A DNA stretch of 64,000 bases, taken from assembly GCA_943788775.1 (NCBI GenBank), contig CALSRO010000002.1, forward strand, positions 124,001-188,000. The letters are read 5' to 3'. The notes beneath the pieces are model-generated. The model was not told the origin of the DNA, searched no databases, and saw nothing but the letters and a program-made list of their open reading frames with translations. A program made the position numbers and the translations under genes. Positions 1 through 64,000 of the stretch are shown piece after piece. The first letter of the stretch is position 1; each line of letters begins with the position of its first letter. The DNA is from an uncultured Flavobacteriales bacterium. GTDB lineage: Bacteria; Bacteroidota; Bacteroidia; Flavobacteriales_G; Salibacteraceae.

Positions 1-3000
1 CATAGGTGATACTGCCTGTTCCGCCCGATCCTGTCGCTGTCGCTGATCCGTCTGACACTCCATTACAACTTGCATTCGTTCCTGCAATAGAAACGGATAC
101 GGCCGTTGCTGGTTCTGTGATCGTTACCGTCTCAGTATCCGTACAACTGTTGGCATCTGTCACTGTTACTGTATAGGTTCCAGCTGCTAATCCTGTTACA
201 CTTGCGCTTGTTCCTCCAGTACTCCATGAGTAGCTATAGGCAGTTGTTCCTCCAGATGCACTGGCCGTTGCGCCTCCATCTGATCCGCCATTACAACTTA
301 CGTTGTCATCAACCGAGGTTGAGGCTACGAGCGCACTTGGCTCAGTGATCGTTACTGTTTCTGTATCCGTACAGCCGTTGCCATCTGTGGCCGTTACTGT
401 ATAGGTCCCTGCCGTTAAAGTGGTTGCTGTTGCACTTGTTGCTCCTGTGCTCCATGCATAGCTAAATGATCCTGATCCACCACTTGCACTTGCCGTGGCT
501 GATCCATCATTGCCGCCATTACAGCTCACGTTCGATCCACTGATCGAAGCTGTAACTGCTGTCGGAGCAGTAATCGTTACTGACTCTGTTTCTGTACAGC
601 CATTTGCATCTGTTGCAGTTACTGTGTAAGTGCCGGCTGCTAGTCCAGTTACGGTAGCGCCTGTTCCACTGTTGCTCCATGCATAAGTGATTGTTCCTGT
701 TCCGCCTGAACCTGTGGCTGTTGCTGTTCCGTCTGTTGCTCCATTACATGTGGCATTGGTAGAGGCTATCGTTACCGATACTGCTGTTGGTTCTGTGATT
801 GTCACTGACTCTGTATCAGTACAACCATTTGCATCTGTGGCAGTTACTGTATACGTTCCAGCTGCTAATCCTGTCACGGTGGCCCCTGTTCCACTGTTGC
901 TCCATGCATAGGTGATACTTCCTGTTCCGCCCGATCCTGTCGCTGTCGCTGATCCGTCTGACACTCCATTACAACTTGCATTCGTTCCTGCAATAGAAAC
1001 GGATACGGCCGTTGCTGGTTCTGTGATCGTTACCGTCTCAGTATCCGTACAACTGTTGGCATCTGTCACTGTTACTGTATAGGTTCCAGCTGCTAATCCT
1101 GTTACACTTGCGCTTGTTCCTCCAGTACTCCATGAGTAGCTATAGGCAGTTGTTCCTCCAGATGCACTTGCCGTTGCGCCTCCATCTGATCCGCCATTAC
1201 AACTTACGTTGTCATCAACCGAGGTTGAGGCTACGAGCGCACTTGGCTCAGTGATCGTTACTGTTTCTGTATCCGTACAGCCGTTGCCATCTGTAGCAGT
1301 TACTGTATAGGTCCCTGCCGTTAAAGTGGTTGCTGTTGCACTTGTTGCTCCTGTGCTCCATGCATAGCTAAATGATCCTGATCCACCACTTGCACTTGCC
1401 GTGGCTGATCCATCATTGCCGCCATTACAGCTCACGTTCGATCCACTGATCGAAGCTGTAACTGCTGTCGGAGCAGTAATCGTTACTGACTCTGTTTCTG
1501 TACAGCCATTTGCATCTGTTGCAGTTACTGTGTAAGTGCCGGCTGCTAGTCCAGTTACGGTAGCGCCTGTTCCACTGTTGCTCCATGCATAAGTGATTGT
1601 TCCTGTTCCGCCTGAACCTGTGGCTGTTGCTGTTCCGTCTGTTGCTCCATTACATGTGGCATTGGTAGAGGCTATCGTTACCGATACTGCTGTTGGTTCT
1701 GTGATTGTCACTGACTCTGTATCAGTACAACCATTTGCATCTGTGGCAGTTACTGTATACGTTCCAGCTGCTAATCCTGTCACGGTGACCCCTGTTCCAC
1801 TGTTGCTCCATGCATAGGTGATACTTCCTGTTCCGCCCGATCCTGTCGCTGTCGCTGATCCGTCTGACACTCCATTACAACTCGCATTCGTTCCTGCAAT
1901 AGAAACGGATACGGCCGTTGCTGGTTGTGTAATCGTAACCGTCTCTGTATCGGTACAGCCGTTCGCATCGGTAACGGTTACTGTATAGGTTCCAGCTGCT
2001 AATCCTGTTACACTTGCGCTTGTTCCTCCCGTACTCCATGAGTAGCTATAGGCAGTTGTTCCTCCAGATGCACTGGCCGTTGCGCCTCCATCTGATCCGC
2101 CATTACAACTTACGTTGTCATCAACCGAGGTTGAGGCTACGAGCGCACTTGGCTCAGTGATCGTTACTGTTTCTGTATCCGTACAGCCGTTGCCGTCTGT
2201 GGCCGTTACTGTATAGGTCCCTGCCGTTAAACTCGTGGCTGTGGCACTGGTTGCTCCGGTGCTCCATGCATAGCTAAATGATCCTGATCCACCACTTGCA
2301 CTTGCCGTGGCTGATCCATCATTGCCGCCATTACAACTCACGTTCGATCCGCTGATCGAAGCTGTAACTGCTGTCGGAGCGGTAATCGTTACTGACTCGG
2401 TTTCTGTACAGCCATTTGCATCTGTTGCGGTTACTGTGTAAGTGCCGGCTGCTAGTCCTGTTACGGTAGCGCCTGTTCCACTGTTGCTCCATGCATAAGT
2501 GATTGTTCCTGTTCCGCCTGAACCTGTGGCTGTTGCTGTTCCGTCTGTTGCTCCATTACATGTGGCATTGGTAGAGGCTATCGTTACCGATACTGCTGTT
2601 GGTTCTGTGATTGTCACTGACTCTGTATCAGTACAACCATTTGCATCTGTGGCAGTTACTGTATACGTTCCAGCTGCTAATCCTGTTACGGTGGCGCCTG
2701 TTCCACTGTTGCTCCATGCATAGGTGATACTTCCTGTTCCGCCCGATCCTGTCGCTGTCGCTGATCCGTCTGACACTCCATTACAACTTGCATTCGTTCC
2801 TGCAATAGAAACGGATACGGCCGTTGCTGGTTGTGTAATCGTAACCGTCTCTGTATCGGTACAGCCGTTCGCATCGGTAACGGTTACTGTATAGGTTCCA
2901 GCTGCTAATCCTGTTACACTTGCGCTTGTTCCTCCCGTACTCCATGAGTAGCTATAGGCAGTTGTTCCTCCAGATGCACTGGCCGTTGCGCCTCCATCTG

Positions 3001-3130
3001 ATCCGCCATTACAACTTACGTTGTCATCAACCGAGGTTGAGGCTACGAGCGCACTTGGCTCAGTGATCGTTACTGTTTCTGTATCCGTACAGCCGTTGCC
3101 ATCTGTAGCAGTTACTGTATAGGTCCCTGC
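1..3130 (-). repeat. 906-bp tandem super-repeat, about 3.5 copies
   Basis: Sequence blocks recur every 906 bp (for example those starting at 687, 1593 and 2499) with only scattered substitutions. 906 bp is 302 codons, so the frame is kept; each copy encodes four different SprB units of about 75 residues. Three full copies and part of a fourth are visible, and the array continues off the left edge. Variants are mosaic. The copies near 1020 and 110 carry GTTCTGTGATCGTTACC, while those near 1920 and 2826 carry GTTGTGTAATCGTAACC at the same place. At about 3130 the match to the super-repeat ends and older, more divergent SprB units begin. Confidence 0.93.
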
Positions 3131-6100
3131 TGCTAGAGAAGATGTAGTAGCTGTGGTAGCTCCCGTTGACCAAACAAAAGTTTTTGTTCCTGTACCTCCT
3201 GTGGCACTGGCCGTAGCTGATCCATCACTACCTCCATTACAGCTTACGTTCGATCCACTGATCGAAGCAACTACTGACGTTGGCTCTGATACCGTGGCTG
3301 TGGCCGTCTCCGTACAACCATTTGCATCGGTCACTGTAACTGTATAATTTCCAGCAGTAAGACCTGTGACTATGGTCGATGTGCTTCCCGTATTCCAGGC
3401 ATAAGTATATGCCGTTGTTCCTCCTGAAGCGAAAGCGCTAACTATTCCGTCATTGCCTCCATTACAAGATGCAGCGCTCGCTGTTGCTGATGCACTTAAA
3501 GCACTAGGCTCTGTTATCGTTACACTTTCTGTATCCGTACAACCATTGTTATCGGTTACAGTAACCGTAAATGTTCCAGCGGTGAGGCCAGTGGCAGTCG
3601 CCACAGAAGCCCCGGTACTCCAAGAGTAGGAATAAGGTGAAGCGGTGCCAGATCCTGCGGCCGTGGCTGATCCATTGCTCCCGCCATTGCAACTTACATT
3701 AGTGGATGTTATTGTAATCGTTGGAGAATCATTGACCGTAATAGATTCCGTATCTGTATAAGTTCCGCATGCATTTGTATATGAATATGTCATCGTAAAC
3801 GTACCTACACCCGAAACTGATGGGTCAAATATGTTCGATGAGACACCTGTTCCACTGAAAGACCCACCTGTTGGGCTTCCATATGGTGAGAGTCCAAGTG
3901 TATCATCCGCTTCACATAAATCTGGAAGTGTTGCGATGGATGGGGAAGGAACAGGATCAACCGTGATTGTTGAGGTATCTGATGCGGTACAGCCACTTGA
4001 GGTAACGGTATAGACAATACTGTGAGTACCTGCACCGGCAAACGCTGGATAGTAAAATGACCCAAAAACACCTAATCCAGAATAAGTGCCGCCCGATGGT
4101 GAACCACCTGTTAATGCAAATCCTGAAGCGGTGACACACTTGTCGGCAAACGACCCGAGCGTAACGTTTGGAGAAGCATTTACTGTAGCTACAATGGAAT
4201 CAGGAGAAACACATCCATTGGAAGATGTATAGTAAATGGTATGCGTTCCCGCACCTGCATTACTTGGACTGAAAGAAGTACCTGAAACTCCCGTTCCCGA
4301 GTGAGTACCTCCCGTAGGAAATCCGTATGAAGAAGTATTTAATGAAATCGCAGCATCGTCCTCACAAGCCGAGATCGTAGTGGTGAAAATAGCAGGAGAC
4401 TGTTGTACGGTAATCGTTTTTGACACGCTATCTGCACAACCATTGGCATCCGTGTATGTATATGTAATGATATTATTTCCTGTTGCTGCTGCTCCAGGAT
4501 CAAATGTTGTCCCCCCGGTTACCCCTGTTCCAGAATAGACACCTCCTGTCGGATTACCTCCCGTTAATGTGAATGGATCATCACCATCACAGACGCTAGA
4601 GAAATTTGAATGGGTTACATTAGGAAGTGCATTTACCGTAACCGTAATTGCATCGCTCGTGTCAAGGCAACCAATACTGTCAATGACCACGGAATAACTA
4701 CCCGCAGTTCCCGTAGTATATGTTTCATTTACTTCACCGGATATGACTGCACCATTATACAACCATTGGTAATCATACAATGAACTAGTATCCGCCTGAA
4801 GAGTTAAAGTTTCTCCAGCGCATACCGAATCACCGCCCAAGGAATAGGCGTTTGCAATTAAGTCTTCACAATTTGCTATGCGAGTTAAGTAGCCATCGTA
4901 TGATGTACTACTGAGCGATGTATTACTGAAAACAACAGTACCAAAATAAGATCCTGTCGCCACAACCATATCCTCAGTTGAAGCATCTAGCGCTACTGAG
5001 TATTCGGTGCTGCTCGAAGAAGTTGGTCTGATCAGAAAATCTGTGGTAGTATTGATATAATCGTACTTGAAATAATAAGGCGTATATGAGGATCCTGTTG
5101 GATTCGTTACGGTTACACCTCCCAATGCCAAGTTAATATTCGTATTCATCAAACCACACATATACAGATTACCATCTGCATCCGTTTCAATTTCATTGTC
5201 ATAGCATACCCCGGAACCTACCATACCAGATTGTGCACTTCCAGAAGTATTATATCTTATCCAATATGGACCTGAAGACGTAAGTGATATGGAGCCAAAA
5301 GATGAGTTTCCAGAGTAGTTATATCCCGAAATAAAGATTCGATTACTTCCGTCAATACTGAGACCCGTGCCATACTCCCATGATGTACCGCCTCCTCGCA
5401 CAGCCCATGTGGCAGCACCGGTATTCGGATTGAACTTAGCTAAATAAGCATCATACGCACCATTCGATAGGAGCGTAGTCGTTCCGATTTTGAAAGTATC
5501 TGTATTCAAAAAAGTACCTATGCAGTAAGGATTGCCACTACCGTCCACATCAACACCACCAGCATAAGACCAATACCAACTGCTATTTATATAATGATCC
5601 CCCTCAATATTTGTTTTCCATTGAAAATTTCCTGCGCTATCGTATTTAACAATGGCATTATTCCAATAAGTTGAGTTTGCAGTTGAGCTCAATGCACTGC
5701 TACCTGCGGTGAATGAACCAACATAGCCTAGTTGTACATAAACGTCTCCATCATCATCCACAGCCATACCTACCGGTCTGGTAATGCCGCTTCCGGTCAT
5801 TGTTTTTATCCACTTGAAATTCCCATTGGTATCCACTTTAACTAGGAAAGCATCGTAATCACTTGTCGTTCCCGTCACTGTCGTGTCACCCACGGAAAAT
5901 GTTCCATAAAACCATCCTGACACATAAACACCATCGTGGGCATCACGATCTACTTCAAAAGCTCCATCATAGGAAGAACCTCCGAGTCGAAGCGCCCATT
6001 GTTCATCTCCGTTAACATCGTACTTAGCCAACCAACCATCATAGGAAACACCACTGATAGTGATATTTCCAAATGTGGAATTGCCAATGGACCAGCCACA

Positions 6101-6253
6101 ACTATAATTCGCTCCATTGTCATCTACCACAACATCCTGCGGTATTTGATAGCTGGTACCGGTTATATTCTCCGCCCAAACAAAAGATTGTGCTAAAGAG
6201 GTTTGAATAGTGAGAGAAAGTATTATCGAAATAGCAAGTATCAGTTTCTTCAT
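1..6253 (-). CDS. Giant SprB-repeat cell-surface adhesin (partial, C-terminus off window)
   Basis: One frame stays open from ATG at 6253 to the left edge, giving at least 2084 residues. It begins with a signal peptide (MKKLILAISIILSLTIQTSLAQ). Next come about 450 residues of beta-propeller-like repeats (motifs such as DGWLAKYDVNG, YDAFLVKVDTNG and WIKTMTG), resembling SBBP repeats. An Ig-like segment (VCAGETLTLQ) and about four roughly 75-residue repeats with GG-P-GG-YSGTGV motifs follow. From about base 3760 downward there are about 16 SprB repeats of about 75 residues (SCNGGSDG...TGLAAGTYTVTVTDANGCTDTE). SprB of Flavobacterium johnsoniae is a giant adhesin moved along the cell surface during gliding and exported by type IX secretion; family membership is clear, but a gliding role here is inferred. 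The end, where a sorting signal would lie, is outside the window. Other possibility: a non-gliding adhesin. Confidence 0.9.
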   Translation of the reverse strand, partial: MKKLILAISIILSLTIQTSLAQSFVWAENITGTSYQIPQDVVVDDNGANYSCGWSIGNSTFGNITISGVSYDGWLAKYDVNGDEQWALRLGGSSYDGAFEVDRDAHDGVYVSGWFYGTFSVGDTTVTGTTSDYDAFLVKVDTNGNFKWIKTMTGSGITRPVGMAVDDDGDVYVQLGYVGSFTAGSSALSSTANSTYWNNAIVKYDSAGNFQWKTNIEGDHYINSSWYWSYAGGVDVDGSGNPYCIGTFLNTDTFKIGTTTLLSNGAYDAYLAKFNPNTGAATWAVRGGGTSWEYGTGLSIDGSNRIFISGYNYSGNSSFGSISLTSSGPYWIRYNTSGSAQSGMVGSGVCYDNEIETDADGNLYMCGLMNTNINLALGGVTVTNPTGSSYTPYYFKYDYINTTTDFLIRPTSSSSTEYSVALDASTEDMVVATGSYFGTVVFSNTSLSSTSYDGYLTRIANCEDLIANAYSLGGDSVCAGETLTLQADTSSLYDYQWLYNGAVISGEVNETYTTGTAGSYSVVIDSIGCLDTSDAITVTVNALPNVTHSNFSSVCDGDDPFTLTGGNPTGGVYSGTGVTGGTTFDPGAAATGNNIITYTYTDANGCADSVSKTITVQQSPAIFTTTISACEDDAAISLNTSSYGFPTGGTHSGTGVSGTSFSPSNAGAGTHTIYYTSSNGCVSPDSIVATVNASPNVTLGSFADKCVTASGFALTGGSPSGGTYSGLGVFGSFYYPAFAGAGTHSIVYTVTSSGCTASDTSTITVDPVPSPSIATLPDLCEADDTLGLSPYGSPTGGSFSGTGVSSNIFDPSVSGVGTFTMTYSYTNACGTYTDTESITVNDSPTITITSTNVSCNGGSNGSATAAGSGTASPYSYSWSTGASVATATGLTAGTFTVTVTDNNGCTDTESVTITEPSALSASATASAASCNGGNDGIVSAFASGGTTAYTYAWNTGSTSTIVTGLTAGNYTVTVTDANGCTETATATVSEPTSVVASISGSNVSCNGGSDGSATASATGGTGTKTFVWSTGATTATTSSLAAGTYTVTATDGNGCTDTETVTITEPSALVASTSVDDNVSCNGGSDGGATASASGGTTAYSYSWSTGGTSASVTGLAAGTYTVTVTDANGCTDTETVTITQPATAVSVSIAGTNASCNGVSDGSATATGSGGTGSITYAWSNSGTGATVTGLAAGTYTVTATDANGCTDTESVTITEPTAVSVTIASTNATCNGATDGTATATGSGGTGTITYAWSNSGTGATVTGLAAGTYTVTATDANGCTETESVTITAPTAVTASISGSNVSCNGGNDGSATASASGGSGSFSYAWSTGATSATATSLTAGTYTVTATDGNGCTDTETVTITEPSALVASTSVDDNVSCNGGSDGGATASASGGTTAYSYSWSTGGTSASVTGLAAGTYTVTVTDANGCTDTETVTITQPATAVSVSIAGTNASCNGVSDGSATATGSGGTGSITYAWSNSGTGVTVTGLAAGTYTVTATDANGCTDTESVTITEPTAVSVTIASTNATCNGATDGTATATGSGGTGTITYAWSNSGTGATVTGLAAGTYTVTATDANGCTETESVTITAPTAVTASISGSNVSCNGGNDGSATASASGGSGSFSYAWSTGATSATATTLTAGTYTVTATDGNGCTDTETVTITEPSALVASTSVDDNVSCNGGSDGGATASASGGTTAYSYSWSTGGTSASVTGLAAGTYTVTVTDANSCTDTETVTITEPATAVSVSIAGTNASCNGVSDGSATATGSGGTGSITYAWSNSGTGATVTGLAAGTYTVTATDANGCTDTESVTITEPTAVSVTIASTNATCNGATDGTATATGSGGTGTITYAWSNSGTGATVTGLAAGTYTVTATDANGCTETESVTITAPTAVTASISGSNVSCNGGNDGSATASASGGSGSFSYAWSTGATSATATTLTAGTYTVTATDGNGCTDTETVTITEPSALVASTSVDDNVSCNGGSDGGATASASGGTTAYSYSWSTGGTSASVTGLAAGTYTVTVTDANSCTDTETVTITEPATAVSVSIAGTNASCNGVSDGSATATGSGGTGSITY

Positions 6254-6345
6254 AGGACTTTGGATTATCAAAACACAAACAGGGTTATTTGTTATTGTGA
6301 GAACTTACGAAGTTATGAACAAAAACGTTGGGTATAACGATAAAA

Positions 6346-6371
6346 AAAGCCCCTTCAAATGAAGAGGCTTT
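6346..6371 (-). terminator. Rho-independent terminator behind ftsZ
   Basis: A hairpin AAAGCC(C)CTTC-AAAT-GAAG(A)GGCTTT lies 21 bases past the ftsZ stop. On the minus strand it is followed by a run of seven T (6348-6342). It closes the dcw operon and separates it from the adhesin gene. On the plus strand a shorter T tract also follows, so it may work both ways, although no plus-strand gene ends here. Confidence 0.85.
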
Positions 6372-6391
6372 GACTTTTTTGATTGCTGCGC

Positions 6392-8245
6392 CTAGTCTAC
6401 ATTGTCATGCAGAAACGGATTGTTTGGACGAAGTCGAGTTTTCTTCTCACCGTCTTCATTTTCCTCTTCACTTAAAGTAAAGCGACTCGCATTGTTCTCT
6501 GCAGAGCTTGGTACATCGTCCAAGTTGATTTGCTTTCGTTTGAACGCTGGTTCATTTTCGAGGTCACTCATGCCCGAGGGAGTTCGAAGCTTCATGCTCA
6601 AATCTCTCAACCTACTTAATCGATCACTCGCTCTTTTGCTCTGTTCATCGCGGTCCGTATCGCTTTGATAGTTCTGAGAACTTGTAGGTTCTGGAGTAGT
6701 TGTTTTGAATGTAGGCTTCTCGCTAATGATTGGTTTTGGATCTTCGGAAGCTGATTGATTTGAGCGAATAAATGGCTCCCATTCCTTCGGCTCCTCCTTC
6801 TCAACCTCATTCTTCTCAGATTCTGAAGAATCTGGAATCACATCCTCCATATTTTCTTCTTTGACGTCACCTTGCAAGGAAAATCTTGGGCTTGAGCTGG
6901 TAAGTGGCGATTCGTCCTCAGAGTGCATATCACTGAATTCTTCATCCTCCATTTCATTTTTATGGCTCCCCGACAACATGAAAGGTTCGGAGTTATCAAC
7001 ACCTTCCTCCACATCATCCAACTCTAGATCGTCTTGCTGAGATGCTCTAGTTTCATCCACATCCTCTTCTAAATGATGGCGAGTTATTTCAAATTCAATA
7101 TTCGCTTGTTGAGGTTCGGGAGCTTTGGTTTCAACCTCGGAAATGGTTGATTCCTCTTGCTTTCTGAGAAATGGCTCGTCCTTCTGGGACTCTTCTTTAA
7201 CTTCAGGAGCTACCATTAGCTTGGCGGGCTCTTCTAAATTCATTCTTCGAGCCTCCACATGCTTTTCCAAGTTTACACCCGTGTTAGGATTCTGATTAAA
7301 CCCTGTTGCGATCAATGTCACAGAAAGTGCATCTCCTAGGGATTCGTCCATACCATACCCCCAAATCACATCAGCACTAGCACCTGCTTCTTCCTGAATG
7401 AAATCTGTAATGTCACTGATTTCATCCATCAATACTTCTCTAGACCCGAAAGTGATATTTAGCAAGACGTATCGAGCTCCTTTGATGTTGTTATCGTTTA
7501 ACAGTGGACTGGCTAATGCTTTTTCAGCAGCTTTCAGCGCTCTATCATCCCCATCGGCTTGTGCCGACCCCATGATCGCCACGCCAGATTCACTCATCAC
7601 TGTGCGCACATCTTCGAAATCTACGTTGATATAACCGGTTCGTGTAATGATTTCAGCAATTCCCTTGGCCGCTGTTGAAAGCACATCATCAGCCATCGCA
7701 AATGCTTTCGCAATTGGCAGATTACCGCACATTTCACGCAACTTTTCATTATTGATGATCAATAAAGTATCCACGTTTTCGCGGATTTCTTTGATTCCTT
7801 GCTCGGCTTGCTCTCGTCTTTTTCTTCCTTCGAAAAAGAATGGCATAGTGACGATACCAACGGTAAGCACACCCATCTCTCTTGCTGCCTTGGCAATGAC
7901 CGGAGCTGCACCCGTACCAGTGCCACCGCCCATTCCTGCCGTGATAAAGACCATTTTAGTACTCTTCGAAAGCACATCCTTGATCTCATCAATATTTTCA
8001 ATGGCGGCATTCTTACCCACCTCGGCTATTGAACCTGCTCCTCGACCTTCAGTGAGTGTAGAACCTAGTTGAACTTTTAATGGTACTGGACTAATATCCA
8101 AGGCTTGCTGATCTGTATTACATACCAAGAAATCAACTCCTTTGATTCCTAGTTCAAACATGTGATTCACGGCATTGCTACCACCACCACCAACACCAAG
8201 TACTTTAATGATGTTTGAATTCTCCTTTGGTAAATCGAATTTCAT
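6392..8245 (-). CDS. ftsZ: Cell division GTPase FtsZ
   Basis: Tubulin-like GTPase that forms the cytokinetic ring. The nucleotide-binding loop GGGTGTG is at residues 106-112, an N-terminal glycine-rich GVGGGGSNAVN is at 17-27, and the T7-loop region contains INVDFEDVRTVM. The conserved GTPase and C-domain end near residue 325. About 270 residues of acidic, low-complexity linker follow, then a conserved tail ending NPFLHDNVD. At 617 residues it is much longer than the roughly 390 of E. coli FtsZ; long linkers are common in Bacteroidota. It is the last gene of the dcw operon, 60 bases after ftsA, with a terminator directly downstream. Confidence 0.98.
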   Translation of the reverse strand: MKFDLPKENSNIIKVLGVGGGGSNAVNHMFELGIKGVDFLVCNTDQQALDISPVPLKVQLGSTLTEGRGAGSIAEVGKNAAIENIDEIKDVLSKSTKMVFITAGMGGGTGTGAAPVIAKAAREMGVLTVGIVTMPFFFEGRKRREQAEQGIKEIRENVDTLLIINNEKLREMCGNLPIAKAFAMADDVLSTAAKGIAEIITRTGYINVDFEDVRTVMSESGVAIMGSAQADGDDRALKAAEKALASPLLNDNNIKGARYVLLNITFGSREVLMDEISDITDFIQEEAGASADVIWGYGMDESLGDALSVTLIATGFNQNPNTGVNLEKHVEARRMNLEEPAKLMVAPEVKEESQKDEPFLRKQEESTISEVETKAPEPQQANIEFEITRHHLEEDVDETRASQQDDLELDDVEEGVDNSEPFMLSGSHKNEMEDEEFSDMHSEDESPLTSSSPRFSLQGDVKEENMEDVIPDSSESEKNEVEKEEPKEWEPFIRSNQSASEDPKPIISEKPTFKTTTPEPTSSQNYQSDTDRDEQSKRASDRLSRLRDLSMKLRTPSGMSDLENEPAFKRKQINLDDVPSSAENNASRFTLSEEENEDGEKKTRLRPNNPFLHDNVD

Positions 8246-8305
8246 AATCTTCGTTTTTATCGTTTTGGCTGAACAATCAACTGAAGGTTCATCCTAGTTT
8301 CATTT

Positions 8306-9580
8306 TTATATCTGATCGTCTTCTTCAAACCATTCTTTGCCCTTGCTCAGAATTTTATCGAAAAGGCCATTTTTCTTTTTCACAGGTCTATTCACTCCAA
8401 CCGAAGTGCTTCTACATTGCTGTCTTTCAGCATATTCAAAGCCTTTAAGCACAAGTCCAACACCCGTGGCATACATTGGACTCGCCACCTTATCGTTACC
8501 ACTTGCAAGATGCTCAGTAGGGTATCCAATTCGAGTATCCATTCCCGTCAGGTATTCGAATAATTGAGAGATGTGTTTCAATTGCGAACCGCCACCAGTG
8601 ATGACAATTCCAGCGATCAACTTTCTCTCAAAGCCAGAGTTTCGAATTTCGAAATAAACCTGCTCGATGATCTCCTCCATTCTTGCCTGAATGATATGCG
8701 CCAAATTCTTAACACTAATTTCCTTTGGATCTCGTCCATTTAATCCAGGAATAACCACAATATCATTCGCTTGATTTTCACTTGCTAGGGCGGACCCAAA
8801 CTTCACTTTTAAAAGCTCTGCTTGTTTGCGAATGATCGTGCAACCTTCCTTGATGTCATCTGTGATGATATTACCACCAAATGGAATGACTGCGGTATGT
8901 CGAATGATTCCATCTTGGAAGATGGCAACATCTGTAGTACCTCCACCAATATCGACCAATGCTACACCAGCTTCTTTCTCCTCAGCACTCAATACCGCAT
9001 CTGAAGAAGCTAAAGGCTCCAAAGTCAAATCAGCCACTTCCAAATCGGCCTTTCTCACGCACTTGTATATGTTTTGTACGGCAGTGACCAGACCTGTGAT
9101 GATATGGAAGTTCGCTTCTAATCGAATACCACTCATTCCTATCGGGTCCTTTATTCCGCTCTCGTTGTCCACAATAAAGTCTTGTGGCAATACATGAATG
9201 ATTGATTCTCCGGGAGGAAGCACCAGCTTGTGCATATCTTGAATAAGCGCATCCACATCCTTCTGCGAAATTTCATCTTCGAGATTATCCAATGTGATCA
9301 CACCTCGATGTTGCAAACTTTTAATGTGCTGGCCAGCAATACCCACATTGACCACGGCAATTTCTTGACCAGAATTCAGCTTCGCTTGCTCAACGGCCAT
9401 ACGAATGGCTTGAACGGCAGGGGTAATATGCGAGACTACGCCACGCCTAACTCCGACCGATTCGGCTTTACCCATTCCAAGCAATTCAAGCTTGCCATAT
9501 TCATTTTTCTTTCCGACAAGGCAGGCAATTTTAGTTGTCCCTATGTCTAAACCAACGATGATTTGTTCGTTTGACTCCAT
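8306..9580 (-). CDS. ftsA: Cell division protein FtsA
   Basis: Actin-fold ATPase that tethers FtsZ filaments to the membrane. Phosphate-binding motifs are visible at the N-terminus (VGLDIGTTKIACLVG) and mid-protein (VALVDIGGGTTDVAIF). The adenosine-side motif is GIVITGGGSQLKHI. The 424 residues match the family length, but the C-terminal amphipathic helix is not obvious from reading alone. The start is 3 bases past the ftsQ stop, so translation is probably coupled. Confidence 0.97.
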   Translation of the reverse strand: MESNEQIIVGLDIGTTKIACLVGKKNEYGKLELLGMGKAESVGVRRGVVSHITPAVQAIRMAVEQAKLNSGQEIAVVNVGIAGQHIKSLQHRGVITLDNLEDEISQKDVDALIQDMHKLVLPPGESIIHVLPQDFIVDNESGIKDPIGMSGIRLEANFHIITGLVTAVQNIYKCVRKADLEVADLTLEPLASSDAVLSAEEKEAGVALVDIGGGTTDVAIFQDGIIRHTAVIPFGGNIITDDIKEGCTIIRKQAELLKVKFGSALASENQANDIVVIPGLNGRDPKEISVKNLAHIIQARMEEIIEQVYFEIRNSGFERKLIAGIVITGGGSQLKHISQLFEYLTGMDTRIGYPTEHLASGNDKVASPMYATGVGLVLKGFEYAERQQCRSTSVGVNRPVKKKNGLFDKILSKGKEWFEEDDQI

Positions 9581-9583
9581 AGC

Positions 9584-10381
9584 TTAGCTTTTGCTGCAAA
9601 CCACTTGGTTCGCATACTTCAGGTTAATTGTTTTGTATTCATTCCAACCTGTTTTGTCCAATCCCTTGGTGTAAAACAGGCGTAGTTTATTCAGTTTTTT
9701 ATCAATGTACTTCGCATCTCCGACCAACACAATATGATCTCCAACTCGCGGGATCATTTCGATCTCGTGTTGCGCATTCACATAAAATTGATTGAACTGC
9801 GCTTTCCAAAACTTATCTTTTCGACATTCCGATACGATAAGATATAATTCGCGTATGGTTTCAATGTCTGGATGTTGAGCGCTATCCGCGATTTCAGTCA
9901 CATCCTTTCCAATTATGGATTTCAAATTAATCGATAAGTAGCCGTTAGACACGGGAGTCCTAGCCGTATAGGAATAGCTCAACGGCATGAATTTCCCTTC
10001 AGAATCGAGATATACACTCTGCCCATTTTGGCTATAAATCCTGAGGATGGGCTGCCGAACATTGACATCCACGTTCAATACTCCATTCAACTGCTCGTAT
10101 ACCTCAGCGCTATGAATAAATGCATTGTTTTCCAGCACGTGTTCAATCCTTGATGGATCCAAATTGATCATAGCCGTCGAATCAATCAGGTAACCTAAAT
10201 CGCTCACTACCTCTTTAACCTCGTTTTCATCTATGAAAAAATTTCCTTCACCGAAATCGATATGGACCTTTACGTCAGCAAGCAAAGCACGATTCGAAGA
10301 CGCCACTGAAGCACCCAAAAGCACAAACAACAGAACGATGCCTGCACTCCAACTTGCGATATGTAAAACTTTACTCCACAT
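9584..10381 (-). CDS. ftsQ: Cell division protein FtsQ/DivIB-like
   Basis: A bitopic membrane protein of 265 residues. A short cytoplasmic start is followed by one transmembrane helix (about residues 10-28, SWSAGIVLLFVLLGASVASS) and a periplasmic part with POTRA-like and FtsQ-type segments. FtsQ links divisome components in the periplasm. Primary sequence conservation is weak in this family, so the call leans on position between murC and ftsA, size and topology. The start overlaps the murC 3' end by 11 bases. Confidence 0.9.
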   Translation of the reverse strand: MWSKVLHIASWSAGIVLLFVLLGASVASSNRALLADVKVHIDFGEGNFFIDENEVKEVVSDLGYLIDSTAMINLDPSRIEHVLENNAFIHSAEVYEQLNGVLNVDVNVRQPILRIYSQNGQSVYLDSEGKFMPLSYSYTARTPVSNGYLSINLKSIIGKDVTEIADSAQHPDIETIRELYLIVSECRKDKFWKAQFNQFYVNAQHEIEMIPRVGDHIVLVGDAKYIDKKLNKLRLFYTKGLDKTGWNEYKTINLKYANQVVCSKS

Positions 10382-11726
10382 GGTTTATCCAGTCTTCAAG
10401 GGTTTTTGCAAGAGGTAAAACACAACGATCTACATCGCCTGCACCCAGAACCAATACAGTTTCTGGCGATAGCGATAATACAGCTTTGCCTAGGTGAGTT
10501 TTTTCAACCAGCAGCTTAGTTTTCAACGAAAGCTTTTTCAAAAGATTATTACTTGACACACCTTCAATGGGCTCTTCGCGAGCAGGGTATATGGGCAATA
10601 GGATGACTTCATCCGCGCCATTTAAGCTTGTAACAAAATCATCTTCAAGATCACGTGTTCGTGAGAATAAATGAGGTTGAAAAACCACAGTTATTTTAGT
10701 GTCAGGATATAGTTCACGTGCTGCAGAAATGGCTGCTTTAATTTCTATAGGATGATGTGCATAATCATCCACAAGGCGCACTCCACCTGAATCTAAGACT
10801 CTTTCGAAACGTCTTTGAACTCCTTTGAATGAGCTTATAGCTTTTGCAATAGCCACCGAATCTAAAGCGAGTTGGTGGGCGACTGAAATTGCGGCAAGAG
10901 CATTCTCCACATTGTGTCTTCCTGGCAATTGCGAATCGAATCTTCCAATGGAATCGCCCTTAAAAAAGACCTCAAAATAGAACCTCCCATTTTCAACATT
11001 AATGTGCTTAGCCAGGTAATCAGCATTTTCTACTTCGACCCCATATGTCTTCGCTTGGGGGAATTCTTCTTTCAGCCGATAATGAACAATCAAATGATTG
11101 GCCGAAGCACCGAATGTCTTATAATCCTCTTTCATTTGGTCAAACGTTCCATAAACATCCAAATGATCTGGATCGAGGCTAGTAACCACCGCAATCTCTG
11201 GCTTTAAGCGAAGAAAAGACTTATCATACTCGTCTGCCTCAACTACAATGAACTCAGAATTCGCAGTTGCTACAAGGTTAGAATGATAGTTCGTCATAAC
11301 ACCTCCTACGAAACCAGAGGATTTACCGTGGACTTCGTGCATTACATGTGTTAGGAAGGCAGAGGTTGTTGTTTTGCCATGAGTTCCGCTTATCGCCAAG
11401 GTTTTACCTTGCTCCGTAATCCATTGAAGCACCTGAGACCTCTTAAACCATTCTTTACCTAAGTCTCTTACTCGATGAAATGATGGATGTGATTTTGGAA
11501 TTGCCGGAGTGTAAACAAATAAGTCAGAATCCTTTGTCAAATGCATTTCAGAATCATCAAAATGCACAGAAATGCCTTCTCGACACAATTCATCTGTCAA
11601 TGGACTTGAGGTCTTATCGTAACCCGAAACATGCGCTCCTTGCTTTTTGAAATATCTTGCAAGTGCACTCATACCAATACCTCCGATTCCTAAAAAATAT
11701 GCGCTTTTGACTTCTGCTATATTCAT
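10371..11726 (-). CDS. murC: UDP-N-acetylmuramate--L-alanine ligase MurC
   Basis: Cytoplasmic ATP-dependent ligase adding L-alanine to UDP-MurNAc. It has the N-terminal dinucleotide-like fold (YFLGIGGIGMSALA), the Mur ligase P-loop GTHGKTT at residues 114-120, EADEYDKSFL, the DPDHLDVYG segment and the C-domain motif DDYAHHP. The 451 residues are normal for MurC. It overlaps both murG (4 bases) and ftsQ (11 bases), which indicates tight translational coupling. Confidence 0.98.
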   Translation of the reverse strand: MNIAEVKSAYFLGIGGIGMSALARYFKKQGAHVSGYDKTSSPLTDELCREGISVHFDDSEMHLTKDSDLFVYTPAIPKSHPSFHRVRDLGKEWFKRSQVLQWITEQGKTLAISGTHGKTTTSAFLTHVMHEVHGKSSGFVGGVMTNYHSNLVATANSEFIVVEADEYDKSFLRLKPEIAVVTSLDPDHLDVYGTFDQMKEDYKTFGASANHLIVHYRLKEEFPQAKTYGVEVENADYLAKHINVENGRFYFEVFFKGDSIGRFDSQLPGRHNVENALAAISVAHQLALDSVAIAKAISSFKGVQRRFERVLDSGGVRLVDDYAHHPIEIKAAISAARELYPDTKITVVFQPHLFSRTRDLEDDFVTSLNGADEVILLPIYPAREEPIEGVSSNNLLKKLSLKTKLLVEKTHLGKAVLSLSPETVLVLGAGDVDRCVLPLAKTLEDWINHVE

Positions 11727-12820
11727 TTGACCAACTTCATTACTTGCTTCGCAATATCTACCGCAGCATTTGTCTTACCATGCTTCACGATGTTTTCACT
11801 CAACCTTGCTTTGAGCGCATCATCATTCATCAATCGCAATACTTCAGGTATCAGTTTGGATTTCACATCACTGTCAGAAACATGGATAGCTGCATCTGTC
11901 TTCACCAATGCCATTGCATTCTTCGTTTGATGGTCTTCTGCGGCAAACGGGAAGGGAACCAGGATGGTCGGTTTTCCCACAATGGATAATTCACTGACTG
12001 CAATAGCCCCAGCGCGACTCACCACAAAATCAGCAGCCGCATAAGCCAAATCCATCTCATATATAAACTCTTGGATGTTTAAGGAAGTATTGGGAAATTG
12101 ATCCTTGATTCGAGCACTTTCTTCTTTGAAAAGCATTCCAGTTTGCCAAAGTACTTGGACATCTGCCTCTAGCAGACTAACCAACTGGTCCGCCATCGCT
12201 CGATTAATGGACCTTGCACCAAGGCTCCCACCTACTATAAGTAGAACCGGCTTATCACCTACAAACCCAAATTTGTCGAGGGCTGCTTCGCGCTTACCTT
12301 CAATTTGAACCATTTCTTTTCTTACAGGATTTCCAGTGACAACTATTCGATCTTTTGGAAAGAATTTTTCCATTCCGTCATACGCCACACAAGCTTTACT
12401 TACGGAACTTGCCACCCAACGATTGGTAATGCCTGCAAATGAATTTTGTTCTTGTATCAATGATGGAACACCCATCCAGGTGGCCATTCTTAGCACTGGA
12501 CCGCTAGCAAAACCACCCACTCCAACGACAACATCTGGTTTGAAGGATTGAATGATCGACCGTGCTTTGAGTAAACTTCCAATCAACTTAAAAGGAAAAG
12601 CCAGGTTTGATGCACTCAATTTCCGCTGAATTCCAGTTATATTCAAACCAATAATATCAAATCCTGCAGCCGGAACTTTTTCCATTTCCATTTTGCCTTG
12701 GGCTCCCACGAATAAAAACTCAGTATCTGGGCGCAACTCCTTAATTGTATTGGCTATTGCAATCGCTGGAAAAATATGGCCTCCAGTACCTCCCCCGCTG
12801 ATTAGTATTTTAAGAGACAT
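11723..12820 (-). CDS. murG: UDP-GlcNAc:lipid I GlcNAc transferase MurG
   Basis: Membrane-associated GT28 glycosyltransferase that turns lipid I into lipid II. The glycine-rich acceptor loop GGGTGGHIFPA lies near the N-terminus, VGVGGFASGP and QEQNSFAGITNR follow, and the UDP-GlcNAc site shows VVSRAGAIAVSEL and PFPFAAEDHQTKNA. I place the start at ATG 12820 (MSLKILISGGG), which gives 365 residues. An upstream in-frame start would add 17 residues that do not look like family sequence. The start overlaps the ftsW end by 11 bases. Confidence 0.97.
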   Translation of the reverse strand: MSLKILISGGGTGGHIFPAIAIANTIKELRPDTEFLFVGAQGKMEMEKVPAAGFDIIGLNITGIQRKLSASNLAFPFKLIGSLLKARSIIQSFKPDVVVGVGGFASGPVLRMATWMGVPSLIQEQNSFAGITNRWVASSVSKACVAYDGMEKFFPKDRIVVTGNPVRKEMVQIEGKREAALDKFGFVGDKPVLLIVGGSLGARSINRAMADQLVSLLEADVQVLWQTGMLFKEESARIKDQFPNTSLNIQEFIYEMDLAYAAADFVVSRAGAIAVSELSIVGKPTILVPFPFAAEDHQTKNAMALVKTDAAIHVSDSDVKSKLIPEVLRLMNDDALKARLSENIVKHGKTNAAVDIAKQVMKLVK

Positions 12821-13994
12821 GGGCCATAGGACGATTTGGTATTCTCTTTTCTTTTGACTCTGACCCTGCACTTACGCTCAGTATAATACCAACAGCCAGG
12901 CAAGTGAACCAAATGGATGTACCACCCATAGAGACCATGGGCAGTGTTTGTCCAGTAACAGGAAATAGGTTTACCGCAACCCCCATGTTTATCATGGCCT
13001 GAAAAACTAAACTAAAACTGATACCGATCGCCAGCAGCGACCCGAATGCCCGAGGACAGGCAGCCGCAATTTTTATGGACCGAAACAGTAAAACCAAGTA
13101 GAGCAACAGCATAAATACCCCGCCCACTATTCCATACTCTTCCAACACGATGGAATAGATGAAATCTGAATACGGGTGTGGCAAAAAGTTTCGTTGAACA
13201 CTCTTTCCTGGCCCTAAACGTGCGATGCCTCCTTTTGCAATTGCAATTTTTGATTGAGTGACCTGATAGCTTTGATTGATGGTGGCATCGGAAGGAGATA
13301 CAAAAGCATCCACCCTGCTGATCCAAGTGTCTAATCGAGGCATGGAACCCGGCAGGGCTTTACCTACTCCATAGACCATTCCTCCTGCGACAACTCCAGC
13401 TGCCAATAACAAACCAATATGTTTAAGGCTCACTCGCCCAATAAACATTAGCATGATGCAATTGACAAAAAGCATAAGGGCCGTGCTCAAATCAGCTCTA
13501 AGGATGAGGCCGCAGATCACAGCAATCGGCAGCAATAACGGTAGGAAGCCTTGCTTGAAATCTTTAATTACATCCTGCTTTAGAGCAATGAATCTGGCCA
13601 CATACATAATGAGCGCCAGCTTGGCTAAATCGGAAGGTTGGAAGGTTTGATTGATGATGGGTATCGTCAACCATCGATCGGCATTATTCAAATTGGTACC
13701 ACCTGTGAACTTAAACAACGTCAATAGCAGCAGCGGCACACTGGCATAAAGCGCAAGCTGAGCGATTTTCGAATAGTACGTGTACTTCACGTTGTGTGCG
13801 AGATACATTAATCCCAACCCACACACTAAAATGAAGCCGTGTCTAAACAAGTAGTACAATGTATTGCCATCGTGATAGCGATTGGCTAATGTTACAATGC
13901 TGCTGTACACCAATAGTAAACTCAGTACTGATAACATCAGCATAATCAACCATATTGCACGGTCGCCTTTTATGTATTTGAGCAATCCTTCCAC
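12810..13994 (-). CDS. ftsW: Peptidoglycan glycosyltransferase FtsW (SEDS family)
   Basis: Polytopic SEDS protein of 394 residues with about ten hydrophobic segments. It polymerises lipid II at the septum together with the class B PBP (ftsI, same operon). Family signatures include DRWLTIP, PSDLAKLALIMYVA, HPYSDFIYSIVLEEYGIVG and the C-terminal NLFPVTGQTLPMVSMGGTS. The start is GTG (GTGGAAGGA) at 13994. It sits directly after the TAA at 13997-13995 that ends the frame-corrected MurD C-domain gene, which supports both this start and that correction. Confidence 0.96.
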   Translation of the reverse strand: MEGLLKYIKGDRAIWLIMLMLSVLSLLLVYSSIVTLANRYHDGNTLYYLFRHGFILVCGLGLMYLAHNVKYTYYSKIAQLALYASVPLLLLTLFKFTGGTNLNNADRWLTIPIINQTFQPSDLAKLALIMYVARFIALKQDVIKDFKQGFLPLLLPIAVICGLILRADLSTALMLFVNCIMLMFIGRVSLKHIGLLLAAGVVAGGMVYGVGKALPGSMPRLDTWISRVDAFVSPSDATINQSYQVTQSKIAIAKGGIARLGPGKSVQRNFLPHPYSDFIYSIVLEEYGIVGGVFMLLLYLVLLFRSIKIAAACPRAFGSLLAIGISFSLVFQAMINMGVAVNLFPVTGQTLPMVSMGGTSIWFTCLAVGIILSVSAGSESKEKRIPNRPMAHVS

Positions 13995-14508
13995 TTATAG
14001 CTGCGCCTCTCTTACGGCTTTTTCTAAACTGTTGTCCTGCTTCCTTATAATGCTTGAAAGTGTCATAATCTGAACAGGCAGGCGAATACAACACCGTATC
14101 TCCCGAATTGGAAACGAGCATTGCGTGCGCTACTGCTTCATTCAAAGTATCGACTGTTCCGATCAATTCAACCCGATTTTCAAAGCATTTCTTTAACTGC
14201 TCTTTTGCAGTGCCAACTATTATTAACGCCTTTAATTTCCGAGTATCTATCTCATCAAATAATTGATAATCATCCTCGTATTGACAAGAGCTTGCAATCC
14301 ATATAATCGGTTCTTCCAAGCAATCCATAGAATACCAAGTTGAGTTAATATCTGTCGCCTTAGCATCATTGATGTATTGAACACCATTGACCCTGTCCAC
14401 AAATTCCAGGCGATGTTCTATGTCAGCCATTCGCTTCAGGTTTTCCTGACGCGCCTTAACTAACTTGTCCTCAAGTGTCTTATGAATGTTTTTAATATTC
14501 GGCTCCAT
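13995..14508 (-). CDS. Free-standing MurD C-terminal-domain paralogue (one 3' frameshift)
   Basis: This reads as a lone Mur ligase C-terminal domain. It aligns by eye to the last third of the adjacent MurD: IEHRLEFVDRVNGVQYINDAKATDINSTWYSM matches IEHRLEHVN...NDSKATNVNSTWYAL, and SPACSDYDTFKHYKEAGQQF matches SPACASFDLFEDYEDRGRQF. It lacks the N-terminal UDP-binding and central ATPase domains. The GGVDKG loop of MurD is replaced by SSCQYED and SPACAS by SPACSD, so it is unlikely to be a ligase alone. The raw frame runs on into ftsW to 13843. Removing one base from the T5 run at 14019-14023 gives ...QFRKAVREAQL and a TAA at 13997-13995, directly before the ftsW start, for 170 residues. ATG at 14508 is 9 bases after murD. 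Function unknown; a divisome or MurD-associated structural role is only a guess. Confidence 0.8.
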
Positions 14509-14517
14509 GGAAGAGAA

Positions 14518-15873
14518 TTAAAGGTTTCTTACAGCTTCCTTGAATTGACGACCGCGGTCCTCATAGTCTTCAAACAAATCAAAACTTGCACAAGCTGGAC
14601 TTAGTAATATCGCATCACCCTTTTCACCTGCCTTGTAGGCATTATAAACTGCATCGCGCATATTGTCTACCTCAATAATGGTAACCATATCACCGAAAGC
14701 CTCAATCAGCTTCGAATTGTCTTTGCCAATACACACAAGTGTTTTCACTTTCTTTTTGACCATATCCTTGATCATTTCATATTTATTGCCTTTGTCTACA
14801 CCCCCGGCTATCCAGACCACCGGTGTGGACATGCTTTCTAGCGCATACCAAGTAGAGTTTACATTGGTAGCTTTAGAATCATTGATGAAATTCATTCCGT
14901 AAACGGTGTTTACGTGCTCCAATCTATGTTCGATGTTTTGAAAATCGGTCAAACATTCACGAATAACATCTTTACGAACCTCCATAATTCGGGCTGCTAT
15001 GCCTGAAGCCATTGAATTGTAGAGATTGTGTTTGCCCTGTAAGGCAAGTTCTTGTATGGTCATAATTAACGGGTTTTTATTGGGATTAATGGTTATTTGA
15101 GTATCGGTTGCGAACCCAGAGAAACTCTCTTGGTCCGATTTATTAAGTTTTGTTTCGTTTAAAGTGAAAGGCACTTGTCGAGCATTTATCTCGAACTCCT
15201 CCTTTATTTTCAATGTCATTGGATCGTCCAAACAGTAGATGAACCAGCAGTTTTCATCTTGATTTTGCGCAATACGCATCTTGGACCGAGCGTACTTGGA
15301 CACATCGTAATCGTATCGATCTAAATGATCTTCGGTGATATTGAGGAGTATGGCGATATCCGCTTTGAATTCATACATACCATCCAATTGAAAACTGCTA
15401 ACCTCAAGTACGTACCAATCAAATGGGTCTCCATCTGCCACTTGAGCTGCCAGGCTTTTCCCGACATTTCCGGCTAATCCAACATTGAGTCCTGCCTCTT
15501 TGAGGATGTGATGCAACAAAAGTGTCGTTGTGGTTTTGCCGTTGCTTCCCGTGATCGCAACAAATCGAGCACTGCTATATCGTGCTCCAAATTCGATTTC
15601 ACTTACAACAGGAATCTCCTTTTGCACCAAGGCTTTCACCAAAGGAGCATGATCTGGAATACCCGGACTCTTGACCACTTCGCTTGCATTGAAAATCAAC
15701 TCTTCCGAGTGCTTTCCTTCTTCAAACTCTATTTCATTATGTGAAAGAACATCTCTATACTTCTCCTTCAACTTGCCACCATCACTCAGAAACACTTCTA
15801 ATCCTTGTTTCTTCGCGAGCAACGCTGCTCCAACTCCACTTTCACCCCCACCAAGCACAACTAACCTCTCCAC
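14518..15873 (-). CDS. murD: UDP-N-acetylmuramoyl-L-alanine--D-glutamate ligase MurD
   Basis: Cytoplasmic ligase adding D-glutamate to UDP-MurNAc-L-Ala. The N-domain begins LVVLGGGESGVGAALLA, the P-loop ITGSNGKTTTT is at residues 107-117, NITEDHLDRYD marks the central domain, and the C-domain carries INDSKATNVNSTWYAL, GGVDKG and SPACASFDLF. All three domains and the usual length (451) are present, so this is the functional copy. The start is GTG at 15873, just after mraY. Confidence 0.97.
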   Translation of the reverse strand: MERLVVLGGGESGVGAALLAKKQGLEVFLSDGGKLKEKYRDVLSHNEIEFEEGKHSEELIFNASEVVKSPGIPDHAPLVKALVQKEIPVVSEIEFGARYSSARFVAITGSNGKTTTTLLLHHILKEAGLNVGLAGNVGKSLAAQVADGDPFDWYVLEVSSFQLDGMYEFKADIAILLNITEDHLDRYDYDVSKYARSKMRIAQNQDENCWFIYCLDDPMTLKIKEEFEINARQVPFTLNETKLNKSDQESFSGFATDTQITINPNKNPLIMTIQELALQGKHNLYNSMASGIAARIMEVRKDVIRECLTDFQNIEHRLEHVNTVYGMNFINDSKATNVNSTWYALESMSTPVVWIAGGVDKGNKYEMIKDMVKKKVKTLVCIGKDNSKLIEAFGDMVTIIEVDNMRDAVYNAYKAGEKGDAILLSPACASFDLFEDYEDRGRQFKEAVRNL

Positions 15874-15876
15874 GAT

Positions 15877-17137
15877 CTATCGCAGTTTAAGTGTGATAAT
15901 GCTTATCACGGCTAGCATGATTCCCACAATCCAAAAGCGTGATACAATCTTGCTTTCGTGAATTCCTTTCTTCTGGAAATGATGATGAAGGGGTGCCATG
16001 AGAAAGATTCTTCGTCCTTCTCCATATTTCTTTTTTGTGTATTTGAAATACCCCACTTGTAGCACTACACTTAGGTTTTCGACTAGAAAAACGCCACAGA
16101 AAATGGGGATGAGTAATTCTTTTTTTATCGCCAAGGCAAACACCGCGATGATGCCGCCAAATAGCTAAACTTCCAGTATCCCCCCATAAAAACTTGGGCC
16201 GGATAAGAGTTATACCAAAGAAACCCGATGCATGCACCAACAAAGGCTCCCATGAAGGATTACCAACTCCTCCGAGTTCGGAATGAACATAATGTTCAAA
16301 AAGTCTGCGAAAAAGATATTCGAACCGAGATATGCGAAAATGGCCAGGGTCAACCCACTAATGGCAGATGTTCCTCCCGCGAGTCCGTCAAGTCCATCGG
16401 TCATATTAGCACCATTGCTAACAGCAGTTACGACCACGATGACCACCCAAAATGGATAACAACCAAGGACCAACCCGCTTGCGGTTTCTCCCGCCCAGTT
16501 TAGCATCCATTTATAATCAAACTCATTGTTCTTTACGAATGGTATAGTCGTTTTAGTTACATCAGACTCTACCCACTGGGTTTCGTCTGAAACGCAGCCT
16601 TCCTCATCTTGGACTTGATAAACAACGGGATCACCAAATTCATCAAATGCTTTGTGTTTTATGCTGATTTTCACTATTGAAAAACAAGATTGATCCAGCG
16701 ATGATTCCAATAACCTACCTGCCCAACGACCTTGAAACTTTCCTGCTAGTCCTTTTTTTATCCTTTTTAAATACTTTGATATAATCATCTGCAAATCCAA
16801 TCGCTCCTAGCCAAACGGTCGAAATCAGCATTAACCAGATATAAGTGTTATGCAGCTTTGCAAATAATAGGAGTTAGGAATCACAATCGCACTGAGTATA
16901 ATCAAACCACCCATAGTCGGAGTTCCTTGCTTTGCCAATTGACCTTCGAGCCCTAAGTCGCGCACCGTTTCACCCACCTGCAACTTCCTCAAATAGTTTA
17001 TGATTCGCCCACCGAACATCATGCTAATGATCAATGATGTGAACACGGCCATAGCTGCTCGGAATGTGATGTATTCGAATACACCCGCGCGCCGGGAAAT
17101 CAAGAGAATGTAGGTATGAGAATAGGTAGTAAAACAT
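15877..17137 (-). CDS. mraY: Phospho-MurNAc-pentapeptide transferase MraY, frameshifted
   Basis: Polytopic enzyme that makes lipid I. Family segments appear in order but in changing frames: [15 protein letters not shown] at the ATG at 17137; [15 protein letters not shown] and [45 protein letters not shown] and [28 protein letters not shown]; and finally [24 protein letters not shown] to [13 protein letters not shown] count about eight single-base insertions and one deletion, near 17092, 16875 (deletion), 16753-16759, 16730, 16714, 16680-16684, 16257, 16180-16185 and 16159, mostly in short homopolymers. Every catalytic segment survives and the gene is essential, so sequence error is far likelier than decay. 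The start overlaps the murE stop (TGATG). Confidence 0.9.
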
Positions 17138-18600
17138 CAGTTAACTAGGTTCAGCATTTCGGTTAGGATCAACATGTCATTGAAATCGGTTCGTTCGCCA
17201 TTCACCTCTTGATAGGTTTCATGGCCCTTTCCTGCAACGAGGATGATGTCACCGCTTTCGGCCAAACTGGCTGCCGCCTTAATGGCCTCTCTTCTATCGG
17301 TGATGCTTAAGGTCTTTTTCAACTGAGTTTTATCTACTCCAGCCTCCATGTCCTTAATGATTTGATTTGGATCTTCCGTTCTTGGATTGTCGCTTGTTTA
17401 AAATGACTCGATCGCTTTTCTTCGTGGCGATGTCGGCCATCACAGGGCGCTTGTCCTTATCTCGATCGCCACCACACCCAATTACCGTGATAACCCGTTC
17501 ATTTCCACCACGGATATCATCGATGGTGTTGAGCACATTTTTCAAGGCATCAGGAGTGTGTGCATAATCCACAATGCCAACAATGCCACTCTCCGTTCTC
17601 ACATATTGAAATCGCCCTGCTGGTGGGTTTAAATTGCTCAACATCGTCAAAACTTCTAGCTTATCCTGTCCAACGTAAAACCGCTGTAGCCGTAGGTAGC
17701 TAGCAAATTGTAAGCGTTGAACTGACCGATCAGTTTCGACCAAATCTCTTTATCATCTATGGTCAAATTCAATCCTTGAAAATGATTTTCAAGAATCTTA
17801 GCTCTGAAGTCAGCATCTCTTTTCAAAGCGAAGCTGTACGCTTTCGACTTCGAATTTTGAACCATTATTTCTGCATGTGAATCGTCCAGGTTTATCAATG
17901 AAAATGCTTGTGTCCCTAATGCATCAAAAAAGCCCTTCTTCGCTTTGATGTAAGCATCAAACGTTTTATGAGAATCCAGATGATCATGTGTGATATTGGT
18001 AAACAGCGCTCCTTTAAACTGAAGTCCAGCAATCCGCTGTTGGTGAACTGCGTGGGAGCTTACCTCCATAAAACAATACTGACAACCCTCTTCTACCATT
18101 TCAGCCAAAAGCGCATTCAGTTGAATTGGATCTGGAGTTGTGTGAGTTGCCTTGACCTCACGATTTCCAATCATATTGACCACGGTAGATAACAGCCCTA
18201 CTTTGTAACCCAAGGCTTTGAAAAGCTGATACTGAAGGGTGACCACCGTTGTTTTCCCGTTGGTTCCTGTCGTACCAATCAATTCCAATTTCTCCGATGG
18301 ATTATCGTAAAAATTAGAAGCGATCATACCTAGCGCAGTCTGTGTGTTTTGAACCTTTACATAGGTAACACCCTCGATTTGTTCATCAGGAAATTCTTCG
18401 CAGATGATGATTTTACAACCCATCTCGACCACCTTTGAGATATATAAATGCCCATCGGTTTGCGTTCCTCTGATGGCAATGAATGCACTCATGCCATCCA
18501 CCAGCCTACTATCTGAACAAATCTTATCCACCGCCAAATGAGTGCTACCAATAACCTCCTCGAGACCCGCCTTATACAATATGTCCTTTAGCAGCTTCAT
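17137..18600 (-). CDS. murE: UDP-MurNAc-tripeptide synthetase MurE, frameshifted
   Basis: Mur ligase adding the third stem-peptide residue. The first 300 residues include the P-loop GTTGTNGKTT and THTTPDPIQLN. The C-domain carries VDYAHTPDALKNVL, VIGCGGDRDKDKRP and VAGKGHETYQ. Three apparent +1 insertions (near 17690, 17674 and 17397-17399) split the frame. Correcting the last restores DNPR (LTSDNPRTEDP), the motif of meso-diaminopimelate-adding MurE. Corrected length is about 486 residues, normal for the family. It overlaps ftsI (ATGA) and mraY (TGATG). Together with mraY it forms a 1.5-kb patch of indels. Confidence 0.92.
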
Positions 18601-20711
18601 GATAATTCCAATATGATTCGTTCGCCTTTATTGATTCGTTGACCTGGCTCGATAGACTGTTGTTTAATACTTCCTCGACCTCTTATAGACACGGATAATC
18701 CCGCGTTTTCCAATATAAAAACCGCATCTTGGGCAGACATTCCCTTGACATTTGGGACTAAATTCTCTGTGACCGCCCTACGATCCATTTTCACTTTATC
18801 CGGCCCGGTTTGAGTGATCACCCATTTATTGTCTGGGTTACTGGATTCAATTGGAATATTTAGCTGGTCAAAAACAGTAAATAGATCTTGCTGCGAACCA
18901 TTTTTTGACACTGGAATATGTGTTAACGAATTGATATCGCTTTGCCGCTCCAACTCACCATGAATATTGATACTGGTGGCGTAAACCTTATCGGCTATTT
19001 CTTCGAAAATTGGTCCAGCTACGTGACTCGCGTAGTAGTGACTTTTATTAGGAGCATTTACAACTACAATGCAGCTGTATTTGGGGTTATCTGCCGGAAA
19101 GTAACCTGCAAAGGATGCCTGGTAGCTGATCTTCTTTCCATAGCCTTGACTTGAATTTGCAATCCTGGCCGTTCCCGTTTTTCCAGCGATCGAGTAGTTA
19201 TTGTTTTTTAGGTTCTGAGCTGTTCCAGATTGCACTACTGCCTCGAGCAACTCCCTTCCCAATCGCGCAGTTTTTTCTGAGCAAATGCGTTCACTAATTA
19301 CCTCTGTTGGGTTCTCACGAATCACACTGCTCTTATCGGTGATTTTTCGAACAAACTTTGGTTTGATCATTTTACCGTTGTTTGCTATTGCATTGTAAAA
19401 GGTCAAAATCTGAAGTGGAGTAGCTTGGACCTCATAACCGATACTCGTCCAAAGCGGAGTGATCAATGACCAGCTATTATCGCTGGGATCCTTAATCAGC
19501 GGATCACCTTCGCCAGCAATTTCAATCCCGATTGGCTCACCCAATTTCATCCGTTTCAAGCCTTTGATAAACTTCTCTGGCTGATTGGAGTAAAATCTTT
19601 CCACAACACGCATAACACCAATATTGGATGACACCGCAAAAGCTTCTTTAATGGAAATTTTGCCATAGCCATCTTCCTTGGAATCGCGCATGACTTCACC
19701 ATGAAATTCTGCACGACCGTTGCCTGTTTCCACACTATCTGTGAGACTGATATAACCATCTTCAATAGCAGTGATTAGCGATGGTAATTTGAACGTAGAT
19801 CCAGGCTCCGTGCTTTCGCCAATGGCATAGTTGTAGTATTCCCAATAATCACCATCCTCATCTTTACTCAAATTTGCAATTGCCTTAATCTCTCCAGTTT
19901 CCACCTCCATTAAGATCACACATCCATGATCTGCATCATGCAGTTGCAATTGCTTCAACAATGCATTTTCTGCCACATCTTGAATATTTAAATTGATAGT
20001 CGAATGAACATCGTAGCCATCTTGCGGCTCCACCTCATTCTCATCGTTGATCGGCATCCAAACACCACCTGAAATTTTCTGCATCAAGCGTTTACCGCTG
20101 ATTCCAGCCAGCTCTTTTTGATACGCTCCTTCCAATCCAACTGGAGTAACATCTTCTCTTGCGTAACCTATCGTTCGTGCGGCCAACATTCGAAACGGCT
20201 TTTCCCTCCTATTTTGCTGGAGCACGATAAACCCACCCTTATACCTACCCAATCTAAAAATTGGAAAATCACGCATGGCCTTCATCTGATGAAATTTCAC
20301 TTTGCGTTTGATCAAGTGATATCGATTCCCACGATTACGCTGCTCCACCATTTCGCGCTTCCATTCAATGGCAGTTTTATCTTCAAACAAGGCGGCTAAC
20401 GAGATGCATAAGGAGTCAAGGTGTTCATCGAAGACCTCATCCGTAAGACCATCTGCATTCATATCCATGCGAACCTCATATATGGGAATGGACGTGGCCA
20501 GCATACTACCATCATCCGCATAGATATTGCCGCGAACAGCATCGATGTCTCTAAATACTGTTGTTAGGCTTTCCGCTTTTTCGCGGAGATCCGCACCTTC
20601 TACTACCTGTATATATAGTGCCTTACTAATGATGGCCAATCCAAGAAGCGTCAAGGAAAAATAGACCAAGTACGACCGGTTTAACAATTCCTTATTTGAT
20701 TCTGCACTCAT
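18597..20711 (-). CDS. ftsI: Septal class B penicillin-binding protein FtsI (PBP3) with PASTA domain
   Basis: Bitopic transpeptidase for septal peptidoglycan. It has a transmembrane helix at about residues 14-34, a PBP dimerisation region, and a catalytic domain with STFK (Ser305), the SSN triad (AVSSNIGVMRV) and KTGT (IAGKTGTARIA). A C-terminal PASTA domain (LVPNVKGMSAQDAVFILENA) takes the last 60 residues, making 704 in total. Partners are FtsW and FtsL from the same operon. It starts at ATG 20711, overlapping the ftsL stop. Confidence 0.97.
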   Translation of the reverse strand: MSAESNKELLNRSYLVYFSLTLLGLAIISKALYIQVVEGADLREKAESLTTVFRDIDAVRGNIYADDGSMLATSIPIYEVRMDMNADGLTDEVFDEHLDSLCISLAALFEDKTAIEWKREMVEQRNRGNRYHLIKRKVKFHQMKAMRDFPIFRLGRYKGGFIVLQQNRREKPFRMLAARTIGYAREDVTPVGLEGAYQKELAGISGKRLMQKISGGVWMPINDENEVEPQDGYDVHSTINLNIQDVAENALLKQLQLHDADHGCVILMEVETGEIKAIANLSKDEDGDYWEYYNYAIGESTEPGSTFKLPSLITAIEDGYISLTDSVETGNGRAEFHGEVMRDSKEDGYGKISIKEAFAVSSNIGVMRVVERFYSNQPEKFIKGLKRMKLGEPIGIEIAGEGDPLIKDPSDNSWSLITPLWTSIGYEVQATPLQILTFYNAIANNGKMIKPKFVRKITDKSSVIRENPTEVISERICSEKTARLGRELLEAVVQSGTAQNLKNNNYSIAGKTGTARIANSSQGYGKKISYQASFAGYFPADNPKYSCIVVVNAPNKSHYYASHVAGPIFEEIADKVYATSINIHGELERQSDINSLTHIPVSKNGSQQDLFTVFDQLNIPIESSNPDNKWVITQTGPDKVKMDRRAVTENLVPNVKGMSAQDAVFILENAGLSVSIRGRGSIKQQSIEPGQRINKGERIILELS

Positions 20712-21076
20712 TAGTTAATCCCTTCTATTTCTTTGGATTCGAGTACAATTTTCTTTGGCGGGTCGATGGATTCATTCAACCCCATCGAGCGCTGAGCGAT
20801 TATCTTCTTAAGCTCCGATTCAATAATGGTATTATTCAGCTCGCTCTTCATGCTGATTTGCTCACTTCTCAATTCTTTAATCTCTTGTTGGGACCGATTG
20901 ATTTCTCGGACCGAAGACTCAGCCATGTATCCGTTGGCTATGTAAACCAGCCCTAGAAAAGCCAAAAACAGCATGTAGGGCAGATGCTTGATCACGGAAT
21001 CTTGCGTTAGTACGCTTCCAGTGAGCACTGCTGCTATAGGGTTTTGTCTTTTCTTTTTTACAGGTTCTTCAGCCAT
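20711..21076 (-). CDS. ftsL: FtsL-like cell division protein
   Basis: Small bitopic protein of 121 residues. It has a basic cytoplasmic start (EEPVKKKRQNP), one transmembrane helix at about 32-50 (YMLFLAFLGLVYIANGYMA) and a periplasmic coiled coil (REINRSQQEIKELRSEQISMKSELNN by residue pattern). FtsL binds FtsQ and activates FtsWI. Sequence identity across this family is low; the call rests on topology and on position between rsmH and ftsI. The start overlaps rsmH by 8 bases. Confidence 0.88.
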   Translation of the reverse strand: MAEEPVKKKRQNPIAAVLTGSVLTQDSVIKHLPYMLFLAFLGLVYIANGYMAESSVREINRSQQEIKELRSEQISMKSELNNTIIESELKKIIAQRSMGLNESIDPPKKIVLESKEIEGIN

Positions 21077-21971
21077 TGCTGCGTTTTATTCCAATTCTCA
21101 TTTTGGCGCTTCGCGCTCTTGGGTTTCTTTCAATTTCTTCATCTGAGGGCACGATCACTTTTCCAAATGGATCAAATGGTCGATTCACATTACCGTAGAT
21201 ATCCTTGTCTTGCTTGTCTTCAAAATTTCCACTTCGCATAAAGTGTTTGACTGGCCGATCCTCCAAAGAGTGATAACTGATTACCACGAATCGACCACCC
21301 TCCTTAAGCACATCCGCGGATGTTTTTATAAAATCATGCAGCGCACCCATCTCATCATTCACTTCGATTCGGATAGCCTGAAAAATCTTCGCTAATTCCG
21401 ACTTTCGCTTTCTTTCTGGAACCAAATTCTCAATGATTCTCACCAGATCATTGATAAATTCAAGCGACTTCTCTTCACGCGCCTTGATTATTCTGCGAGC
21501 TAATGCATTTGCGAAAGATGTTTCTCCGTAATCCTTAAAAACTCGCCTTAGCTCAGCCTCTTCATAATCATTCAACACCTGCTTTGCACTCAACGGCTGC
21601 TTCGGATTCATTCGCATGTCAAGTTCTGCATCGAATCGAAAGCTAAACCCTCTACTCGCCTCATCAAATTGATATCCTGATACACCTAGATCAGCTAAGA
21701 TCCCGTCCACCTTTTGCACTCCTTTGGCGAGTAAAAAATTCTTCAGGTATCGGAAATTCGCTTTACACAGAACAAATCGCTCATCATCAAGCGCATTTCT
21801 CTCTGCGTCTGGATCTTGATCAAATGCTAGTAATCGTCCGCCTTCCAGTTTCTCCAAAATCAATCGACTATGTCCGCCACCACCAAACGTGGCATCGACA
21901 TACACTCCACCGGACACAAGCTTTAACGCATCTACTCCCTCATGTAAAAGAACGGTTGTGTGATAGGTCAT
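21069..21971 (-). CDS. rsmH: 16S rRNA (cytosine1402-N4)-methyltransferase RsmH
   Basis: SAM-dependent methyltransferase acting on 16S rRNA C1402. The SAM-binding motif YVDATFGGGGHSRLIL is near the N-terminus; DGILADLGVSGYQFD, GFSFRFDAELDMRMN and the C-terminal VVISYHSLEDRPVK are family signatures. At 300 residues it is standard length. It is the second dcw gene; its ATG overlaps the mraZ stop by 4 bases. Confidence 0.97.
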   Translation of the reverse strand: MTYHTTVLLHEGVDALKLVSGGVYVDATFGGGGHSRLILEKLEGGRLLAFDQDPDAERNALDDERFVLCKANFRYLKNFLLAKGVQKVDGILADLGVSGYQFDEASRGFSFRFDAELDMRMNPKQPLSAKQVLNDYEEAELRRVFKDYGETSFANALARRIIKAREEKSLEFINDLVRIIENLVPERKRKSELAKIFQAIRIEVNDEMGALHDFIKTSADVLKEGGRFVVISYHSLEDRPVKHFMRSGNFEDKQDKDIYGNVNRPFDPFGKVIVPSDEEIERNPRARSAKMRIGIKRSNG

Positions 21972-22432
21972 TTCTCATCCTCCTCACCAAGCCCACCCAT
22001 GACTTCTTCAGCCAAGTCGGCAAAATCTTCGGAATCTTGACTCATCACCTCTTCATATCGATCTTTCGACCATATCTCAATGCGATCTGCGTAAGCAAAT
22101 AGCACAGCTTCTTTATTTAATGCGGCATACGCCAATAATGATTTCGGAATCAACGCCCGTCCATTTCCATCCAATGTGATTGCAGTAGCCCCGTTGTGGA
22201 ATTGGCGATAAAACGCTCTATTCTTCGCTACAAACAGGTTTAGCTTCTTGAGCTTAGAAGCGATCTTATCCCACTCGTTTTGTGGATATAAAACCAAGCA
22301 CCCTTCAAAACCTCGATTCAAAACAAACTGCTCTTTACAGGCAGGATCGAGCTGCTTCTTCAACCCTGCGGGCAGAAGAAAGCGGGACTTAGCGTCCAAC
22401 TTGCATTCGAATTCACCTAAAAAGCTTGTCAT
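21968..22432 (-). CDS. mraZ: Transcriptional regulator MraZ
   Basis: AbrB/SpoVT-like double-repeat protein of 154 residues, first gene of the dcw operon. The first repeat holds ECKLDAKSRFLLPAGLKKQL and the second ITLDGNGRALIPKSLLAYA, each with the DxxGR/K-xx-P pattern. In other bacteria MraZ binds direct repeats upstream of its own gene and represses or tunes dcw transcription. Matching repeats lie 40-70 bases upstream here (22471-22502), so autoregulation is likely. Confidence 0.95.
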   Translation of the reverse strand: MTSFLGEFECKLDAKSRFLLPAGLKKQLDPACKEQFVLNRGFEGCLVLYPQNEWDKIASKLKKLNLFVAKNRAFYRQFHNGATAITLDGNGRALIPKSLLAYAALNKEAVLFAYADRIEIWSKDRYEEVMSQDSEDFADLAEEVMGGLGEEDEK

Positions 22433-22470
22433 ATCGGGTCTAATAAATAGAAGCCGCTAAAATAACCGTA

Positions 22471-22502
22471 TTTTCCCACTTAATTCCACTAAGCTTCACT
22501 TT
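22471..22502 (-). promoter_or_regulatory. MraZ-box direct repeats upstream of dcw operon
   Basis: Reading the minus strand towards mraZ there are three repeats with an exact 10-bp period: AAGTGAAGCT, TAGTGGAATT and AAGTGGGAAA. On the plus strand these are CACT at 22497-22500, 22487-22490 and 22477-22480. Three 10-bp-spaced (A)AGTGGNNN or TGGGN repeats are the operator described for MraZ in Mycoplasma and E. coli. That MraZ binds here is inferred from sequence and position. Confidence 0.75.
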
Positions 22503-22580
22503 GTTGAAAACTTGAATGAAAAACCCCCACCTATAACTTCAAAATACCCATTATTCGTGTAAGACAGAAGGTGGTAAAAA

Positions 22581-22718
22581 ATGGGAAGAGTATTTAAATT
22601 CTATTTAAACTGGCTTTTACTTCGCGCAATTCGAACCTTGATGTTTAACCAAGGTCAATTCTTAGTGACAATTGGAGTGAATATTGAAGGTTTTAATCGT
22701 CAGGAAATGGTTGGATAA
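22581..22718 (+). CDS. Possible 45-residue small protein
   Basis: ATG at 22581 opens a 45-codon frame ending TAA at 22718. The product starts MGRVFKFYLNWLLLRAIR, basic with a hydrophobic stretch. A purine-rich GAAGGTGG lies 6-13 bases upstream, a plausible ribosome site although Bacteroidota rely little on it. No family is recognised, and chance ORFs of this length are common. Confidence 0.25.
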   Translation: MGRVFKFYLNWLLLRAIRTLMFNQGQFLVTIGVNIEGFNRQEMVG

Positions 22719-22784
22719 AATGCATTTCAACACTTCCTTGTTGACCGACAGCAAACTGCTTAGAACTACAGCGATCAAAATCTT

Positions 22785-22792
22785 TATTTTTG
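22785..22792 (+). promoter_or_regulatory. Bacteroidota -7 box (TATTTTTG) before hydrolase operon
   Basis: TATTTTTG fits the Bacteroidota TAnnTTTG element and ends 30 bases before the hydrolase ATG, giving a leader of about 25 bases. A clear -33 TTTG at standard spacing is not seen, so this is a moderate call. Confidence 0.45.
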
Positions 22793-22822
22793 GTCGCTTA
22801 GTTAGAAACTACACCATCAACC

Positions 22823-23593
22823 ATGGAAGTCAAAATCATTGAAGAAAAAGGGTTCTCCTACATTGAGCAAGGCGAAGGCGAACCGTTGATCGTGTTGCAC
22901 GGATTATTTGGCGCTCTGAGTAATTTCAGGGGGGTATTTGACTATTTCTCAAAGCGGTTTAAGGTCATTATACCCATCATGCCGCTTTACACAATGCCCA
23001 TAATCGACACTAACGTTAAAAACTTAAGTCGATACTTGGCCGACTTCATGGATTTCAAAAAGATTGATAAAGCTCACTTATTAGGCAACTCGCTTGGTGG
23101 TCACGTGGCGCTAGTTTATGCTTCAAAGTACTTAGATCGAGTAAAATCATTGATACTAACGGGAAGTTCTGGGCTATATGAAAACACATTAGGAGGTTCG
23201 TTTCCAAAGCGAGGTAACTATGAGTTTGTGAAAGAAAAGGTAGCGGTCACTTTTTACGATCCAAAACATGCCACCAAAGAATTAGTCGATGAATGTTTTG
23301 ACATTGTAAACGACAAAGGCAAGACTGTAAGAATCATTTCTTTGGCGAAGAGTGCAATTCGTCACAACATGGCATCTGAGATTCCGAAAATGGATGTCCC
23401 GACCTGTTTAATTTGGGGAAAGAACGACACTATTACTCCACCAGATGTAGCAGAAGAGTTTCACGAGCTGTTTCCCGATTCTGACCTTTCATGGATAGAT
23501 GAATGTGGTCATGCCGCCATGATGGAACATCCAGAAGAATTTAATAAGCTGCTTGACGATTGGTTCAAAAAGCGATTTCCTCCAGCGGCATAA
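22823..23593 (+). CDS. Alpha/beta hydrolase
   Basis: A 256-residue alpha/beta-hydrolase fold protein. An oxyanion-type HGLFG is near residue 26, the nucleophile elbow GNSLGG about residue 92, the acid in WGKNDTITPP and the catalytic histidine in DECGHAAMMEHPEEF. No signal peptide, so probably cytoplasmic. The substrate cannot be told from sequence; relatives include esterases and C-C hydrolases. Its stop overlaps the engB start (TAATG), so the two are co-translated. Confidence 0.88.
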   Translation: MEVKIIEEKGFSYIEQGEGEPLIVLHGLFGALSNFRGVFDYFSKRFKVIIPIMPLYTMPIIDTNVKNLSRYLADFMDFKKIDKAHLLGNSLGGHVALVYASKYLDRVKSLILTGSSGLYENTLGGSFPKRGNYEFVKEKVAVTFYDPKHATKELVDECFDIVNDKGKTVRIISLAKSAIRHNMASEIPKMDVPTCLIWGKNDTITPPDVAEEFHELFPDSDLSWIDECGHAAMMEHPEEFNKLLDDWFKKRFPPAA

Positions 23594-24201
23594 TGCGCGT
23601 AACAAAATCTGAATTCACTACCAGTTCGGCAAAAGTTGAACAGTGCCCAGATACTGAACTCCCAGAATTTGCATTTATCGGACGTTCCAATGTTGGCAAG
23701 AGCAGTTTAACCAACATGTTATGCGATCGCAAGAACTTGGCTAAAACCAGCGGATCGCCAGGAAAAACCAAATTAATCAATCACTTTCTGATCAATGACA
23801 ATTGGTATTTAGTTGATTTGCCCGGATTTGGATATGCCAAGGTGAGCAAGAAGGATCGCGCTTCGTTTATGCGTTTGATCTATGATTATTTTGAGAAGCG
23901 CCTTAACATGGTAAGCGCATTCGTTTTGGTGGATTGCAGGGTTGAACCTCAAAAGATTGATTTGGACTTTATGGAATGGCTGGGAGGCAAAGGCATTCCA
24001 TTTTCAGTGGTTTTCACTAAAATAGACAAGCTGAGCAGCACCGAACTCAAAAAGAATTTAGCAGCCTATAAAAAGAAGATGCTCGAATCATGGGAAGAAA
24101 CACCTCAATTCTTCCTCACCTCCGCCAGCAGTAGTCACGGTCAACAAGAGGTGTTAAATTACATCGAATACTGCATGGGTATTTGGGAAGAATCGAAATA
24201 A
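23593..24201 (+). CDS. engB: Ribosome biogenesis GTPase EngB/YsxC
   Basis: Small TrmE-Era-like GTPase needed for 50S subunit assembly. G1 is GRSNVGKSS, the G2-like segment has KTSGSPGKTKLINHF, G3 is DLPGFGYAKV, G4 is TKIDK and G5 is TSAS. The start at ATG 23593 (MRVTKSEF) gives 202 residues, typical for the family; an upstream in-frame ATG at 23560 lies inside the hydrolase and adds unlike residues. Confidence 0.96.
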   Translation: MRVTKSEFTTSSAKVEQCPDTELPEFAFIGRSNVGKSSLTNMLCDRKNLAKTSGSPGKTKLINHFLINDNWYLVDLPGFGYAKVSKKDRASFMRLIYDYFEKRLNMVSAFVLVDCRVEPQKIDLDFMEWLGGKGIPFSVVFTKIDKLSSTELKKNLAAYKKKMLESWEETPQFFLTSASSSHGQQEVLNYIEYCMGIWEESK

Positions 24202-24219
24202 GGCTATAGTCTCTCTACT

Positions 24220-24432
24220 TTGGAGATCATTCTTGAATTCATTGTCACCATCATTGTTGAAATTCTCTTATGGTATTTGATCGTGTTCCCAGGCGCAATC
24301 CTTATAAAACTCTTTAGGTATAGGAAGGAGTCCATAACTACTATTAAAAACAAGCATTATTTCAAATCGCTTTTGCTTGGAATATGCTTTTGGACAATTA
24401 TATCCTTAGTGATTATGTTCGCCAATCAATAA
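24220..24432 (+). CDS. Small two-helix membrane protein
   Basis: A 70-codon frame starting at TTG 24220, 18 bases after engB. It has two strongly hydrophobic segments (residues about 2-28 and 47-68) joined by a basic loop (FRYRKESITTIKNKHYFK). No family recognised. The absence of an ATG start lowers confidence, but the clean membrane pattern and snug position between two plus-strand genes support it. Confidence 0.5.
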   Translation: MEIILEFIVTIIVEILLWYLIVFPGAILIKLFRYRKESITTIKNKHYFKSLLLGICFWTIISLVIMFANQ

Positions 24433-24441
24433 CTCAGAAAC

Positions 24442-24753
24442 ATGCACAAATACGGTTTACACGGAAAACTTACCGCCAAAAATGGACAAGGCGATGAACT
24501 GGCGCAAATACTCCTAGAGGCAGCGAAATTGGTTTCTACCGCAAAGGGATGCCTGATTTATATGATAAGTAAAGATGAAGCCAACCCTGAATCAGTGTGG
24601 ATCACAGAAGCTTGGGAATCGGAACTAGACCATGACAATTCACTTTCTGTACCTGGAGTTCGCGAACTGATAGGTAAGGCAATGCCCATTTTAGATGGGG
24701 CACCCCAAAAGGGTCAAGAATTGAAAATACTTGGCGGCCTTGGTGTAGATTAA
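24442..24753 (+). CDS. Antibiotic biosynthesis monooxygenase-fold protein
   Basis: A 103-residue ferredoxin-like-fold protein of the ABM/YgiN type: KYGLHGKLTAKNGQGDELAQIL, CLIYMISKDEANPESVWITEAWES and a conserved His-Asp region. Relatives are cofactor-free quinol monooxygenases or stress-related dimers; the actual substrate is unknown. It converges with the DUF2892 gene, 2 bases apart. Confidence 0.82.
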   Translation: MHKYGLHGKLTAKNGQGDELAQILLEAAKLVSTAKGCLIYMISKDEANPESVWITEAWESELDHDNSLSVPGVRELIGKAMPILDGAPQKGQELKILGGLGVD

Positions 24754-24755
24754 GC

Positions 24756-24968
24756 CTATTTATTGTCTTTTGACCGAAGAGTGCTCAGTCCGAATGGCAA
24801 ATAAAGTGGGCAAAAGCTAATGAAGCTTGTAGCTACGAAAACCAGAGCCAACACACCACCGATTATCGCAACCGTGCCACTGATCAACTCTGCAAAGTAG
24901 GCACCAGCTATTGCCAACGCCAAAACGATTCTGATAATCTTATCTGTAGAACCCATATTCTTTTTCAT
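24756..24968 (-). CDS. DUF2892 (YgaP-like transmembrane domain) protein
   Basis: 70 residues from ATG 24968 (MKKNMGSTDKIIRIVLALAI). The opening MGxxDKIIR and two transmembrane helices ending near FISFCPLYLPFGLST match DUF2892, the membrane part of YgaP-type rhodaneses, here without a rhodanese domain. The longer upstream frame adds residues unlike the family. Confidence 0.85.
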   Translation of the reverse strand: MKKNMGSTDKIIRIVLALAIAGAYFAELISGTVAIIGGVLALVFVATSFISFCPLYLPFGLSTLRSKDNK

Positions 24969-25042
24969 AGTACCTGTTGTTTTAGTTTGAAAGCAAAGGT
25001 GTACTTGTCTGAATGGGTGCAGTGTGACAATCATCACGTTGG

Positions 25043-26497
25043 TTATTGATACTGATCCGAACCTTCATTAGACTCAAATACCTCAATTTCATCAACCACC
25101 TTAATGCCAAACAATCCATAGTGCTGATAAATCGTCATTTCACAATGAGGCTTACACCGATCTAAGATTGCTCGATACTCCAAACCAACCGTAATTGCTC
25201 TCGTTTCTTCTCCGTCAATCAATACCCGCAATTTCTTTTCAGGAGTAATAAAGTAATCGCTGACTGGTGCTAATTCAGACATTCGATAAACAGGCACGAA
25301 ATAATTCAGTGTGAGCCCAGCACCCATTGTCAAGGACATCCAACCGATCACTAGAAAAAGAAGGAAAATATTGAAGTCTGTATATCCGGACAAAACCAAC
25401 TTTCGAAAGAAAAGGATAAAGCCAAGTACGGCCAGAGTAGCTGCGAAAAGCGCAACTGGCAAAGGACTGGTTTCCACGTGGATATTAATCATGATAATGG
25501 GAATCCAGCACAGCAAAAACCCAGCTATCAACATCGTTTGTACGTAGTTGTAGTGACTATCTGGCTTAAGCCTCAACTTTCGTTTGATACTGAATTCTCT
25601 TTTTTGAATAGGAGCCGCATAGTCGCCTAGCCTATTGTGCGGATCTTGTTCCAACATCCAGACAAATGCTTCATACACTTCAGGCAGGTCGCGTTTTAAT
25701 CTTTCGGGATTTTCGAAAAACACCTCAATGCAACAGGCAAAGAACTCATGATCATTACTAGCCGCATATGGCCGAATAGATTCATATCGACCAGCCTTAA
25801 TATCGTTTCGATATTTCCTACCCAATTCAGTAATCATAAAGAGTCCATCGCTCAAATGACCGTCATCTGTATCCCCGCTCTCAACACTAATCATTAGCGC
25901 ATGCGCTAGCTCATGCAATGCCAAATTGATCCCATCATCCTCGTCCTGAAAACCATGCTCTAAGTGTCGCCAAGAAAACCTTATGACACCGCTTGGCGAG
26001 GTACTTCCTCTGAGATTACTCTCAAGCAGCTTATTAAAGAATATACTTGGGTGAATGTAAATGCGATAAAAGCGCGGCAAGAAGTAGCTCTCTAAACCAA
26101 AGGTGAGCTGAACCAAGGCAGAAGAAGCCAAGACAATCATATCATCGGTTATTTCTAATCCATCTTTTCCGTAAAACTCTTTTTCCGCTATGATGATTCT
26201 TAAGCGCTTTAGGAAGCGCTTTTTACCAAAATCACTCAATCGATTGTAGTATGGAGAGCGAAATCTTAATATTTCATCCGCACCTGCTAGAATACGTTCT
26301 ATCCTGCGGAGTGGAACATCCTGAAACTTTGCATTTCCTTTTTCAGCAGCCAAATCTCTTCGAAAGTCTATGAAGGCTTTCACCAAAATCAGCAACATCA
26401 CAAACATGAATGTGAGAGCGATCGCCACACCAACACCATCGTCACCCGAATTCGTTTTCAGCAAAACAAATTGGGTCTGAATAAAGTTGAATATCAT
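25043..26497 (-). CDS. Membrane-anchored M90 (MtfA-like) zinc peptidase
   Basis: An N-terminal transmembrane helix (VGVAIALTFMFVMLLILV) is followed by a soluble domain with zinc motif HELAH (first His about residue 195 from ATG 26497) and a downstream acidic segment, then three more C-terminal helices. The soluble part matches the MtfA/M90 family, known in E. coli for sequestering Mlc and for peptidase activity. The extra helices and a short C-terminal domain make it longer (484 residues) than MtfA (about 265). ATG 26521 is an alternative start; either way it nearly touches or overlaps the divergent DUF255 gene. Confidence 0.82.
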   Translation of the reverse strand: MIFNFIQTQFVLLKTNSGDDGVGVAIALTFMFVMLLILVKAFIDFRRDLAAEKGNAKFQDVPLRRIERILAGADEILRFRSPYYNRLSDFGKKRFLKRLRIIIAEKEFYGKDGLEITDDMIVLASSALVQLTFGLESYFLPRFYRIYIHPSIFFNKLLESNLRGSTSPSGVIRFSWRHLEHGFQDEDDGINLALHELAHALMISVESGDTDDGHLSDGLFMITELGRKYRNDIKAGRYESIRPYAASNDHEFFACCIEVFFENPERLKRDLPEVYEAFVWMLEQDPHNRLGDYAAPIQKREFSIKRKLRLKPDSHYNYVQTMLIAGFLLCWIPIIMINIHVETSPLPVALFAATLAVLGFILFFRKLVLSGYTDFNIFLLFLVIGWMSLTMGAGLTLNYFVPVYRMSELAPVSDYFITPEKKLRVLIDGEETRAITVGLEYRAILDRCKPHCEMTIYQHYGLFGIKVVDEIEVFESNEGSDQYQ

Positions 26498-26503
26498 TGA
26501 CAC

Positions 26504-28606
26504 TTGGCAAGAATAATTCAAATTACGTTTACCCTCCTTCTGTTTTCATTGACCCAGTGCAATCAAAGCAGAAATATGCAGCAAACTATGAATCAACAGC
26601 ACACGAACGACCTCATCAATGAAACTAGTCCTTACCTTTTACAACACGCTCACAACCCTGTTGATTGGATGCCATGGAATGACGCCACTCTAGCCAAGGC
26701 AAAAGCAGACAACAAACCCCTTCTGATCAGCATTGGATACAGCGCTTGTCATTGGTGCCATGTCATGGAGCACGAGAGTTTTGAGGACAGCTCGGTTGCG
26801 ACTCTTATGAATGAGCATTTTATATGTATCAAGGTGGACCGAGAAGAAAGACCCGATGTGGACCAAGTTTACATGGATGCCGTTCAGTTAATGACCGGAA
26901 GTGGTGGATGGCCATTGAACTGTTTTGCCTTACCTGATGGGAGGCCATTCTTCGGAGGAACCTATTTTAAAAAGGAACAATGGATGCAAATCTTAAAACA
27001 ACTGGCCGATCTATATCAGAATGACAACGCCAAAGTTGTTGAGTACGCTGAAAAGCTAAGCGAGGGTCTCAGCCAGATGGATAAGCAACCGCTCGTGAGT
27101 ATACCTGAAGAGTTCAGCACTGAGATTATAGAAACGACTGTGGCAAGATGGAAACAGGTGTTTGACACAGAAGATGGCGGCCCAAATAGGGCACCTAAAT
27201 TTCCCATGCCGAACAACTATCAATTTCTGTTGGCTTGGGCGCATCAAAGCGGTGATAAAGATCTCGAGAATTACGTCCATCTCACCCTGAAAAAAATGGC
27301 CTTTGGAGGTATTTATGATCAAATTGGTGGAGGTTTTGCTCGATACTCAACAGACGAAGTTTGGAAGGTTCCCCACTTTGAAAAAATGCTCTATGACAAC
27401 GGGCAACTCTTAAGCCTCTATTCTCAAGCTTTTACTCAATCAAAGAATCCTCTATACAAACACATTATCAATCAAACCGCAACATGGATTGAGCGAGAAA
27501 TGTTGGACGAAAGTGGTGCTTTCTACAGCGCACTGGACGCAGACAGCGAAGGCGAGGAAGGTAAGTTTTATGTGTGGAAAAAGGACGAAATCGAAGCCCT
27601 TGCCTTAGATGATTTTGATGTGATTTCGGATTATTACAACATCAACAAGCGCGGCAATTGGGAGCATGGAAACTACATTTTACTGCGACATTTTGAAGAC
27701 GAAGAGATTGCAAAAAAGCACCGATTAACTCTTGATCAACTGCAAGAGAAGGTATCCACTTTTAATATTAAAGCCATGGCCGAACGCGATAAGAGAATTC
27801 GACCCGGACTGGATGACAAATCCCTCACATCATGGAACGCGCTTGCCAGCAAGGGGCTATGCGAAGCGTACATGGCAACTGGCGAAAAAAGTTGGCTCGA
27901 CCTTGCAGAAAAAAATCTAGACTTCTTGACTAGTAAGCAAATGATGAATGATGGCAAACTATGGCACAACTATAAAAACGGAACTTCAAATATCAATGGA
28001 TATCTGGAAGACTACGCACACTTGATTGATGCTTTGCTGAAACACTATGAAGCAACATTGGATGTGGAGTCATTGAAAAAAACCAAGGTTTTAGTTGAAT
28101 ACGTTTTCCAAAATTTTGACAGAACTGAAAATGGTATGTTCTACTTCAAATCGAAAAATGATCCCGAGCTCGTATCTAAAAAAGCCGAGGTTACGGACAA
28201 CGTAATTCCTGCCTCCAATTCTGTTTTCGCCACCTGTCTATTTAAACTTTCACTGATTTTAGCGGATGACAGCTTATATGACTTAAGTCGCTCTATGTTG
28301 GCGCAAATGGAAGGGAACTTCAATCAATACCCCGGAGGCTACAGCCAATGGATGTTGCTTCATCAATATCAAAGTATGCCTTATTTCGAATTGGCTATTG
28401 TTGGAAAAGATTGTTCGCAAAAAGTAAAGGAAGTGCATCACTCTTATCTACCTAATGTGGTGATTTGTGGCGGTGAAGATGAAAGTACCATACCCATTCT
28501 GGAGGGCAAGTTTGTGGAAGAAGAAACGTACTTCTATGCTTGCAAACATGGGGCATGCCAGCTCCCAACATCTGATTTCAATGAGGTTTTGGGTCAAATT
28601 CACTAG
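26504..28606 (+). CDS. DUF255 thioredoxin-domain protein (YyaL/spermatogenesis-associated 20-like)
   Basis: 700 residues. The N-terminal thioredoxin-like domain contains [23 protein letters not shown] and [15 protein letters not shown]. The rest is an (alpha/alpha)6-barrel-like domain ([47 protein letters not shown]). Members are widespread but poorly understood; a redox or N-acylglucosamine-epimerase-like role has been suggested. The frame opens at TTG 26504, encoding a hydrophobic lead ending LTQC, which could be a lipoprotein signal. ATG 26576 (MQQTMNQQ) is the cautious start and would make it cytoplasmic. Confidence 0.9.
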
Positions 28607-29423
28607 TCTTTTAGCTTTCCTTCCATTTGTTGGTTTCGGTCAGGAGATTCAAAGCAATTTCCTTCAAAATCGATATCCTACATTCGAAGCCGCAGACGTT
28701 GCAAAAGCTGGAATCAAGACCATTCGCATCAGCGAAATGCGTAAACCATCTTCGCGCCCTATCTATGACGACAACGTACGATTCACCTATTACTTCGATC
28801 GTAGTGGTACGATGATAGGCTACCGAAAAACGTATCCTTCTTTGGGTGGAATCGTGGACACCACCTCCATGTCACGCATTCTTATAAAGGGTGAGCTAGT
28901 TCAAGAATCTGAGAAAATTGGACGCTACCAAAGGCGTGTGGTTTATGAGAGAATCGATTCCGTTACCGTGAAGCAAACCATATCAATAAAACGTGGAGCG
29001 AGCGAATGGGAACCATTGAGCAAGGAAAAAATTCAAACCAAGAAAATTACAAACGGCAAAGTTGAAATGATCGGAGGGTTAAACGATCAGCCATATCAGC
29101 GCATTGTTTATCAATACGATAATGACAAGAATCTGACCTCCATAGAAACTTGGAACGGAAGCCGCATTCAGTCCATAGAAAAATGGGATTATAAAAACGG
29201 ACGAATGACCAACTATGAATTCAAGGACCTATTAAATTCAAAGAAATCATCATACAGATTCCCATTAGATTGGGAAAACGACAAGGGAATGTATTGTCAA
29301 AACTCCGATTGCAAGGACTGGTCTATCGTTTCACAAAAGGACGGTTGGCCAAAAGGATGGATTTTCATGGATCCTAAAACCCAAGACATGAACATTTGGG
29401 AATTTGACTACAAATACTGGTAG
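28581..29423 (+). CDS. Secreted protein of unknown function
   Basis: 280 residues from ATG 28581, overlapping the DUF255 stop by 26 bases. A signal peptide [20 protein letters not shown] ends before QEIQ. The mature part is beta-rich with repeated short strand patterns ([35 protein letters not shown]) reminiscent of RHS/YD-like antiparallel repeats, but no family is recognised. It converges on the DCC gene with no gap. Confidence 0.75.
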
Positions 29424-29837
29424 TTAAAGTTTATCCAAGAATCTAGATTCAAGTTCAGGAGTCGGGATCATGCATTCCTGTCTTTTACCAAATACACTAT
29501 ATCGACTTCTCGCCACCCTATTATAAACCCAATCTCGGATTGGTCTTGGTATGACTACGAACACGTAAAATAAGGACCAGAATCCGCCTAGGTCTTTGGC
29601 TATATATAATGCCGCAGTTGATTTTTCCAGAAGCTCTCCACCTTTGATATAAACTACAGAATCAAATTCTTCGGTTGATTTTCCTGCTTTGGATAGTAAC
29701 GCTTTACTCGCAGTTGATTGAAGAGCAGAAAATTTGAAAACACCTTTCGAATCTCTTTTGATAATGAACTGGACAAACCCGTTACATAGATTGCAGACAC
29801 CATCAAACAATATCAAATTAGAGGCGTTCTTCAGCAT
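29424..29837 (-). CDS. Thiol-disulfide oxidoreductase, DCC family (DUF393)
   Basis: 137 residues starting LILFDGVCNLCNGFVQF; the D-G-V-C-x-x-C signature is diagnostic of the DCC family. The C-terminal half has FVVIPRPIRDWVYNRVARSRY, also typical. Predicted thioredoxin-like redox activity, unverified. The start abuts the tsaB stop, so the two are co-transcribed. Confidence 0.9.
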   Translation of the reverse strand: MLKNASNLILFDGVCNLCNGFVQFIIKRDSKGVFKFSALQSTASKALLSKAGKSTEEFDSVVYIKGGELLEKSTAALYIAKDLGGFWSLFYVFVVIPRPIRDWVYNRVARSRYSVFGKRQECMIPTPELESRFLDKL

Positions 29838-30542
29838 CTATACTTGCTTTTTTGAGGTGGTTCCTTGAAACTCTTTCAGGTAGAATGGTTCGAAGTAGGC
29901 CACATCTTCAAACTGTTTTTGATCGAACCGAAGCTGTGCCAACATGGCCATGTCACTCGCTAATGGCCACACATCGTCTGCGAAATAGGCGCTTTCCGAT
30001 TTTACAATCTCTTTAAACTTGGCTGCCCCAGTTCCAAAAAACAACACTCCTTCTTTTCCCAATAAATTATCGAAAGAATGTTCATCCAATATCATCGGTT
30101 GTACGGGATTGGTTTCCACTAAACCAACGTCATAGATGGCAGTATACACCTCCATTCTGCGGGCGTCAAGCATGGGGCAAAGAATTAAGTCTTTGTAGTG
30201 ATTGATTTGCTTTTTTACCTCTTCATGCAAACACATGACTTGCAAAGTGGGCACCGCTATCAGTGGTTTATTTAAAGAGTAAGCCAATCCTTTTGCCAAT
30301 GATACTCCAATGCGCAAACCCGTGTAACTTCCCGGGCCTTTGCTCACAGCGATAGCATCCAAATTTTCTGATGAAACCATTGCTTCAGCTAATACTTCCT
30401 GCACAAATGGAGCGAGTCGCTCGGCATGAGAAAAGCCTTCATTCAAATTTCGTGAGGCAATAGCAACACCATCGACCGCGATGGCCACAGAACACATGGT
30501 AGTAGAACTTTCGATATTGAGAATGGTTGTGGCCATTGTCAT
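29838..30542 (-). CDS. tsaB: tRNA threonylcarbamoyladenosine biosynthesis protein TsaB
   Basis: ASKHA-fold partner of TsaD in making t6A37 on tRNA. The N-terminus TTILNIESSTTMCSVAI and KGPGSYTGLRIGVSLAKGLAY are family signatures. At 234 residues the length is normal. Two ATGs (30542 and 30536) are possible; the second gives MATTILNIESS. The TolC-like gene lies 4 bases upstream. Confidence 0.95.
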   Translation of the reverse strand: MTMATTILNIESSTTMCSVAIAVDGVAIASRNLNEGFSHAERLAPFVQEVLAEAMVSSENLDAIAVSKGPGSYTGLRIGVSLAKGLAYSLNKPLIAVPTLQVMCLHEEVKKQINHYKDLILCPMLDARRMEVYTAIYDVGLVETNPVQPMILDEHSFDNLLGKEGVLFFGTGAAKFKEIVKSESAYFADDVWPLASDMAMLAQLRFDQKQFEDVAYFEPFYLKEFQGTTSKKQV

Positions 30543-30546
30543 GTGC

Positions 30547-31959
30547 TTACTCGAAGCCTAATGGCTTGCCCATGTAGAACTCTAACACTTTCGTCTTGAA
30601 AATGAAATCGTATTTCGCCCGATTCAATTGAGTTTGAGCAATGAGTAAATTGTTTTTTGAAGTATTGAATTCAGTTACGTTTAGCGCACCCGCCTCAAAG
30701 CGAGCCGCTGCAAATTCAAATGCCTTTTCGTTGGAGGCTACTCCCTTTTGGTTGGATACATAAAGCGCTCGTGCGGCCAACGCATCCGCTCTTGCACTTT
30801 CTATCGTCTGTCTTAAGCTCAACTTTTCGCCTTCCAGTTGAAGTGTAGCTATATCCTGATTAATCTTCGCCTGCTGTACTGAATTGTTGATTACACCTCG
30901 ATTAAAGATGGGAACATTCAAAGTGACTCCAACAAATTGATTGAAGTTATCATTAAGCTGTGTACCAAAGGCCACTCGTTGAACTTCCGTGTCAAAGGTT
31001 GGAGCGAACACAGTTTCTCCAGATTGCGTGGCCCCAATTTCCTGAGCACCAGCGGGGGTAATACTCGTCACCTCTGTTCTTAATCCTGAATATCCTGTAC
31101 CGATAGAACCACTCAACGACAGCGAAGGATATCTACCTCCTTGTGCCGACTTCAACCTGCTATCCCATTGCATTAGGGATCGTTCGGCACTCTTAATCTG
31201 AGGCATCGAAGATTCCGCATAGGCATAAACAGTATTCGCATTTTCAATTTGATTACTCGGGTCTGCTTCCATTGCCGCTGGTTTCACAATGGACAACTGC
31301 TCCTCCATTGGGAGTAATAACAACTGCTTTAAGGCCAATAGCGACAGTTGATAATCATTTTCTCTCGCGATCTGGTTAGACTCATCTTGCGCTAACTGAG
31401 CTTCGAGGGTGTATTGGTTTCCAACGTTGACACTTCCAGCATCCACCAATATTTTAATTCTATCCAACTGCTGTTTAGTTATTAGAACCTGCTGCTCAGC
31501 AATTTTCAGCAACTCTTCAGCCAAGAGAGTCGATAGAAATGCAGATGAAACGGCTAATGCGATATCATTTTTTTGCGCCTCCAAATCAAAAACGATAGAC
31601 TCTAACGCGGCACTCTGAGCCTTGATATTTTGTTGATTTTGAAATCCATTAAAAAGGTCAATACTCGAAGACAAACCAAATGAATTGCTCTGCACCCGAG
31701 TATTCGCGAATTGATTAGTAAATGGATCGATCCGTTGCCCCCAATTGTAATTGTGATTGGCGAAGCCATTTAGATTTGGAAGTACGTCCGATTTTGTATT
31801 CTTCAAACTTGACTCGCTCGACTCTACAGAAAGTTCGGCTTGCTTGATCTGCAAATTATTTGCCCAGGCCAACTCCACACATTGAGTCAAGGTGAGCGTC
31901 TGCTGAGCTTGGGTCGAAACCGACAATAAAACAAGAAAGAAAAGAAGTGATTTTTTCAC
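30547..31959 (-). CDS. TolC-family outer membrane efflux protein
   Basis: About 470 residues. Start GTG at 31959 gives a clean signal peptide (KKSLLFFLVLLSVSTQAQ); the longer upstream frame does not. Two OEP repeats with long coiled-coil helices are visible, with paired motifs LTLTQCVELAWANNLQIKQAE and FAFGTQLNDNFNQFVGVTLN. TolC trimers form the outer membrane channel of tripartite exporters. No membrane-fusion or inner-membrane pump gene is adjacent, so its partner lies elsewhere. Confidence 0.92.
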   Translation of the reverse strand: MKKSLLFFLVLLSVSTQAQQTLTLTQCVELAWANNLQIKQAELSVESSESSLKNTKSDVLPNLNGFANHNYNWGQRIDPFTNQFANTRVQSNSFGLSSSIDLFNGFQNQQNIKAQSAALESIVFDLEAQKNDIALAVSSAFLSTLLAEELLKIAEQQVLITKQQLDRIKILVDAGSVNVGNQYTLEAQLAQDESNQIARENDYQLSLLALKQLLLLPMEEQLSIVKPAAMEADPSNQIENANTVYAYAESSMPQIKSAERSLMQWDSRLKSAQGGRYPSLSLSGSIGTGYSGLRTEVTSITPAGAQEIGATQSGETVFAPTFDTEVQRVAFGTQLNDNFNQFVGVTLNVPIFNRGVINNSVQQAKINQDIATLQLEGEKLSLRQTIESARADALAARALYVSNQKGVASNEKAFEFAAARFEAGALNVTEFNTSKNNLLIAQTQLNRAKYDFIFKTKVLEFYMGKPLGFE

Positions 31960-32153
31960 GGTGTAAATGTAAACTCGATTGAAGCCGGAAAGACAAAAAT
32001 CATGTGAACGGAAATTAACATGGATGAATGACAAGTGAAGAGTTGATAATATTCAATCTACAATTATCAATACTCAATGTTCAATGATAAATGAATATCG
32101 AATAATCAACTCCGAATGTCCAATTTCGAAATGAGAACAACACTCCGCTGTAT

Positions 32154-34877
32154 TTAAAACAAATTCGGCCCGAGCCATCGCTCCATGACCTGCAAATCTT
32201 CATTTTTCCTTTCAGCATAGTCTTCCAGTTGATCTCGTTGAATTTTGCCCAAACCAAAATAGCGACTTTCTGGATGAGCAAAATACCAACCACTGACCGA
32301 TGCTGCTGGATTCATTGCCATGGATTCTGTTAACTCCATACCTATCCTATCCGCTTCTAACAACTTGAACAAAGTCGGTTTTTCAGTATGGTCAGGGCAA
32401 GCAGGATAACCAGGAGCTGGCCGAATTCCTTGGTATTTTTCGTCAATCAAATCTTGGTTTTCCAGAGATTCCGATTGAGCGTATCCCCAAATTTCCTTTC
32501 TCACTTTTTGGTGCATCATCTCGGCTAGTGCCTCTGCCAATCGATCTGCCAGTGCCTTCAGCATAATGGCACTATAGTCATCGTGTTGCGCTTCAAAACG
32601 CTTTGTGTGTTCCTCTATTCCCAAACCAGTAGTAACGGCAAACCCGCCCATGAAATCGTGCATTCCTGAGCCCTTTGGCGCTATATAATCTGACAGTGAT
32701 AGATTCGGTTGAGAGGCAGCAAATTGAGCCTGTTGTCGTAACATATGAAAGCGATCCATTAATGATCCATCTTCAGCATATAGCTCTATGTCATCTCCTA
32801 CGGCATTAGCAGGCCAAATCCCTACCACCGCTTTTGCTGTTAGCCACTTTTCTTCGATCAAAGTCTGAAGCATTTCCTGCGCATCGTTGAACAGTTTCTT
32901 AGCCTCTGTACCAATAATTTCATCCTCCAACAGTCTCGGATATTTACCATGAAGCTCCCACGTTCGAAAAAAGGGCGTCCAATCAATATATTCTCGAACC
33001 TCGTTTAAATCGACATTTTCAAAGACTTGCACACCCAGTTTATTTGGCACGCGAATGGTTTCTGAATTGAATTCCGGCTTTAACTTATTTTCCTTGGCTC
33101 GCTCATAACTAAGCATTTTCTTTTGGGCCTTTTTGTTGGCATGATGGGTTCGAATTCGCTCATACTCCGCTTTAGTATCTGTTGCTAGTCTTTTTCGATC
33201 ATTCCCTAATAAAGACCCTGCTACAGTAACCGATCGCGATGCATCCAACACGTGAATCACCTCAGCATTTTGATACTCAGGTTCTATTTTCACTGCTGTG
33301 TGCACTCGCGAGGTGGTTGCTCCACCAATGAGTAAAGGAATTTTTGAATGATTACGTTGCAGTTCTTTCGCTACATAAACCATCTCATCCAAGGATGGAG
33401 TGATCAACCCGCTCAAGCCTATCAAATCGACATTCTTTTCTATCGCCTCGGCCAAAATTCGTTCGGGAGGAACCATCACGCCAAGATCAATGATCTCAAA
33501 ACCGTTACATGCCAAGACTACTCCAACAATGTTTTTACCGATATCGTGCACATCTCCTTTGACTGTGGCGAGCAACACCTTACCCGCTGTAGTCGACTCC
33601 CCGGCTCGTTTATCCTCTTCGATATAAGGTTCCAAATAAGCCACTGATTTCTTCATCACACGAGCACTTTTCACCACTTGAGGCAGGAACATCTTACCTG
33701 AACCAAACAAGTCTCCGACCACATTCATACCGTCCATCAAAGGGCCTTCAATTACTTCTAAGGGCCTATTCATTTCAAGTCTTGCTGTCTCAGTGTCTTC
33801 TATGATCCAATCGGTGATTCCATGCACAAGCGCATGCTCTAATCTCTTTGAAACTGTAGTATCTCGCCATGATAGATCAACCTCACGCTTTTTGGTTTCA
33901 CCTTTCACGCTTTCTGCAAACTCAAGCAGACGTTCTGTGGCATCATCCCTTCTGTCGAGCAACACATCTTCCACTCGATCCAATAAATCCTTGGGAATAT
34001 CATCATAGACTTCGAGCATTGTTGGATTAACAATACCCATGTCCATTCCGGCTCTGATTCCATGATAAAGGAAAGCGGAATGAATCGCCTCACGCACCAC
34101 ATTGTTTCCTCGAAAACTAAACGAAACGTTACTGACACCGCCACTCACATGAGCTCCGGGGAGATTTTCTCGAATCCATTTTGCTGCTCTAAAAAAGTTA
34201 ATCGCGTTCAATCGGTGTTCCTCCATCCCAGTAGCAACCGGAAATATATTAGGATCAAAAATGATGTCTTGGGGTGCAAAGCCAACTTTATCTACCAAAA
34301 CAAGATATGAACGTTCACAGATTTCAATTCTTCGCTCGTATGTGTCTGCCTGACCTGCTTCATCAAAAGCCATCACGATGACCGCGGCTCCATACCTCTT
34401 GACCAGTTGTGCTTGCTGAATAAATTCTGATTCACCAGCCTTCAAGCTTATTGAGTTTACAATGCACTTCCCTTGGGCCACCTTCAAACCAGCTTCGATA
34501 ATCTCCCATTTCGAAGAATCAATCATGATTGGAACGCGCGCAATATCTGGTTCAGCTTGCACCAAGTTGATGAACTTGACCATTGCTTCTTTTCCCTCAA
34601 GCATGCCCTCATCCATATTAATATCTATGACCTGAGCCCCACCTTCCACTTGATCTCGCGCTACGCTCAGCGCCTCATCGTAGTTATCTTCTTTGATGAG
34701 CCTTAGGAATTTCTTCGAACCAGTGACATTTGTTCGCTCGCCAATATTGATGAAATTCGAATCAGGACGCACCACTAGTGGTTCCAACCCACTTAAAGAC
34801 AAAGGCGGAAACTGTGTGTTGAGAGCGAGTATCCGTTCCTTATTTACTACTAATTGTTCGATGGTTATCTGGTCCAT
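32154..34877 (-). CDS. metH: Cobalamin-dependent methionine synthase, large part (pterin, B12, activation domains)
   Basis: 907 residues. The order is pterin-binding domain ([16 protein letters not shown], about 40-290), B12 cap, B12-binding domain with the [13 protein letters not shown] His-loop that ligates cobalt, and a C-terminal SAM-dependent reactivation domain ([33 protein letters not shown]). The N-terminal homocysteine domain is a separate gene (35307-36320), as often in Bacteroidota. It transfers a methyl group from methyltetrahydrofolate to homocysteine. The start codon ATGGACC lies inside the left flanking repeat of the inserted four-helix gene. Confidence 0.96.
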
Positions 34878-34890
34878 AGTTGATGGTTGG
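34871..34890 (+). repeat. Left inverted repeat flanking four-helix-bundle gene
   Basis: GGTCCATAGTTGATGGTTGG matches, at 15 of 20 positions, the reverse complement of 35280-35299. It lies just past the stop of the four-helix gene and covers the start codon of metH. Confidence 0.5.
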
Positions 34891-34891
34891 C

Positions 34892-35254
34892 CTAGTTTTT
34901 TGAAAGTATGGCCTTTCTTAAGGCTTGAATACCTTTTGTCAAATGTTGTAGTTTCTCGTAGTGAAGTTCGAATGATTCACGATCGATCAATTTTCGTCTT
35001 ACCGCTAAATGAATGCAAGTGACACACTCTATACCAGAACGAAGTGCGATAGCAAGAAAACGCGCAAATTCCTTGTTTGATTGTCCAGTCGAACCTTCCG
35101 CAATGTTCAACGCGACACTATCTGCTACTCTTTGAAATTGGCTTGATAGAACGAATTTCTCTTCACTTGGCCATTTCCGAATCTCAGTAGAAACCAATGT
35201 TGAATAATCTACTGCCTCATTCCAAACTCTTAAGTCTTCAAACTTGAATCCCAT
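34892..35254 (-). CDS. Four-helix-bundle protein (23S rRNA intervening-sequence / S23 family)
   Basis: 120 residues starting [20 protein letters not shown], with [19 protein letters not shown] and [16 protein letters not shown]. This is the family first described from ORFs in 23S rRNA intervening sequences and related to the Avd accessory protein of diversity-generating retroelements. Here there is no rRNA, reverse transcriptase or template repeat nearby. It interrupts the metH pair and would be co-transcribed with it. The flanking repeats suggest it arrived by insertion. Biochemical role unknown. Confidence 0.88.
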
Positions 35255-35268
35255 AATCTAATATTCTA

Positions 35269-35299
35269 CCATGGTCCAATTAACCATTGACCATGGACC
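35269..35299 (+). repeat. Right repeat and palindrome flanking four-helix-bundle gene
   Basis: CCATGGTC (35269-35276) and GACCATGG (35289-35296) form a perfect 8-base palindrome with a 12-base loop. The part 35280-35299, reverse-complemented, resembles the left repeat at 34871-34890. Together the two bracket the four-helix gene in about 430 bases. Confidence 0.5.
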
Positions 35300-35306
35300 T
35301 TTTTCA

Positions 35307-36320
35307 CTATTCATTCAATTTCCTCGGCTCATATTTCGCACATAATTCCGCAATCGATCGAATATGATCTGGCGTACTTCCACAACATCCACCTATAATA
35401 TTCATTAATCCTTGATCGAGAAATTCACGAATTTGATCTTGCATCATTTCTGGCGACTCGTCATATTCACCCATCTCATTGGGCAATCCAGCATTGGGAT
35501 GCGCGCTGATATAGAAGTTGGATTTACGACTTAGCTCCTTGACATAGGGTAACATGTTCTTTGCGCCAAGTGCACAATTAATACCCACACTCAGTAGCGG
35601 GAAGTGTGCGATTGAGATTAAAAACGCCTCTGTAGTTTGACCGCTCAGTGTTCGACCACTGGCATCTGTAATTGTTCCTGACAACATTACAGGCAGTTCA
35701 ATCCCAGTCTCGTCTCTTAATTCAAATGCCGCCATCAACGCGGCTTTTGCATTTAAGGTGTCAAGCACCGTTTCGATCAAAAAAAGATCTACCCCTCCTT
35801 CTTGAAGCCCTTTCATTTGCTGCTTAAAAGCCACCTTTAATTGATCAAAAGTGATAGATCGAAATCCTGGATCATTCACATCTGGTGAAATAGATGCCGT
35901 TTTGTTGGTTGGGCCGATGGAACCCGCTACATATCTAGGTTTTGAAGAATCTAATGCCGTGAATTTATCCGCGGCTTGCCGAGCGATTTGTGCTGACACG
36001 AGATTGATCTGATCTACGAATGATTCACACTCATAATCCTCTTGGGCAATAGTGGTTCCGCTGAAGGTGTTGGTTTCAATGATGTCTGCTCCAGCTTGGA
36101 GGTAGGCTTCATGAATTTCTCGGATCACATCAGGCCGTGTGATAGAGAGTAAATCGTTATTGCCCCGCAGTGACTTTTTGATTCCATTGAATGCCTCCGT
36201 CCTAAAGTCTACTTCTTGCAATCCATAGCCTTGAATCATGGTACCCATGGCACCGTCTAAGACAAGAATGCGATCTTCTAATTGCGTTTGAATATCTGGT
36301 TTCTTCATGAATGCTTGCAT
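35307..36320 (-). CDS. metH: Methionine synthase homocysteine-binding subunit (split MetH N-domain)
   Basis: 337 residues, a (beta/alpha)8 homocysteine S-methyltransferase domain. Motifs are ILVLDGAMGTMIQ, GADIIETNTFSGT, zinc-ligand Cys in GINCALGAKNM and the double Cys in IGGCCGSTPDHI. It supplies the homocysteine activation step for the large part encoded downstream. ATG 36308 (MKKPDIQ) is an equally good start. It is the first gene after a SAM-I riboswitch, so the metH unit should be switched down when S-adenosylmethionine is plentiful. Confidence 0.95.
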   Translation of the reverse strand: MQAFMKKPDIQTQLEDRILVLDGAMGTMIQGYGLQEVDFRTEAFNGIKKSLRGNNDLLSITRPDVIREIHEAYLQAGADIIETNTFSGTTIAQEDYECESFVDQINLVSAQIARQAADKFTALDSSKPRYVAGSIGPTNKTASISPDVNDPGFRSITFDQLKVAFKQQMKGLQEGGVDLFLIETVLDTLNAKAALMAAFELRDETGIELPVMLSGTITDASGRTLSGQTTEAFLISIAHFPLLSVGINCALGAKNMLPYVKELSRKSNFYISAHPNAGLPNEMGEYDESPEMMQDQIREFLDQGLMNIIGGCCGSTPDHIRSIAELCAKYEPRKLNE

Positions 36321-36364
36321 GCATCAAGAAAAACGGCTTCCGAAAATGGGTGAGATAAATCTGA

Positions 36365-36466
36365 CTCATCTTGTTTCGATGCTTCGAAACGGGAATTGGC
36401 ACCTTGAAGAAATCCAACAGGTTGCCAAGGTATCAAAGGGCCTTTCCCTCCACCTTTCTTGATAAG
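36365..36466 (-). promoter_or_regulatory. SAM-I (S-box) riboswitch
   Basis: On the minus strand the element opens CTTATCAAGAAAGGTGGAGG and closes with GATGAG; the two ends pair as P1 (CTTATC with GATGAG, one G-T pair). Between them are the conserved S-box core pieces GGCCC, GATACCTTGGCAACC and AAGGTGCCAATTCC, and a GTTTCGAAGCATCGAAAC hairpin. It lies 45-57 bases before the metH start candidates. I do not see a strong intrinsic terminator after it, so control may be at translation or by a weak hairpin. Family identity is firm; the mechanism is inferred. Confidence 0.93.
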
Positions 36467-36507
36467 TAATACAATGTTTTTGAGAACGAAAAATCGAAGA
36501 TAAGGAC

Positions 36508-36741
36508 TTAATTATTCTCTGCCCTATTCTGATTTAGTTTTCTGAAAAGCAGAAAACCCATACCTATGAGCAGCGCGTATGGAACGCCCATCAAATAAAG
36601 AATGCCTGCATTCAATCCTTCAGCAACATCACTGCCGTTTTTCTGAGCCGATTCAACCACCGCGCCACACATTGCGCACTGTGCATTGGCATCAATAACT
36701 ATGACGATTAAGAGTATAATTAAAAGTACTGTCTTCTTCAT
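36508..36741 (-). CDS. Small secreted or membrane protein with CAMC motif
   Basis: 77 residues from ATG 36741 (MKKTVLLIILLIVIVIDANA). A signal or anchor helix is followed by QCAMCGAVVE, then a C-terminal transmembrane segment (LMGVPYALLIGMGFLLF). Last gene of the cytochrome oxidase accessory set. The CxxC pair suggests metal or heme handling or redox chemistry, but this is inference; no named family recognised. Confidence 0.7.
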   Translation of the reverse strand: MKKTVLLIILLIVIVIDANAQCAMCGAVVESAQKNGSDVAEGLNAGILYLMGVPYALLIGMGFLLFRKLNQNRAENN

Positions 36742-36770
36742 ACTGTCTTTCAAATTTAATCAGTTCTCTT

Positions 36771-37304
36771 TTAGTAATAGGGTGAAATCATTATAAACAC
36801 AATCACACCTGTGATGGAAACATAAAACCATAGTGGCCAAGTTATTCTCGCAATTTTTCGGTGTTTATCAAATCGCTCGCTCAATCCACGTGTGAACGAA
36901 ATCAGCACCAATGGCGCGATAACCATTGCAAATAAAATGTGAGTAAGCAGTATGAAAAGGTAGATGTATCGGATCATTCCTTCACCACCAAAAACAGTGC
37001 TCTCATGCGTAATGTGATACGCCACATAACTCACCAGAAAAAGTGCGCTTAGGAGAATGCTGCTGGTCATCGCCTTCCTATGTGCAGAAATATTGCCTCG
37101 CTTAATGAATATTAAGCCCAGAACAAGCAGAATGCTTACTGTGCCATTTATCGAAGCGTTCACCAAAGGAAGATTGTCCATCCAAGTGCCGCTCATATCG
37201 ATTTTTGGCGTTACATAAATTACGGCCACTGCAATCGCTAATAGCGCTCCAACAATATAAATGAGGCTGTTGTAATTCTTAGTTTTATCTATCGCTCCTT
37301 CCAT
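36771..37304 (-). CDS. DUF420 membrane protein
   Basis: 177 residues with about five transmembrane helices and several histidines at membrane edges (MTSSILLSALFLVSYVAYHITHES, LTHILFAMVIAPLVL). DUF420 proteins sit in cytochrome oxidase gene clusters in Bacteroidota and Bacillota (CtaM-like) and are linked to oxidase assembly. The start overlaps the SCO gene end by 16 bases. Confidence 0.85.
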   Translation of the reverse strand: MEGAIDKTKNYNSLIYIVGALLAIAVAVIYVTPKIDMSGTWMDNLPLVNASINGTVSILLVLGLIFIKRGNISAHRKAMTSSILLSALFLVSYVAYHITHESTVFGGEGMIRYIYLFILLTHILFAMVIAPLVLISFTRGLSERFDKHRKIARITWPLWFYVSITGVIVFIMISPYY

Positions 37305-37933
37305 GAAATATGAGGTTCTTGAATCAAGAGTTTAATGGCGTCCTGTAACGTTTTATTATCCTGCTGCAATCTAAGATCAAAGAATTCGCGTATTCTTTGG
37401 TTTTGATCTAAAACGACCACCTTGGTCGAAGGAATATCATTGACACTGCCCATTTGCCCTGTAGTAACAAATAAACGTTCCACTAGTTCATCTATATCCG
37501 ACTGTGATTTTGCGGTGGCGAACATCCAATTCCCGCCTTTGTAAAGATTCTTTTCCGATAAATTCTTGAGTGCCTCCATCTCCATTGGTTTCATTGAAAT
37601 ACTCAAGAGCATCCACTCCTCGTTTAATCCAATCCGATTCAAATAATTATTAAGCGTGGAAATCTTATCATAGCAAGCAGCATCGCAGGGTTGATCAAAA
37701 ATATCCACCACCAATACTCGTCCGTTTAAGTTGGAAACATCCATGGAATTTCCATCCTGTGTAACCAGATCTGGCAAAGGCACCGATTGAAAAACTGTAT
37801 CACCATTTTCGGAGATGGATTCAACCTCCCCGTAGTAGCCTAACCTAGCAGTGTTATGTTGTCCCAATGAAAATAACAGATACACCACGGAGGGTACTAG
37901 TAAGATTGCGATTAAAAAAAGGCCTTTTTTCAT
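37289..37933 (-). CDS. SCO1/SenC-family protein, probable loss of copper-ligand His
   Basis: 214 residues from ATG 37933. An N-terminal anchor (GLFLIAILLVPSVVYLLFSL) is followed by a thioredoxin fold with DQPCDAACYDK holding the CxxxC pair. SCO proteins deliver copper to the CuA centre of oxidase subunit II using these cysteines plus a distal histidine before a hydrophobic strand. Here that position reads IPSTKVVVLD, with Pro where flavobacterial relatives have His. It may therefore act as a thiol reductase rather than a copper carrier. A hairpin terminator lies between it and the upstream oxidase gene. Confidence 0.8.
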   Translation of the reverse strand: MKKGLFLIAILLVPSVVYLLFSLGQHNTARLGYYGEVESISENGDTVFQSVPLPDLVTQDGNSMDVSNLNGRVLVVDIFDQPCDAACYDKISTLNNYLNRIGLNEEWMLLSISMKPMEMEALKNLSEKNLYKGGNWMFATAKSQSDIDELVERLFVTTGQMGSVNDIPSTKVVVLDQNQRIREFFDLRLQQDNKTLQDAIKLLIQEPHISWKER

Positions 37934-37952
37934 GATTTGTGTAAACACAAAA

Positions 37953-37978
37953 AAGGCCTCTGAATGTTCAAAGGCCTT
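37953..37978 (-). terminator. Hairpin terminator between oxidase subunit IV and SCO genes
   Basis: AAGGCCT and AGGCCTT form a perfect stem around CTGAATGTTCAA, with inner TGA/TCA pairs. On the minus strand a run of six T follows (37954-37949). It lies just after the subunit IV stop and before the SCO start, so it may lower expression of SCO, DUF420 and the CAMC protein relative to the structural subunits. Confidence 0.75.
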
Positions 37979-37995
37979 CAATTATTTTTTGATTC

Positions 37996-38388
37996 TTAGG
38001 ACCAAACCCAAGAAAATGCATCTTTTAAATACTGCAAGAATGTAGATTCTTGATATAGTATAAAGAATAAGTAAATTATGAAGATGGCATATGGCAATAG
38101 AATCGTGTACCGAAGTCCTTTACGCTCATCACCTAGGTGCATAAATACCATGATGATATATCCTGCCTTAACCAGGGTCAAAAGGATAAAAGCAATTTTA
38201 ATACTCATCCAACCTGCACCATTTACATCAATGTGAGCCTTGCCCCAAATGATACCCATTGCTACTTCAAGAGCAGTAATGATCGATAGGATCGCAGTTA
38301 CCTTGAAGATGTTTTTTCTAATCTTCTTTCCGTCTTCTTCGCTGTGGTGAGCGTGAAGTGAATATTCAATAATGTCGTCTCTTTCCAT
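37996..38388 (-). CDS. Cytochrome c oxidase subunit IV-type protein
   Basis: 130 residues with three transmembrane helices; IAFILLTLVKAGYIIMVFMHLGDE is the pattern of the prokaryotic COX4/CyoD family. It is a small stabilising subunit of heme-copper oxidase. Between subunit III and the terminator in the operon. Confidence 0.88.
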   Translation of the reverse strand: MERDDIIEYSLHAHHSEEDGKKIRKNIFKVTAILSIITALEVAMGIIWGKAHIDVNGAGWMSIKIAFILLTLVKAGYIIMVFMHLGDERKGLRYTILLPYAIFIIYLFFILYQESTFLQYLKDAFSWVWS

Positions 38389-38399
38389 CTCTATTCAGA

Positions 38400-39092
38400 T
38401 TATATCAAGTAAAAGAATGTGAATACAAATACCCATACTAGGTCAACAAAGTGCCAGTAAAGTCCAACTTTCTCCACCATTTCATAGTGACCTCGTTTTT
38501 CATACCAACCTTGGTATGCTCGGATTAAAACGAGTAAATTTAAAATGACTCCACTGAGTACGTGAGAACCGTGGAAACCAGTTATAAAGAAAAAGAAGTT
38601 CGCGTAGAGTTGAGGGCCGTATGGATTACGAGCCAATGTTGCATTGTCGCCCCAAGTGCTGATTAATCCATCAGGACCAGCAATGAACGTGTACCATTCC
38701 CAAGCTTGCGATCCTAAGAAGATTGCTCCACCTACAACAGTGAATGCCATCCATTTTATCACACTTTTCTGATCCATTCTATGACCCGCTTCAACCGCCA
38801 ATACCATTGTCACAGAACTAACAATAAGAATGAACGTCATCAACGCTACATAAAGCAGCGGAAGATGTGCGTGGGTTCCTGGAAAGTGAAAGAAAATTTC
38901 TTCGGTTATAGGCCATTCAGCCACCAAGTGATGACGTTGAAAACCTAGTGCTGTGAGGAATCCACCAAAGGTGAGCGCATCAGAGATGAGGAAGAACCAC
39001 ATCATCATTTTGCCATAACTTACACTGAATGGTGATCGACCTCCACCCCAGAGTTCTTTTTGGTCGATTACTTGAGTTGCTTCTCCTGCCAT
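38400..39092 (-). CDS. Cytochrome c oxidase subunit III
   Basis: 230 residues and about six or seven transmembrane helices, ending FYWH-type motifs: FITGFHGSHVLSGVILNLL, KVGLYWHFVDLVWVFVFTFFYL. Soluble loop near the start, KELWGGGRSPFSVSYGKMM. Subunit III supports proton uptake and stability of the oxidase. A second subunit III-type gene precedes it, as usual in Bacteroidota. Confidence 0.93.
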   Translation of the reverse strand: MAGEATQVIDQKELWGGGRSPFSVSYGKMMMWFFLISDALTFGGFLTALGFQRHHLVAEWPITEEIFFHFPGTHAHLPLLYVALMTFILIVSSVTMVLAVEAGHRMDQKSVIKWMAFTVVGGAIFLGSQAWEWYTFIAGPDGLISTWGDNATLARNPYGPQLYANFFFFITGFHGSHVLSGVILNLLVLIRAYQGWYEKRGHYEMVEKVGLYWHFVDLVWVFVFTFFYLI

Positions 39093-39134
39093 GTTAGATA
39101 GATAGGAATTGTTAAAAGGATTTGGTCTGCAATG

Positions 39135-39722
39135 TTAACGAATAAACACTAAAAACAAGATGAGGTATATCCAAAGAACATCAAGAAAATGCCAATAGAT
39201 CCCACAAACGTTAATACCGATGTGATTTTCAACGGAATACTTATTTAAAAGTGCTTTGATTGTTGTAAAAATTAATGCGAAAACTCCACTAATTACGTGA
39301 GCAGCATGTGCCCATATCAACACGTTGAAAAACGAACCAGAGGCATTACTCTCCACTCCAGTGAAGTAAATACCATTCTCAACTAAGTCTAAAAAGCCCT
39401 CATATTGTGTGACTAAAAAGGCGATTCCCAAAACGGTGGTTACCGTCAGCGCGCCCGTTGCCGCTTTCATAGAACCCTTTTTAGCGAACCACTGCGCCAT
39501 GAACATAGTTAGACTGCTGACGACAATGATGCCAGTGCTGAGGTAAAAAATTTCAGGAACGTCAAAATAGAGCCAATCGCCTTGCGCTTGACGAACCACA
39601 TAAGCGCTGGTTAATCCAGCGAAGAACATGATAATACCTACGATGCCAATCCACATCATTGGGACGGCTGTTTTTCTCTTTGCGTCTAGCGCTTCTTCCG
39701 GTGTTGCGTATATCGATGCCAT
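39135..39722 (-). CDS. Second cytochrome c oxidase subunit III-type protein
   Basis: 195 residues, five transmembrane helices, with WAHAAHVISGVFALIF and GINVCGIYWHFLDVLWIYLILFL, matching the subunit III family. It is shorter and divergent from the neighbouring 230-residue protein; paired subunit III genes are typical of Bacteroidota aa3-type oxidase clusters. 2 bases after ctaB. Confidence 0.92.
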   Translation of the reverse strand: MASIYATPEEALDAKRKTAVPMMWIGIVGIIMFFAGLTSAYVVRQAQGDWLYFDVPEIFYLSTGIIVVSSLTMFMAQWFAKKGSMKAATGALTVTTVLGIAFLVTQYEGFLDLVENGIYFTGVESNASGSFFNVLIWAHAAHVISGVFALIFTTIKALLNKYSVENHIGINVCGIYWHFLDVLWIYLILFLVFIR

Positions 39723-39724
39723 AA

Positions 39725-40609
39725 TTAAATCAAGTATAAAAGTTGAATTACTGGTAGATAAACAAATGAAGCGAACATGAGTTTAAGTGCGGCCTCATCT
39801 GTTCGCTTTCTGTAGAGCACCAATGCATACCAAGCAAAGACTATTCCTGCGATGGAGACCAATACCATCCTCAAGAAATCCATTTCAGTGAATATGATTG
39901 GTGTGAGGCTGATTGGTATTAAAAAAATGCTGTAGAGCAATATGTACATGGCTGAAATTTGCCCTTTGCCCTGCGCTGAAGGCAACAATTTAAATCCGGC
40001 CTTAGAATAGTCGTCATTCGCCTTCCATGCGATTGCCCAAAAGTGAGGAAACTGCCACATGAATTGAGTAGCGAACAATACTCCTGGAATCAATCCAAAA
40101 TCACCAGTGGCAGCAACATAGCCCAACATGGGCGGAATAGCGCCTGGAAAAGCACCGACAAATACGGCAATCGGCCCTACTCTTTTTAATGGTGTATAAA
40201 TGGCAACGTAGCTAAACAAGGCCAATCCTCCTAGAATTCCGCTCAATGGATTCAGCCCAAACCAAAGTATAAAAAGTCCAATAATCCCAGTTAATATGGC
40301 TACAACCATGGCTTCGCCAATTTCCATGCGACCATCAGGTATTGGACGATCGGCAGTTCTATTCATCAGCTTATCAAGGTCGCGCTCAATGATTTGATTG
40401 AAGGCATTGGAGGATCCTGTGACCAGAAAACCACCGATGATCAACCAAAGAATGTGCAGCACGTTCGCGTTCGCCACATCCACTGCAAAGAAATATCCGG
40501 TCAGGGCGCTAAAGACAACAAGCGATGCCAATCTGAGCTTCGTAAGCTGTGCGTAATCTGAAATCTTAGTCAGCAGGGAAAATTTTATGGTTGCGGAACG
40601 CGCTTTCAT
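39725..40609 (-). CDS. ctaB: Protoheme IX farnesyltransferase (heme O synthase)
   Basis: UbiA-family prenyltransferase of 294 residues with about nine helices. It adds a farnesyl group to heme b to make heme O, the first step to heme A for the oxidase. The Asp-rich prenyl-diphosphate motif is NAFNQIIERDLDKLMNRTADRP; a second loop has ANDDYSKAGFKLLPS. First gene of the accessory operon. A TACATTTG -7 box sits 10 bases before its ATG. Confidence 0.94.
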   Translation of the reverse strand: MKARSATIKFSLLTKISDYAQLTKLRLASLVVFSALTGYFFAVDVANANVLHILWLIIGGFLVTGSSNAFNQIIERDLDKLMNRTADRPIPDGRMEIGEAMVVAILTGIIGLFILWFGLNPLSGILGGLALFSYVAIYTPLKRVGPIAVFVGAFPGAIPPMLGYVAATGDFGLIPGVLFATQFMWQFPHFWAIAWKANDDYSKAGFKLLPSAQGKGQISAMYILLYSIFLIPISLTPIIFTEMDFLRMVLVSIAGIVFAWYALVLYRKRTDEAALKLMFASFVYLPVIQLLYLI

Positions 40610-40619
40610 TAAGAACTTG

Positions 40620-40627
40620 CAAATGTA
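40620..40627 (-). promoter_or_regulatory. -7 box (TACATTTG) of ctaB operon
   Basis: Perfect TAnnTTTG on the minus strand; an upstream TTG about 22 bases before it fits a -33 element. The box ends 10 bases before the ctaB ATG, implying a leader of only a few bases. Confidence 0.55.
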
Positions 40628-40672
40628 TTCACCATGACCATTTTTTGAGCAAGACTGGTTCTAAATTTCACA

Positions 40673-40680
40673 TAGGTTTG
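40673..40680 (+). promoter_or_regulatory. -7 box (TAGGTTTG) of hemW
   Basis: Perfect TAnnTTTG on the plus strand, ending 5 bases before the GTG start of hemW. Divergent from the ctaB promoter within a 76-base gap. The spacing predicts a leaderless or nearly leaderless transcript. Confidence 0.5.
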
Positions 40681-40685
40681 AACCC

Positions 40686-41807
40686 GTGTCTGGAATTTAT
40701 GTTCACATACCGTTTTGCAAACAAGTATGCACCTATTGCGATTTTCACTTTTCAACGCAACTGAAACATCAGGATGATTTGTGTGAAGCACTGTGCATTG
40801 AGATCGCAACGCGAGTTGGTGAATTGACAACACCCATTCAAAGCATCTATTTTGGAGGAGGTTCTCCATCTATTGTCAGCGATAAAAACCTTCAAAAAAT
40901 CTTTGATCAGCTCAGAAAATCCTTCGATTTATCAGAATTAAAAGAAGTAACGCTCGAGTCTAATCCCGATGATCACAGCGAAGCTAAGCTCCAATTTTGG
41001 AGAACACTTGGCATCAACAGGTTGAGCATTGGCATCCAGTCTTTCATAGAACGAGATTTGACCTTTATGAATCGAGCGCACAATTCAACAGAAGCGCTAA
41101 ACTGTGTAGCTATGGCTCACGAGGCGGGATTCGAGCATTTGACCATTGATCTCATCTATGGCATCCCGAATCAGAGTTTGGAGGAATGGAAGGCAAATAT
41201 TGAATATGCGATAGCCTCTGGAGTAAATCATATCAGCGCGTATTGCTTGACGGTTGAATCTAAAACAGCTTTGGCACATTTGATTGACACGGATCAAATC
41301 CAAGAGAAATCGGATGAAGAAATAGAAGCGGAGTATCTGTTGCTTCACCGAACATTAGAGGAAGCAGGATTCGATCATTACGAGATTTCCAACTTCGCCA
41401 AGAGCGGCTCGAAGGCTGTTCATAACAGCAACTATTGGAAAAGCGCAGAATATCTGGGTCTTGGCCCTTCTGCACACTCCTTTGACGGCAAAAGCACTCG
41501 AAGGTGGAACGCTAGCAACAATGCTGTTTACATCAAATCAATCCGAAACAAACAGGACTATTGGGAGAGCGAAACCCTATCCGAAAAGGAAAGAGTCAAC
41601 GAAGAAATCATGACGGGTTTGAGAAGAAAAATTGGGGTAAACTATCAATCATTTCCCGCAGAATGTCAATCGGCATTTCGTAAAAACTTAGATGAAATCG
41701 CTCCTCAACTCAAGGAAAAACTCATTCTAACCGTAACCTCCGTGAGTATTAAACCTGAATCTTGGTTGATGGCGGATGCGATCATCCGCGATCTCATTAT
41801 AGATTAG
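40686..41807 (+). CDS. hemW: HemW-like radical SAM heme chaperone
   Basis: 373 residues from GTG 40686. The radical SAM cluster motif CKQVCTYCDF (CxxxCxxC) is at residues about 11-18, then FGGGSPS, IGIQSF and DLIYGIPNQS, ending with the HemN C-terminal domain. HemW proteins are often misnamed oxygen-independent coproporphyrinogen oxidase; they lack the extra N-terminal residues of HemN and act as heme carriers. Placement beside ctaB suits a heme role. Its 3' end overlaps the convergent gene by 11 bases. Confidence 0.92.
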   Translation: MSGIYVHIPFCKQVCTYCDFHFSTQLKHQDDLCEALCIEIATRVGELTTPIQSIYFGGGSPSIVSDKNLQKIFDQLRKSFDLSELKEVTLESNPDDHSEAKLQFWRTLGINRLSIGIQSFIERDLTFMNRAHNSTEALNCVAMAHEAGFEHLTIDLIYGIPNQSLEEWKANIEYAIASGVNHISAYCLTVESKTALAHLIDTDQIQEKSDEEIEAEYLLLHRTLEEAGFDHYEISNFAKSGSKAVHNSNYWKSAEYLGLGPSAHSFDGKSTRRWNASNNAVYIKSIRNKQDYWESETLSEKERVNEEIMTGLRRKIGVNYQSFPAECQSAFRKNLDEIAPQLKEKLILTVTSVSIKPESWLMADAIIRDLIID

Positions 41808-42843
41808 GTCTATAAACCGGTTTAGCCACCATTCGACCGTTGCACATCCCAACCACCACAAACAAACCAAAAGAGTTATCACTGAGGCATATCTCTTGGC
41901 CATAAAGGTCAAATCGAATTGGTTGTCCATTAAGATTAACGACCTCCACATCTCCTTCTTGAAATTGATGGTAAAAACAGCGTTCTACAGGATTTGGGTA
42001 AATCAAACAATCTGTATATGGCGATACATCAATGATTGGATCTGGTTTTTGGTATCTGAGTAAGTTGGTCGTCTCTTTAACAAAAGTGCCGATCGTATCT
42101 CGCAATGGCCTCAGCCATTGAAACCGAGTTAAAAGTGGGTAACCCACAGAATCTGCGAACCAATAAAATTTGATCAGATCGTATTTATCATCTTCATCAT
42201 CCACGTTTTGCACAAAACCCGATTCGCGAATCATATAGCAATCCTCTATGGTATCAAAAGGGGTATTCAATATGCCATGAATCTTTGCATCAACGACTTT
42301 GACTCCTCGGTATGTGCTATGAATTCGATTTTGTTGCTGTCCAGGAAAACTACTCACGAAATCGTACGTGAACTGATCATAATCATAGAGTTTTGAATCA
42401 ACATCCGGCATTGTCTCACTATTCCCATTCAGAATTCCAAAGTATTCGAATCTGGATTCTTCATCGCAGCCCGAGGTCTCACTATAAAACCCCAAAGTGC
42501 CTCTGGCAAACACCCCTGAATCACTCTGATGCCAATATTCTATAAACTTCCCATTATCATAGCACACGCTTAAATTCGCTCCGATAGCAACTCTAGATTC
42601 TATATTATCCGAAATCAATAAAGATTCATTCGATGTAGTATCTGTATCAGAAAAATCCCAAATGGTGTCCAGCTCATACCTATATCTTTTAATGGCAATT
42701 GCATCCAAAGGTGGAAGCAGCAATTGCTCATCATCATACCTTGATATGGCATACTCACCAGGGATAAAAACTTGAGCTCTGCCGATCACTGAACAGCAAA
42801 AAACTATGAATGAAAACGTTAATATTCTATCCCAATTAAACAC
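41797..42843 (-). CDS. Secreted protein with probable type IX sorting domain
   Basis: 348 residues from GTG 42843. Signal peptide (ILTFSFIVFCCSVIGRAQ), a middle region of unknown fold with paired short repeats, and an end reading CLIYPNPVERCFYHQF, VEVVNLNGQPIRFDLYG and GLFVVVGMCNGRMVAKPVY, the layout of a type A type IX secretion C-terminal domain. Function unknown. Divergent from the cyclase gene. Confidence 0.75.
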   Translation of the reverse strand: MFNWDRILTFSFIVFCCSVIGRAQVFIPGEYAISRYDDEQLLLPPLDAIAIKRYRYELDTIWDFSDTDTTSNESLLISDNIESRVAIGANLSVCYDNGKFIEYWHQSDSGVFARGTLGFYSETSGCDEESRFEYFGILNGNSETMPDVDSKLYDYDQFTYDFVSSFPGQQQNRIHSTYRGVKVVDAKIHGILNTPFDTIEDCYMIRESGFVQNVDDEDDKYDLIKFYWFADSVGYPLLTRFQWLRPLRDTIGTFVKETTNLLRYQKPDPIIDVSPYTDCLIYPNPVERCFYHQFQEGDVEVVNLNGQPIRFDLYGQEICLSDNSFGLFVVVGMCNGRMVAKPVYRPNL

Positions 42844-42919
42844 AAGGTGAAAATAAGCGGATGGTCAAAATATCCAGCAAAAATTGAGAATACGGTTAAC
42901 TTCGAACCAAACTCTATTT

Positions 42920-43627
42920 ATGGATTTCAAAAACGGCATTGATATTTCTATTCCCTACCGAACCACATCCGATGCCACTTCCGCTTGGTACGTAGATCCG
43001 ATAAAAATCGAGCCTGTGAGAGGAGATGGTTTTGTAGGCTCAGTAGAAGAAGGTGGTTCGGTCAACTTTAGAGACATCACACTGAATCCACATGGAAATG
43101 GAACACATACCGAATGTGTCGGACACATAGCGCCAGAATGCTTTAGCGTGAATCAGCATTTGAAACAATGGATGTTTCAAGCCGAGCTCATCAGCATCAC
43201 TCCTGAAAAACGTGAAGGCGATTTAGTCATAACTAAGCTTCAAATAATAAGTGCATTGAAAGGTAAAAACTGCGAAGCCATTGTGTTACGGACATTGCCC
43301 AATCAACCATTGAAGCTTCACTTGAACTACAGCAATACCAACCCTGCCTATCTAGATGTGGAAGCAGCCCAATGGATTAGTGATCAAGGCATTGAACATT
43401 TGCTTTTGGACCTGCCTTCCGTTGATCGCGAAGTGGACGGTGGCGCTTTGGCAGCGCATAAAGCATTTTGGAATTATCCAGAAAACCCGCGCATGTCTGC
43501 CACCATTACAGAATTAATCTTTGTGCCCACAGAAGTGGAAGATGGAAGCTATTTACTCAACCTTCAGGTTGCCCCAATCGAAAACGATGCATCGCCAAGT
43601 CGCCCTGTGCTATTTAAATTGGATTAG
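42920..43627 (+). CDS. Putative cyclase / kynurenine formamidase-like hydrolase
   Basis: 235 residues from ATG 42920 (MDFKNGIDISIPY). The metal-binding signature HGNGTHTECVGHI marks the PF04199 cyclase family, which includes zinc- or manganese-dependent kynurenine formamidases. C-terminal TELIFVPTEVEDGSYLLNLQ is typical. Substrate not determinable; no other tryptophan catabolism genes nearby. A TTG at 42884 would extend it by 12 unlike residues. Its stop is 3 bases from the SRAP gene. Confidence 0.85.
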   Translation: MDFKNGIDISIPYRTTSDATSAWYVDPIKIEPVRGDGFVGSVEEGGSVNFRDITLNPHGNGTHTECVGHIAPECFSVNQHLKQWMFQAELISITPEKREGDLVITKLQIISALKGKNCEAIVLRTLPNQPLKLHLNYSNTNPAYLDVEAAQWISDQGIEHLLLDLPSVDREVDGGALAAHKAFWNYPENPRMSATITELIFVPTEVEDGSYLLNLQVAPIENDASPSRPVLFKLD

Positions 43628-43630
43628 CCC

Positions 43631-44440
43631 ATGTGTTACAACGCGGCATATTCTATAGAACGAAACTTAAAACACGCCATCAGTCGTGAGCAAGACCCCG
43701 CACTGAAAAAGAAATTGGAGGAAATGCTGGAGCAATGGCAAGTACACAAATTGCCCTTTGTACCCAACATCGAAATTGAAGACACGGCCTATTATGTGAA
43801 TGCATTCGAACACAAGCATTTTCCCGTTTTCTATTTAGAAGATGGCGATATTCAATTGGGGTTCTTTCGCTGGGGCTTGGTGCCAAGGTGGTGCCGAGAT
43901 GAACAGAAGGCCATTCAGATCTGGAATCAATGCATCAACGCGAGAAGCGAAACCATCTTTGACAAACCTTCCTTTCGGGCTTCAGCATTAGACCGACATT
44001 GCGTTGTCATGCTGGATGGATTCTTTGAATACCATCATCAAGGCAAGAAAAAGTTTCCGTTTTACATTTATCCCACTGAAGGCCCAATGTATGTGGCTGG
44101 ATTATTTGAAAAAACGGTCATCGAAGGAGAAGAATGGCAAACATTTACGATCGTCACGACAGAGGGCAATGAGTTGATGCAGAAGATTCATAACAACCCA
44201 AAAAATCCGAATCGTATGCCGATCTTGCTTCAGCAAAATCAAATTATGCAATGGCTGGCACCTCTTCAAAAGGAAGATACATTGGCAAGGAAGTCTTTAG
44301 AAATGGATTTCTTTCAGCCTGCACCTTTAGATTCTATACACGCGCATACAGTTGCCCAATTGCAGGGTAAAACAGGCATGGGTAATCGACCTGAAGCACA
44401 AGAGGAATACATCCACCTAGATTTAGCGCTAGAAATATAA
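43631..44440 (+). CDS. SRAP-family (HMCES/YedK-like) abasic-site DNA-protein crosslinking protein
   Basis: 269 residues beginning MCYNAAY, with the catalytic Cys2 exposed after Met removal. Further SRAP motifs are NARSETIFDKPSFR, RHCVVMLDGFFEYHH and NRMPILL. The family shields abasic sites in single-stranded DNA by forming a thiazolidine crosslink through Cys2. No SOS genes adjacent. Confidence 0.93.
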   Translation: MCYNAAYSIERNLKHAISREQDPALKKKLEEMLEQWQVHKLPFVPNIEIEDTAYYVNAFEHKHFPVFYLEDGDIQLGFFRWGLVPRWCRDEQKAIQIWNQCINARSETIFDKPSFRASALDRHCVVMLDGFFEYHHQGKKKFPFYIYPTEGPMYVAGLFEKTVIEGEEWQTFTIVTTEGNELMQKIHNNPKNPNRMPILLQQNQIMQWLAPLQKEDTLARKSLEMDFFQPAPLDSIHAHTVAQLQGKTGMGNRPEAQEEYIHLDLALEI

Positions 44441-44503
44441 ATAGCTAGTAATTGTCGATAAATCAGAATATAATTTCAACAAACTTGTATTTTACGGAAT
44501 TAA

Positions 44504-45019
44504 ATGCCCAATTTTGAACTTACTAAATCGAAAACACCGATGGCACGCATACTTGACCAAATTGATCATAAAATTCTTCGGATTCTTCAAGAACGTGGAA
44601 GAATATCCAATGTAGAATTGAGCCGCGAAATCGATTTAAGTCCTGCTCCAACTTTAGAGCGTGTTCGCAAACTGGAAAAGCTTAGATATATCGAAGGCTA
44701 TCATGCCGATATCAATCTAGGCAAGATGGGAATTACGATCAAAGCATTGATTCAAGTCACCTTACATCATCACCAAGGAGTGAATATCCATCAGTTTATT
44801 GAAGCCGTGATGAAGATTCCTGAAGTTACTGAATGCTACCAAGTGACTGGAGAGTTCGATTACATGCTTCGCGTTTTGACTTCTGATATCGAGGCATTGG
44901 ATAAGCTGATTACAAATGTGATCAGCAAAATTCCTGAAGTGGGACAAATTAAATCACACATTATTTTGAGCGTGATCAAACAATCCAAAGTATTGCCCAT
45001 TCTGCATCCGAGCGAATGA
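44504..45019 (+). CDS. Lrp/AsnC-family transcriptional regulator
   Basis: 171 residues. Helix-turn-helix near the N-terminus (DHKILRILQERGRISNVELS, SPAPTLERVRKLEKLRYIEG) and a C-terminal RAM effector domain (VTECYQVTGEFDYMLRVL). ATG 44504 or an internal ATG 33 bases later (MARILDQIDHK) are possible starts. Overlaps the MmcQ gene by 4 bases. Effector unknown; usually an amino acid. Confidence 0.93.
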   Translation: MPNFELTKSKTPMARILDQIDHKILRILQERGRISNVELSREIDLSPAPTLERVRKLEKLRYIEGYHADINLGKMGITIKALIQVTLHHHQGVNIHQFIEAVMKIPEVTECYQVTGEFDYMLRVLTSDIEALDKLITNVISKIPEVGQIKSHIILSVIKQSKVLPILHPSE

Positions 45020-45378
45020 ACATCGAAGAATTCAGACACTATTGTATTTCAAAACCCGGGGTAACCGAAGACCTGCCTTTTGGGCCACAAACGCTGGTTT
45101 TTAAGGTGATGAATAAAATGTTCGCATTGTGCGACATCGATCAATTTAATAGTTTTAATGCAAAATGCGATCCTGAGCGAGCCATTGAATTGCGTGCTAC
45201 TTTTACGGGAATAAAACCGGGTTATCACATGAACAAAGTCCATTGGAACACCATTGAATGCGATGGTTCCATTCCAGATAACTTGATGTTTGAACTGGTT
45301 GACCACTCCTATGACTTGGTAAAGTCAACGCTTAAAAAAGCCGAGAAAGAAGAGCTTGAACAATTAGCGAAAAAATAA
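45016..45378 (+). CDS. MmcQ/YjbR-family protein
   Basis: 120 residues beginning MNIEEFRHYCISKPGVTEDLPF; GPQTLVFKVMNKMFALCD and YHMNKVHWNTIECDG are family signatures. The YjbR fold resembles a DNA-binding CyaY-like domain but activity is unproven. Translation-coupled to the Lrp regulator. Confidence 0.9.
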   Translation: MNIEEFRHYCISKPGVTEDLPFGPQTLVFKVMNKMFALCDIDQFNSFNAKCDPERAIELRATFTGIKPGYHMNKVHWNTIECDGSIPDNLMFELVDHSYDLVKSTLKKAEKEELEQLAKK

Positions 45379-45426
45379 TCTTCCGTATCTCTTAGCCGTG
45401 TTTCCTTTGCATTCTAATTCAAACAC

Positions 45427-45999
45427 ATGAGTAGGATATTCAACATCATCGCTAAGTACTTCGTTCGCGGTCTAATTTTTTTAGTTCCTGTAGCAGCCAC
45501 GGTCTATGTGATCATACAGACCTTTATTTATATCGATGGGATCATTCCGGTTGATATTCCTGGTCTTGGATTGCTTACCCTATTGGTTACGATCACTCTT
45601 TTCGGTGTTTTAGCTAGCACGGTGCTCGCCCAACCGTTCATTTTTTGGGGCAATCAACTATTGAATTCAGCTCCTCTGGTGAAGACCATTTACACTTCCG
45701 TAAAAGACTTAATTACCGCTTTTGTCGGAACTGAAAAGCGATTTGACCAGCCCGTTTTGGTGCGGATGTATGAAAACGCCACCGTTCAAAAACTTGGTTT
45801 TATGACAAGCAACGACTTGAGTGACTTAGGCATTATGAAAGGCCAGGTGGCCGTTTATTTACCACATAGTTATGCGTTTTCGGGTAATCTTTTCATTGTT
45901 CCGGCCGAGAACATCACTTTGATTGATGCACCGGCATCCGAAATCATGAAATTCATTGTGAGTGGCGGAGTCAGTAAAATAGGAGAGTCGCAAGAGTGA
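45427..45999 (+). CDS. DUF502 membrane protein
   Basis: 190 residues with two N-terminal transmembrane helices (YFVRGLIFLVPVAATVYVII and LGLLTLLVTITLFGVLAS) and a soluble C-terminal part (FMTSNDLSDLGIMKGQVAVYLPHSYAFSGNLFIV). DUF502 proteins are widespread in bacteria and plants (LCV-like) with unknown mechanism. Overlaps the next gene by 4 bases. Confidence 0.9.
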   Translation: MSRIFNIIAKYFVRGLIFLVPVAATVYVIIQTFIYIDGIIPVDIPGLGLLTLLVTITLFGVLASTVLAQPFIFWGNQLLNSAPLVKTIYTSVKDLITAFVGTEKRFDQPVLVRMYENATVQKLGFMTSNDLSDLGIMKGQVAVYLPHSYAFSGNLFIVPAENITLIDAPASEIMKFIVSGGVSKIGESQE

Positions 46000-46880
46000 C
46001 AGTCGCTCAATTCATTCAGCGAAACACACACCAACTCCAGTTACATGGTGTGATTTTTCTGTGGGGGTTTACCGGCATTCTCGGCAAGCTAATTTCAATT
46101 TCTTCCAGCTCCATCGTTTGGTGGCGAATGTCCATTGCGTTTATTGGATTAGCGGCTTTCATGTTGGTCACCAAACGCGGGTTTCGAACTACTGGGCAAA
46201 ACGCCCTCAAATATCTTGGAACCGGACTGATTACAGCCGGACATTGGATTTTGTTTTTTGAGGCGTTGAAGGTTTCAAATGTATCCATCACCTTAACAAC
46301 ATTGGCTTCGACCACTCTGTTCGTGGCGTTTATAGAACCTCTGTTTTTCAAACGAAGGATCATTGCATATGAAGTGATACTAGGCCTTTGCACCTTGATC
46401 GGACTTGCTATCATTTTTGGTGCAGAAACAGAGCATTCTTGGGGAATCATACTAGCACTTGGCTCCGCAGTGCTTGCTGCCATATTTGGCACCGTCAACG
46501 GTGTTTTTGTTCGTCAAGACAAGCCATCATTAATTACAGCTTATGAAATGCTGGGCGGTGCCATTGGAATCACCATTTACAGTTTAATACAACCCGGATC
46601 ATTTGAAATTCCATTGGGAATCGATTGGCTTTGGCTTTTAATTCTTGGTTTGGTTTGTACCAGTCTCGCTTTTGTGGTAAGCATAGCTGTGATGAAAACC
46701 TTGAGTCCGTTCACAGTTAGCATCAGCATCAATATGGAGCCTATTTATGCAATCGCATTTGCGCTCATCATTTTCCAAGAAGACGAGTACATGAGTCCCC
46801 TCTTTTATCTCGGAGCGCTCATCGTAATGAGCATGATTTTCCTAAACGGATATATCAAGCGAAAAAGGGCGAGTCTTTAA
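45996..46880 (+). CDS. EamA/DMT-family transporter
   Basis: 294 residues from GTG 45996, about ten helices in two EamA halves (WGFTGILGKLISISSSSIVWWRM; SLAFVVSIAVMKTLSPFTVSI). Drug/metabolite transporter superfamily; the substrate cannot be assigned. Ends 2 bases from a convergent gene, with no terminator visible. Confidence 0.9.
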   Translation: MTVAQFIQRNTHQLQLHGVIFLWGFTGILGKLISISSSSIVWWRMSIAFIGLAAFMLVTKRGFRTTGQNALKYLGTGLITAGHWILFFEALKVSNVSITLTTLASTTLFVAFIEPLFFKRRIIAYEVILGLCTLIGLAIIFGAETEHSWGIILALGSAVLAAIFGTVNGVFVRQDKPSLITAYEMLGGAIGITIYSLIQPGSFEIPLGIDWLWLLILGLVCTSLAFVVSIAVMKTLSPFTVSISINMEPIYAIAFALIIFQEDEYMSPLFYLGALIVMSMIFLNGYIKRKRASL

Positions 46881-46882
46881 AG

Positions 46883-48424
46883 CTACTGTACCAACATTTT
46901 CATCACCGTAGGTTTGGCTGTTGAAGCACCGCCAACCTGTAGAATATATGCTCCGGCTGGCAAATTCAGATCAAAGTCCATTTTCTCGGACTTCGAAGCA
47001 CCTATTTGCTCGTGTAAAATTCTTCCACTTAGATCCATTATTTGGACTTGAATTGATTTACCCACCTGAGGCAACATGAGAGAAAACGATCCATTGTTTG
47101 GATTAGGCATAATGGTTATTTGTCCATTCTCGACCTCGTCAAGTCCAAGTGGATATACCGAAACATCTTCGCAGGTTTTTCCGCATTCGCTTCCGTTGTC
47201 GAAGGTGGTTAAACACACATTGTAAATTCCAGCGCTGTTGTAGGTATAAGTAGGCTGAGCAAAACTGGATGTATTACCATCGCCAAAGGACCATTCGATG
47301 GAAGTAATATTTCCGATGCTCGTGTTATTCACAAAGGTGAATGCATTTGATTCGTTGAAAGAATAGGTAAACTCAGGTTCGCAGTTGTATTCTTTGGCTT
47401 CAACAAATTCACAATAAGTATCCGTACAAAATGGGAATGGATTAAACGTTGTCACGCAAACCTCATAACTACCAGGTGATGCGAAAAGATGCACGGGATT
47501 CTCTTCAAAAACTGGGGTAGAACCATCACCAAAATCCCAAGTGCTGAATAAGCCACCCGTTGATTTATTAGTAAAGGAGAATTCCAACTGATCCGCGCTG
47601 TAGATATAATCGGCTTTGCAGCCTCCGCCTCCGCCACCACCGCCAGTCACGGTAACGAATTCGCAGTATTCATCTTCACACAATCCACCGTTTTCATTGT
47701 AGATGTAAAGGCAAACTTCATACGTACCTGCAGCAAAGTAGGTGTAGCTAGGATCTGCTAACTGACTGGATCCAAAGCCATCACCAAAATCCCAATATAC
47801 AGCATCATAACCCCCTGTGGACTCATCAGTAAAATCCACGTCCAAGCCATCTGCAGAATATGAAAAATCTGCATCGCAAGGCTCATCTGTTACAAATACT
47901 GTGAAGCATGAACTATCGCATAGTGATCCATTATCATAGAGTGATAGACACATCGTATAAGTACCCTCAGCTGCATAAGTATGTGTTGGATTTGGATCAT
48001 TCGATCCATTTCCATCGCCAAAGTCGAACCAGAGCGAATCGTATATTCCGAGTGACTCGTCATAAAAATCTACTTCCAACGCATTACTTTCTATATCGAA
48101 GAAAGCCCCGCATGTGGCGCCACCGATAAAAAGGGTATCACAATACTCATCAATGCAATTAAAATTAACGGTGTCGATAATGTAAATACAAACAGGATAG
48201 ATGCCTGCACTTGAGTATGTATGCGATGGATTATTAACGTATAGGGAGTAATTCCCGTCTCCGAAATCATATTCTACGTAGTTGTAGTTTCCAGTAGATT
48301 GATTGATAAAATTAATGGTAAGACCACTCGAAGTGGTGTCAAAATCAGCGGCACATTGCGCAAAAGCCTGATTCAAAGAAGCGGCCCCTAGGAAACAGAA
48401 AATACTGAGTATGAATGATTTCAT
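46883..48424 (-). CDS. Secreted PKD-repeat protein with type IX sorting domain
   Basis: 513 residues from ATG 48424 with signal peptide ending LNQAFAQ. Five PKD-type repeats of about 75 residues follow, each with a WDFGDG-like core, a YTY...AGTYEVCL strand and two to four cysteines, so disulphide-braced. A run of eight glycines separates repeats 3 and 4. The end (IMPNPNNGSFSLMLPQ, VQIMDLSGRILHEQ, PAGAYILQVGG) is a type A C-terminal sorting domain. Likely cell-surface or secreted; binding partner unknown. Confidence 0.9.
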   Translation of the reverse strand: MKSFILSIFCFLGAASLNQAFAQCAADFDTTSSGLTINFINQSTGNYNYVEYDFGDGNYSLYVNNPSHTYSSAGIYPVCIYIIDTVNFNCIDEYCDTLFIGGATCGAFFDIESNALEVDFYDESLGIYDSLWFDFGDGNGSNDPNPTHTYAAEGTYTMCLSLYDNGSLCDSSCFTVFVTDEPCDADFSYSADGLDVDFTDESTGGYDAVYWDFGDGFGSSQLADPSYTYFAAGTYEVCLYIYNENGGLCEDEYCEFVTVTGGGGGGGGCKADYIYSADQLEFSFTNKSTGGLFSTWDFGDGSTPVFEENPVHLFASPGSYEVCVTTFNPFPFCTDTYCEFVEAKEYNCEPEFTYSFNESNAFTFVNNTSIGNITSIEWSFGDGNTSSFAQPTYTYNSAGIYNVCLTTFDNGSECGKTCEDVSVYPLGLDEVENGQITIMPNPNNGSFSLMLPQVGKSIQVQIMDLSGRILHEQIGASKSEKMDFDLNLPAGAYILQVGGASTAKPTVMKMLVQ

Positions 48425-48505
48425 AATTTTTAATTGAATATAGCTCAAACGTGTGCGAGTAATAATTGGTTGGTGATTCATAAAAAAATAAATTCTATTT
48501 CGCTT

Positions 48506-49633
48506 CTAGTTAATCTCAAGTCCAAACTCATAGGCCTCCAAAAGCATATCTTCTAAATCCGCTTCGCCTTGATTGCAAAGCAAAATGGCCCCGATATTAT
48601 TTGTGGGGTGAAATGCCATAATTGTGGCTACTCTTTGTTCACCACCATCATGTCCCCATATTCCTAATTCGTTATCCATTTTAAAAATATGCAACCCAAC
48701 TTGATCTTCACCAGACCTAAACTGGACGGTCAACATTTCAGTGAGTGTTTTGGCGGACAACCCAAGTTTTGCCGATCCATCGTCTGAAGACAACTCCATT
48801 AATAGCTTGTGCAGATCCGCTGCAGTTGATCGCAATCCACCATTTGGATAATCCGTGAATGTGTAATGTTCGATCTTTTGATTACTTCCTGAGACATAGT
48901 CATAGGGTTGCACTATTGTTCCGGTAACGGCATCTAACCTCCAGAACGTATTTGTCATTCCGAGTGGTGTGAAGATGTTATCTCGGCAATAGTTTACAAA
49001 TGGCTCTCCGGTCAATTGCTCTACTAAAACAGCCAGCAAGGCACTCCCAACATTAGAATATTCATAGGTACTGCCCGGCTCAAAATCATGAAAATTCTCG
49101 CTAATGCTGTAAAATTCACCGCCCACTTCCAGATAATTCTTCATGAAAAAATCTAACGCTACGGGACTATCCTCTCCATAGTAATATTGGTTGTCGAGTG
49201 CGCTTCCGTCAGCAATACCCGATGTATGAGTTAAGAGCATTTTGAAGGTGATTTCCTTAGAGTAACCCGGCACTTTCACTTCAAAATCCAAATAATCATT
49301 TACGGGATGATCCAAGGCTATCAATCCCTGATCATATAATTGCAAAAGGGTGGTTGCTGTGATCACTTTCGAGACGGAAGCCAATAAAAATTTATCCTTC
49401 CCTGTGAGTCTTTCGTTCGTCTCGAGACTGGATTTACCCAGATATGATTCATACAAAACGCTTTCATCATCAAAAACCATGGTTGCCAAAGCTGGTATAT
49501 GCTGAGCATCCATCTCATCCATGAGATACTCCTCGAATTCCTCTTCATTGTCAATTGGTTCCTCATCTCTATTACATGAAAATAGAAATGACAGTACCAG
49601 TATGGCTAATAACTCTATTATTATTTTGCTCAT
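48506..49633 (-). CDS. Serine hydrolase, beta-lactamase class C fold, lipoprotein
   Basis: 375 residues from ATG 49633. A lipobox (LSFLFSC) ends the signal. Catalytic SVSK lies in FLLASVSKVITATTLLQLYD and the YxN motif in STYEYSNVGSALLA; HDGG near the end takes the place of KTG. Family members are esterases, peptidases or D-aminopeptidases more often than antibiotic-degrading enzymes. Upstream it nearly abuts the photolyase-like gene. Confidence 0.88.
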   Translation of the reverse strand: MSKIIIELLAILVLSFLFSCNRDEEPIDNEEEFEEYLMDEMDAQHIPALATMVFDDESVLYESYLGKSSLETNERLTGKDKFLLASVSKVITATTLLQLYDQGLIALDHPVNDYLDFEVKVPGYSKEITFKMLLTHTSGIADGSALDNQYYYGEDSPVALDFFMKNYLEVGGEFYSISENFHDFEPGSTYEYSNVGSALLAVLVEQLTGEPFVNYCRDNIFTPLGMTNTFWRLDAVTGTIVQPYDYVSGSNQKIEHYTFTDYPNGGLRSTAADLHKLLMELSSDDGSAKLGLSAKTLTEMLTVQFRSGEDQVGLHIFKMDNELGIWGHDGGEQRVATIMAFHPTNNIGAILLCNQGEADLEDMLLEAYEFGLEIN

Positions 49634-49665
49634 CCGTCTTTCGTTTTGGATCCTTGCAAAAGAAA

Positions 49666-50811
49666 CTAATTCCAATTCCTAGATGCCATGTCTTTTTCGC
49701 ATTCTTTCCAGAATCCATAAAAAGATGAATAATACCCTCTTACGTTAAACATCCAATCTCTTGGTTCTTCTTGGCCCTCATAATGTGCATTTAGAGGATG
49801 CTCTTTGTAGGCGGTGAATCTTGGATCGTACTCCTCCATCAATTCATCATATTCTCCCACAAAGATTTGAGCTTCAGGAATATTTCTCACCAACTCTAGC
49901 GTAAAGTTCAGTACTCGTTTTGAGATTGGGTATTTCGCAAAAACAGACGGTTCTAAGAGAACAATCCTATTCGCCCGTTGACCTTCACGCCATGTTGGAT
50001 CAAGGTTATAATAGTTATAAATCAAGGTTGGCTTCGAAGGATCGATATTGATGGGTGCTTTGGCTGGTAATTCGGTAAAAAAAGCAGGTTCTTCCAAATC
50101 CCTCAACACATCTGGAACTGCCAACTCCTCAAAGTCATCATAAGGTATATCCAAGTAAGTGTTGCGTTCGTTCGTACGACAGTATTTATTGATGTTTTCC
50201 TGATTCGCAACATACTTTTTGTTGCTATTAGATCCAGCGACCCATTGCCAACTTAAGGCGTTGCTAGCCCAATCGCCATCAATAAGATGATAATACATCC
50301 ATCTTGCTGGAGTCCGCCAGTGACTTCTAGCCACATTGCATGCCAAAGCGGCAACATACATTCGTACGTGGTTATGCATATAACCCTTGGAATACAAATG
50401 CATTATTCCATGATCGATGGCACTAATTCCCGTTTCTGCCGAGATGATGGCATGAGGCAAAAACTCGTTTTCAACCTGTGGCTGTGGGCGCTTTAGGTCT
50501 GAATTAATCTCTTCTCTCTTTTCTACCCATACTTGCTGCCAATAGTCTCGCCAAGCTAATTCTTGAATGAATTTTTCGATTTGCCGCGGATTAAATCCGC
50601 GATTCATTAGGCTTCGAAAAACTTGCTTAGTGGATATTACACCACGTGAAATGTAGGGCGACAAATACGAAACATCACCATCGATATAGTTTCTTGTATC
50701 AGAATACTTCACGGGATCGATCTGCTCTACTCTCGCCAGAATGTCTTCGTATTTAGTCGGGAAATCTTTGATCAAACCTGAGGTGTTTTTCGTTACAAAG
50801 TGAGGCTGCAA
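49666..50811 (-). CDS. Photolyase/cryptochrome-like FAD-binding protein, FAD domain first
   Basis: 381 residues from TTG 50811, the only start after an in-frame stop. Residues about 40-225 carry the photolyase FAD domain: DGDVSYLSPYISRGVIST, FIQELAWRDYWQQVW, ARWMYYHLIDGDWASNALSW and YVANQENINKYC. The usual N-terminal alpha/beta antenna domain is absent in front. Instead residues about 265-340 read RIVLLEPSVFAKYPISKRVL and LVRNIPEAQIFVGEYDELM, which look like an alpha/beta domain at the C-terminus. FAD binding is likely; DNA repair or light sensing is unproven. Paired with a TIGR03643 gene upstream. Confidence 0.82.
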   Translation of the reverse strand: MQPHFVTKNTSGLIKDFPTKYEDILARVEQIDPVKYSDTRNYIDGDVSYLSPYISRGVISTKQVFRSLMNRGFNPRQIEKFIQELAWRDYWQQVWVEKREEINSDLKRPQPQVENEFLPHAIISAETGISAIDHGIMHLYSKGYMHNHVRMYVAALACNVARSHWRTPARWMYYHLIDGDWASNALSWQWVAGSNSNKKYVANQENINKYCRTNERNTYLDIPYDDFEELAVPDVLRDLEEPAFFTELPAKAPINIDPSKPTLIYNYYNLDPTWREGQRANRIVLLEPSVFAKYPISKRVLNFTLELVRNIPEAQIFVGEYDELMEEYDPRFTAYKEHPLNAHYEGQEEPRDWMFNVRGYYSSFYGFWKECEKDMASRNWN

Positions 50812-50870
50812 TGTATAGTGTCAGTAAAAGTCTAAATCGCCAATTTGAAATACTTAGCGACAATGAAATA

Positions 50871-51155
50871 CTAATAACGTTTCTTGGATATTCGATTCCC
50901 TGTAATCGTGCGCTGTGCATTCGATTTAAACCGACCAACTTCATCCACGCGCAACTTCTCATGTTTGGTTTTTCTGCCACTCACTCGCCTTCGCCAACGT
51001 TTCCAGCTGCTTTCCTTTAACTCCCGTTTCATCAGCTTGATTACATCTGCTTCGTTCAAGCCAAATTGAAATTCGATCGCTTCAAATGGCGTGCGATCTT
51101 CCCACGCCATGGCGATGATTCGGTCAATATCAATTTCTGATAGTGTGCTCTCCAT
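50871..51155 (-). CDS. TIGR03643 (DUF2805) family protein
   Basis: 94 residues from ATG 51155 (MESTLSEIDIDRIIAMAWED). The core RTPFEAIEFQFGLNEADVIKLMKREL is a probable helix-turn-helix and is followed by a very basic tail (KRWRRRVSGRKTKHEKLR), so nucleic-acid binding is likely. Family function is unknown. It lies 60 bases before the photolyase-like gene on the same strand. Confidence 0.88.
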   Translation of the reverse strand: MESTLSEIDIDRIIAMAWEDRTPFEAIEFQFGLNEADVIKLMKRELKESSWKRWRRRVSGRKTKHEKLRVDEVGRFKSNAQRTITGNRISKKRY

Positions 51156-51316
51156 TGAAACGAAAACACATAACATAGGTGAAGGTTTATTTTTCCCTTT
51201 TCAATTGGACTTTCGCCACTTGTATATTGAACATCATATTAGTTCGAGTTTAATCCAAACATAGTTACCAAAACTTAAATTCTTATTTGTTGTTTCAATT
51301 GGCCAACCCCAAAATC

Positions 51317-51324
51317 TACATTTG
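51317..51324 (+). promoter_or_regulatory. -7 box (TACATTTG) of ispG
   Basis: Perfect TAnnTTTG ending 5 bases before the ispG ATG, the same spacing as at hemW. Implies a leaderless or very short-leader message. A TTG 24 bases upstream could be the -33 element. The rest of the 174-base gap towards the TIGR03643 gene shows nothing else clear. Confidence 0.45.
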
Positions 51325-51329
51325 CGCTT

Positions 51330-53267
51330 ATGTCAGAAAACTCAACCACAGATCTGCGATACTGCGATAGCCTAACCGAATACAAAAGATTCAGAACCCG
51401 AGAAGTGATGATCGGAAGTATTGGTGTAGGTGGTGACAACCCGATTCGAGTGCAATCGATGACCACCACGGACACCATGGACACGCAGGCTACGGTCGAA
51501 CAAAGCATTCGCATGATCGATGCGGGTTGCGAGATTGTTCGTATTACCGCGCCAAGCAAAAAGGAAGCAGAAAATCTTCAGAACATTAAAGATGAGCTTC
51601 GCAAACGAGGGTACGAAACGCCATTGGTGGCGGACATCCATTTCACTCCAAACGCAGCCGAAATTGCAGCTCGAATCGTAGAAAAAGTGCGTGTGAACCC
51701 TGGTAATTATGCGGACAAAAAGAAATTTGAACACATAGAATACAACGATGAAACGTACAGAGCTGAATTAGATCGAATCCGAGAACGATTCACTCCGTTG
51801 GTCAAAATCTGTAAGGAACACGGCACTGCGATGCGCATCGGAACCAACCATGGTTCGCTGAGTGACCGAATTCTGAGCCGATATGGCGACACTCCGCTTG
51901 GCATGGTTGAAAGTGCCATGGAATTCCTCTACATATGCCGTGATCATGATTACCATGACATCGTATTATCCATGAAAGCAAGTAATACGCAAGTCATGGT
52001 TCAGGCGTATCGATTATTGGTCAATCGAATGATGGCAGAAGGAATGAACTACCCGCTTCATTTGGGAGTGACAGAAGCAGGCGAAGGTGAAGATGGACGT
52101 ATAAAATCTGCGGTTGGAATTGGCACCTTGCTCGAGGATGGATTAGGAGATACCATTCGTGTTTCGCTTACTGAAGAACCAGAATTTGAGGTTCCTGTGG
52201 CTTTTAGCTTAGCCAGAAGGTATGACCAAAGAGCCGGTCACGCGAACATTCCAGAAATTGTGAATTACCCGATTCAACCGTTTTCCTACCAACGAAGAAA
52301 AACGAACGAAGTAGTAAACATTGGGGACCACAATGTTCCGCGTATAATTCATGACTTTTCTGACAAGGATGTGGTTACTGCTGCCAATTTACATGCCGTT
52401 GGATATAACTATAGTGTGCCGCTCGACAAATGGAACTTGACCGACCAGGCATGTGACTTTATTTATGTAGGAGACCAACAACTGGATTTTGAAATCCCAG
52501 GCACACTAGGAGTCATTCAAAATGCGGCTGTTTGGAACGATGAGGAAAGACACTACCCTTATTTTGAAGGGATCAGCTATGTGGTGGCAAAAAACAAGTC
52601 AAGCAAACTAAACTTCGTCCACGCGAGTATCGAAGAATTAGACGTACCGCTTTTGGCTGCCTTAAAACATGATTCTGCGGCTGTATTGGTTCTCACCACG
52701 GATAATGCGCACGCCATGCCTGAGCAACGGGCTGCATTTTTCCGATTAATAGAAGAAGGCATTGACGCTCCGGTCATAATTCAACGAAGCTATTCTGACC
52801 TTGATGAAAACGAATTTCAATTGTTCGCCTCTACTGACTTTGGCGGTTTGTTCTTAGATGGATTGGGAGATGGGATTTGGATGAAACCAAAGAATTGTGG
52901 AAGCAGAAAGATGGTCAATTCACTTGGGTTTGGCATTCTGCAAGCGACCCGAACCAGAATTTCAAAAACAGAATACATCAGCTGCCCATCTTGCGGCAGA
53001 ACACTCTTCGATTTGCAGGAAACCACGGCTAAAATCCGCGCTCGAACCAGTCACTTAAAAGGAGTCAAAATCGGAATCATGGGCTGCATCGTGAATGGTC
53101 CAGGTGAAATGGCCGATGCCGATTACGGATACGTTGGAACAGGTCCGGGTAAAATCACCTTGTATAAGGAGAAAACGGTCGTGAAGAAAAACGTGCCTGA
53201 AGCGGCAGCTGTGGACGAACTAATCGCCTTGATTGCCGAGCATGGTGATTGGGTTGAAATTGAATAA
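51330..53267 (+). CDS. ispG: 4-hydroxy-3-methylbut-2-enyl diphosphate synthase IspG, long form
   Basis: Fe-S enzyme of the MEP isoprenoid pathway. 645 residues against about 370 in E. coli, because of a large insert (about residues 280-540) between the TIM barrel and the Fe-S domain, as in plants, Chlamydiae and other Bacteroidota. N-terminal IRVQSMTTTDTMDTQATVEQ; Fe-S cysteines in ISCPSCGRTLFDLQ and GIMGCIVNGPGEMADADYGY. Start ATG 51330. Confidence 0.97.
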   Translation: MSENSTTDLRYCDSLTEYKRFRTREVMIGSIGVGGDNPIRVQSMTTTDTMDTQATVEQSIRMIDAGCEIVRITAPSKKEAENLQNIKDELRKRGYETPLVADIHFTPNAAEIAARIVEKVRVNPGNYADKKKFEHIEYNDETYRAELDRIRERFTPLVKICKEHGTAMRIGTNHGSLSDRILSRYGDTPLGMVESAMEFLYICRDHDYHDIVLSMKASNTQVMVQAYRLLVNRMMAEGMNYPLHLGVTEAGEGEDGRIKSAVGIGTLLEDGLGDTIRVSLTEEPEFEVPVAFSLARRYDQRAGHANIPEIVNYPIQPFSYQRRKTNEVVNIGDHNVPRIIHDFSDKDVVTAANLHAVGYNYSVPLDKWNLTDQACDFIYVGDQQLDFEIPGTLGVIQNAAVWNDEERHYPYFEGISYVVAKNKSSKLNFVHASIEELDVPLLAALKHDSAAVLVLTTDNAHAMPEQRAAFFRLIEEGIDAPVIIQRSYSDLDENEFQLFASTDFGGLFLDGLGDGIWMKPKNCGSRKMVNSLGFGILQATRTRISKTEYISCPSCGRTLFDLQETTAKIRARTSHLKGVKIGIMGCIVNGPGEMADADYGYVGTGPGKITLYKEKTVVKKNVPEAAAVDELIALIAEHGDWVEIE

Positions 53268-53275
53268 TTCGTGAG

Positions 53276-53932
53276 ATGATCGGCAATAAAAAACACTTCC
53301 TTATCGCAGGTTCAACGGGTTTAGTTGGAAGCGCATTATTGGAGAATCTTCTTTCGAATGCCGAAGTAGGCAAGGTCACCATCTTGGTGAGACGACCGGT
53401 AGAAGCTGAGCATACAAAAATGTCGATCAAAGAGGTTGATTTCGAAACTATGGATGAAAAAGTGATCCCACCGAATGTAGATGCTATTTTCTGCTGCTTG
53501 GGTACTACCATGGCTCAAGCAGGAGGTAAAGATGCCTTTCGCAGAGTGGATTTTGAATATGTGGTGAAGTTGGCTGTATTTGCGCAACGACAAAGAATCG
53601 ATCAATTCCATGTGATAAGCGCTGCTGGAGCAAATCCTAACTCCAAAATATTCTATAACAAGGTCAAGGGACGGATGGAACTGGAGCTGAAGAAACTCGA
53701 TAAAATTCGAAGCATCTATATTTATCATCCTAGTCTGCTTCTTGGACCGAGAGATCAATTCCGATTTGGCGAATCATTAGGAAAGTTTTTCATGACCACA
53801 TTCGCCTTTCTAATCCCAAAGGCCTACAAAGCCATCCGTGACGACCAAGTGGCCGCGAGCATGTCAAAAAACGCATTCCAACCCAAAAAGGGAGTTCACT
53901 TTGTAAATAATGCTGAAATGATTTCTGGTTAA
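53276..53932 (+). CDS. NAD(P)-binding Rossmann-fold protein (HTATIP2-like)
   Basis: 218 residues. The glycine-rich loop AGSTGLVGSALLENLL opens the protein; FCCLGTTMAQAGGKDAFRRVD, VISAAGANPNSKIFYNKVKG and YIYHPSLLLGPR follow, as in atypical short-chain reductases related to HTATIP2/TIP30. 8 bases after ispG, probably co-transcribed. Substrate unknown. Confidence 0.87.
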   Translation: MIGNKKHFLIAGSTGLVGSALLENLLSNAEVGKVTILVRRPVEAEHTKMSIKEVDFETMDEKVIPPNVDAIFCCLGTTMAQAGGKDAFRRVDFEYVVKLAVFAQRQRIDQFHVISAAGANPNSKIFYNKVKGRMELELKKLDKIRSIYIYHPSLLLGPRDQFRFGESLGKFFMTTFAFLIPKAYKAIRDDQVAASMSKNAFQPKKGVHFVNNAEMISG

Positions 53933-53944
53933 CATCCATATGGA

Positions 53945-55259
53945 ATGCGTTACTTCTCCTTGGCATCAATCCAATCGTTAACGACTAAACAAAAAATCGG
54001 CTATGTCCTATTGGTCGCATTTATTCTGTTTTATGTAATCAAAGAATGCCTCGGACACGGTGATTTCACCTTGTTTCTCAAAGCCTCTGAATTAATTCGA
54101 CTAGGTGACAATCCATACGGCAAATGGATTCAGATTCAAGGCGAAAATTATTCACGCTACTTCTATAGCCCTCTGTGGTCGATACTTTTATGGCCATTCA
54201 CTTACCTGCCATTTGTAGTAGGAAGACTCTTTTGGCTTTGTATGAATGTCTGGTTCACATTTTCGAATCTGGATACTCTTGAAAAAGTATGTGGATTTAA
54301 AATCACTCACTCAAAACCAAGCAAATTGGGTGATCATCCTTAGCACTGCATTGAGTATTCGATTTATACTCTACAATTTCGACCTCATTCAAATGACCTT
54401 GTTTTTGCTTTGGGGAATTTTAGAATCTGTGCAGAGGTTTCGATCCTCTCAGTGGATTTTAGGAGGTGTCATTCTAGCATTGATAATTAATGTCAAAATC
54501 ATGCCCATTGTCATCTTGCCCTACTTGGCGTTTAGAGGGCAGTTTAAAGCTCTATCAATCACGATTGCGGCTTTCATCCTCATGCTCTTTTTACCAGCAT
54601 TATTTCTAGGATGGGAAACAAATCTATTTCTGCTTGGTGAGTGGTGGTCAGTGATTGACCCAACAATGGCCGAACATAAATTCGAGAGCGAAATCGGTCC
54701 ACATAGCTTAACAGCACTCATTCCTGCTCTCTTAATGGAAACGCAAGGAAGGTTAGGCATTGCCAGAAATATATTGAATTTGACACCTGAGCTTGTCACA
54801 ATGATTGTGCGTTCTGCACAAAGCATACTAGTGATATTTACCCTGTATTTTCTAAAATGGCCTGCGTTTAGAGTATCAAAAGATAGATTGGACGTACTGT
54901 ATGAGTTAGCTTACATCTCATTGGTAATTCCATTGATTTTTCCGCATCAACAGAAATATGCCTTTGCGCTAGCAATTCCTGCACAATTCTATTTGGCATA
55001 TTACCTAATCAGTCAATCCCACAACCGAAAAACAAGGTGGAAATTGGTCGCGACCTTCCTCGCTCTGTCATTCGTATTAATGACGCTCACCACCGATGGG
55101 GTTATCGGACGAGAACTAAATCTGATTTCGAGACATTTTAAACTCGTCACCTATGGAATGTTCTTCTTAATTGCAGCCTTGGCATTTGCTCGTCCAAAAC
55201 ACCTCAGAAATAGATCTCTTGAGCCAAACGATACGTATTCGCATGAGCCTCAACAATGA
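53945..55259 (+). CDS. GT87/DUF2029-like integral membrane glycosyltransferase, frameshifted
   Basis: Polytopic protein with DFTLFLKASELIRLGDNPYG and YFYSPLWSILLWPFTYLPF in the first frame, continuing TQNQANWVIILSTALSIRF and NVKIMPIVILPYLAFRGQ in the next. The pattern of a membrane glycosyltransferase (DUF2029/GT87) is preserved across the break. Dropping one A from the A4 run at 54299-54302 joins the halves as GFKSLTQNQANW, giving about 437 residues. Either a sequence error or a recent mutation. Likely uses polyprenyl-phosphate sugars. Overlaps the convergent deacetylase gene by 56 bases. Confidence 0.78.
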
Positions 55260-56106
55260 TGTTAATGTCTTTACTATAACCTCCTCCCATAGACGCTACC
55301 AACGGAATTTGGCATTCGAAAGCCTTCTGCAAAACGATCTGATCTCGTTTTTTGCAACCCTCCAATGACACTCCAAGGCGACCTAGCTTATCCGATGCTA
55401 GAATGTCCACCCCTGACTGAAAAAATATAAAATCCGGATTCACCTTTTCAAGTAATTCACTTAGGTGAAGTTCAAGCAGGTTCAGATACTCCTTGTCCAT
55501 TATCCCATCAACCAACTCAACATCCAAATCACTCTTTTCCTTGTGCATAGGATAATTCTTTCCACCGTGCATACTGTAGGTAAACACTCTTGATTCATCC
55601 TGGAATATTTGAGCCGTGCCATTACCTTGATGCACATCCAAATCCACCACCAAAATTTGATTCGCTTTACCTTCATCCAGTAGATACTGGCTCGCGATCG
55701 CGATGTCATTCAGCAAGCAAAAACCCTCGCCACGATCTGTAAAAGCATGATGCGTTCCGCCTGCAATGTTCATTGCCACGCCATTTTCCAAAGCAAAATC
55801 AGCACACATTTTCGTGCCATTCATGATAGTGACTTCTCGATCGATCAGCTGCCTAGATAGCGGAAAACCTGTGCGTCTGATTTCTTGCTTCGTCAAATTC
55901 AGTTGGTCCAACTTGATCCAGTAATTCAAATCATGAACGGCTAGAATTCGATTTATATCCATGGGAGGTGGTGCAAAGAAATTTTCATTGGTAATGGTGC
56001 CTTCGTGCAGAAGCTGTTGCGGCAATAGCTCATACTTACTCATCGGAAAACGATGATTATCTGGCAATGGATGAGCATATATTTCGCTCCAAGCGATTTT
56101 AAGCAT
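55204..56106 (-). CDS. Histone deacetylase-family (class II-like) amidohydrolase
   Basis: 300 residues. Zinc-site motifs GGTHHAFTDRGEGFCLLND, VVDLDVHQGNGTAQIF, and FFQSGVDILASDKLG; the catalytic His pair and Asp ligands are in place. Bacterial relatives are acetylpolyamine amidohydrolases or acetoin-utilisation-like enzymes. Its C-terminal coding end overlaps the GT87-like gene on the other strand. Confidence 0.92.
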   Translation of the reverse strand: MLKIAWSEIYAHPLPDNHRFPMSKYELLPQQLLHEGTITNENFFAPPPMDINRILAVHDLNYWIKLDQLNLTKQEIRRTGFPLSRQLIDREVTIMNGTKMCADFALENGVAMNIAGGTHHAFTDRGEGFCLLNDIAIASQYLLDEGKANQILVVDLDVHQGNGTAQIFQDESRVFTYSMHGGKNYPMHKEKSDLDVELVDGIMDKEYLNLLELHLSELLEKVNPDFIFFQSGVDILASDKLGRLGVSLEGCKKRDQIVLQKAFECQIPLVASMGGGYSKDINIIVEAHANTYRLAQEIYF

Positions 56107-56202
56107 ACTTCAAATAACAAGGATAAGTCAGAGTTGTTAAAATGAAATTGAACTGAAAACTGAGTAGTCGAATTATTAGCTTCAATATTCGATCTTCGAA
56201 GA

Positions 56203-58305
56203 GTGAATATTCTTGACACTCCCATTGAATTTTTAAAAGGCGTTGGACCTGCTCGCTCAGAGCTAATGCGCACCGAAATGGGGGTTCGAACATTTGGCGA
56301 CTTGTTGCACTATTTCCCGTTTAGGTATATTGATCGGAGCAAATTCTATCCCATCAGTGAGGTTGATCCAGAATCGGCCATGGTTCAAGTAAAAGGCAAG
56401 TTTATTCGCATTGAAAGTATTGGAGCCAAACGGGCAGTACGAATGGTCGGTGCTTTTCAAGACGATCAAGGAAACATAATGGAAGTGGCTTGGTTTCGCA
56501 GCCTGACTTGGATAAAGCAAAGCATCAAAACAGATGTGGAATATGTGCTTTTTGGAAAGCCAGGGTTATTTAATGGCAAACTTCAAATGACGCATCCTGA
56601 AATTGAAACGGTCGCCAATTTCAGCAAACCCCTCAAGGGAGGTCTGGAGGGTGTTTATAGTACAACCGAAAAACTCAAAGCTCGCAAACTCGACAGCAGA
56701 GCCATTCGAAAGCTAATGGAAACGCTGATTCCTCAAGTTATGCATCATATAAACGAAACACTACCCGGCTATATCCGAAAACGTCAGGAATTGACTCCAC
56801 GGGAAAAAGCGCTCAAAGACATTCACTTTCCTAAAAATATGGACGCGCTAAGCAAGGCTCAACAAACACTAAAATTTGAAGAACTCTTTTACGTGCAAAT
56901 GCGCCTTATGAATATTAAGGCAAAGCGCAATAAGGAAATAAGAGGGCAAGTGTTCAAAGCCGTTGGAGACAATTTCAAAACGTTTTATGAAAAGCACCTT
57001 CCTTTTGAACTGACAGGGGCGCAGAAACGGGTAGTCAAGGAAATTCGAAAAGACATGGGCACAGGCAATCAGCTTAATAGATTGCTCCAAGGTGATGTGG
57101 GCAGTGGGAAAACAGTGGTTGCACTGTTATGCGCACTCATCGCCATTGACAACGGGTTTCAGGCAGCTATCATGGCTCCAACAGAAATTCTTGCACAACA
57201 ACATTACGAAACGATTTTTGACTTACTCAGCGAAATGCATGTCAACGTGGCCATTCTCACCGGAAGCTCAAAAACCGCCTATCGTAAGAAGCTTCATGCC
57301 AATCTCGAAAATGGTCAAATCCATATATTAATAGGAACCCACGCCCTGATTGAGGATAAAGTAAAATTCAACAATCTAGGCTTTGTAGTGATTGATGAAC
57401 AGCACCGATTTGGTGTAGCACAGCGATCAAAACTCTGGCGCAAAAACACTATTCCACCGCATGTTCTGGTTATGACAGCCACCCCAATACCACGAACTTT
57501 AGCTATGACCGTTTATGGCGATTTGGATGTGAGCATTATCGATGAGTTGCCTCCGGGAAGAAAGCCGATCAAAACCGTTCACCGAAAAGATTCGCATCGA
57601 CTTCAGGTATTTGGATTCATGCGCGAGGAAATCAAAAAAGGACGCCAGATTTATGTGGTCTATCCGCTGATTGAAGAAAGTGAGGCCTTCGACTATAAAG
57701 ATTTGATGGATGGATATGAAAGTATCGCTCGAGCATTTCCGAATCCAGATTACCAAGTCAGTATCGTTCATGGTAAAATGAAACCTGAAGACAAAGAGTT
57801 TGAAATGAAGCGATTTGCCGATGGCCAATGTCAAATCATGGTGGCCACAACGGTAATTGAAGTGGGAGTCAATGTTCCCAATGCTTCAGTTATGGTGATC
57901 GAAAGTTCAGAGCGATTTGGACTTTCGCAATTGCATCAGCTCAGAGGTCGGGTAGGTCGAGGAGCTGATCAGAGTTATTGTATACTGATGACCGGCCACA
58001 AACTAAGCAATGAAGGACGAAAGCGCATCAGCACCATGTGCGAAACGAACGATGGATTTCGCATTGCCGAAGTTGACTTGAAGCTTCGCGGCCCCGGGGA
58101 TTTAATGGGCACCCAACAAAGTGGGGTCATGGATTTCAACATCGCAGACATTGTCAAAGACACTGACATTTTGCAAAAAGCAAGAGAAGAAGCACAATAC
58201 ATCTTTGATAATGACCCTCGTTTAGAACATGAACAACTAGTTTTGGTCAAACACCATTTAACTTCGATCATGAAGCGCAGGCCTAATTGGGGACGAATTT
58301 CGTAA
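56203..58305 (+). CDS. recG: ATP-dependent DNA helicase RecG
   Basis: 700 residues from GTG 56203. N-terminal wedge/OB domain (VGPARSELMRTEMGVRTFGDL), Walker A QGDVGSGKTVVALL, a DEAH-type box seen as VIDEQHRF, TATPIPRTLAMT and the C-terminal QLRGRVGRG, LKLRGPGDLMGTQQSG. It remodels stalled forks and Holliday junctions. Overlaps the following gene's longest frame by 19 bases. Confidence 0.97.
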   Translation: MNILDTPIEFLKGVGPARSELMRTEMGVRTFGDLLHYFPFRYIDRSKFYPISEVDPESAMVQVKGKFIRIESIGAKRAVRMVGAFQDDQGNIMEVAWFRSLTWIKQSIKTDVEYVLFGKPGLFNGKLQMTHPEIETVANFSKPLKGGLEGVYSTTEKLKARKLDSRAIRKLMETLIPQVMHHINETLPGYIRKRQELTPREKALKDIHFPKNMDALSKAQQTLKFEELFYVQMRLMNIKAKRNKEIRGQVFKAVGDNFKTFYEKHLPFELTGAQKRVVKEIRKDMGTGNQLNRLLQGDVGSGKTVVALLCALIAIDNGFQAAIMAPTEILAQQHYETIFDLLSEMHVNVAILTGSSKTAYRKKLHANLENGQIHILIGTHALIEDKVKFNNLGFVVIDEQHRFGVAQRSKLWRKNTIPPHVLVMTATPIPRTLAMTVYGDLDVSIIDELPPGRKPIKTVHRKDSHRLQVFGFMREEIKKGRQIYVVYPLIEESEAFDYKDLMDGYESIARAFPNPDYQVSIVHGKMKPEDKEFEMKRFADGQCQIMVATTVIEVGVNVPNASVMVIESSERFGLSQLHQLRGRVGRGADQSYCILMTGHKLSNEGRKRISTMCETNDGFRIAEVDLKLRGPGDLMGTQQSGVMDFNIADIVKDTDILQKAREEAQYIFDNDPRLEHEQLVLVKHHLTSIMKRRPNWGRIS

Positions 58306-58340
58306 CCGCTTTTTATTCGGAATTTTTGAATTTTCCACCC

Positions 58341-59240
58341 TTGATACTCCGACTGATTCTTTCAATGTCCTTCTTGGTATTTGCCTTTACGGGATTAAGT
58401 CAACAATACGTTGATCTCATTCGTGTCGAGTATGACCATGCCATTCCTCAAAATTTTGAAGACACCACTGGCGAAGGTTCCTTTGATGAACTGGCCATAG
58501 ATATAGTTCTGCCCATCGTTATCAACGAAAAATTGGCCATTGTCACGGGCACACTTCTTGAACAGTCGCGAGTTTCATTGGAGCCAAACTCACAGACCAA
58601 TTTGTACGGCACCATGCTTAAAATTGGCGCAAACATCAAACACAACGAACGTTGGTCGGGAACCTATCTATTCTTGCCAAAGTTTAGCTCAGATTTGCAA
58701 AGAATTCGCAACCGTGATATACAATTCGGAGGCTTGGCTTTGATAAAATACCACGTTAATAAGACCTTTAACTATCGCTTTGGGGTTTATTCAAACGGTG
58801 AACTTCACGCCCCGTTGGTCGTTCCATTTTTCGGCATATACCTGCTAAAAAACAATTGGGAAATCCAAGGTGCTCTCCCGATCAATGCGGAAATCAACCG
58901 TCAATTTGGAGAGCATTTAAAAATCGGTGCTCGATTTGACGGAATTAACAAGTCCTATTACCTCAACGATGGGTCTAAGCAGTATGTGGAAAAAGTAAAT
59001 AATGAAATAGGGATTCTTGCTCGTGCCATGTTTGGCAACTTTCACTTTCAATTATTCGGTGGTTATGCCATAGGCCGAAGTTTCAGAACGTATCAATATG
59101 GCGACCGATTTGACTTGGCCATATCTGCAATAAAGATTAATAACGAACGAATTATTCAAAATCAAGATTTTAAAGATGGCCCAGTCTTTCGCCTATCTTT
59201 CACCTACCGACTTCCTACCTCAGATAAAGAAAAGCCATGA
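58341..59240 (+). CDS. Outer-membrane beta-barrel-like protein (DUF6268-like)
   Basis: 299 residues from TTG 58341, which gives a signal peptide (ILRLILSMSFLVFAFTGLSQ); ATG 58365 would shorten it, and the frame is open from TTG 58287. The mature protein alternates short amphipathic strands with turns (IGANIKHNERWSGTYLFLPKF, NYRFGVYSNGELHAPLVVPF) and ends in aromatic RLSFTYRL, as barrels do. Role unknown. Overlaps the next gene by 4 bases. Confidence 0.7.
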   Translation: MILRLILSMSFLVFAFTGLSQQYVDLIRVEYDHAIPQNFEDTTGEGSFDELAIDIVLPIVINEKLAIVTGTLLEQSRVSLEPNSQTNLYGTMLKIGANIKHNERWSGTYLFLPKFSSDLQRIRNRDIQFGGLALIKYHVNKTFNYRFGVYSNGELHAPLVVPFFGIYLLKNNWEIQGALPINAEINRQFGEHLKIGARFDGINKSYYLNDGSKQYVEKVNNEIGILARAMFGNFHFQLFGGYAIGRSFRTYQYGDRFDLAISAIKINNERIIQNQDFKDGPVFRLSFTYRLPTSDKEKP

Positions 59241-60196
59241 TAGAAGCACTGCAAGAAATCGACACCGTAAGGCTGAATTTCAATAATGACGGCCGTTTAT
59301 TTCTGAATCTCACCATAGCTTTCATCATGTTTGGGATTGCATTGGAGTTAAAACCAGAGGATTTTAAGAAACTCTTGAAATCTCCAAAACCAGCCTTTGT
59401 GGGAGTGCTTTCTCAATTTTTTCTTATGCCCTTGCTCACATTTATCATTGCTACTTTACTGGGTGATATTATTACTCCTACCATCGGCATGGGAATGATT
59501 TTGGTGGCGGCATGTCCCGGAGGTAATGTGTCTAACTTCATTAGTAGTTTAGCCAAGGGCAACGTAGCTTTATCGGTGAGTCTCACTGCGTTTTCAAGTA
59601 TTGGCGGTTTAATTCTCACCCCTTTCAATTTCGCATTTTGGGGAAATCTTTATTTAAAATTTGGAGCGTCAACCATGTCAAGCGGATTGGTTCAGGAACT
59701 GCAAGTGGACGCTGTGGATGTATTGCAAACCATCGTGTTGATCCTTGGAGTTCCGCTAGTGTTAGGGATATTTGTTAGCTCAAAATTTCCTGGCTTCACT
59801 GCATCCATTGTTCAATGGATCAAGCGGCTATCTATTGTAATATTCATCGCTTTGATTGGGATCATTTTCGCATCCAATTTGGATTTATTCATCAAATACA
59901 TCAAATACATTTTTTTGCTGGTATTGGTGCACAATGCTTTGGCATTGGCAATGGGGTATTATACCGGTAAGGCATTTGGACTAAGCCACCAAGATCGCAA
60001 AACAATTGCCATAGAAACAGGCATTCAAAACTCAGGTTTAGCGTTGGCACTTCTTTTCAATCCAGCCGTGTTCCCTCAGGATTTAGCTATTGGAGGCATG
60101 GCATTCATTGCTGCCTGGTGGGGCGTTTGGCATATTATATCAGGATTGACAATTGCCAGTTTTTGGACCAGAGGTATAGCTAAAAAAGCTGAGTAA
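59237..60196 (+). CDS. Bile acid:sodium symporter-family (BASS) transporter
   Basis: 319 residues, about nine or ten helices. Signatures: FGIALELKPEDFKKLLKSP, ACPGGNVSNFISSLAKGNVALSV and ETGIQNSGLALALLF, covering both Na-binding crossover regions. In bacteria this family carries organic acids such as pyruvate or pantothenate; substrate unresolved. Start ATG 59237 overlaps the barrel gene stop. Confidence 0.92.
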   Translation: MIEALQEIDTVRLNFNNDGRLFLNLTIAFIMFGIALELKPEDFKKLLKSPKPAFVGVLSQFFLMPLLTFIIATLLGDIITPTIGMGMILVAACPGGNVSNFISSLAKGNVALSVSLTAFSSIGGLILTPFNFAFWGNLYLKFGASTMSSGLVQELQVDAVDVLQTIVLILGVPLVLGIFVSSKFPGFTASIVQWIKRLSIVIFIALIGIIFASNLDLFIKYIKYIFLLVLVHNALALAMGYYTGKAFGLSHQDRKTIAIETGIQNSGLALALLFNPAVFPQDLAIGGMAFIAAWWGVWHIISGLTIASFWTRGIAKKAE

Positions 60197-60245
60197 TTTT
60201 GCGGCAACTGTTGACTTATATTTGATCCTCAATTTTTTCACGATT

Positions 60246-60803
60246 ATGAAAAACTTATTTCGTTGGATGGGAGCTGCCTCTATTTTGGCCATTATGCTTT
60301 CAGGATGTGTTAAAACGGACATTCAATACCGGTGTTGCAATGGTGAAATAGAAATCATCACCCAGAACTTCGCCAAACCAGATTCATTTTATTTATACGC
60401 TCCGCAGGCTTTTACACCTAATGGAGATGGGCGCAACGAGCAATTCTATCCGGTCGGTGTTGGATGGGATTTGGAGAAATTGATAATCAAAAAAGGGATT
60501 AGGACCGTTTATGAATCCACAAACCGATTGGACGCCTTTTGGGACGGAGGAGATGAAAAAGACGGACGATACAGATATGAAATGATCTTTAAAACATCTA
60601 AAGGTGACGAGTTCGAAGCCAAGGGAAATGTATGCGTCATGCGATATGGATCTGCTGGAGCTAAGCACTACGATATTGAACGCGAACAAATTTGCGAATG
60701 TGTTACTGAAGACATGCTTGATTCAATTCAAGGATCAATTTACATTACTCCAGAGTGCCCAAGCAACCTACAAAACGACTCACTGGCTAACGATTCGATC
60801 TAG
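60246..60803 (+). CDS. Lipoprotein with gliding-motility-type C-terminal domain
   Basis: 185 residues from ATG 60246. Signal with lipobox (ILAIMLSGC). The core FYLYAPQAFTPNGDGRNEQFYP, WDLEKLIIKKGIRTVYE and FWDGGDEKDGRYRYEMIFK is the CHU_C / gliding-associated C-terminal domain, normally found at the end of large type IX secretion substrates, here forming nearly the whole protein. A compact lipoprotein made only of this domain is unusual. Function unknown. Confidence 0.78.
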   Translation: MKNLFRWMGAASILAIMLSGCVKTDIQYRCCNGEIEIITQNFAKPDSFYLYAPQAFTPNGDGRNEQFYPVGVGWDLEKLIIKKGIRTVYESTNRLDAFWDGGDEKDGRYRYEMIFKTSKGDEFEAKGNVCVMRYGSAGAKHYDIEREQICECVTEDMLDSIQGSIYITPECPSNLQNDSLANDSI

Positions 60804-60810
60804 TGTTAGC

Positions 60811-61260
60811 ATGATTCAAGACCTAAAGAATCAATTCCTGTCTGGAATCAATCAACTAGAAAGCGAACTTAACGCTTATTCAAGCAACGAACTCTTGTGG
60901 AAAACCGAGGGAGACATTAAAAACTCTGCGGGAAACCTATTCCTTCACTTAGAGGGAAACCTCAGGCACTTTATTGGACACATTATAGGAGGCTCATCCT
61001 ATGTGCGCAAGCGTGAGCTAGAATTCAGTCGAACCAGTGTATCTATATCAGAATTACTTGGTGGTCTCGAATGGACCAGAAAGGAAATCATCACTGCATT
61101 TGATAATTTGTCTTCGGAGGAATTGAATGATAAATTCCCAACAGACGTTATGAATAGGGAATGGACCAACCAACAGTTTCTATTTCACCTCTTGGGACAT
61201 TTACATTATCACTTAGGACAAATCAACTACCATCGTAGATTGATAGACTCGAACGCCTAA
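60811..61260 (+). CDS. DinB-family (DUF1572-like) four-helix metalloprotein
   Basis: 149 residues from ATG 60811, 7 bases after the lipoprotein gene. Metal-ligand His positions fit HLEGNLRHFIGHIIGG and LLGHLHYHLGQINYHRRL. DinB proteins bind a divalent metal and include thiol transferases. The longer frame back to 60604 overlaps the upstream gene and is discounted. Confidence 0.87.
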   Translation: MIQDLKNQFLSGINQLESELNAYSSNELLWKTEGDIKNSAGNLFLHLEGNLRHFIGHIIGGSSYVRKRELEFSRTSVSISELLGGLEWTRKEIITAFDNLSSEELNDKFPTDVMNREWTNQQFLFHLLGHLHYHLGQINYHRRLIDSNA

Positions 61261-61267
61261 TCATTAC

Positions 61268-61924
61268 ATGATTCAACGTTGTTTCTCAATCATCATTTTA
61301 TTCATTCTCTCATCCCTCTACGCTCATTCAACGGGGGCTGTTTGGGTGTTGGAGATCACTTATAAATTGAAGGGTCAACTGCAAAGGGCATACATTGATG
61401 CCAGTTATAACACTGATGATTTCAGTGAGTCTCGAGCTGACCAACAGAAATTTGAAGCTGCATTTCGCGAAAGATATGGTGCAAAAGATTCGATTACGGT
61501 TTTTGAAAAGATCATTGATCACGAAAGGATTGCTGAAGTAGCTTCATTTCCAGTGCACTCTTTTCATTTGGTCGAATCATCCGCCAAGCAAGTTTCACTT
61601 TCAGAAATATCTGAAATCGAATTGGTTAAAATCTGGAGAAAAGATGAATATTGGATTGATGTATTAACGAAGCTTGTCGATGCTGACACAAGTTGGATAG
61701 GATCTAAAGCAAATGTGGAATACCCGATTGGAAACGAAGTCGGATGCCGATTGGAGGTGCACAATTTTGGACCAGTGTCAAATTACAAGAATCTTATTGA
61801 TGAGTTTATTGGACTTTATCAACCTGAAAAACCTAGGTCGCACCAAAACCTAGGTCGTTTTCATCAACTATTGGCCGAACTGAAAGAGCAGAAAATAGTC
61901 GTGGTTGAATTATGCGGTTGCTGA
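61268..61924 (+). CDS. Secreted protein of unknown function
   Basis: 218 residues with signal peptide (CFSIIILFILSSLYAHSTGA). The mature part begins VWVLEITYKLKGQLQRAYID and ends VVVELCGC; no family recognised. Two cysteines close together at the C-terminus could pair. 7 bases after DinB; probably the same transcript. Confidence 0.7.
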   Translation: MIQRCFSIIILFILSSLYAHSTGAVWVLEITYKLKGQLQRAYIDASYNTDDFSESRADQQKFEAAFRERYGAKDSITVFEKIIDHERIAEVASFPVHSFHLVESSAKQVSLSEISEIELVKIWRKDEYWIDVLTKLVDADTSWIGSKANVEYPIGNEVGCRLEVHNFGPVSNYKNLIDEFIGLYQPEKPRSHQNLGRFHQLLAELKEQKIVVVELCGC

Positions 61925-61963
61925 TCAAATGCTGAACTTTAGTGCAAAACCAAATCAATTCGA

Positions 61964-62844
61964 ATGGGCCATCAACATGAACACGACCATACTGGGCAAA
62001 ATTTAAAAATCGCTTTTCTTTTAAATTTAGGATTTACCATTCTAGAGCTATTTGGTGGAGTTTATGTAAACAGTGTTGCAATCATATCAGATGTCATACA
62101 CGATCTAGGGGATAGTCTTTCGCTAGGTAACGCTTGGTATTTGGAAAAAAATCGAAGCAAACTTCAGATGCTCAATTCTCATTTGGATATGCTAGATTCT
62201 CGCTTTTAGGAGCGCTAATAAACAGTCTGGTAATGATCATAGGCTCCATATTCGTTATTTATGAAGCTATTGAGCGAATCTTGAAACCTGAGCATTCTGA
62301 CGCGCAAGGCATGATGATTTTTGCCCTTATCGGAATATCAGTAAACGGTTATGCGGCATGGAAGATGAGCGGAGGGGAATCCCTGAACGAAAAAGTAGTT
62401 TCGTGGCATCTACTCGAAGATGTTCTCGGATGGGTTGCCGTTCTCATCGCCTCGATTGTATTGCAATTCAAACAAATCGACTACCTCGATCCTGCATTAT
62501 CGTTATTCATAACTGCCTACATCCTCTGGGGAGTAGCCAGCAGGTTAAAAGAAACATTGTATGTGTTTTTACAAGGTGTTCCCAAAGAAATTGATTTGAT
62601 TAGAATTAAAAAAGAGTTAGAGACAATCAAGAATGTAAAATCATTACACCACACCCATGTCTGGTCGCTGGAAGGTGAACACCATGTATTCACCACCCAT
62701 ATAAAATTGGAAAACATTCAAAGTTTTGACCAAGTAATCAAAGCAAAAAAAACTGCAAAATCAATCCTAAGTAAATACCACTTTGCGCATTTCACAATTG
62801 AGACTGAAGTAAATGGAGAAATTTGCAGCATGGATGATTTGTAA
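61964..62844 (+). CDS. Cation diffusion facilitator (CzcD/ZnT-like), frameshifted
   Basis: Zinc or related metal efflux by proton antiport. The first frame has a His-rich start (MGHQHEHDHTG), ELFGGVYVNSVAI and the HDLGDS metal site. The second has SDAQFSFGYARFSLLGALIN, HLLEDVLGW (the second HxxxD) and a cytoplasmic C-domain with HHTHVWSLEGEHHV. Adding one A to the A7 run at 62145-62151 joins LEKKSKQTSDAQ, giving about 293 residues. Likely a sequencing deletion; a true pseudogene is the alternative. Confidence 0.85.
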
Positions 62845-62920
62845 TGAAATAAAAAGAGTTGGTCATCAGACAAATCCTCAAAAATGACCTTCTATCTTCG
62901 TGGTTAAATATTCCAGACCA

Positions 62921-64000
62921 ATGATTAATCGTTCCGCATCAAACAATCTATACGAAGAAGCTAAGAAATATCTGCCCGGTGGGGTTAACTCTCCGGTACG
63001 CGCATTTCGGTCTGTCAACGGGTCCCCTATCTTTTTTGAAAAGGGAAAGGGAAGTCACACATGGGATGCGGACGGAAATGAGTACATCGATTTTTGTTGC
63101 TCTTGGGGGCCACTTATTCTGGGCCACGCGGATGACAAGGTGCTAAACAAAGTAAGCGATGTGATGAGTCGAGGCACCTCTTTTGGTGCCCCAAGCAAAT
63201 ACGAAACAGAATTGGCTAAACTCATTGTAGACAATCACAGATATATTGAAAAAATTCGCTTCGTAAATTCTGGCACTGAAGCTGCAATGAGCGCAATTCG
63301 ATTGGCAAGAGGATATACTGGTAAAAACAAGGTAGTCAAATTCGAAGGTTGTTATCACGGCCATGTGGATAGTCTTATGGTCAAAGCTGGCTCGGGATTG
63401 GCTACTTTAGGAACGAGCACATCTGCCGGTATTCCAGAGGGATTTATTAAGGAAACCATAGTACTTCCTCTGAACGATAAAGAAGCGGTACGGGCTGCGG
63501 TAAAAGAATTTGGGCATGACATAGCTTGCATTGCTATTGAGCCTATCCCTGCCAACAACGGCCTACTGCTTCAGGATAAAGACTTTCTCTTATTTCTAAG
63601 GGAAATTTGTGATGAAACTGGAATATTATTATTCTTTGATGAGGTCATTTCGGGCTTCAGAGTTTCATTCGAAGGAGCTTCTGGTTACTATGGGATCAAA
63701 CCAGACATGGTCGCTTTTGGTAAAATCATTGGTGGTGGATTTCCAGTTGGAGCATACGCCTCATCAGCTAAAGTTATGGACTGTATATCTCCTGACGGAC
63801 CCGTTTATCAAGCCGGCACGTTGAGCGGAAATCCTGTTGCAATGGCCGCGGGAATAGCTCAACTCGAGGAATGCTTAAACCCTGATTTTTACCAAGCATT
63901 AGAGGCTAAAACAGCAAAGTTTGTCTCCACGATTCAATCTCATGTAGATGCCAAAGGCTATCCTTTCCACATGTTCCATGTTGGTTCCATTTTCTGGCTT
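62921..64000 (+). CDS. hemL: Glutamate-1-semialdehyde 2,1-aminomutase HemL (partial)
   Basis: 360 residues visible, C-terminal part off the window. N-terminus RSASNNLYEEAKKYLPGGVN, VNSGTEAAMSAIRLARG, FFDEVISGFRVSFEG and the PLP lysine in AFGKIIGGGFPVGAYA. It is PLP-dependent and makes 5-aminolevulinate for heme. A TATCTTCG (62891-62898) could be a weak -7 box. Usual length is about 430 residues. Confidence 0.96.
   Translation, partial: MINRSASNNLYEEAKKYLPGGVNSPVRAFRSVNGSPIFFEKGKGSHTWDADGNEYIDFCCSWGPLILGHADDKVLNKVSDVMSRGTSFGAPSKYETELAKLIVDNHRYIEKIRFVNSGTEAAMSAIRLARGYTGKNKVVKFEGCYHGHVDSLMVKAGSGLATLGTSTSAGIPEGFIKETIVLPLNDKEAVRAAVKEFGHDIACIAIEPIPANNGLLLQDKDFLLFLREICDETGILLFFDEVISGFRVSFEGASGYYGIKPDMVAFGKIIGGGFPVGAYASSAKVMDCISPDGPVYQAGTLSGNPVAMAAGIAQLEECLNPDFYQALEAKTAKFVSTIQSHVDAKGYPFHMFHVGSIFWL

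Follow-up and report, generated by a model that had tools for sequence, protein, structure and literature searches.

A conserved and apparently undescribed gene for a free-standing MurD domain 3 between murD and ftsW in Bacteroidia

The locus and the encoded protein

The window (the whole stretch of 64,000 nucleotides that was analysed) carries a small gene, here called gene x, between murD and ftsW (Table 1). Its host genome (G000) comprises 3.11 Mb in 11 contigs, and the closest named loci belong to metagenome-assembled genomes of Flavobacteriales and Salibacteraceae. The earlier note had described a free-standing MurD C-terminal domain at this place, 9 bases downstream of a complete murD. 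Both statements hold: 9 nt separate the murD stop codon from the ATG of x, and the frame of 164 residues is homologous to domain 3 of MurD only. The landmarks IEHRLE, NDAKATD, STWYSM, and SPACSDYDTF listed in that note are found in the protein, the GGVDKG motif is replaced, and the ATPase and UDP domains are missing.

Table 1. Positions in the window of gene x and of the neighbouring cluster genes
Feature	Position	Strand	Remarks
ftsW, GTG start	12810..13994	-	93.7% identical to the frame of G012
gene x (free-standing MurD domain 3)	13995..14508	-	ATG at 14508; 164 homologous residues, 14508-14017
murD, complete three-domain ligase, 451 aa	14518..15873	-	NCBIfam murD 393 bits, cut-off 212
mraY	15877..17103	-	split into several ORFs
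murE	17137..18600	-	split into several ORFs

As assembled, the x frame continues to position 13843 (221 aa), and its 3' end is out of frame. The neighbouring frame reads KAVREAQL-stop, and this stop codon directly abuts the GTG of ftsW. In the nearest relative, G012 (73% identical), x ends with REAQL-stop-GTG in frame, exactly at ftsW, in agreement with the previous suggestion that the gene, once corrected by one base, ends at the ftsW start. The essential genes murE and mraY are both broken in the window, and the intact murE of G012 aligns to it as three blocks in two frames. Because G012 ends in frame and the murE and mraY of the window are also broken, we take the 3' offset of x to be a likely assembly indel, a judgement made from the assembled sequences; the breaks in murE and mraY are likely assembly indels as well. 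The N-terminal start of x is less certain: the G012 frame shows no stop codon between x and murD, and a portion of this upstream stretch corresponds to a different frame of the window.

Sequence searches consistently placed the x protein with the C-terminal part of MurD. The Pfam profile Mur_ligase_C (PF02875) matched over its full length (1–127 of 127) with 30.1 bits, above the gathering cut-off of 28.4 bits, and the scores of the other x members ranged from 18.6 (L036, under the cut-off) to 38.9 bits. In the same Pfam profile search, MurD_N and Mur_ligase_M gave no match, and Mur_ligase_C alone reached its cut-off. The NCBIfam murD model (TIGR01087) matched at positions 294–437 of 441 with an E value of 2.8e-34 and 119 bits, which falls short of the curated whole-protein cut-off of 211.95 bits. 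A PDB sequence search with E values up to 1 returned 11 sequences, all of them MurD chains, and none of the NCBIfam MurT models matched up to E 1, so that x does not fall within the MurT/lipid II isoglutaminyl synthase group. With domains 1 and 2 missing, x is not a MurD ligase as judged from its sequence, and ligase activity is not expected.

The AlphaFold2 model of x, built with 20 x sequences (pLDDT 81.9, pTM 0.75), is predicted to have the Mur ligase domain 3 fold. The 33 best PDB structure matches of the model are MurD chains (TM-score to the query, 0.64–0.72), and the other Mur ligases and MurT rank after MurD. An N-terminal helix (residues 2–31) is modelled at low confidence, with block means of 51–70.

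Distribution, gene order, and origin

Matches of the x type were found in 17 genomes at E values from 5e-110 to 1.5e-41, above chance. In the window's genus, x lies beside murD in 11 of the 12 other genomes, and the twelfth (G010) shows neither x nor murD. Among the 395 genomes of the class Bacteroidia, 379 had any match and 92 had two or more. The second matches of eight of these 92 were set aside as non-x: G089, G147, G263, G294, G309, and G330 gave a single match with the broader profile, and those of G276 and G367 appear to be a murD divided between contig ends. After the re-search with the broader profile and a scan of the fetched loci, x was counted in 84 of the 395 genomes (the window included), spread over 21 families, one of which is f45 with G335 as its member; G090 and G244 (family f6), with one weak match each, were left out of this count. 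The families with the most sampled x-bearing genomes were f10 (14), f39 (11), f13 (10), f1 (8), f11 (8), and f29 (7). No x was found in the remaining 311 genomes of the class, nor in any of the 119 genomes from other classes of the phylum. Of the latter, 116 had at most one match, and the frames among the matches listed were at least 446 aa long. The other three had two matches, none of which was read as x: the second match of G432 looks like split murD, and those of G482 and G535 lie within 563-aa frames. On a tree of MurD domains 1–2 (141 chosen rows), the presence of x required 16 changes, compared with a mean of 40.2 for shuffled data, and none of 500 shuffles was as low. In many Bacteroidia families, gene x is thus inherited clade-wise as part of the cluster for division and cell-wall synthesis.

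The earlier note had raised the question of whether the gene always lies in the order murD-x-ftsW. At the loci examined, this order on a single strand is the rule. With start codons picked by script, the median distance is 20 nt between murD and x (50 nt or less in 83 of 89) and 13 nt between x and ftsW (30 nt or less in 58 of 83, more than 100 nt in 15). The order is not invariable. In G082, x and ftsW stand together and the murD frame is on another contig. In G328, x and ftsW likewise stand together, with mraY- and murG-like frames flanking both sides by eye, and a MurD-like frame of 885 aa is on another contig. In G335 (L220, family f45), murD and x were found with no ftsW adjoining, and off-cluster copies of x occur at L033, L174, L179, L185, L187, L195, and L219. 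At 31 of 31 scanned loci of the class that lack x, ftsW follows murD and no x-like ORF is present. Remnants of x were sought by tblastn in 20 of these murD-ftsW gaps, which gave short matches only (best E 0.003), the five best lying on the opposite strand; the other 11 loci were covered by the ORF scan only.

Several minor variations of the locus were also seen. Two free-standing MurD domain 3 genes lie in tandem between murD and ftsW in G362 (L209) and at L104. The second, off-cluster copies of family f6 (L033, L174, L179, and L185) share a neighbourhood in which a MerR-like regulator, a gene resembling that of a sigma factor, and a small gene of lipoprotein type were recognised by eye. An open frame of 827 codons in G217 (family f6; L156:3120-5600, minus strand) contains MraY (Glycos_transf_4) and MurD domains, so that the two genes are fused or a stop codon has been lost. 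In G015 (L042:4581-5307, minus strand), x and ftsW are separated by a pair of short ORFs of 143 aa and 121 aa, an arrangement shared by no other genome as far as seen. In G120 (L268), a small unrelated ORF seems, by eye, to occupy the murD-ftsW gap of about 360 nt in place of x.

The origin of x was approached with two trees. A quick tree placed 68 of 69 x sequences in one clade; tests on it turned up constrained (held) trees of higher likelihood, and its search is therefore regarded as too shallow. In a careful tree of 77 rows, 27 of 33 x sequences form one clade with support of 85/89, and those of f13, G048/G128, and G335 lie outside. The x of the window belongs to a nine-row x clade (96/99) whose rows come from families f1, f26, f33, and f57 as well as from one genome of the Cryomorphaceae. 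The tandem copy of G335 pairs with its own MurD (100/99), a very diverged MurD that it adjoins. Holding all x except that of G335 together gave the best likelihood found, 11.5 log units above the free tree (p 0.68), and holding all x together gave a likelihood 22.5 log units lower (p 0.19). When individual groups were held with their own MurDs, the likelihood was 22.0 log units lower for f6+f11 as one group (p 0.16), 9.6 lower for f29 (p 0.36), 28.2 lower for the window clade (p 0.12), and 0.7 higher for f13 (p 0.49). None of the held topologies of the careful tree was rejected at 0.05, and one old origin of x with at least one later re-invention is our best reading of these trees, not a proof.

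Selection and ligand residues

Gene x is held by purifying selection. Two frames were dropped before the residue and dN/dS tables were made: X_G372, the first frame, which is a piece of murD, and X_G328b, which is MurD-like. This left 143 of 148 pairs, and by Nei-Gojobori counts 52 of these had an x dS below 1.5. In all 52 unsaturated pairs, dN/dS of x lay between 0.010 and 0.364 with a median of 0.10, and the same held for the 20 disjoint pairs among them (20 of 20). For the pair G007/G009 of the window's genus, the values were 0.083 for x, 0.053 for murD, and 0.007 for ftsW. Over the 87 pairs outside family f13, the median dN ratio is 1.36, with x ahead of murD. Within f13, x is slower than murD in all 45 pairs (median dN ratio 0.39, maximum 0.47), and the ratio to domain 3 of MurD itself is 0.41. 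At the f13 loci (L035, L158-L160, L164, and L196-L200), murD and ftsW were seen to be fast-evolving.

These values bear on whether x is a murD duplicate in decay or an artefact of assembly, an explanation that we regard as extremely improbable. The 3' end of the window's x is indeed out of frame, and partial duplication of murD does occur, as the pairing of the G335 copy with its own MurD illustrates. Against this explanation stand the identity of only 38% to the adjacent MurD, on which the earlier note's dismissal of an assembly duplicate is upheld, the purifying selection in every disjoint and every unsaturated pair, and the spread of orthologues over 21 class families; for the family as a whole, the explanation is refuted. 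The earlier view of a maintained gene rather than a decaying fragment is thereby borne out, orthologues in the murD-x-ftsW position being abundant. Of the two outcomes that the note had named as refuting it, a lack of orthologues in related genomes and a dN/dS near 1, neither was observed.

Residues are numbered as in E. coli MurD following the literature (one below the printed alignment positions), and Arg302 and Asp317 are taken here to be nucleotide-side positions of MurD. In the E. coli enzyme, according to the parts of the source drawn on here, the domain 3 residues T321, K348, S415, and F422 make contact with D-Glu, and K319 comes near the gamma-phosphate (PMC4652230); similar contacts of Lys348, Thr321, and Ser415 are described for MurD inhibitors in the excerpt used of PMC3527612. 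The x set comprised 98 rows after G335 and the seven off-cluster copies were dropped. Lys348 is kept in 15 of the 98 and lost in 83, and the other ligand residues are kept to varying extents (Lys319 in 61/98, Arg302 in 64/97, Thr321 in 73/97, Ser415 in 75/97, and Asp317 in 85/98). Core positions are kept better: Pro411 in 97/97, Glu304 in 94/98, Ala393 in 94/98, and Phe429 in 93/96. Most x lineages, including that of the window, have thus lost the D-Glu-binding lysine and kept the fold core. The MurDs themselves keep Lys348 in 103 of 105 rows and Arg302, Asp317, Lys319, Thr321, and Ser415 in all 105, and complementation of a defective MurD by x was rejected on these counts.

The pattern differs among lineages. 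All 12 x rows from the window's genus have Arg302, Asp317, and Lys319, and seven have Thr321; Lys348 is found in none of the 12 and Ser415 in none of the 11 rows reaching that site, all of which have aspartate, so that the x of this genus lacks the D-Glu residues Lys348 and Ser415. The f39 proteins keep Thr321 and Ser415 in 10 of 10 rows, with Arg302 in none, Asp317 in two, Lys319 in one, and Lys348 in one. All six checked ligand residues are kept in 10 of 10 rows of f13, and L078 and L079 retain GGVDKGNDY. The description of the domain as degenerate in the earlier note is therefore apt for the D-Glu residues in the window's genus and does not apply to f13.

Possible roles of the x protein

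Gene x most likely encodes a non-catalytic partner in cell-wall building, as its sequence is selected, its fold core is kept most widely, few members still have the D-Glu lysine, and MurD is intact. Domain 3 of E. coli MurD swings between open and closed states in the part of the structural work cited here (PMC4652230). Our first choice, held tentatively and at less than even confidence, is that x is a catalytically dead copy of this mobile lid that docks in trans on a Mur ligase; it is preferred because x copies the moving lid and the window's genus keeps Arg302, Asp317, and Lys319. The protein would be made next to MurD and would act as a regulatory or assembly subunit; the regulatory or scaffolding role in the divisome that the earlier note suggested is likewise hypothetical. 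The simplest docking site would be domain 2 of MurD, on which its own domain 3 closes; alternatively, x might pair with domain 3 of MurD. In the window's genus, the invariance of the nucleotide-side Arg302, Asp317, and Lys319 and the loss of the D-Glu-side Lys348 and Ser415 would fit a lid that nears the ATP-bound centre and does not deliver the amino acid. Three observations speak against such a lid: f39 loses the very residues on which the idea relies; x stands beside ftsW with murD on another contig in G082 and G328, which implicates FtsW or the operon no less than MurD; and no x was found in 311 of the 395 class genomes, which implies that MurD has no general need of it. A fuller version, which we advance with somewhat more reserve, is that the dead lid, on MurD or another Mur ligase, may control or channel the D-Glu step in trans; it would then be a part of the Bacteroidia division and cell-wall cluster not described so far, one that many lineages lack and that in f13 is more strongly constrained than MurD.

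An adaptor that plays no part in the MurD active site and ties precursor synthesis to FtsW, MurG, or MraY through its N-terminal helix and conserved fold is also possible, though we give it slightly less credence. It comes close behind the lid in trans because x stays with ftsW in the two genomes with murD elsewhere and because MurG has already been put forward as a scaffolding protein to which Mur ligases bind (PMC6420597, as far as the portion cited goes); the short x-to-ftsW gaps and the relaxed ligand site with a kept fold core agree with it as well. Such an adaptor does not explain why Arg302, Asp317, and Lys319 are invariant in the window's genus or why all six ligand residues are so in f13, and its helix is modelled at low confidence. 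Those f13 residues, together with the slower evolution of x than of MurD there and the GGVDKGNDY of L078 and L079, would be accounted for if x were a ligand sensor or a working lid in trans, still binding D-Glu, a nucleotide, or a UDP-precursor. That would suit f13 and the few others with Lys348; given the loss of Lys348 in 83 of 98 rows and the replacement of Ser415 by aspartate in the window's genus, we consider it the least likely of the possible functions. Hardly more likely is a function unrelated to MurD that reuses the fold, for example translation coupling into ftsW or interaction with a partner from outside cell-wall synthesis. The off-cluster copies and the frequent abutment of x on ftsW could be read in its favour; the selection acts on the amino-acid sequence and not on the reading frame alone, and the position in the cluster is the rule, both of which weigh against it.

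Gene x is a real, conserved gene and apparently an undescribed one: no description of such a murD-x-ftsW gene was found in the open-licence literature, as judged from titles and the beginnings of abstracts. The nearest known relative is the MurD ligase, which shares sequence (the E value of 2.8e-34 to the NCBIfam model), fold, and neighbourhood with x, whereas x consists of domain 3 only, without the UDP- or ATP-binding domain, and the D-Glu lysine is gone in most x. For the following proteins, the comparison draws on excerpts of the cited reports. MurT of the MurT/GatD amidotransferase is likewise a Mur-ligase relative serving as a subunit beside another protein (PMC3267633), but its structure (6h5e_D) matches x only with an E value of 4.4e-4, much more weakly than MurD does, and x gave no hit to the MurT models of NCBIfam. 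MurD2 of Xanthomonas is an enzyme resembling a MurD paralogue, with changed residues at the glutamate site; it is a whole ligase that attaches L-Glu (PMC8788868), unlike x, which lacks the ATPase and UDP domains. MigC of Acinetobacter baumannii, which reportedly interacts with MurD and affects cell wall biogenesis (PMC12208494), is a COG0523 zinc protein rather than a Mur domain. MurG, proposed as a membrane platform for precursor enzymes (PMC6420597), is a glycosyltransferase unrelated to x.

The genes murD and ftsW are well-studied neighbours, and a selected protein is kept between them in genomes of 21 families of Bacteroidia. Should x bind MurD, an essential antibiotic target would have a natural regulator that acts in trans and is built from the enzyme's own lid. 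Since isolated domain 3 of E. coli MurD (residues 301–437) gave uniform NMR resonances in the portion of PMC4652230 used here, x should be directly testable as a purified protein.
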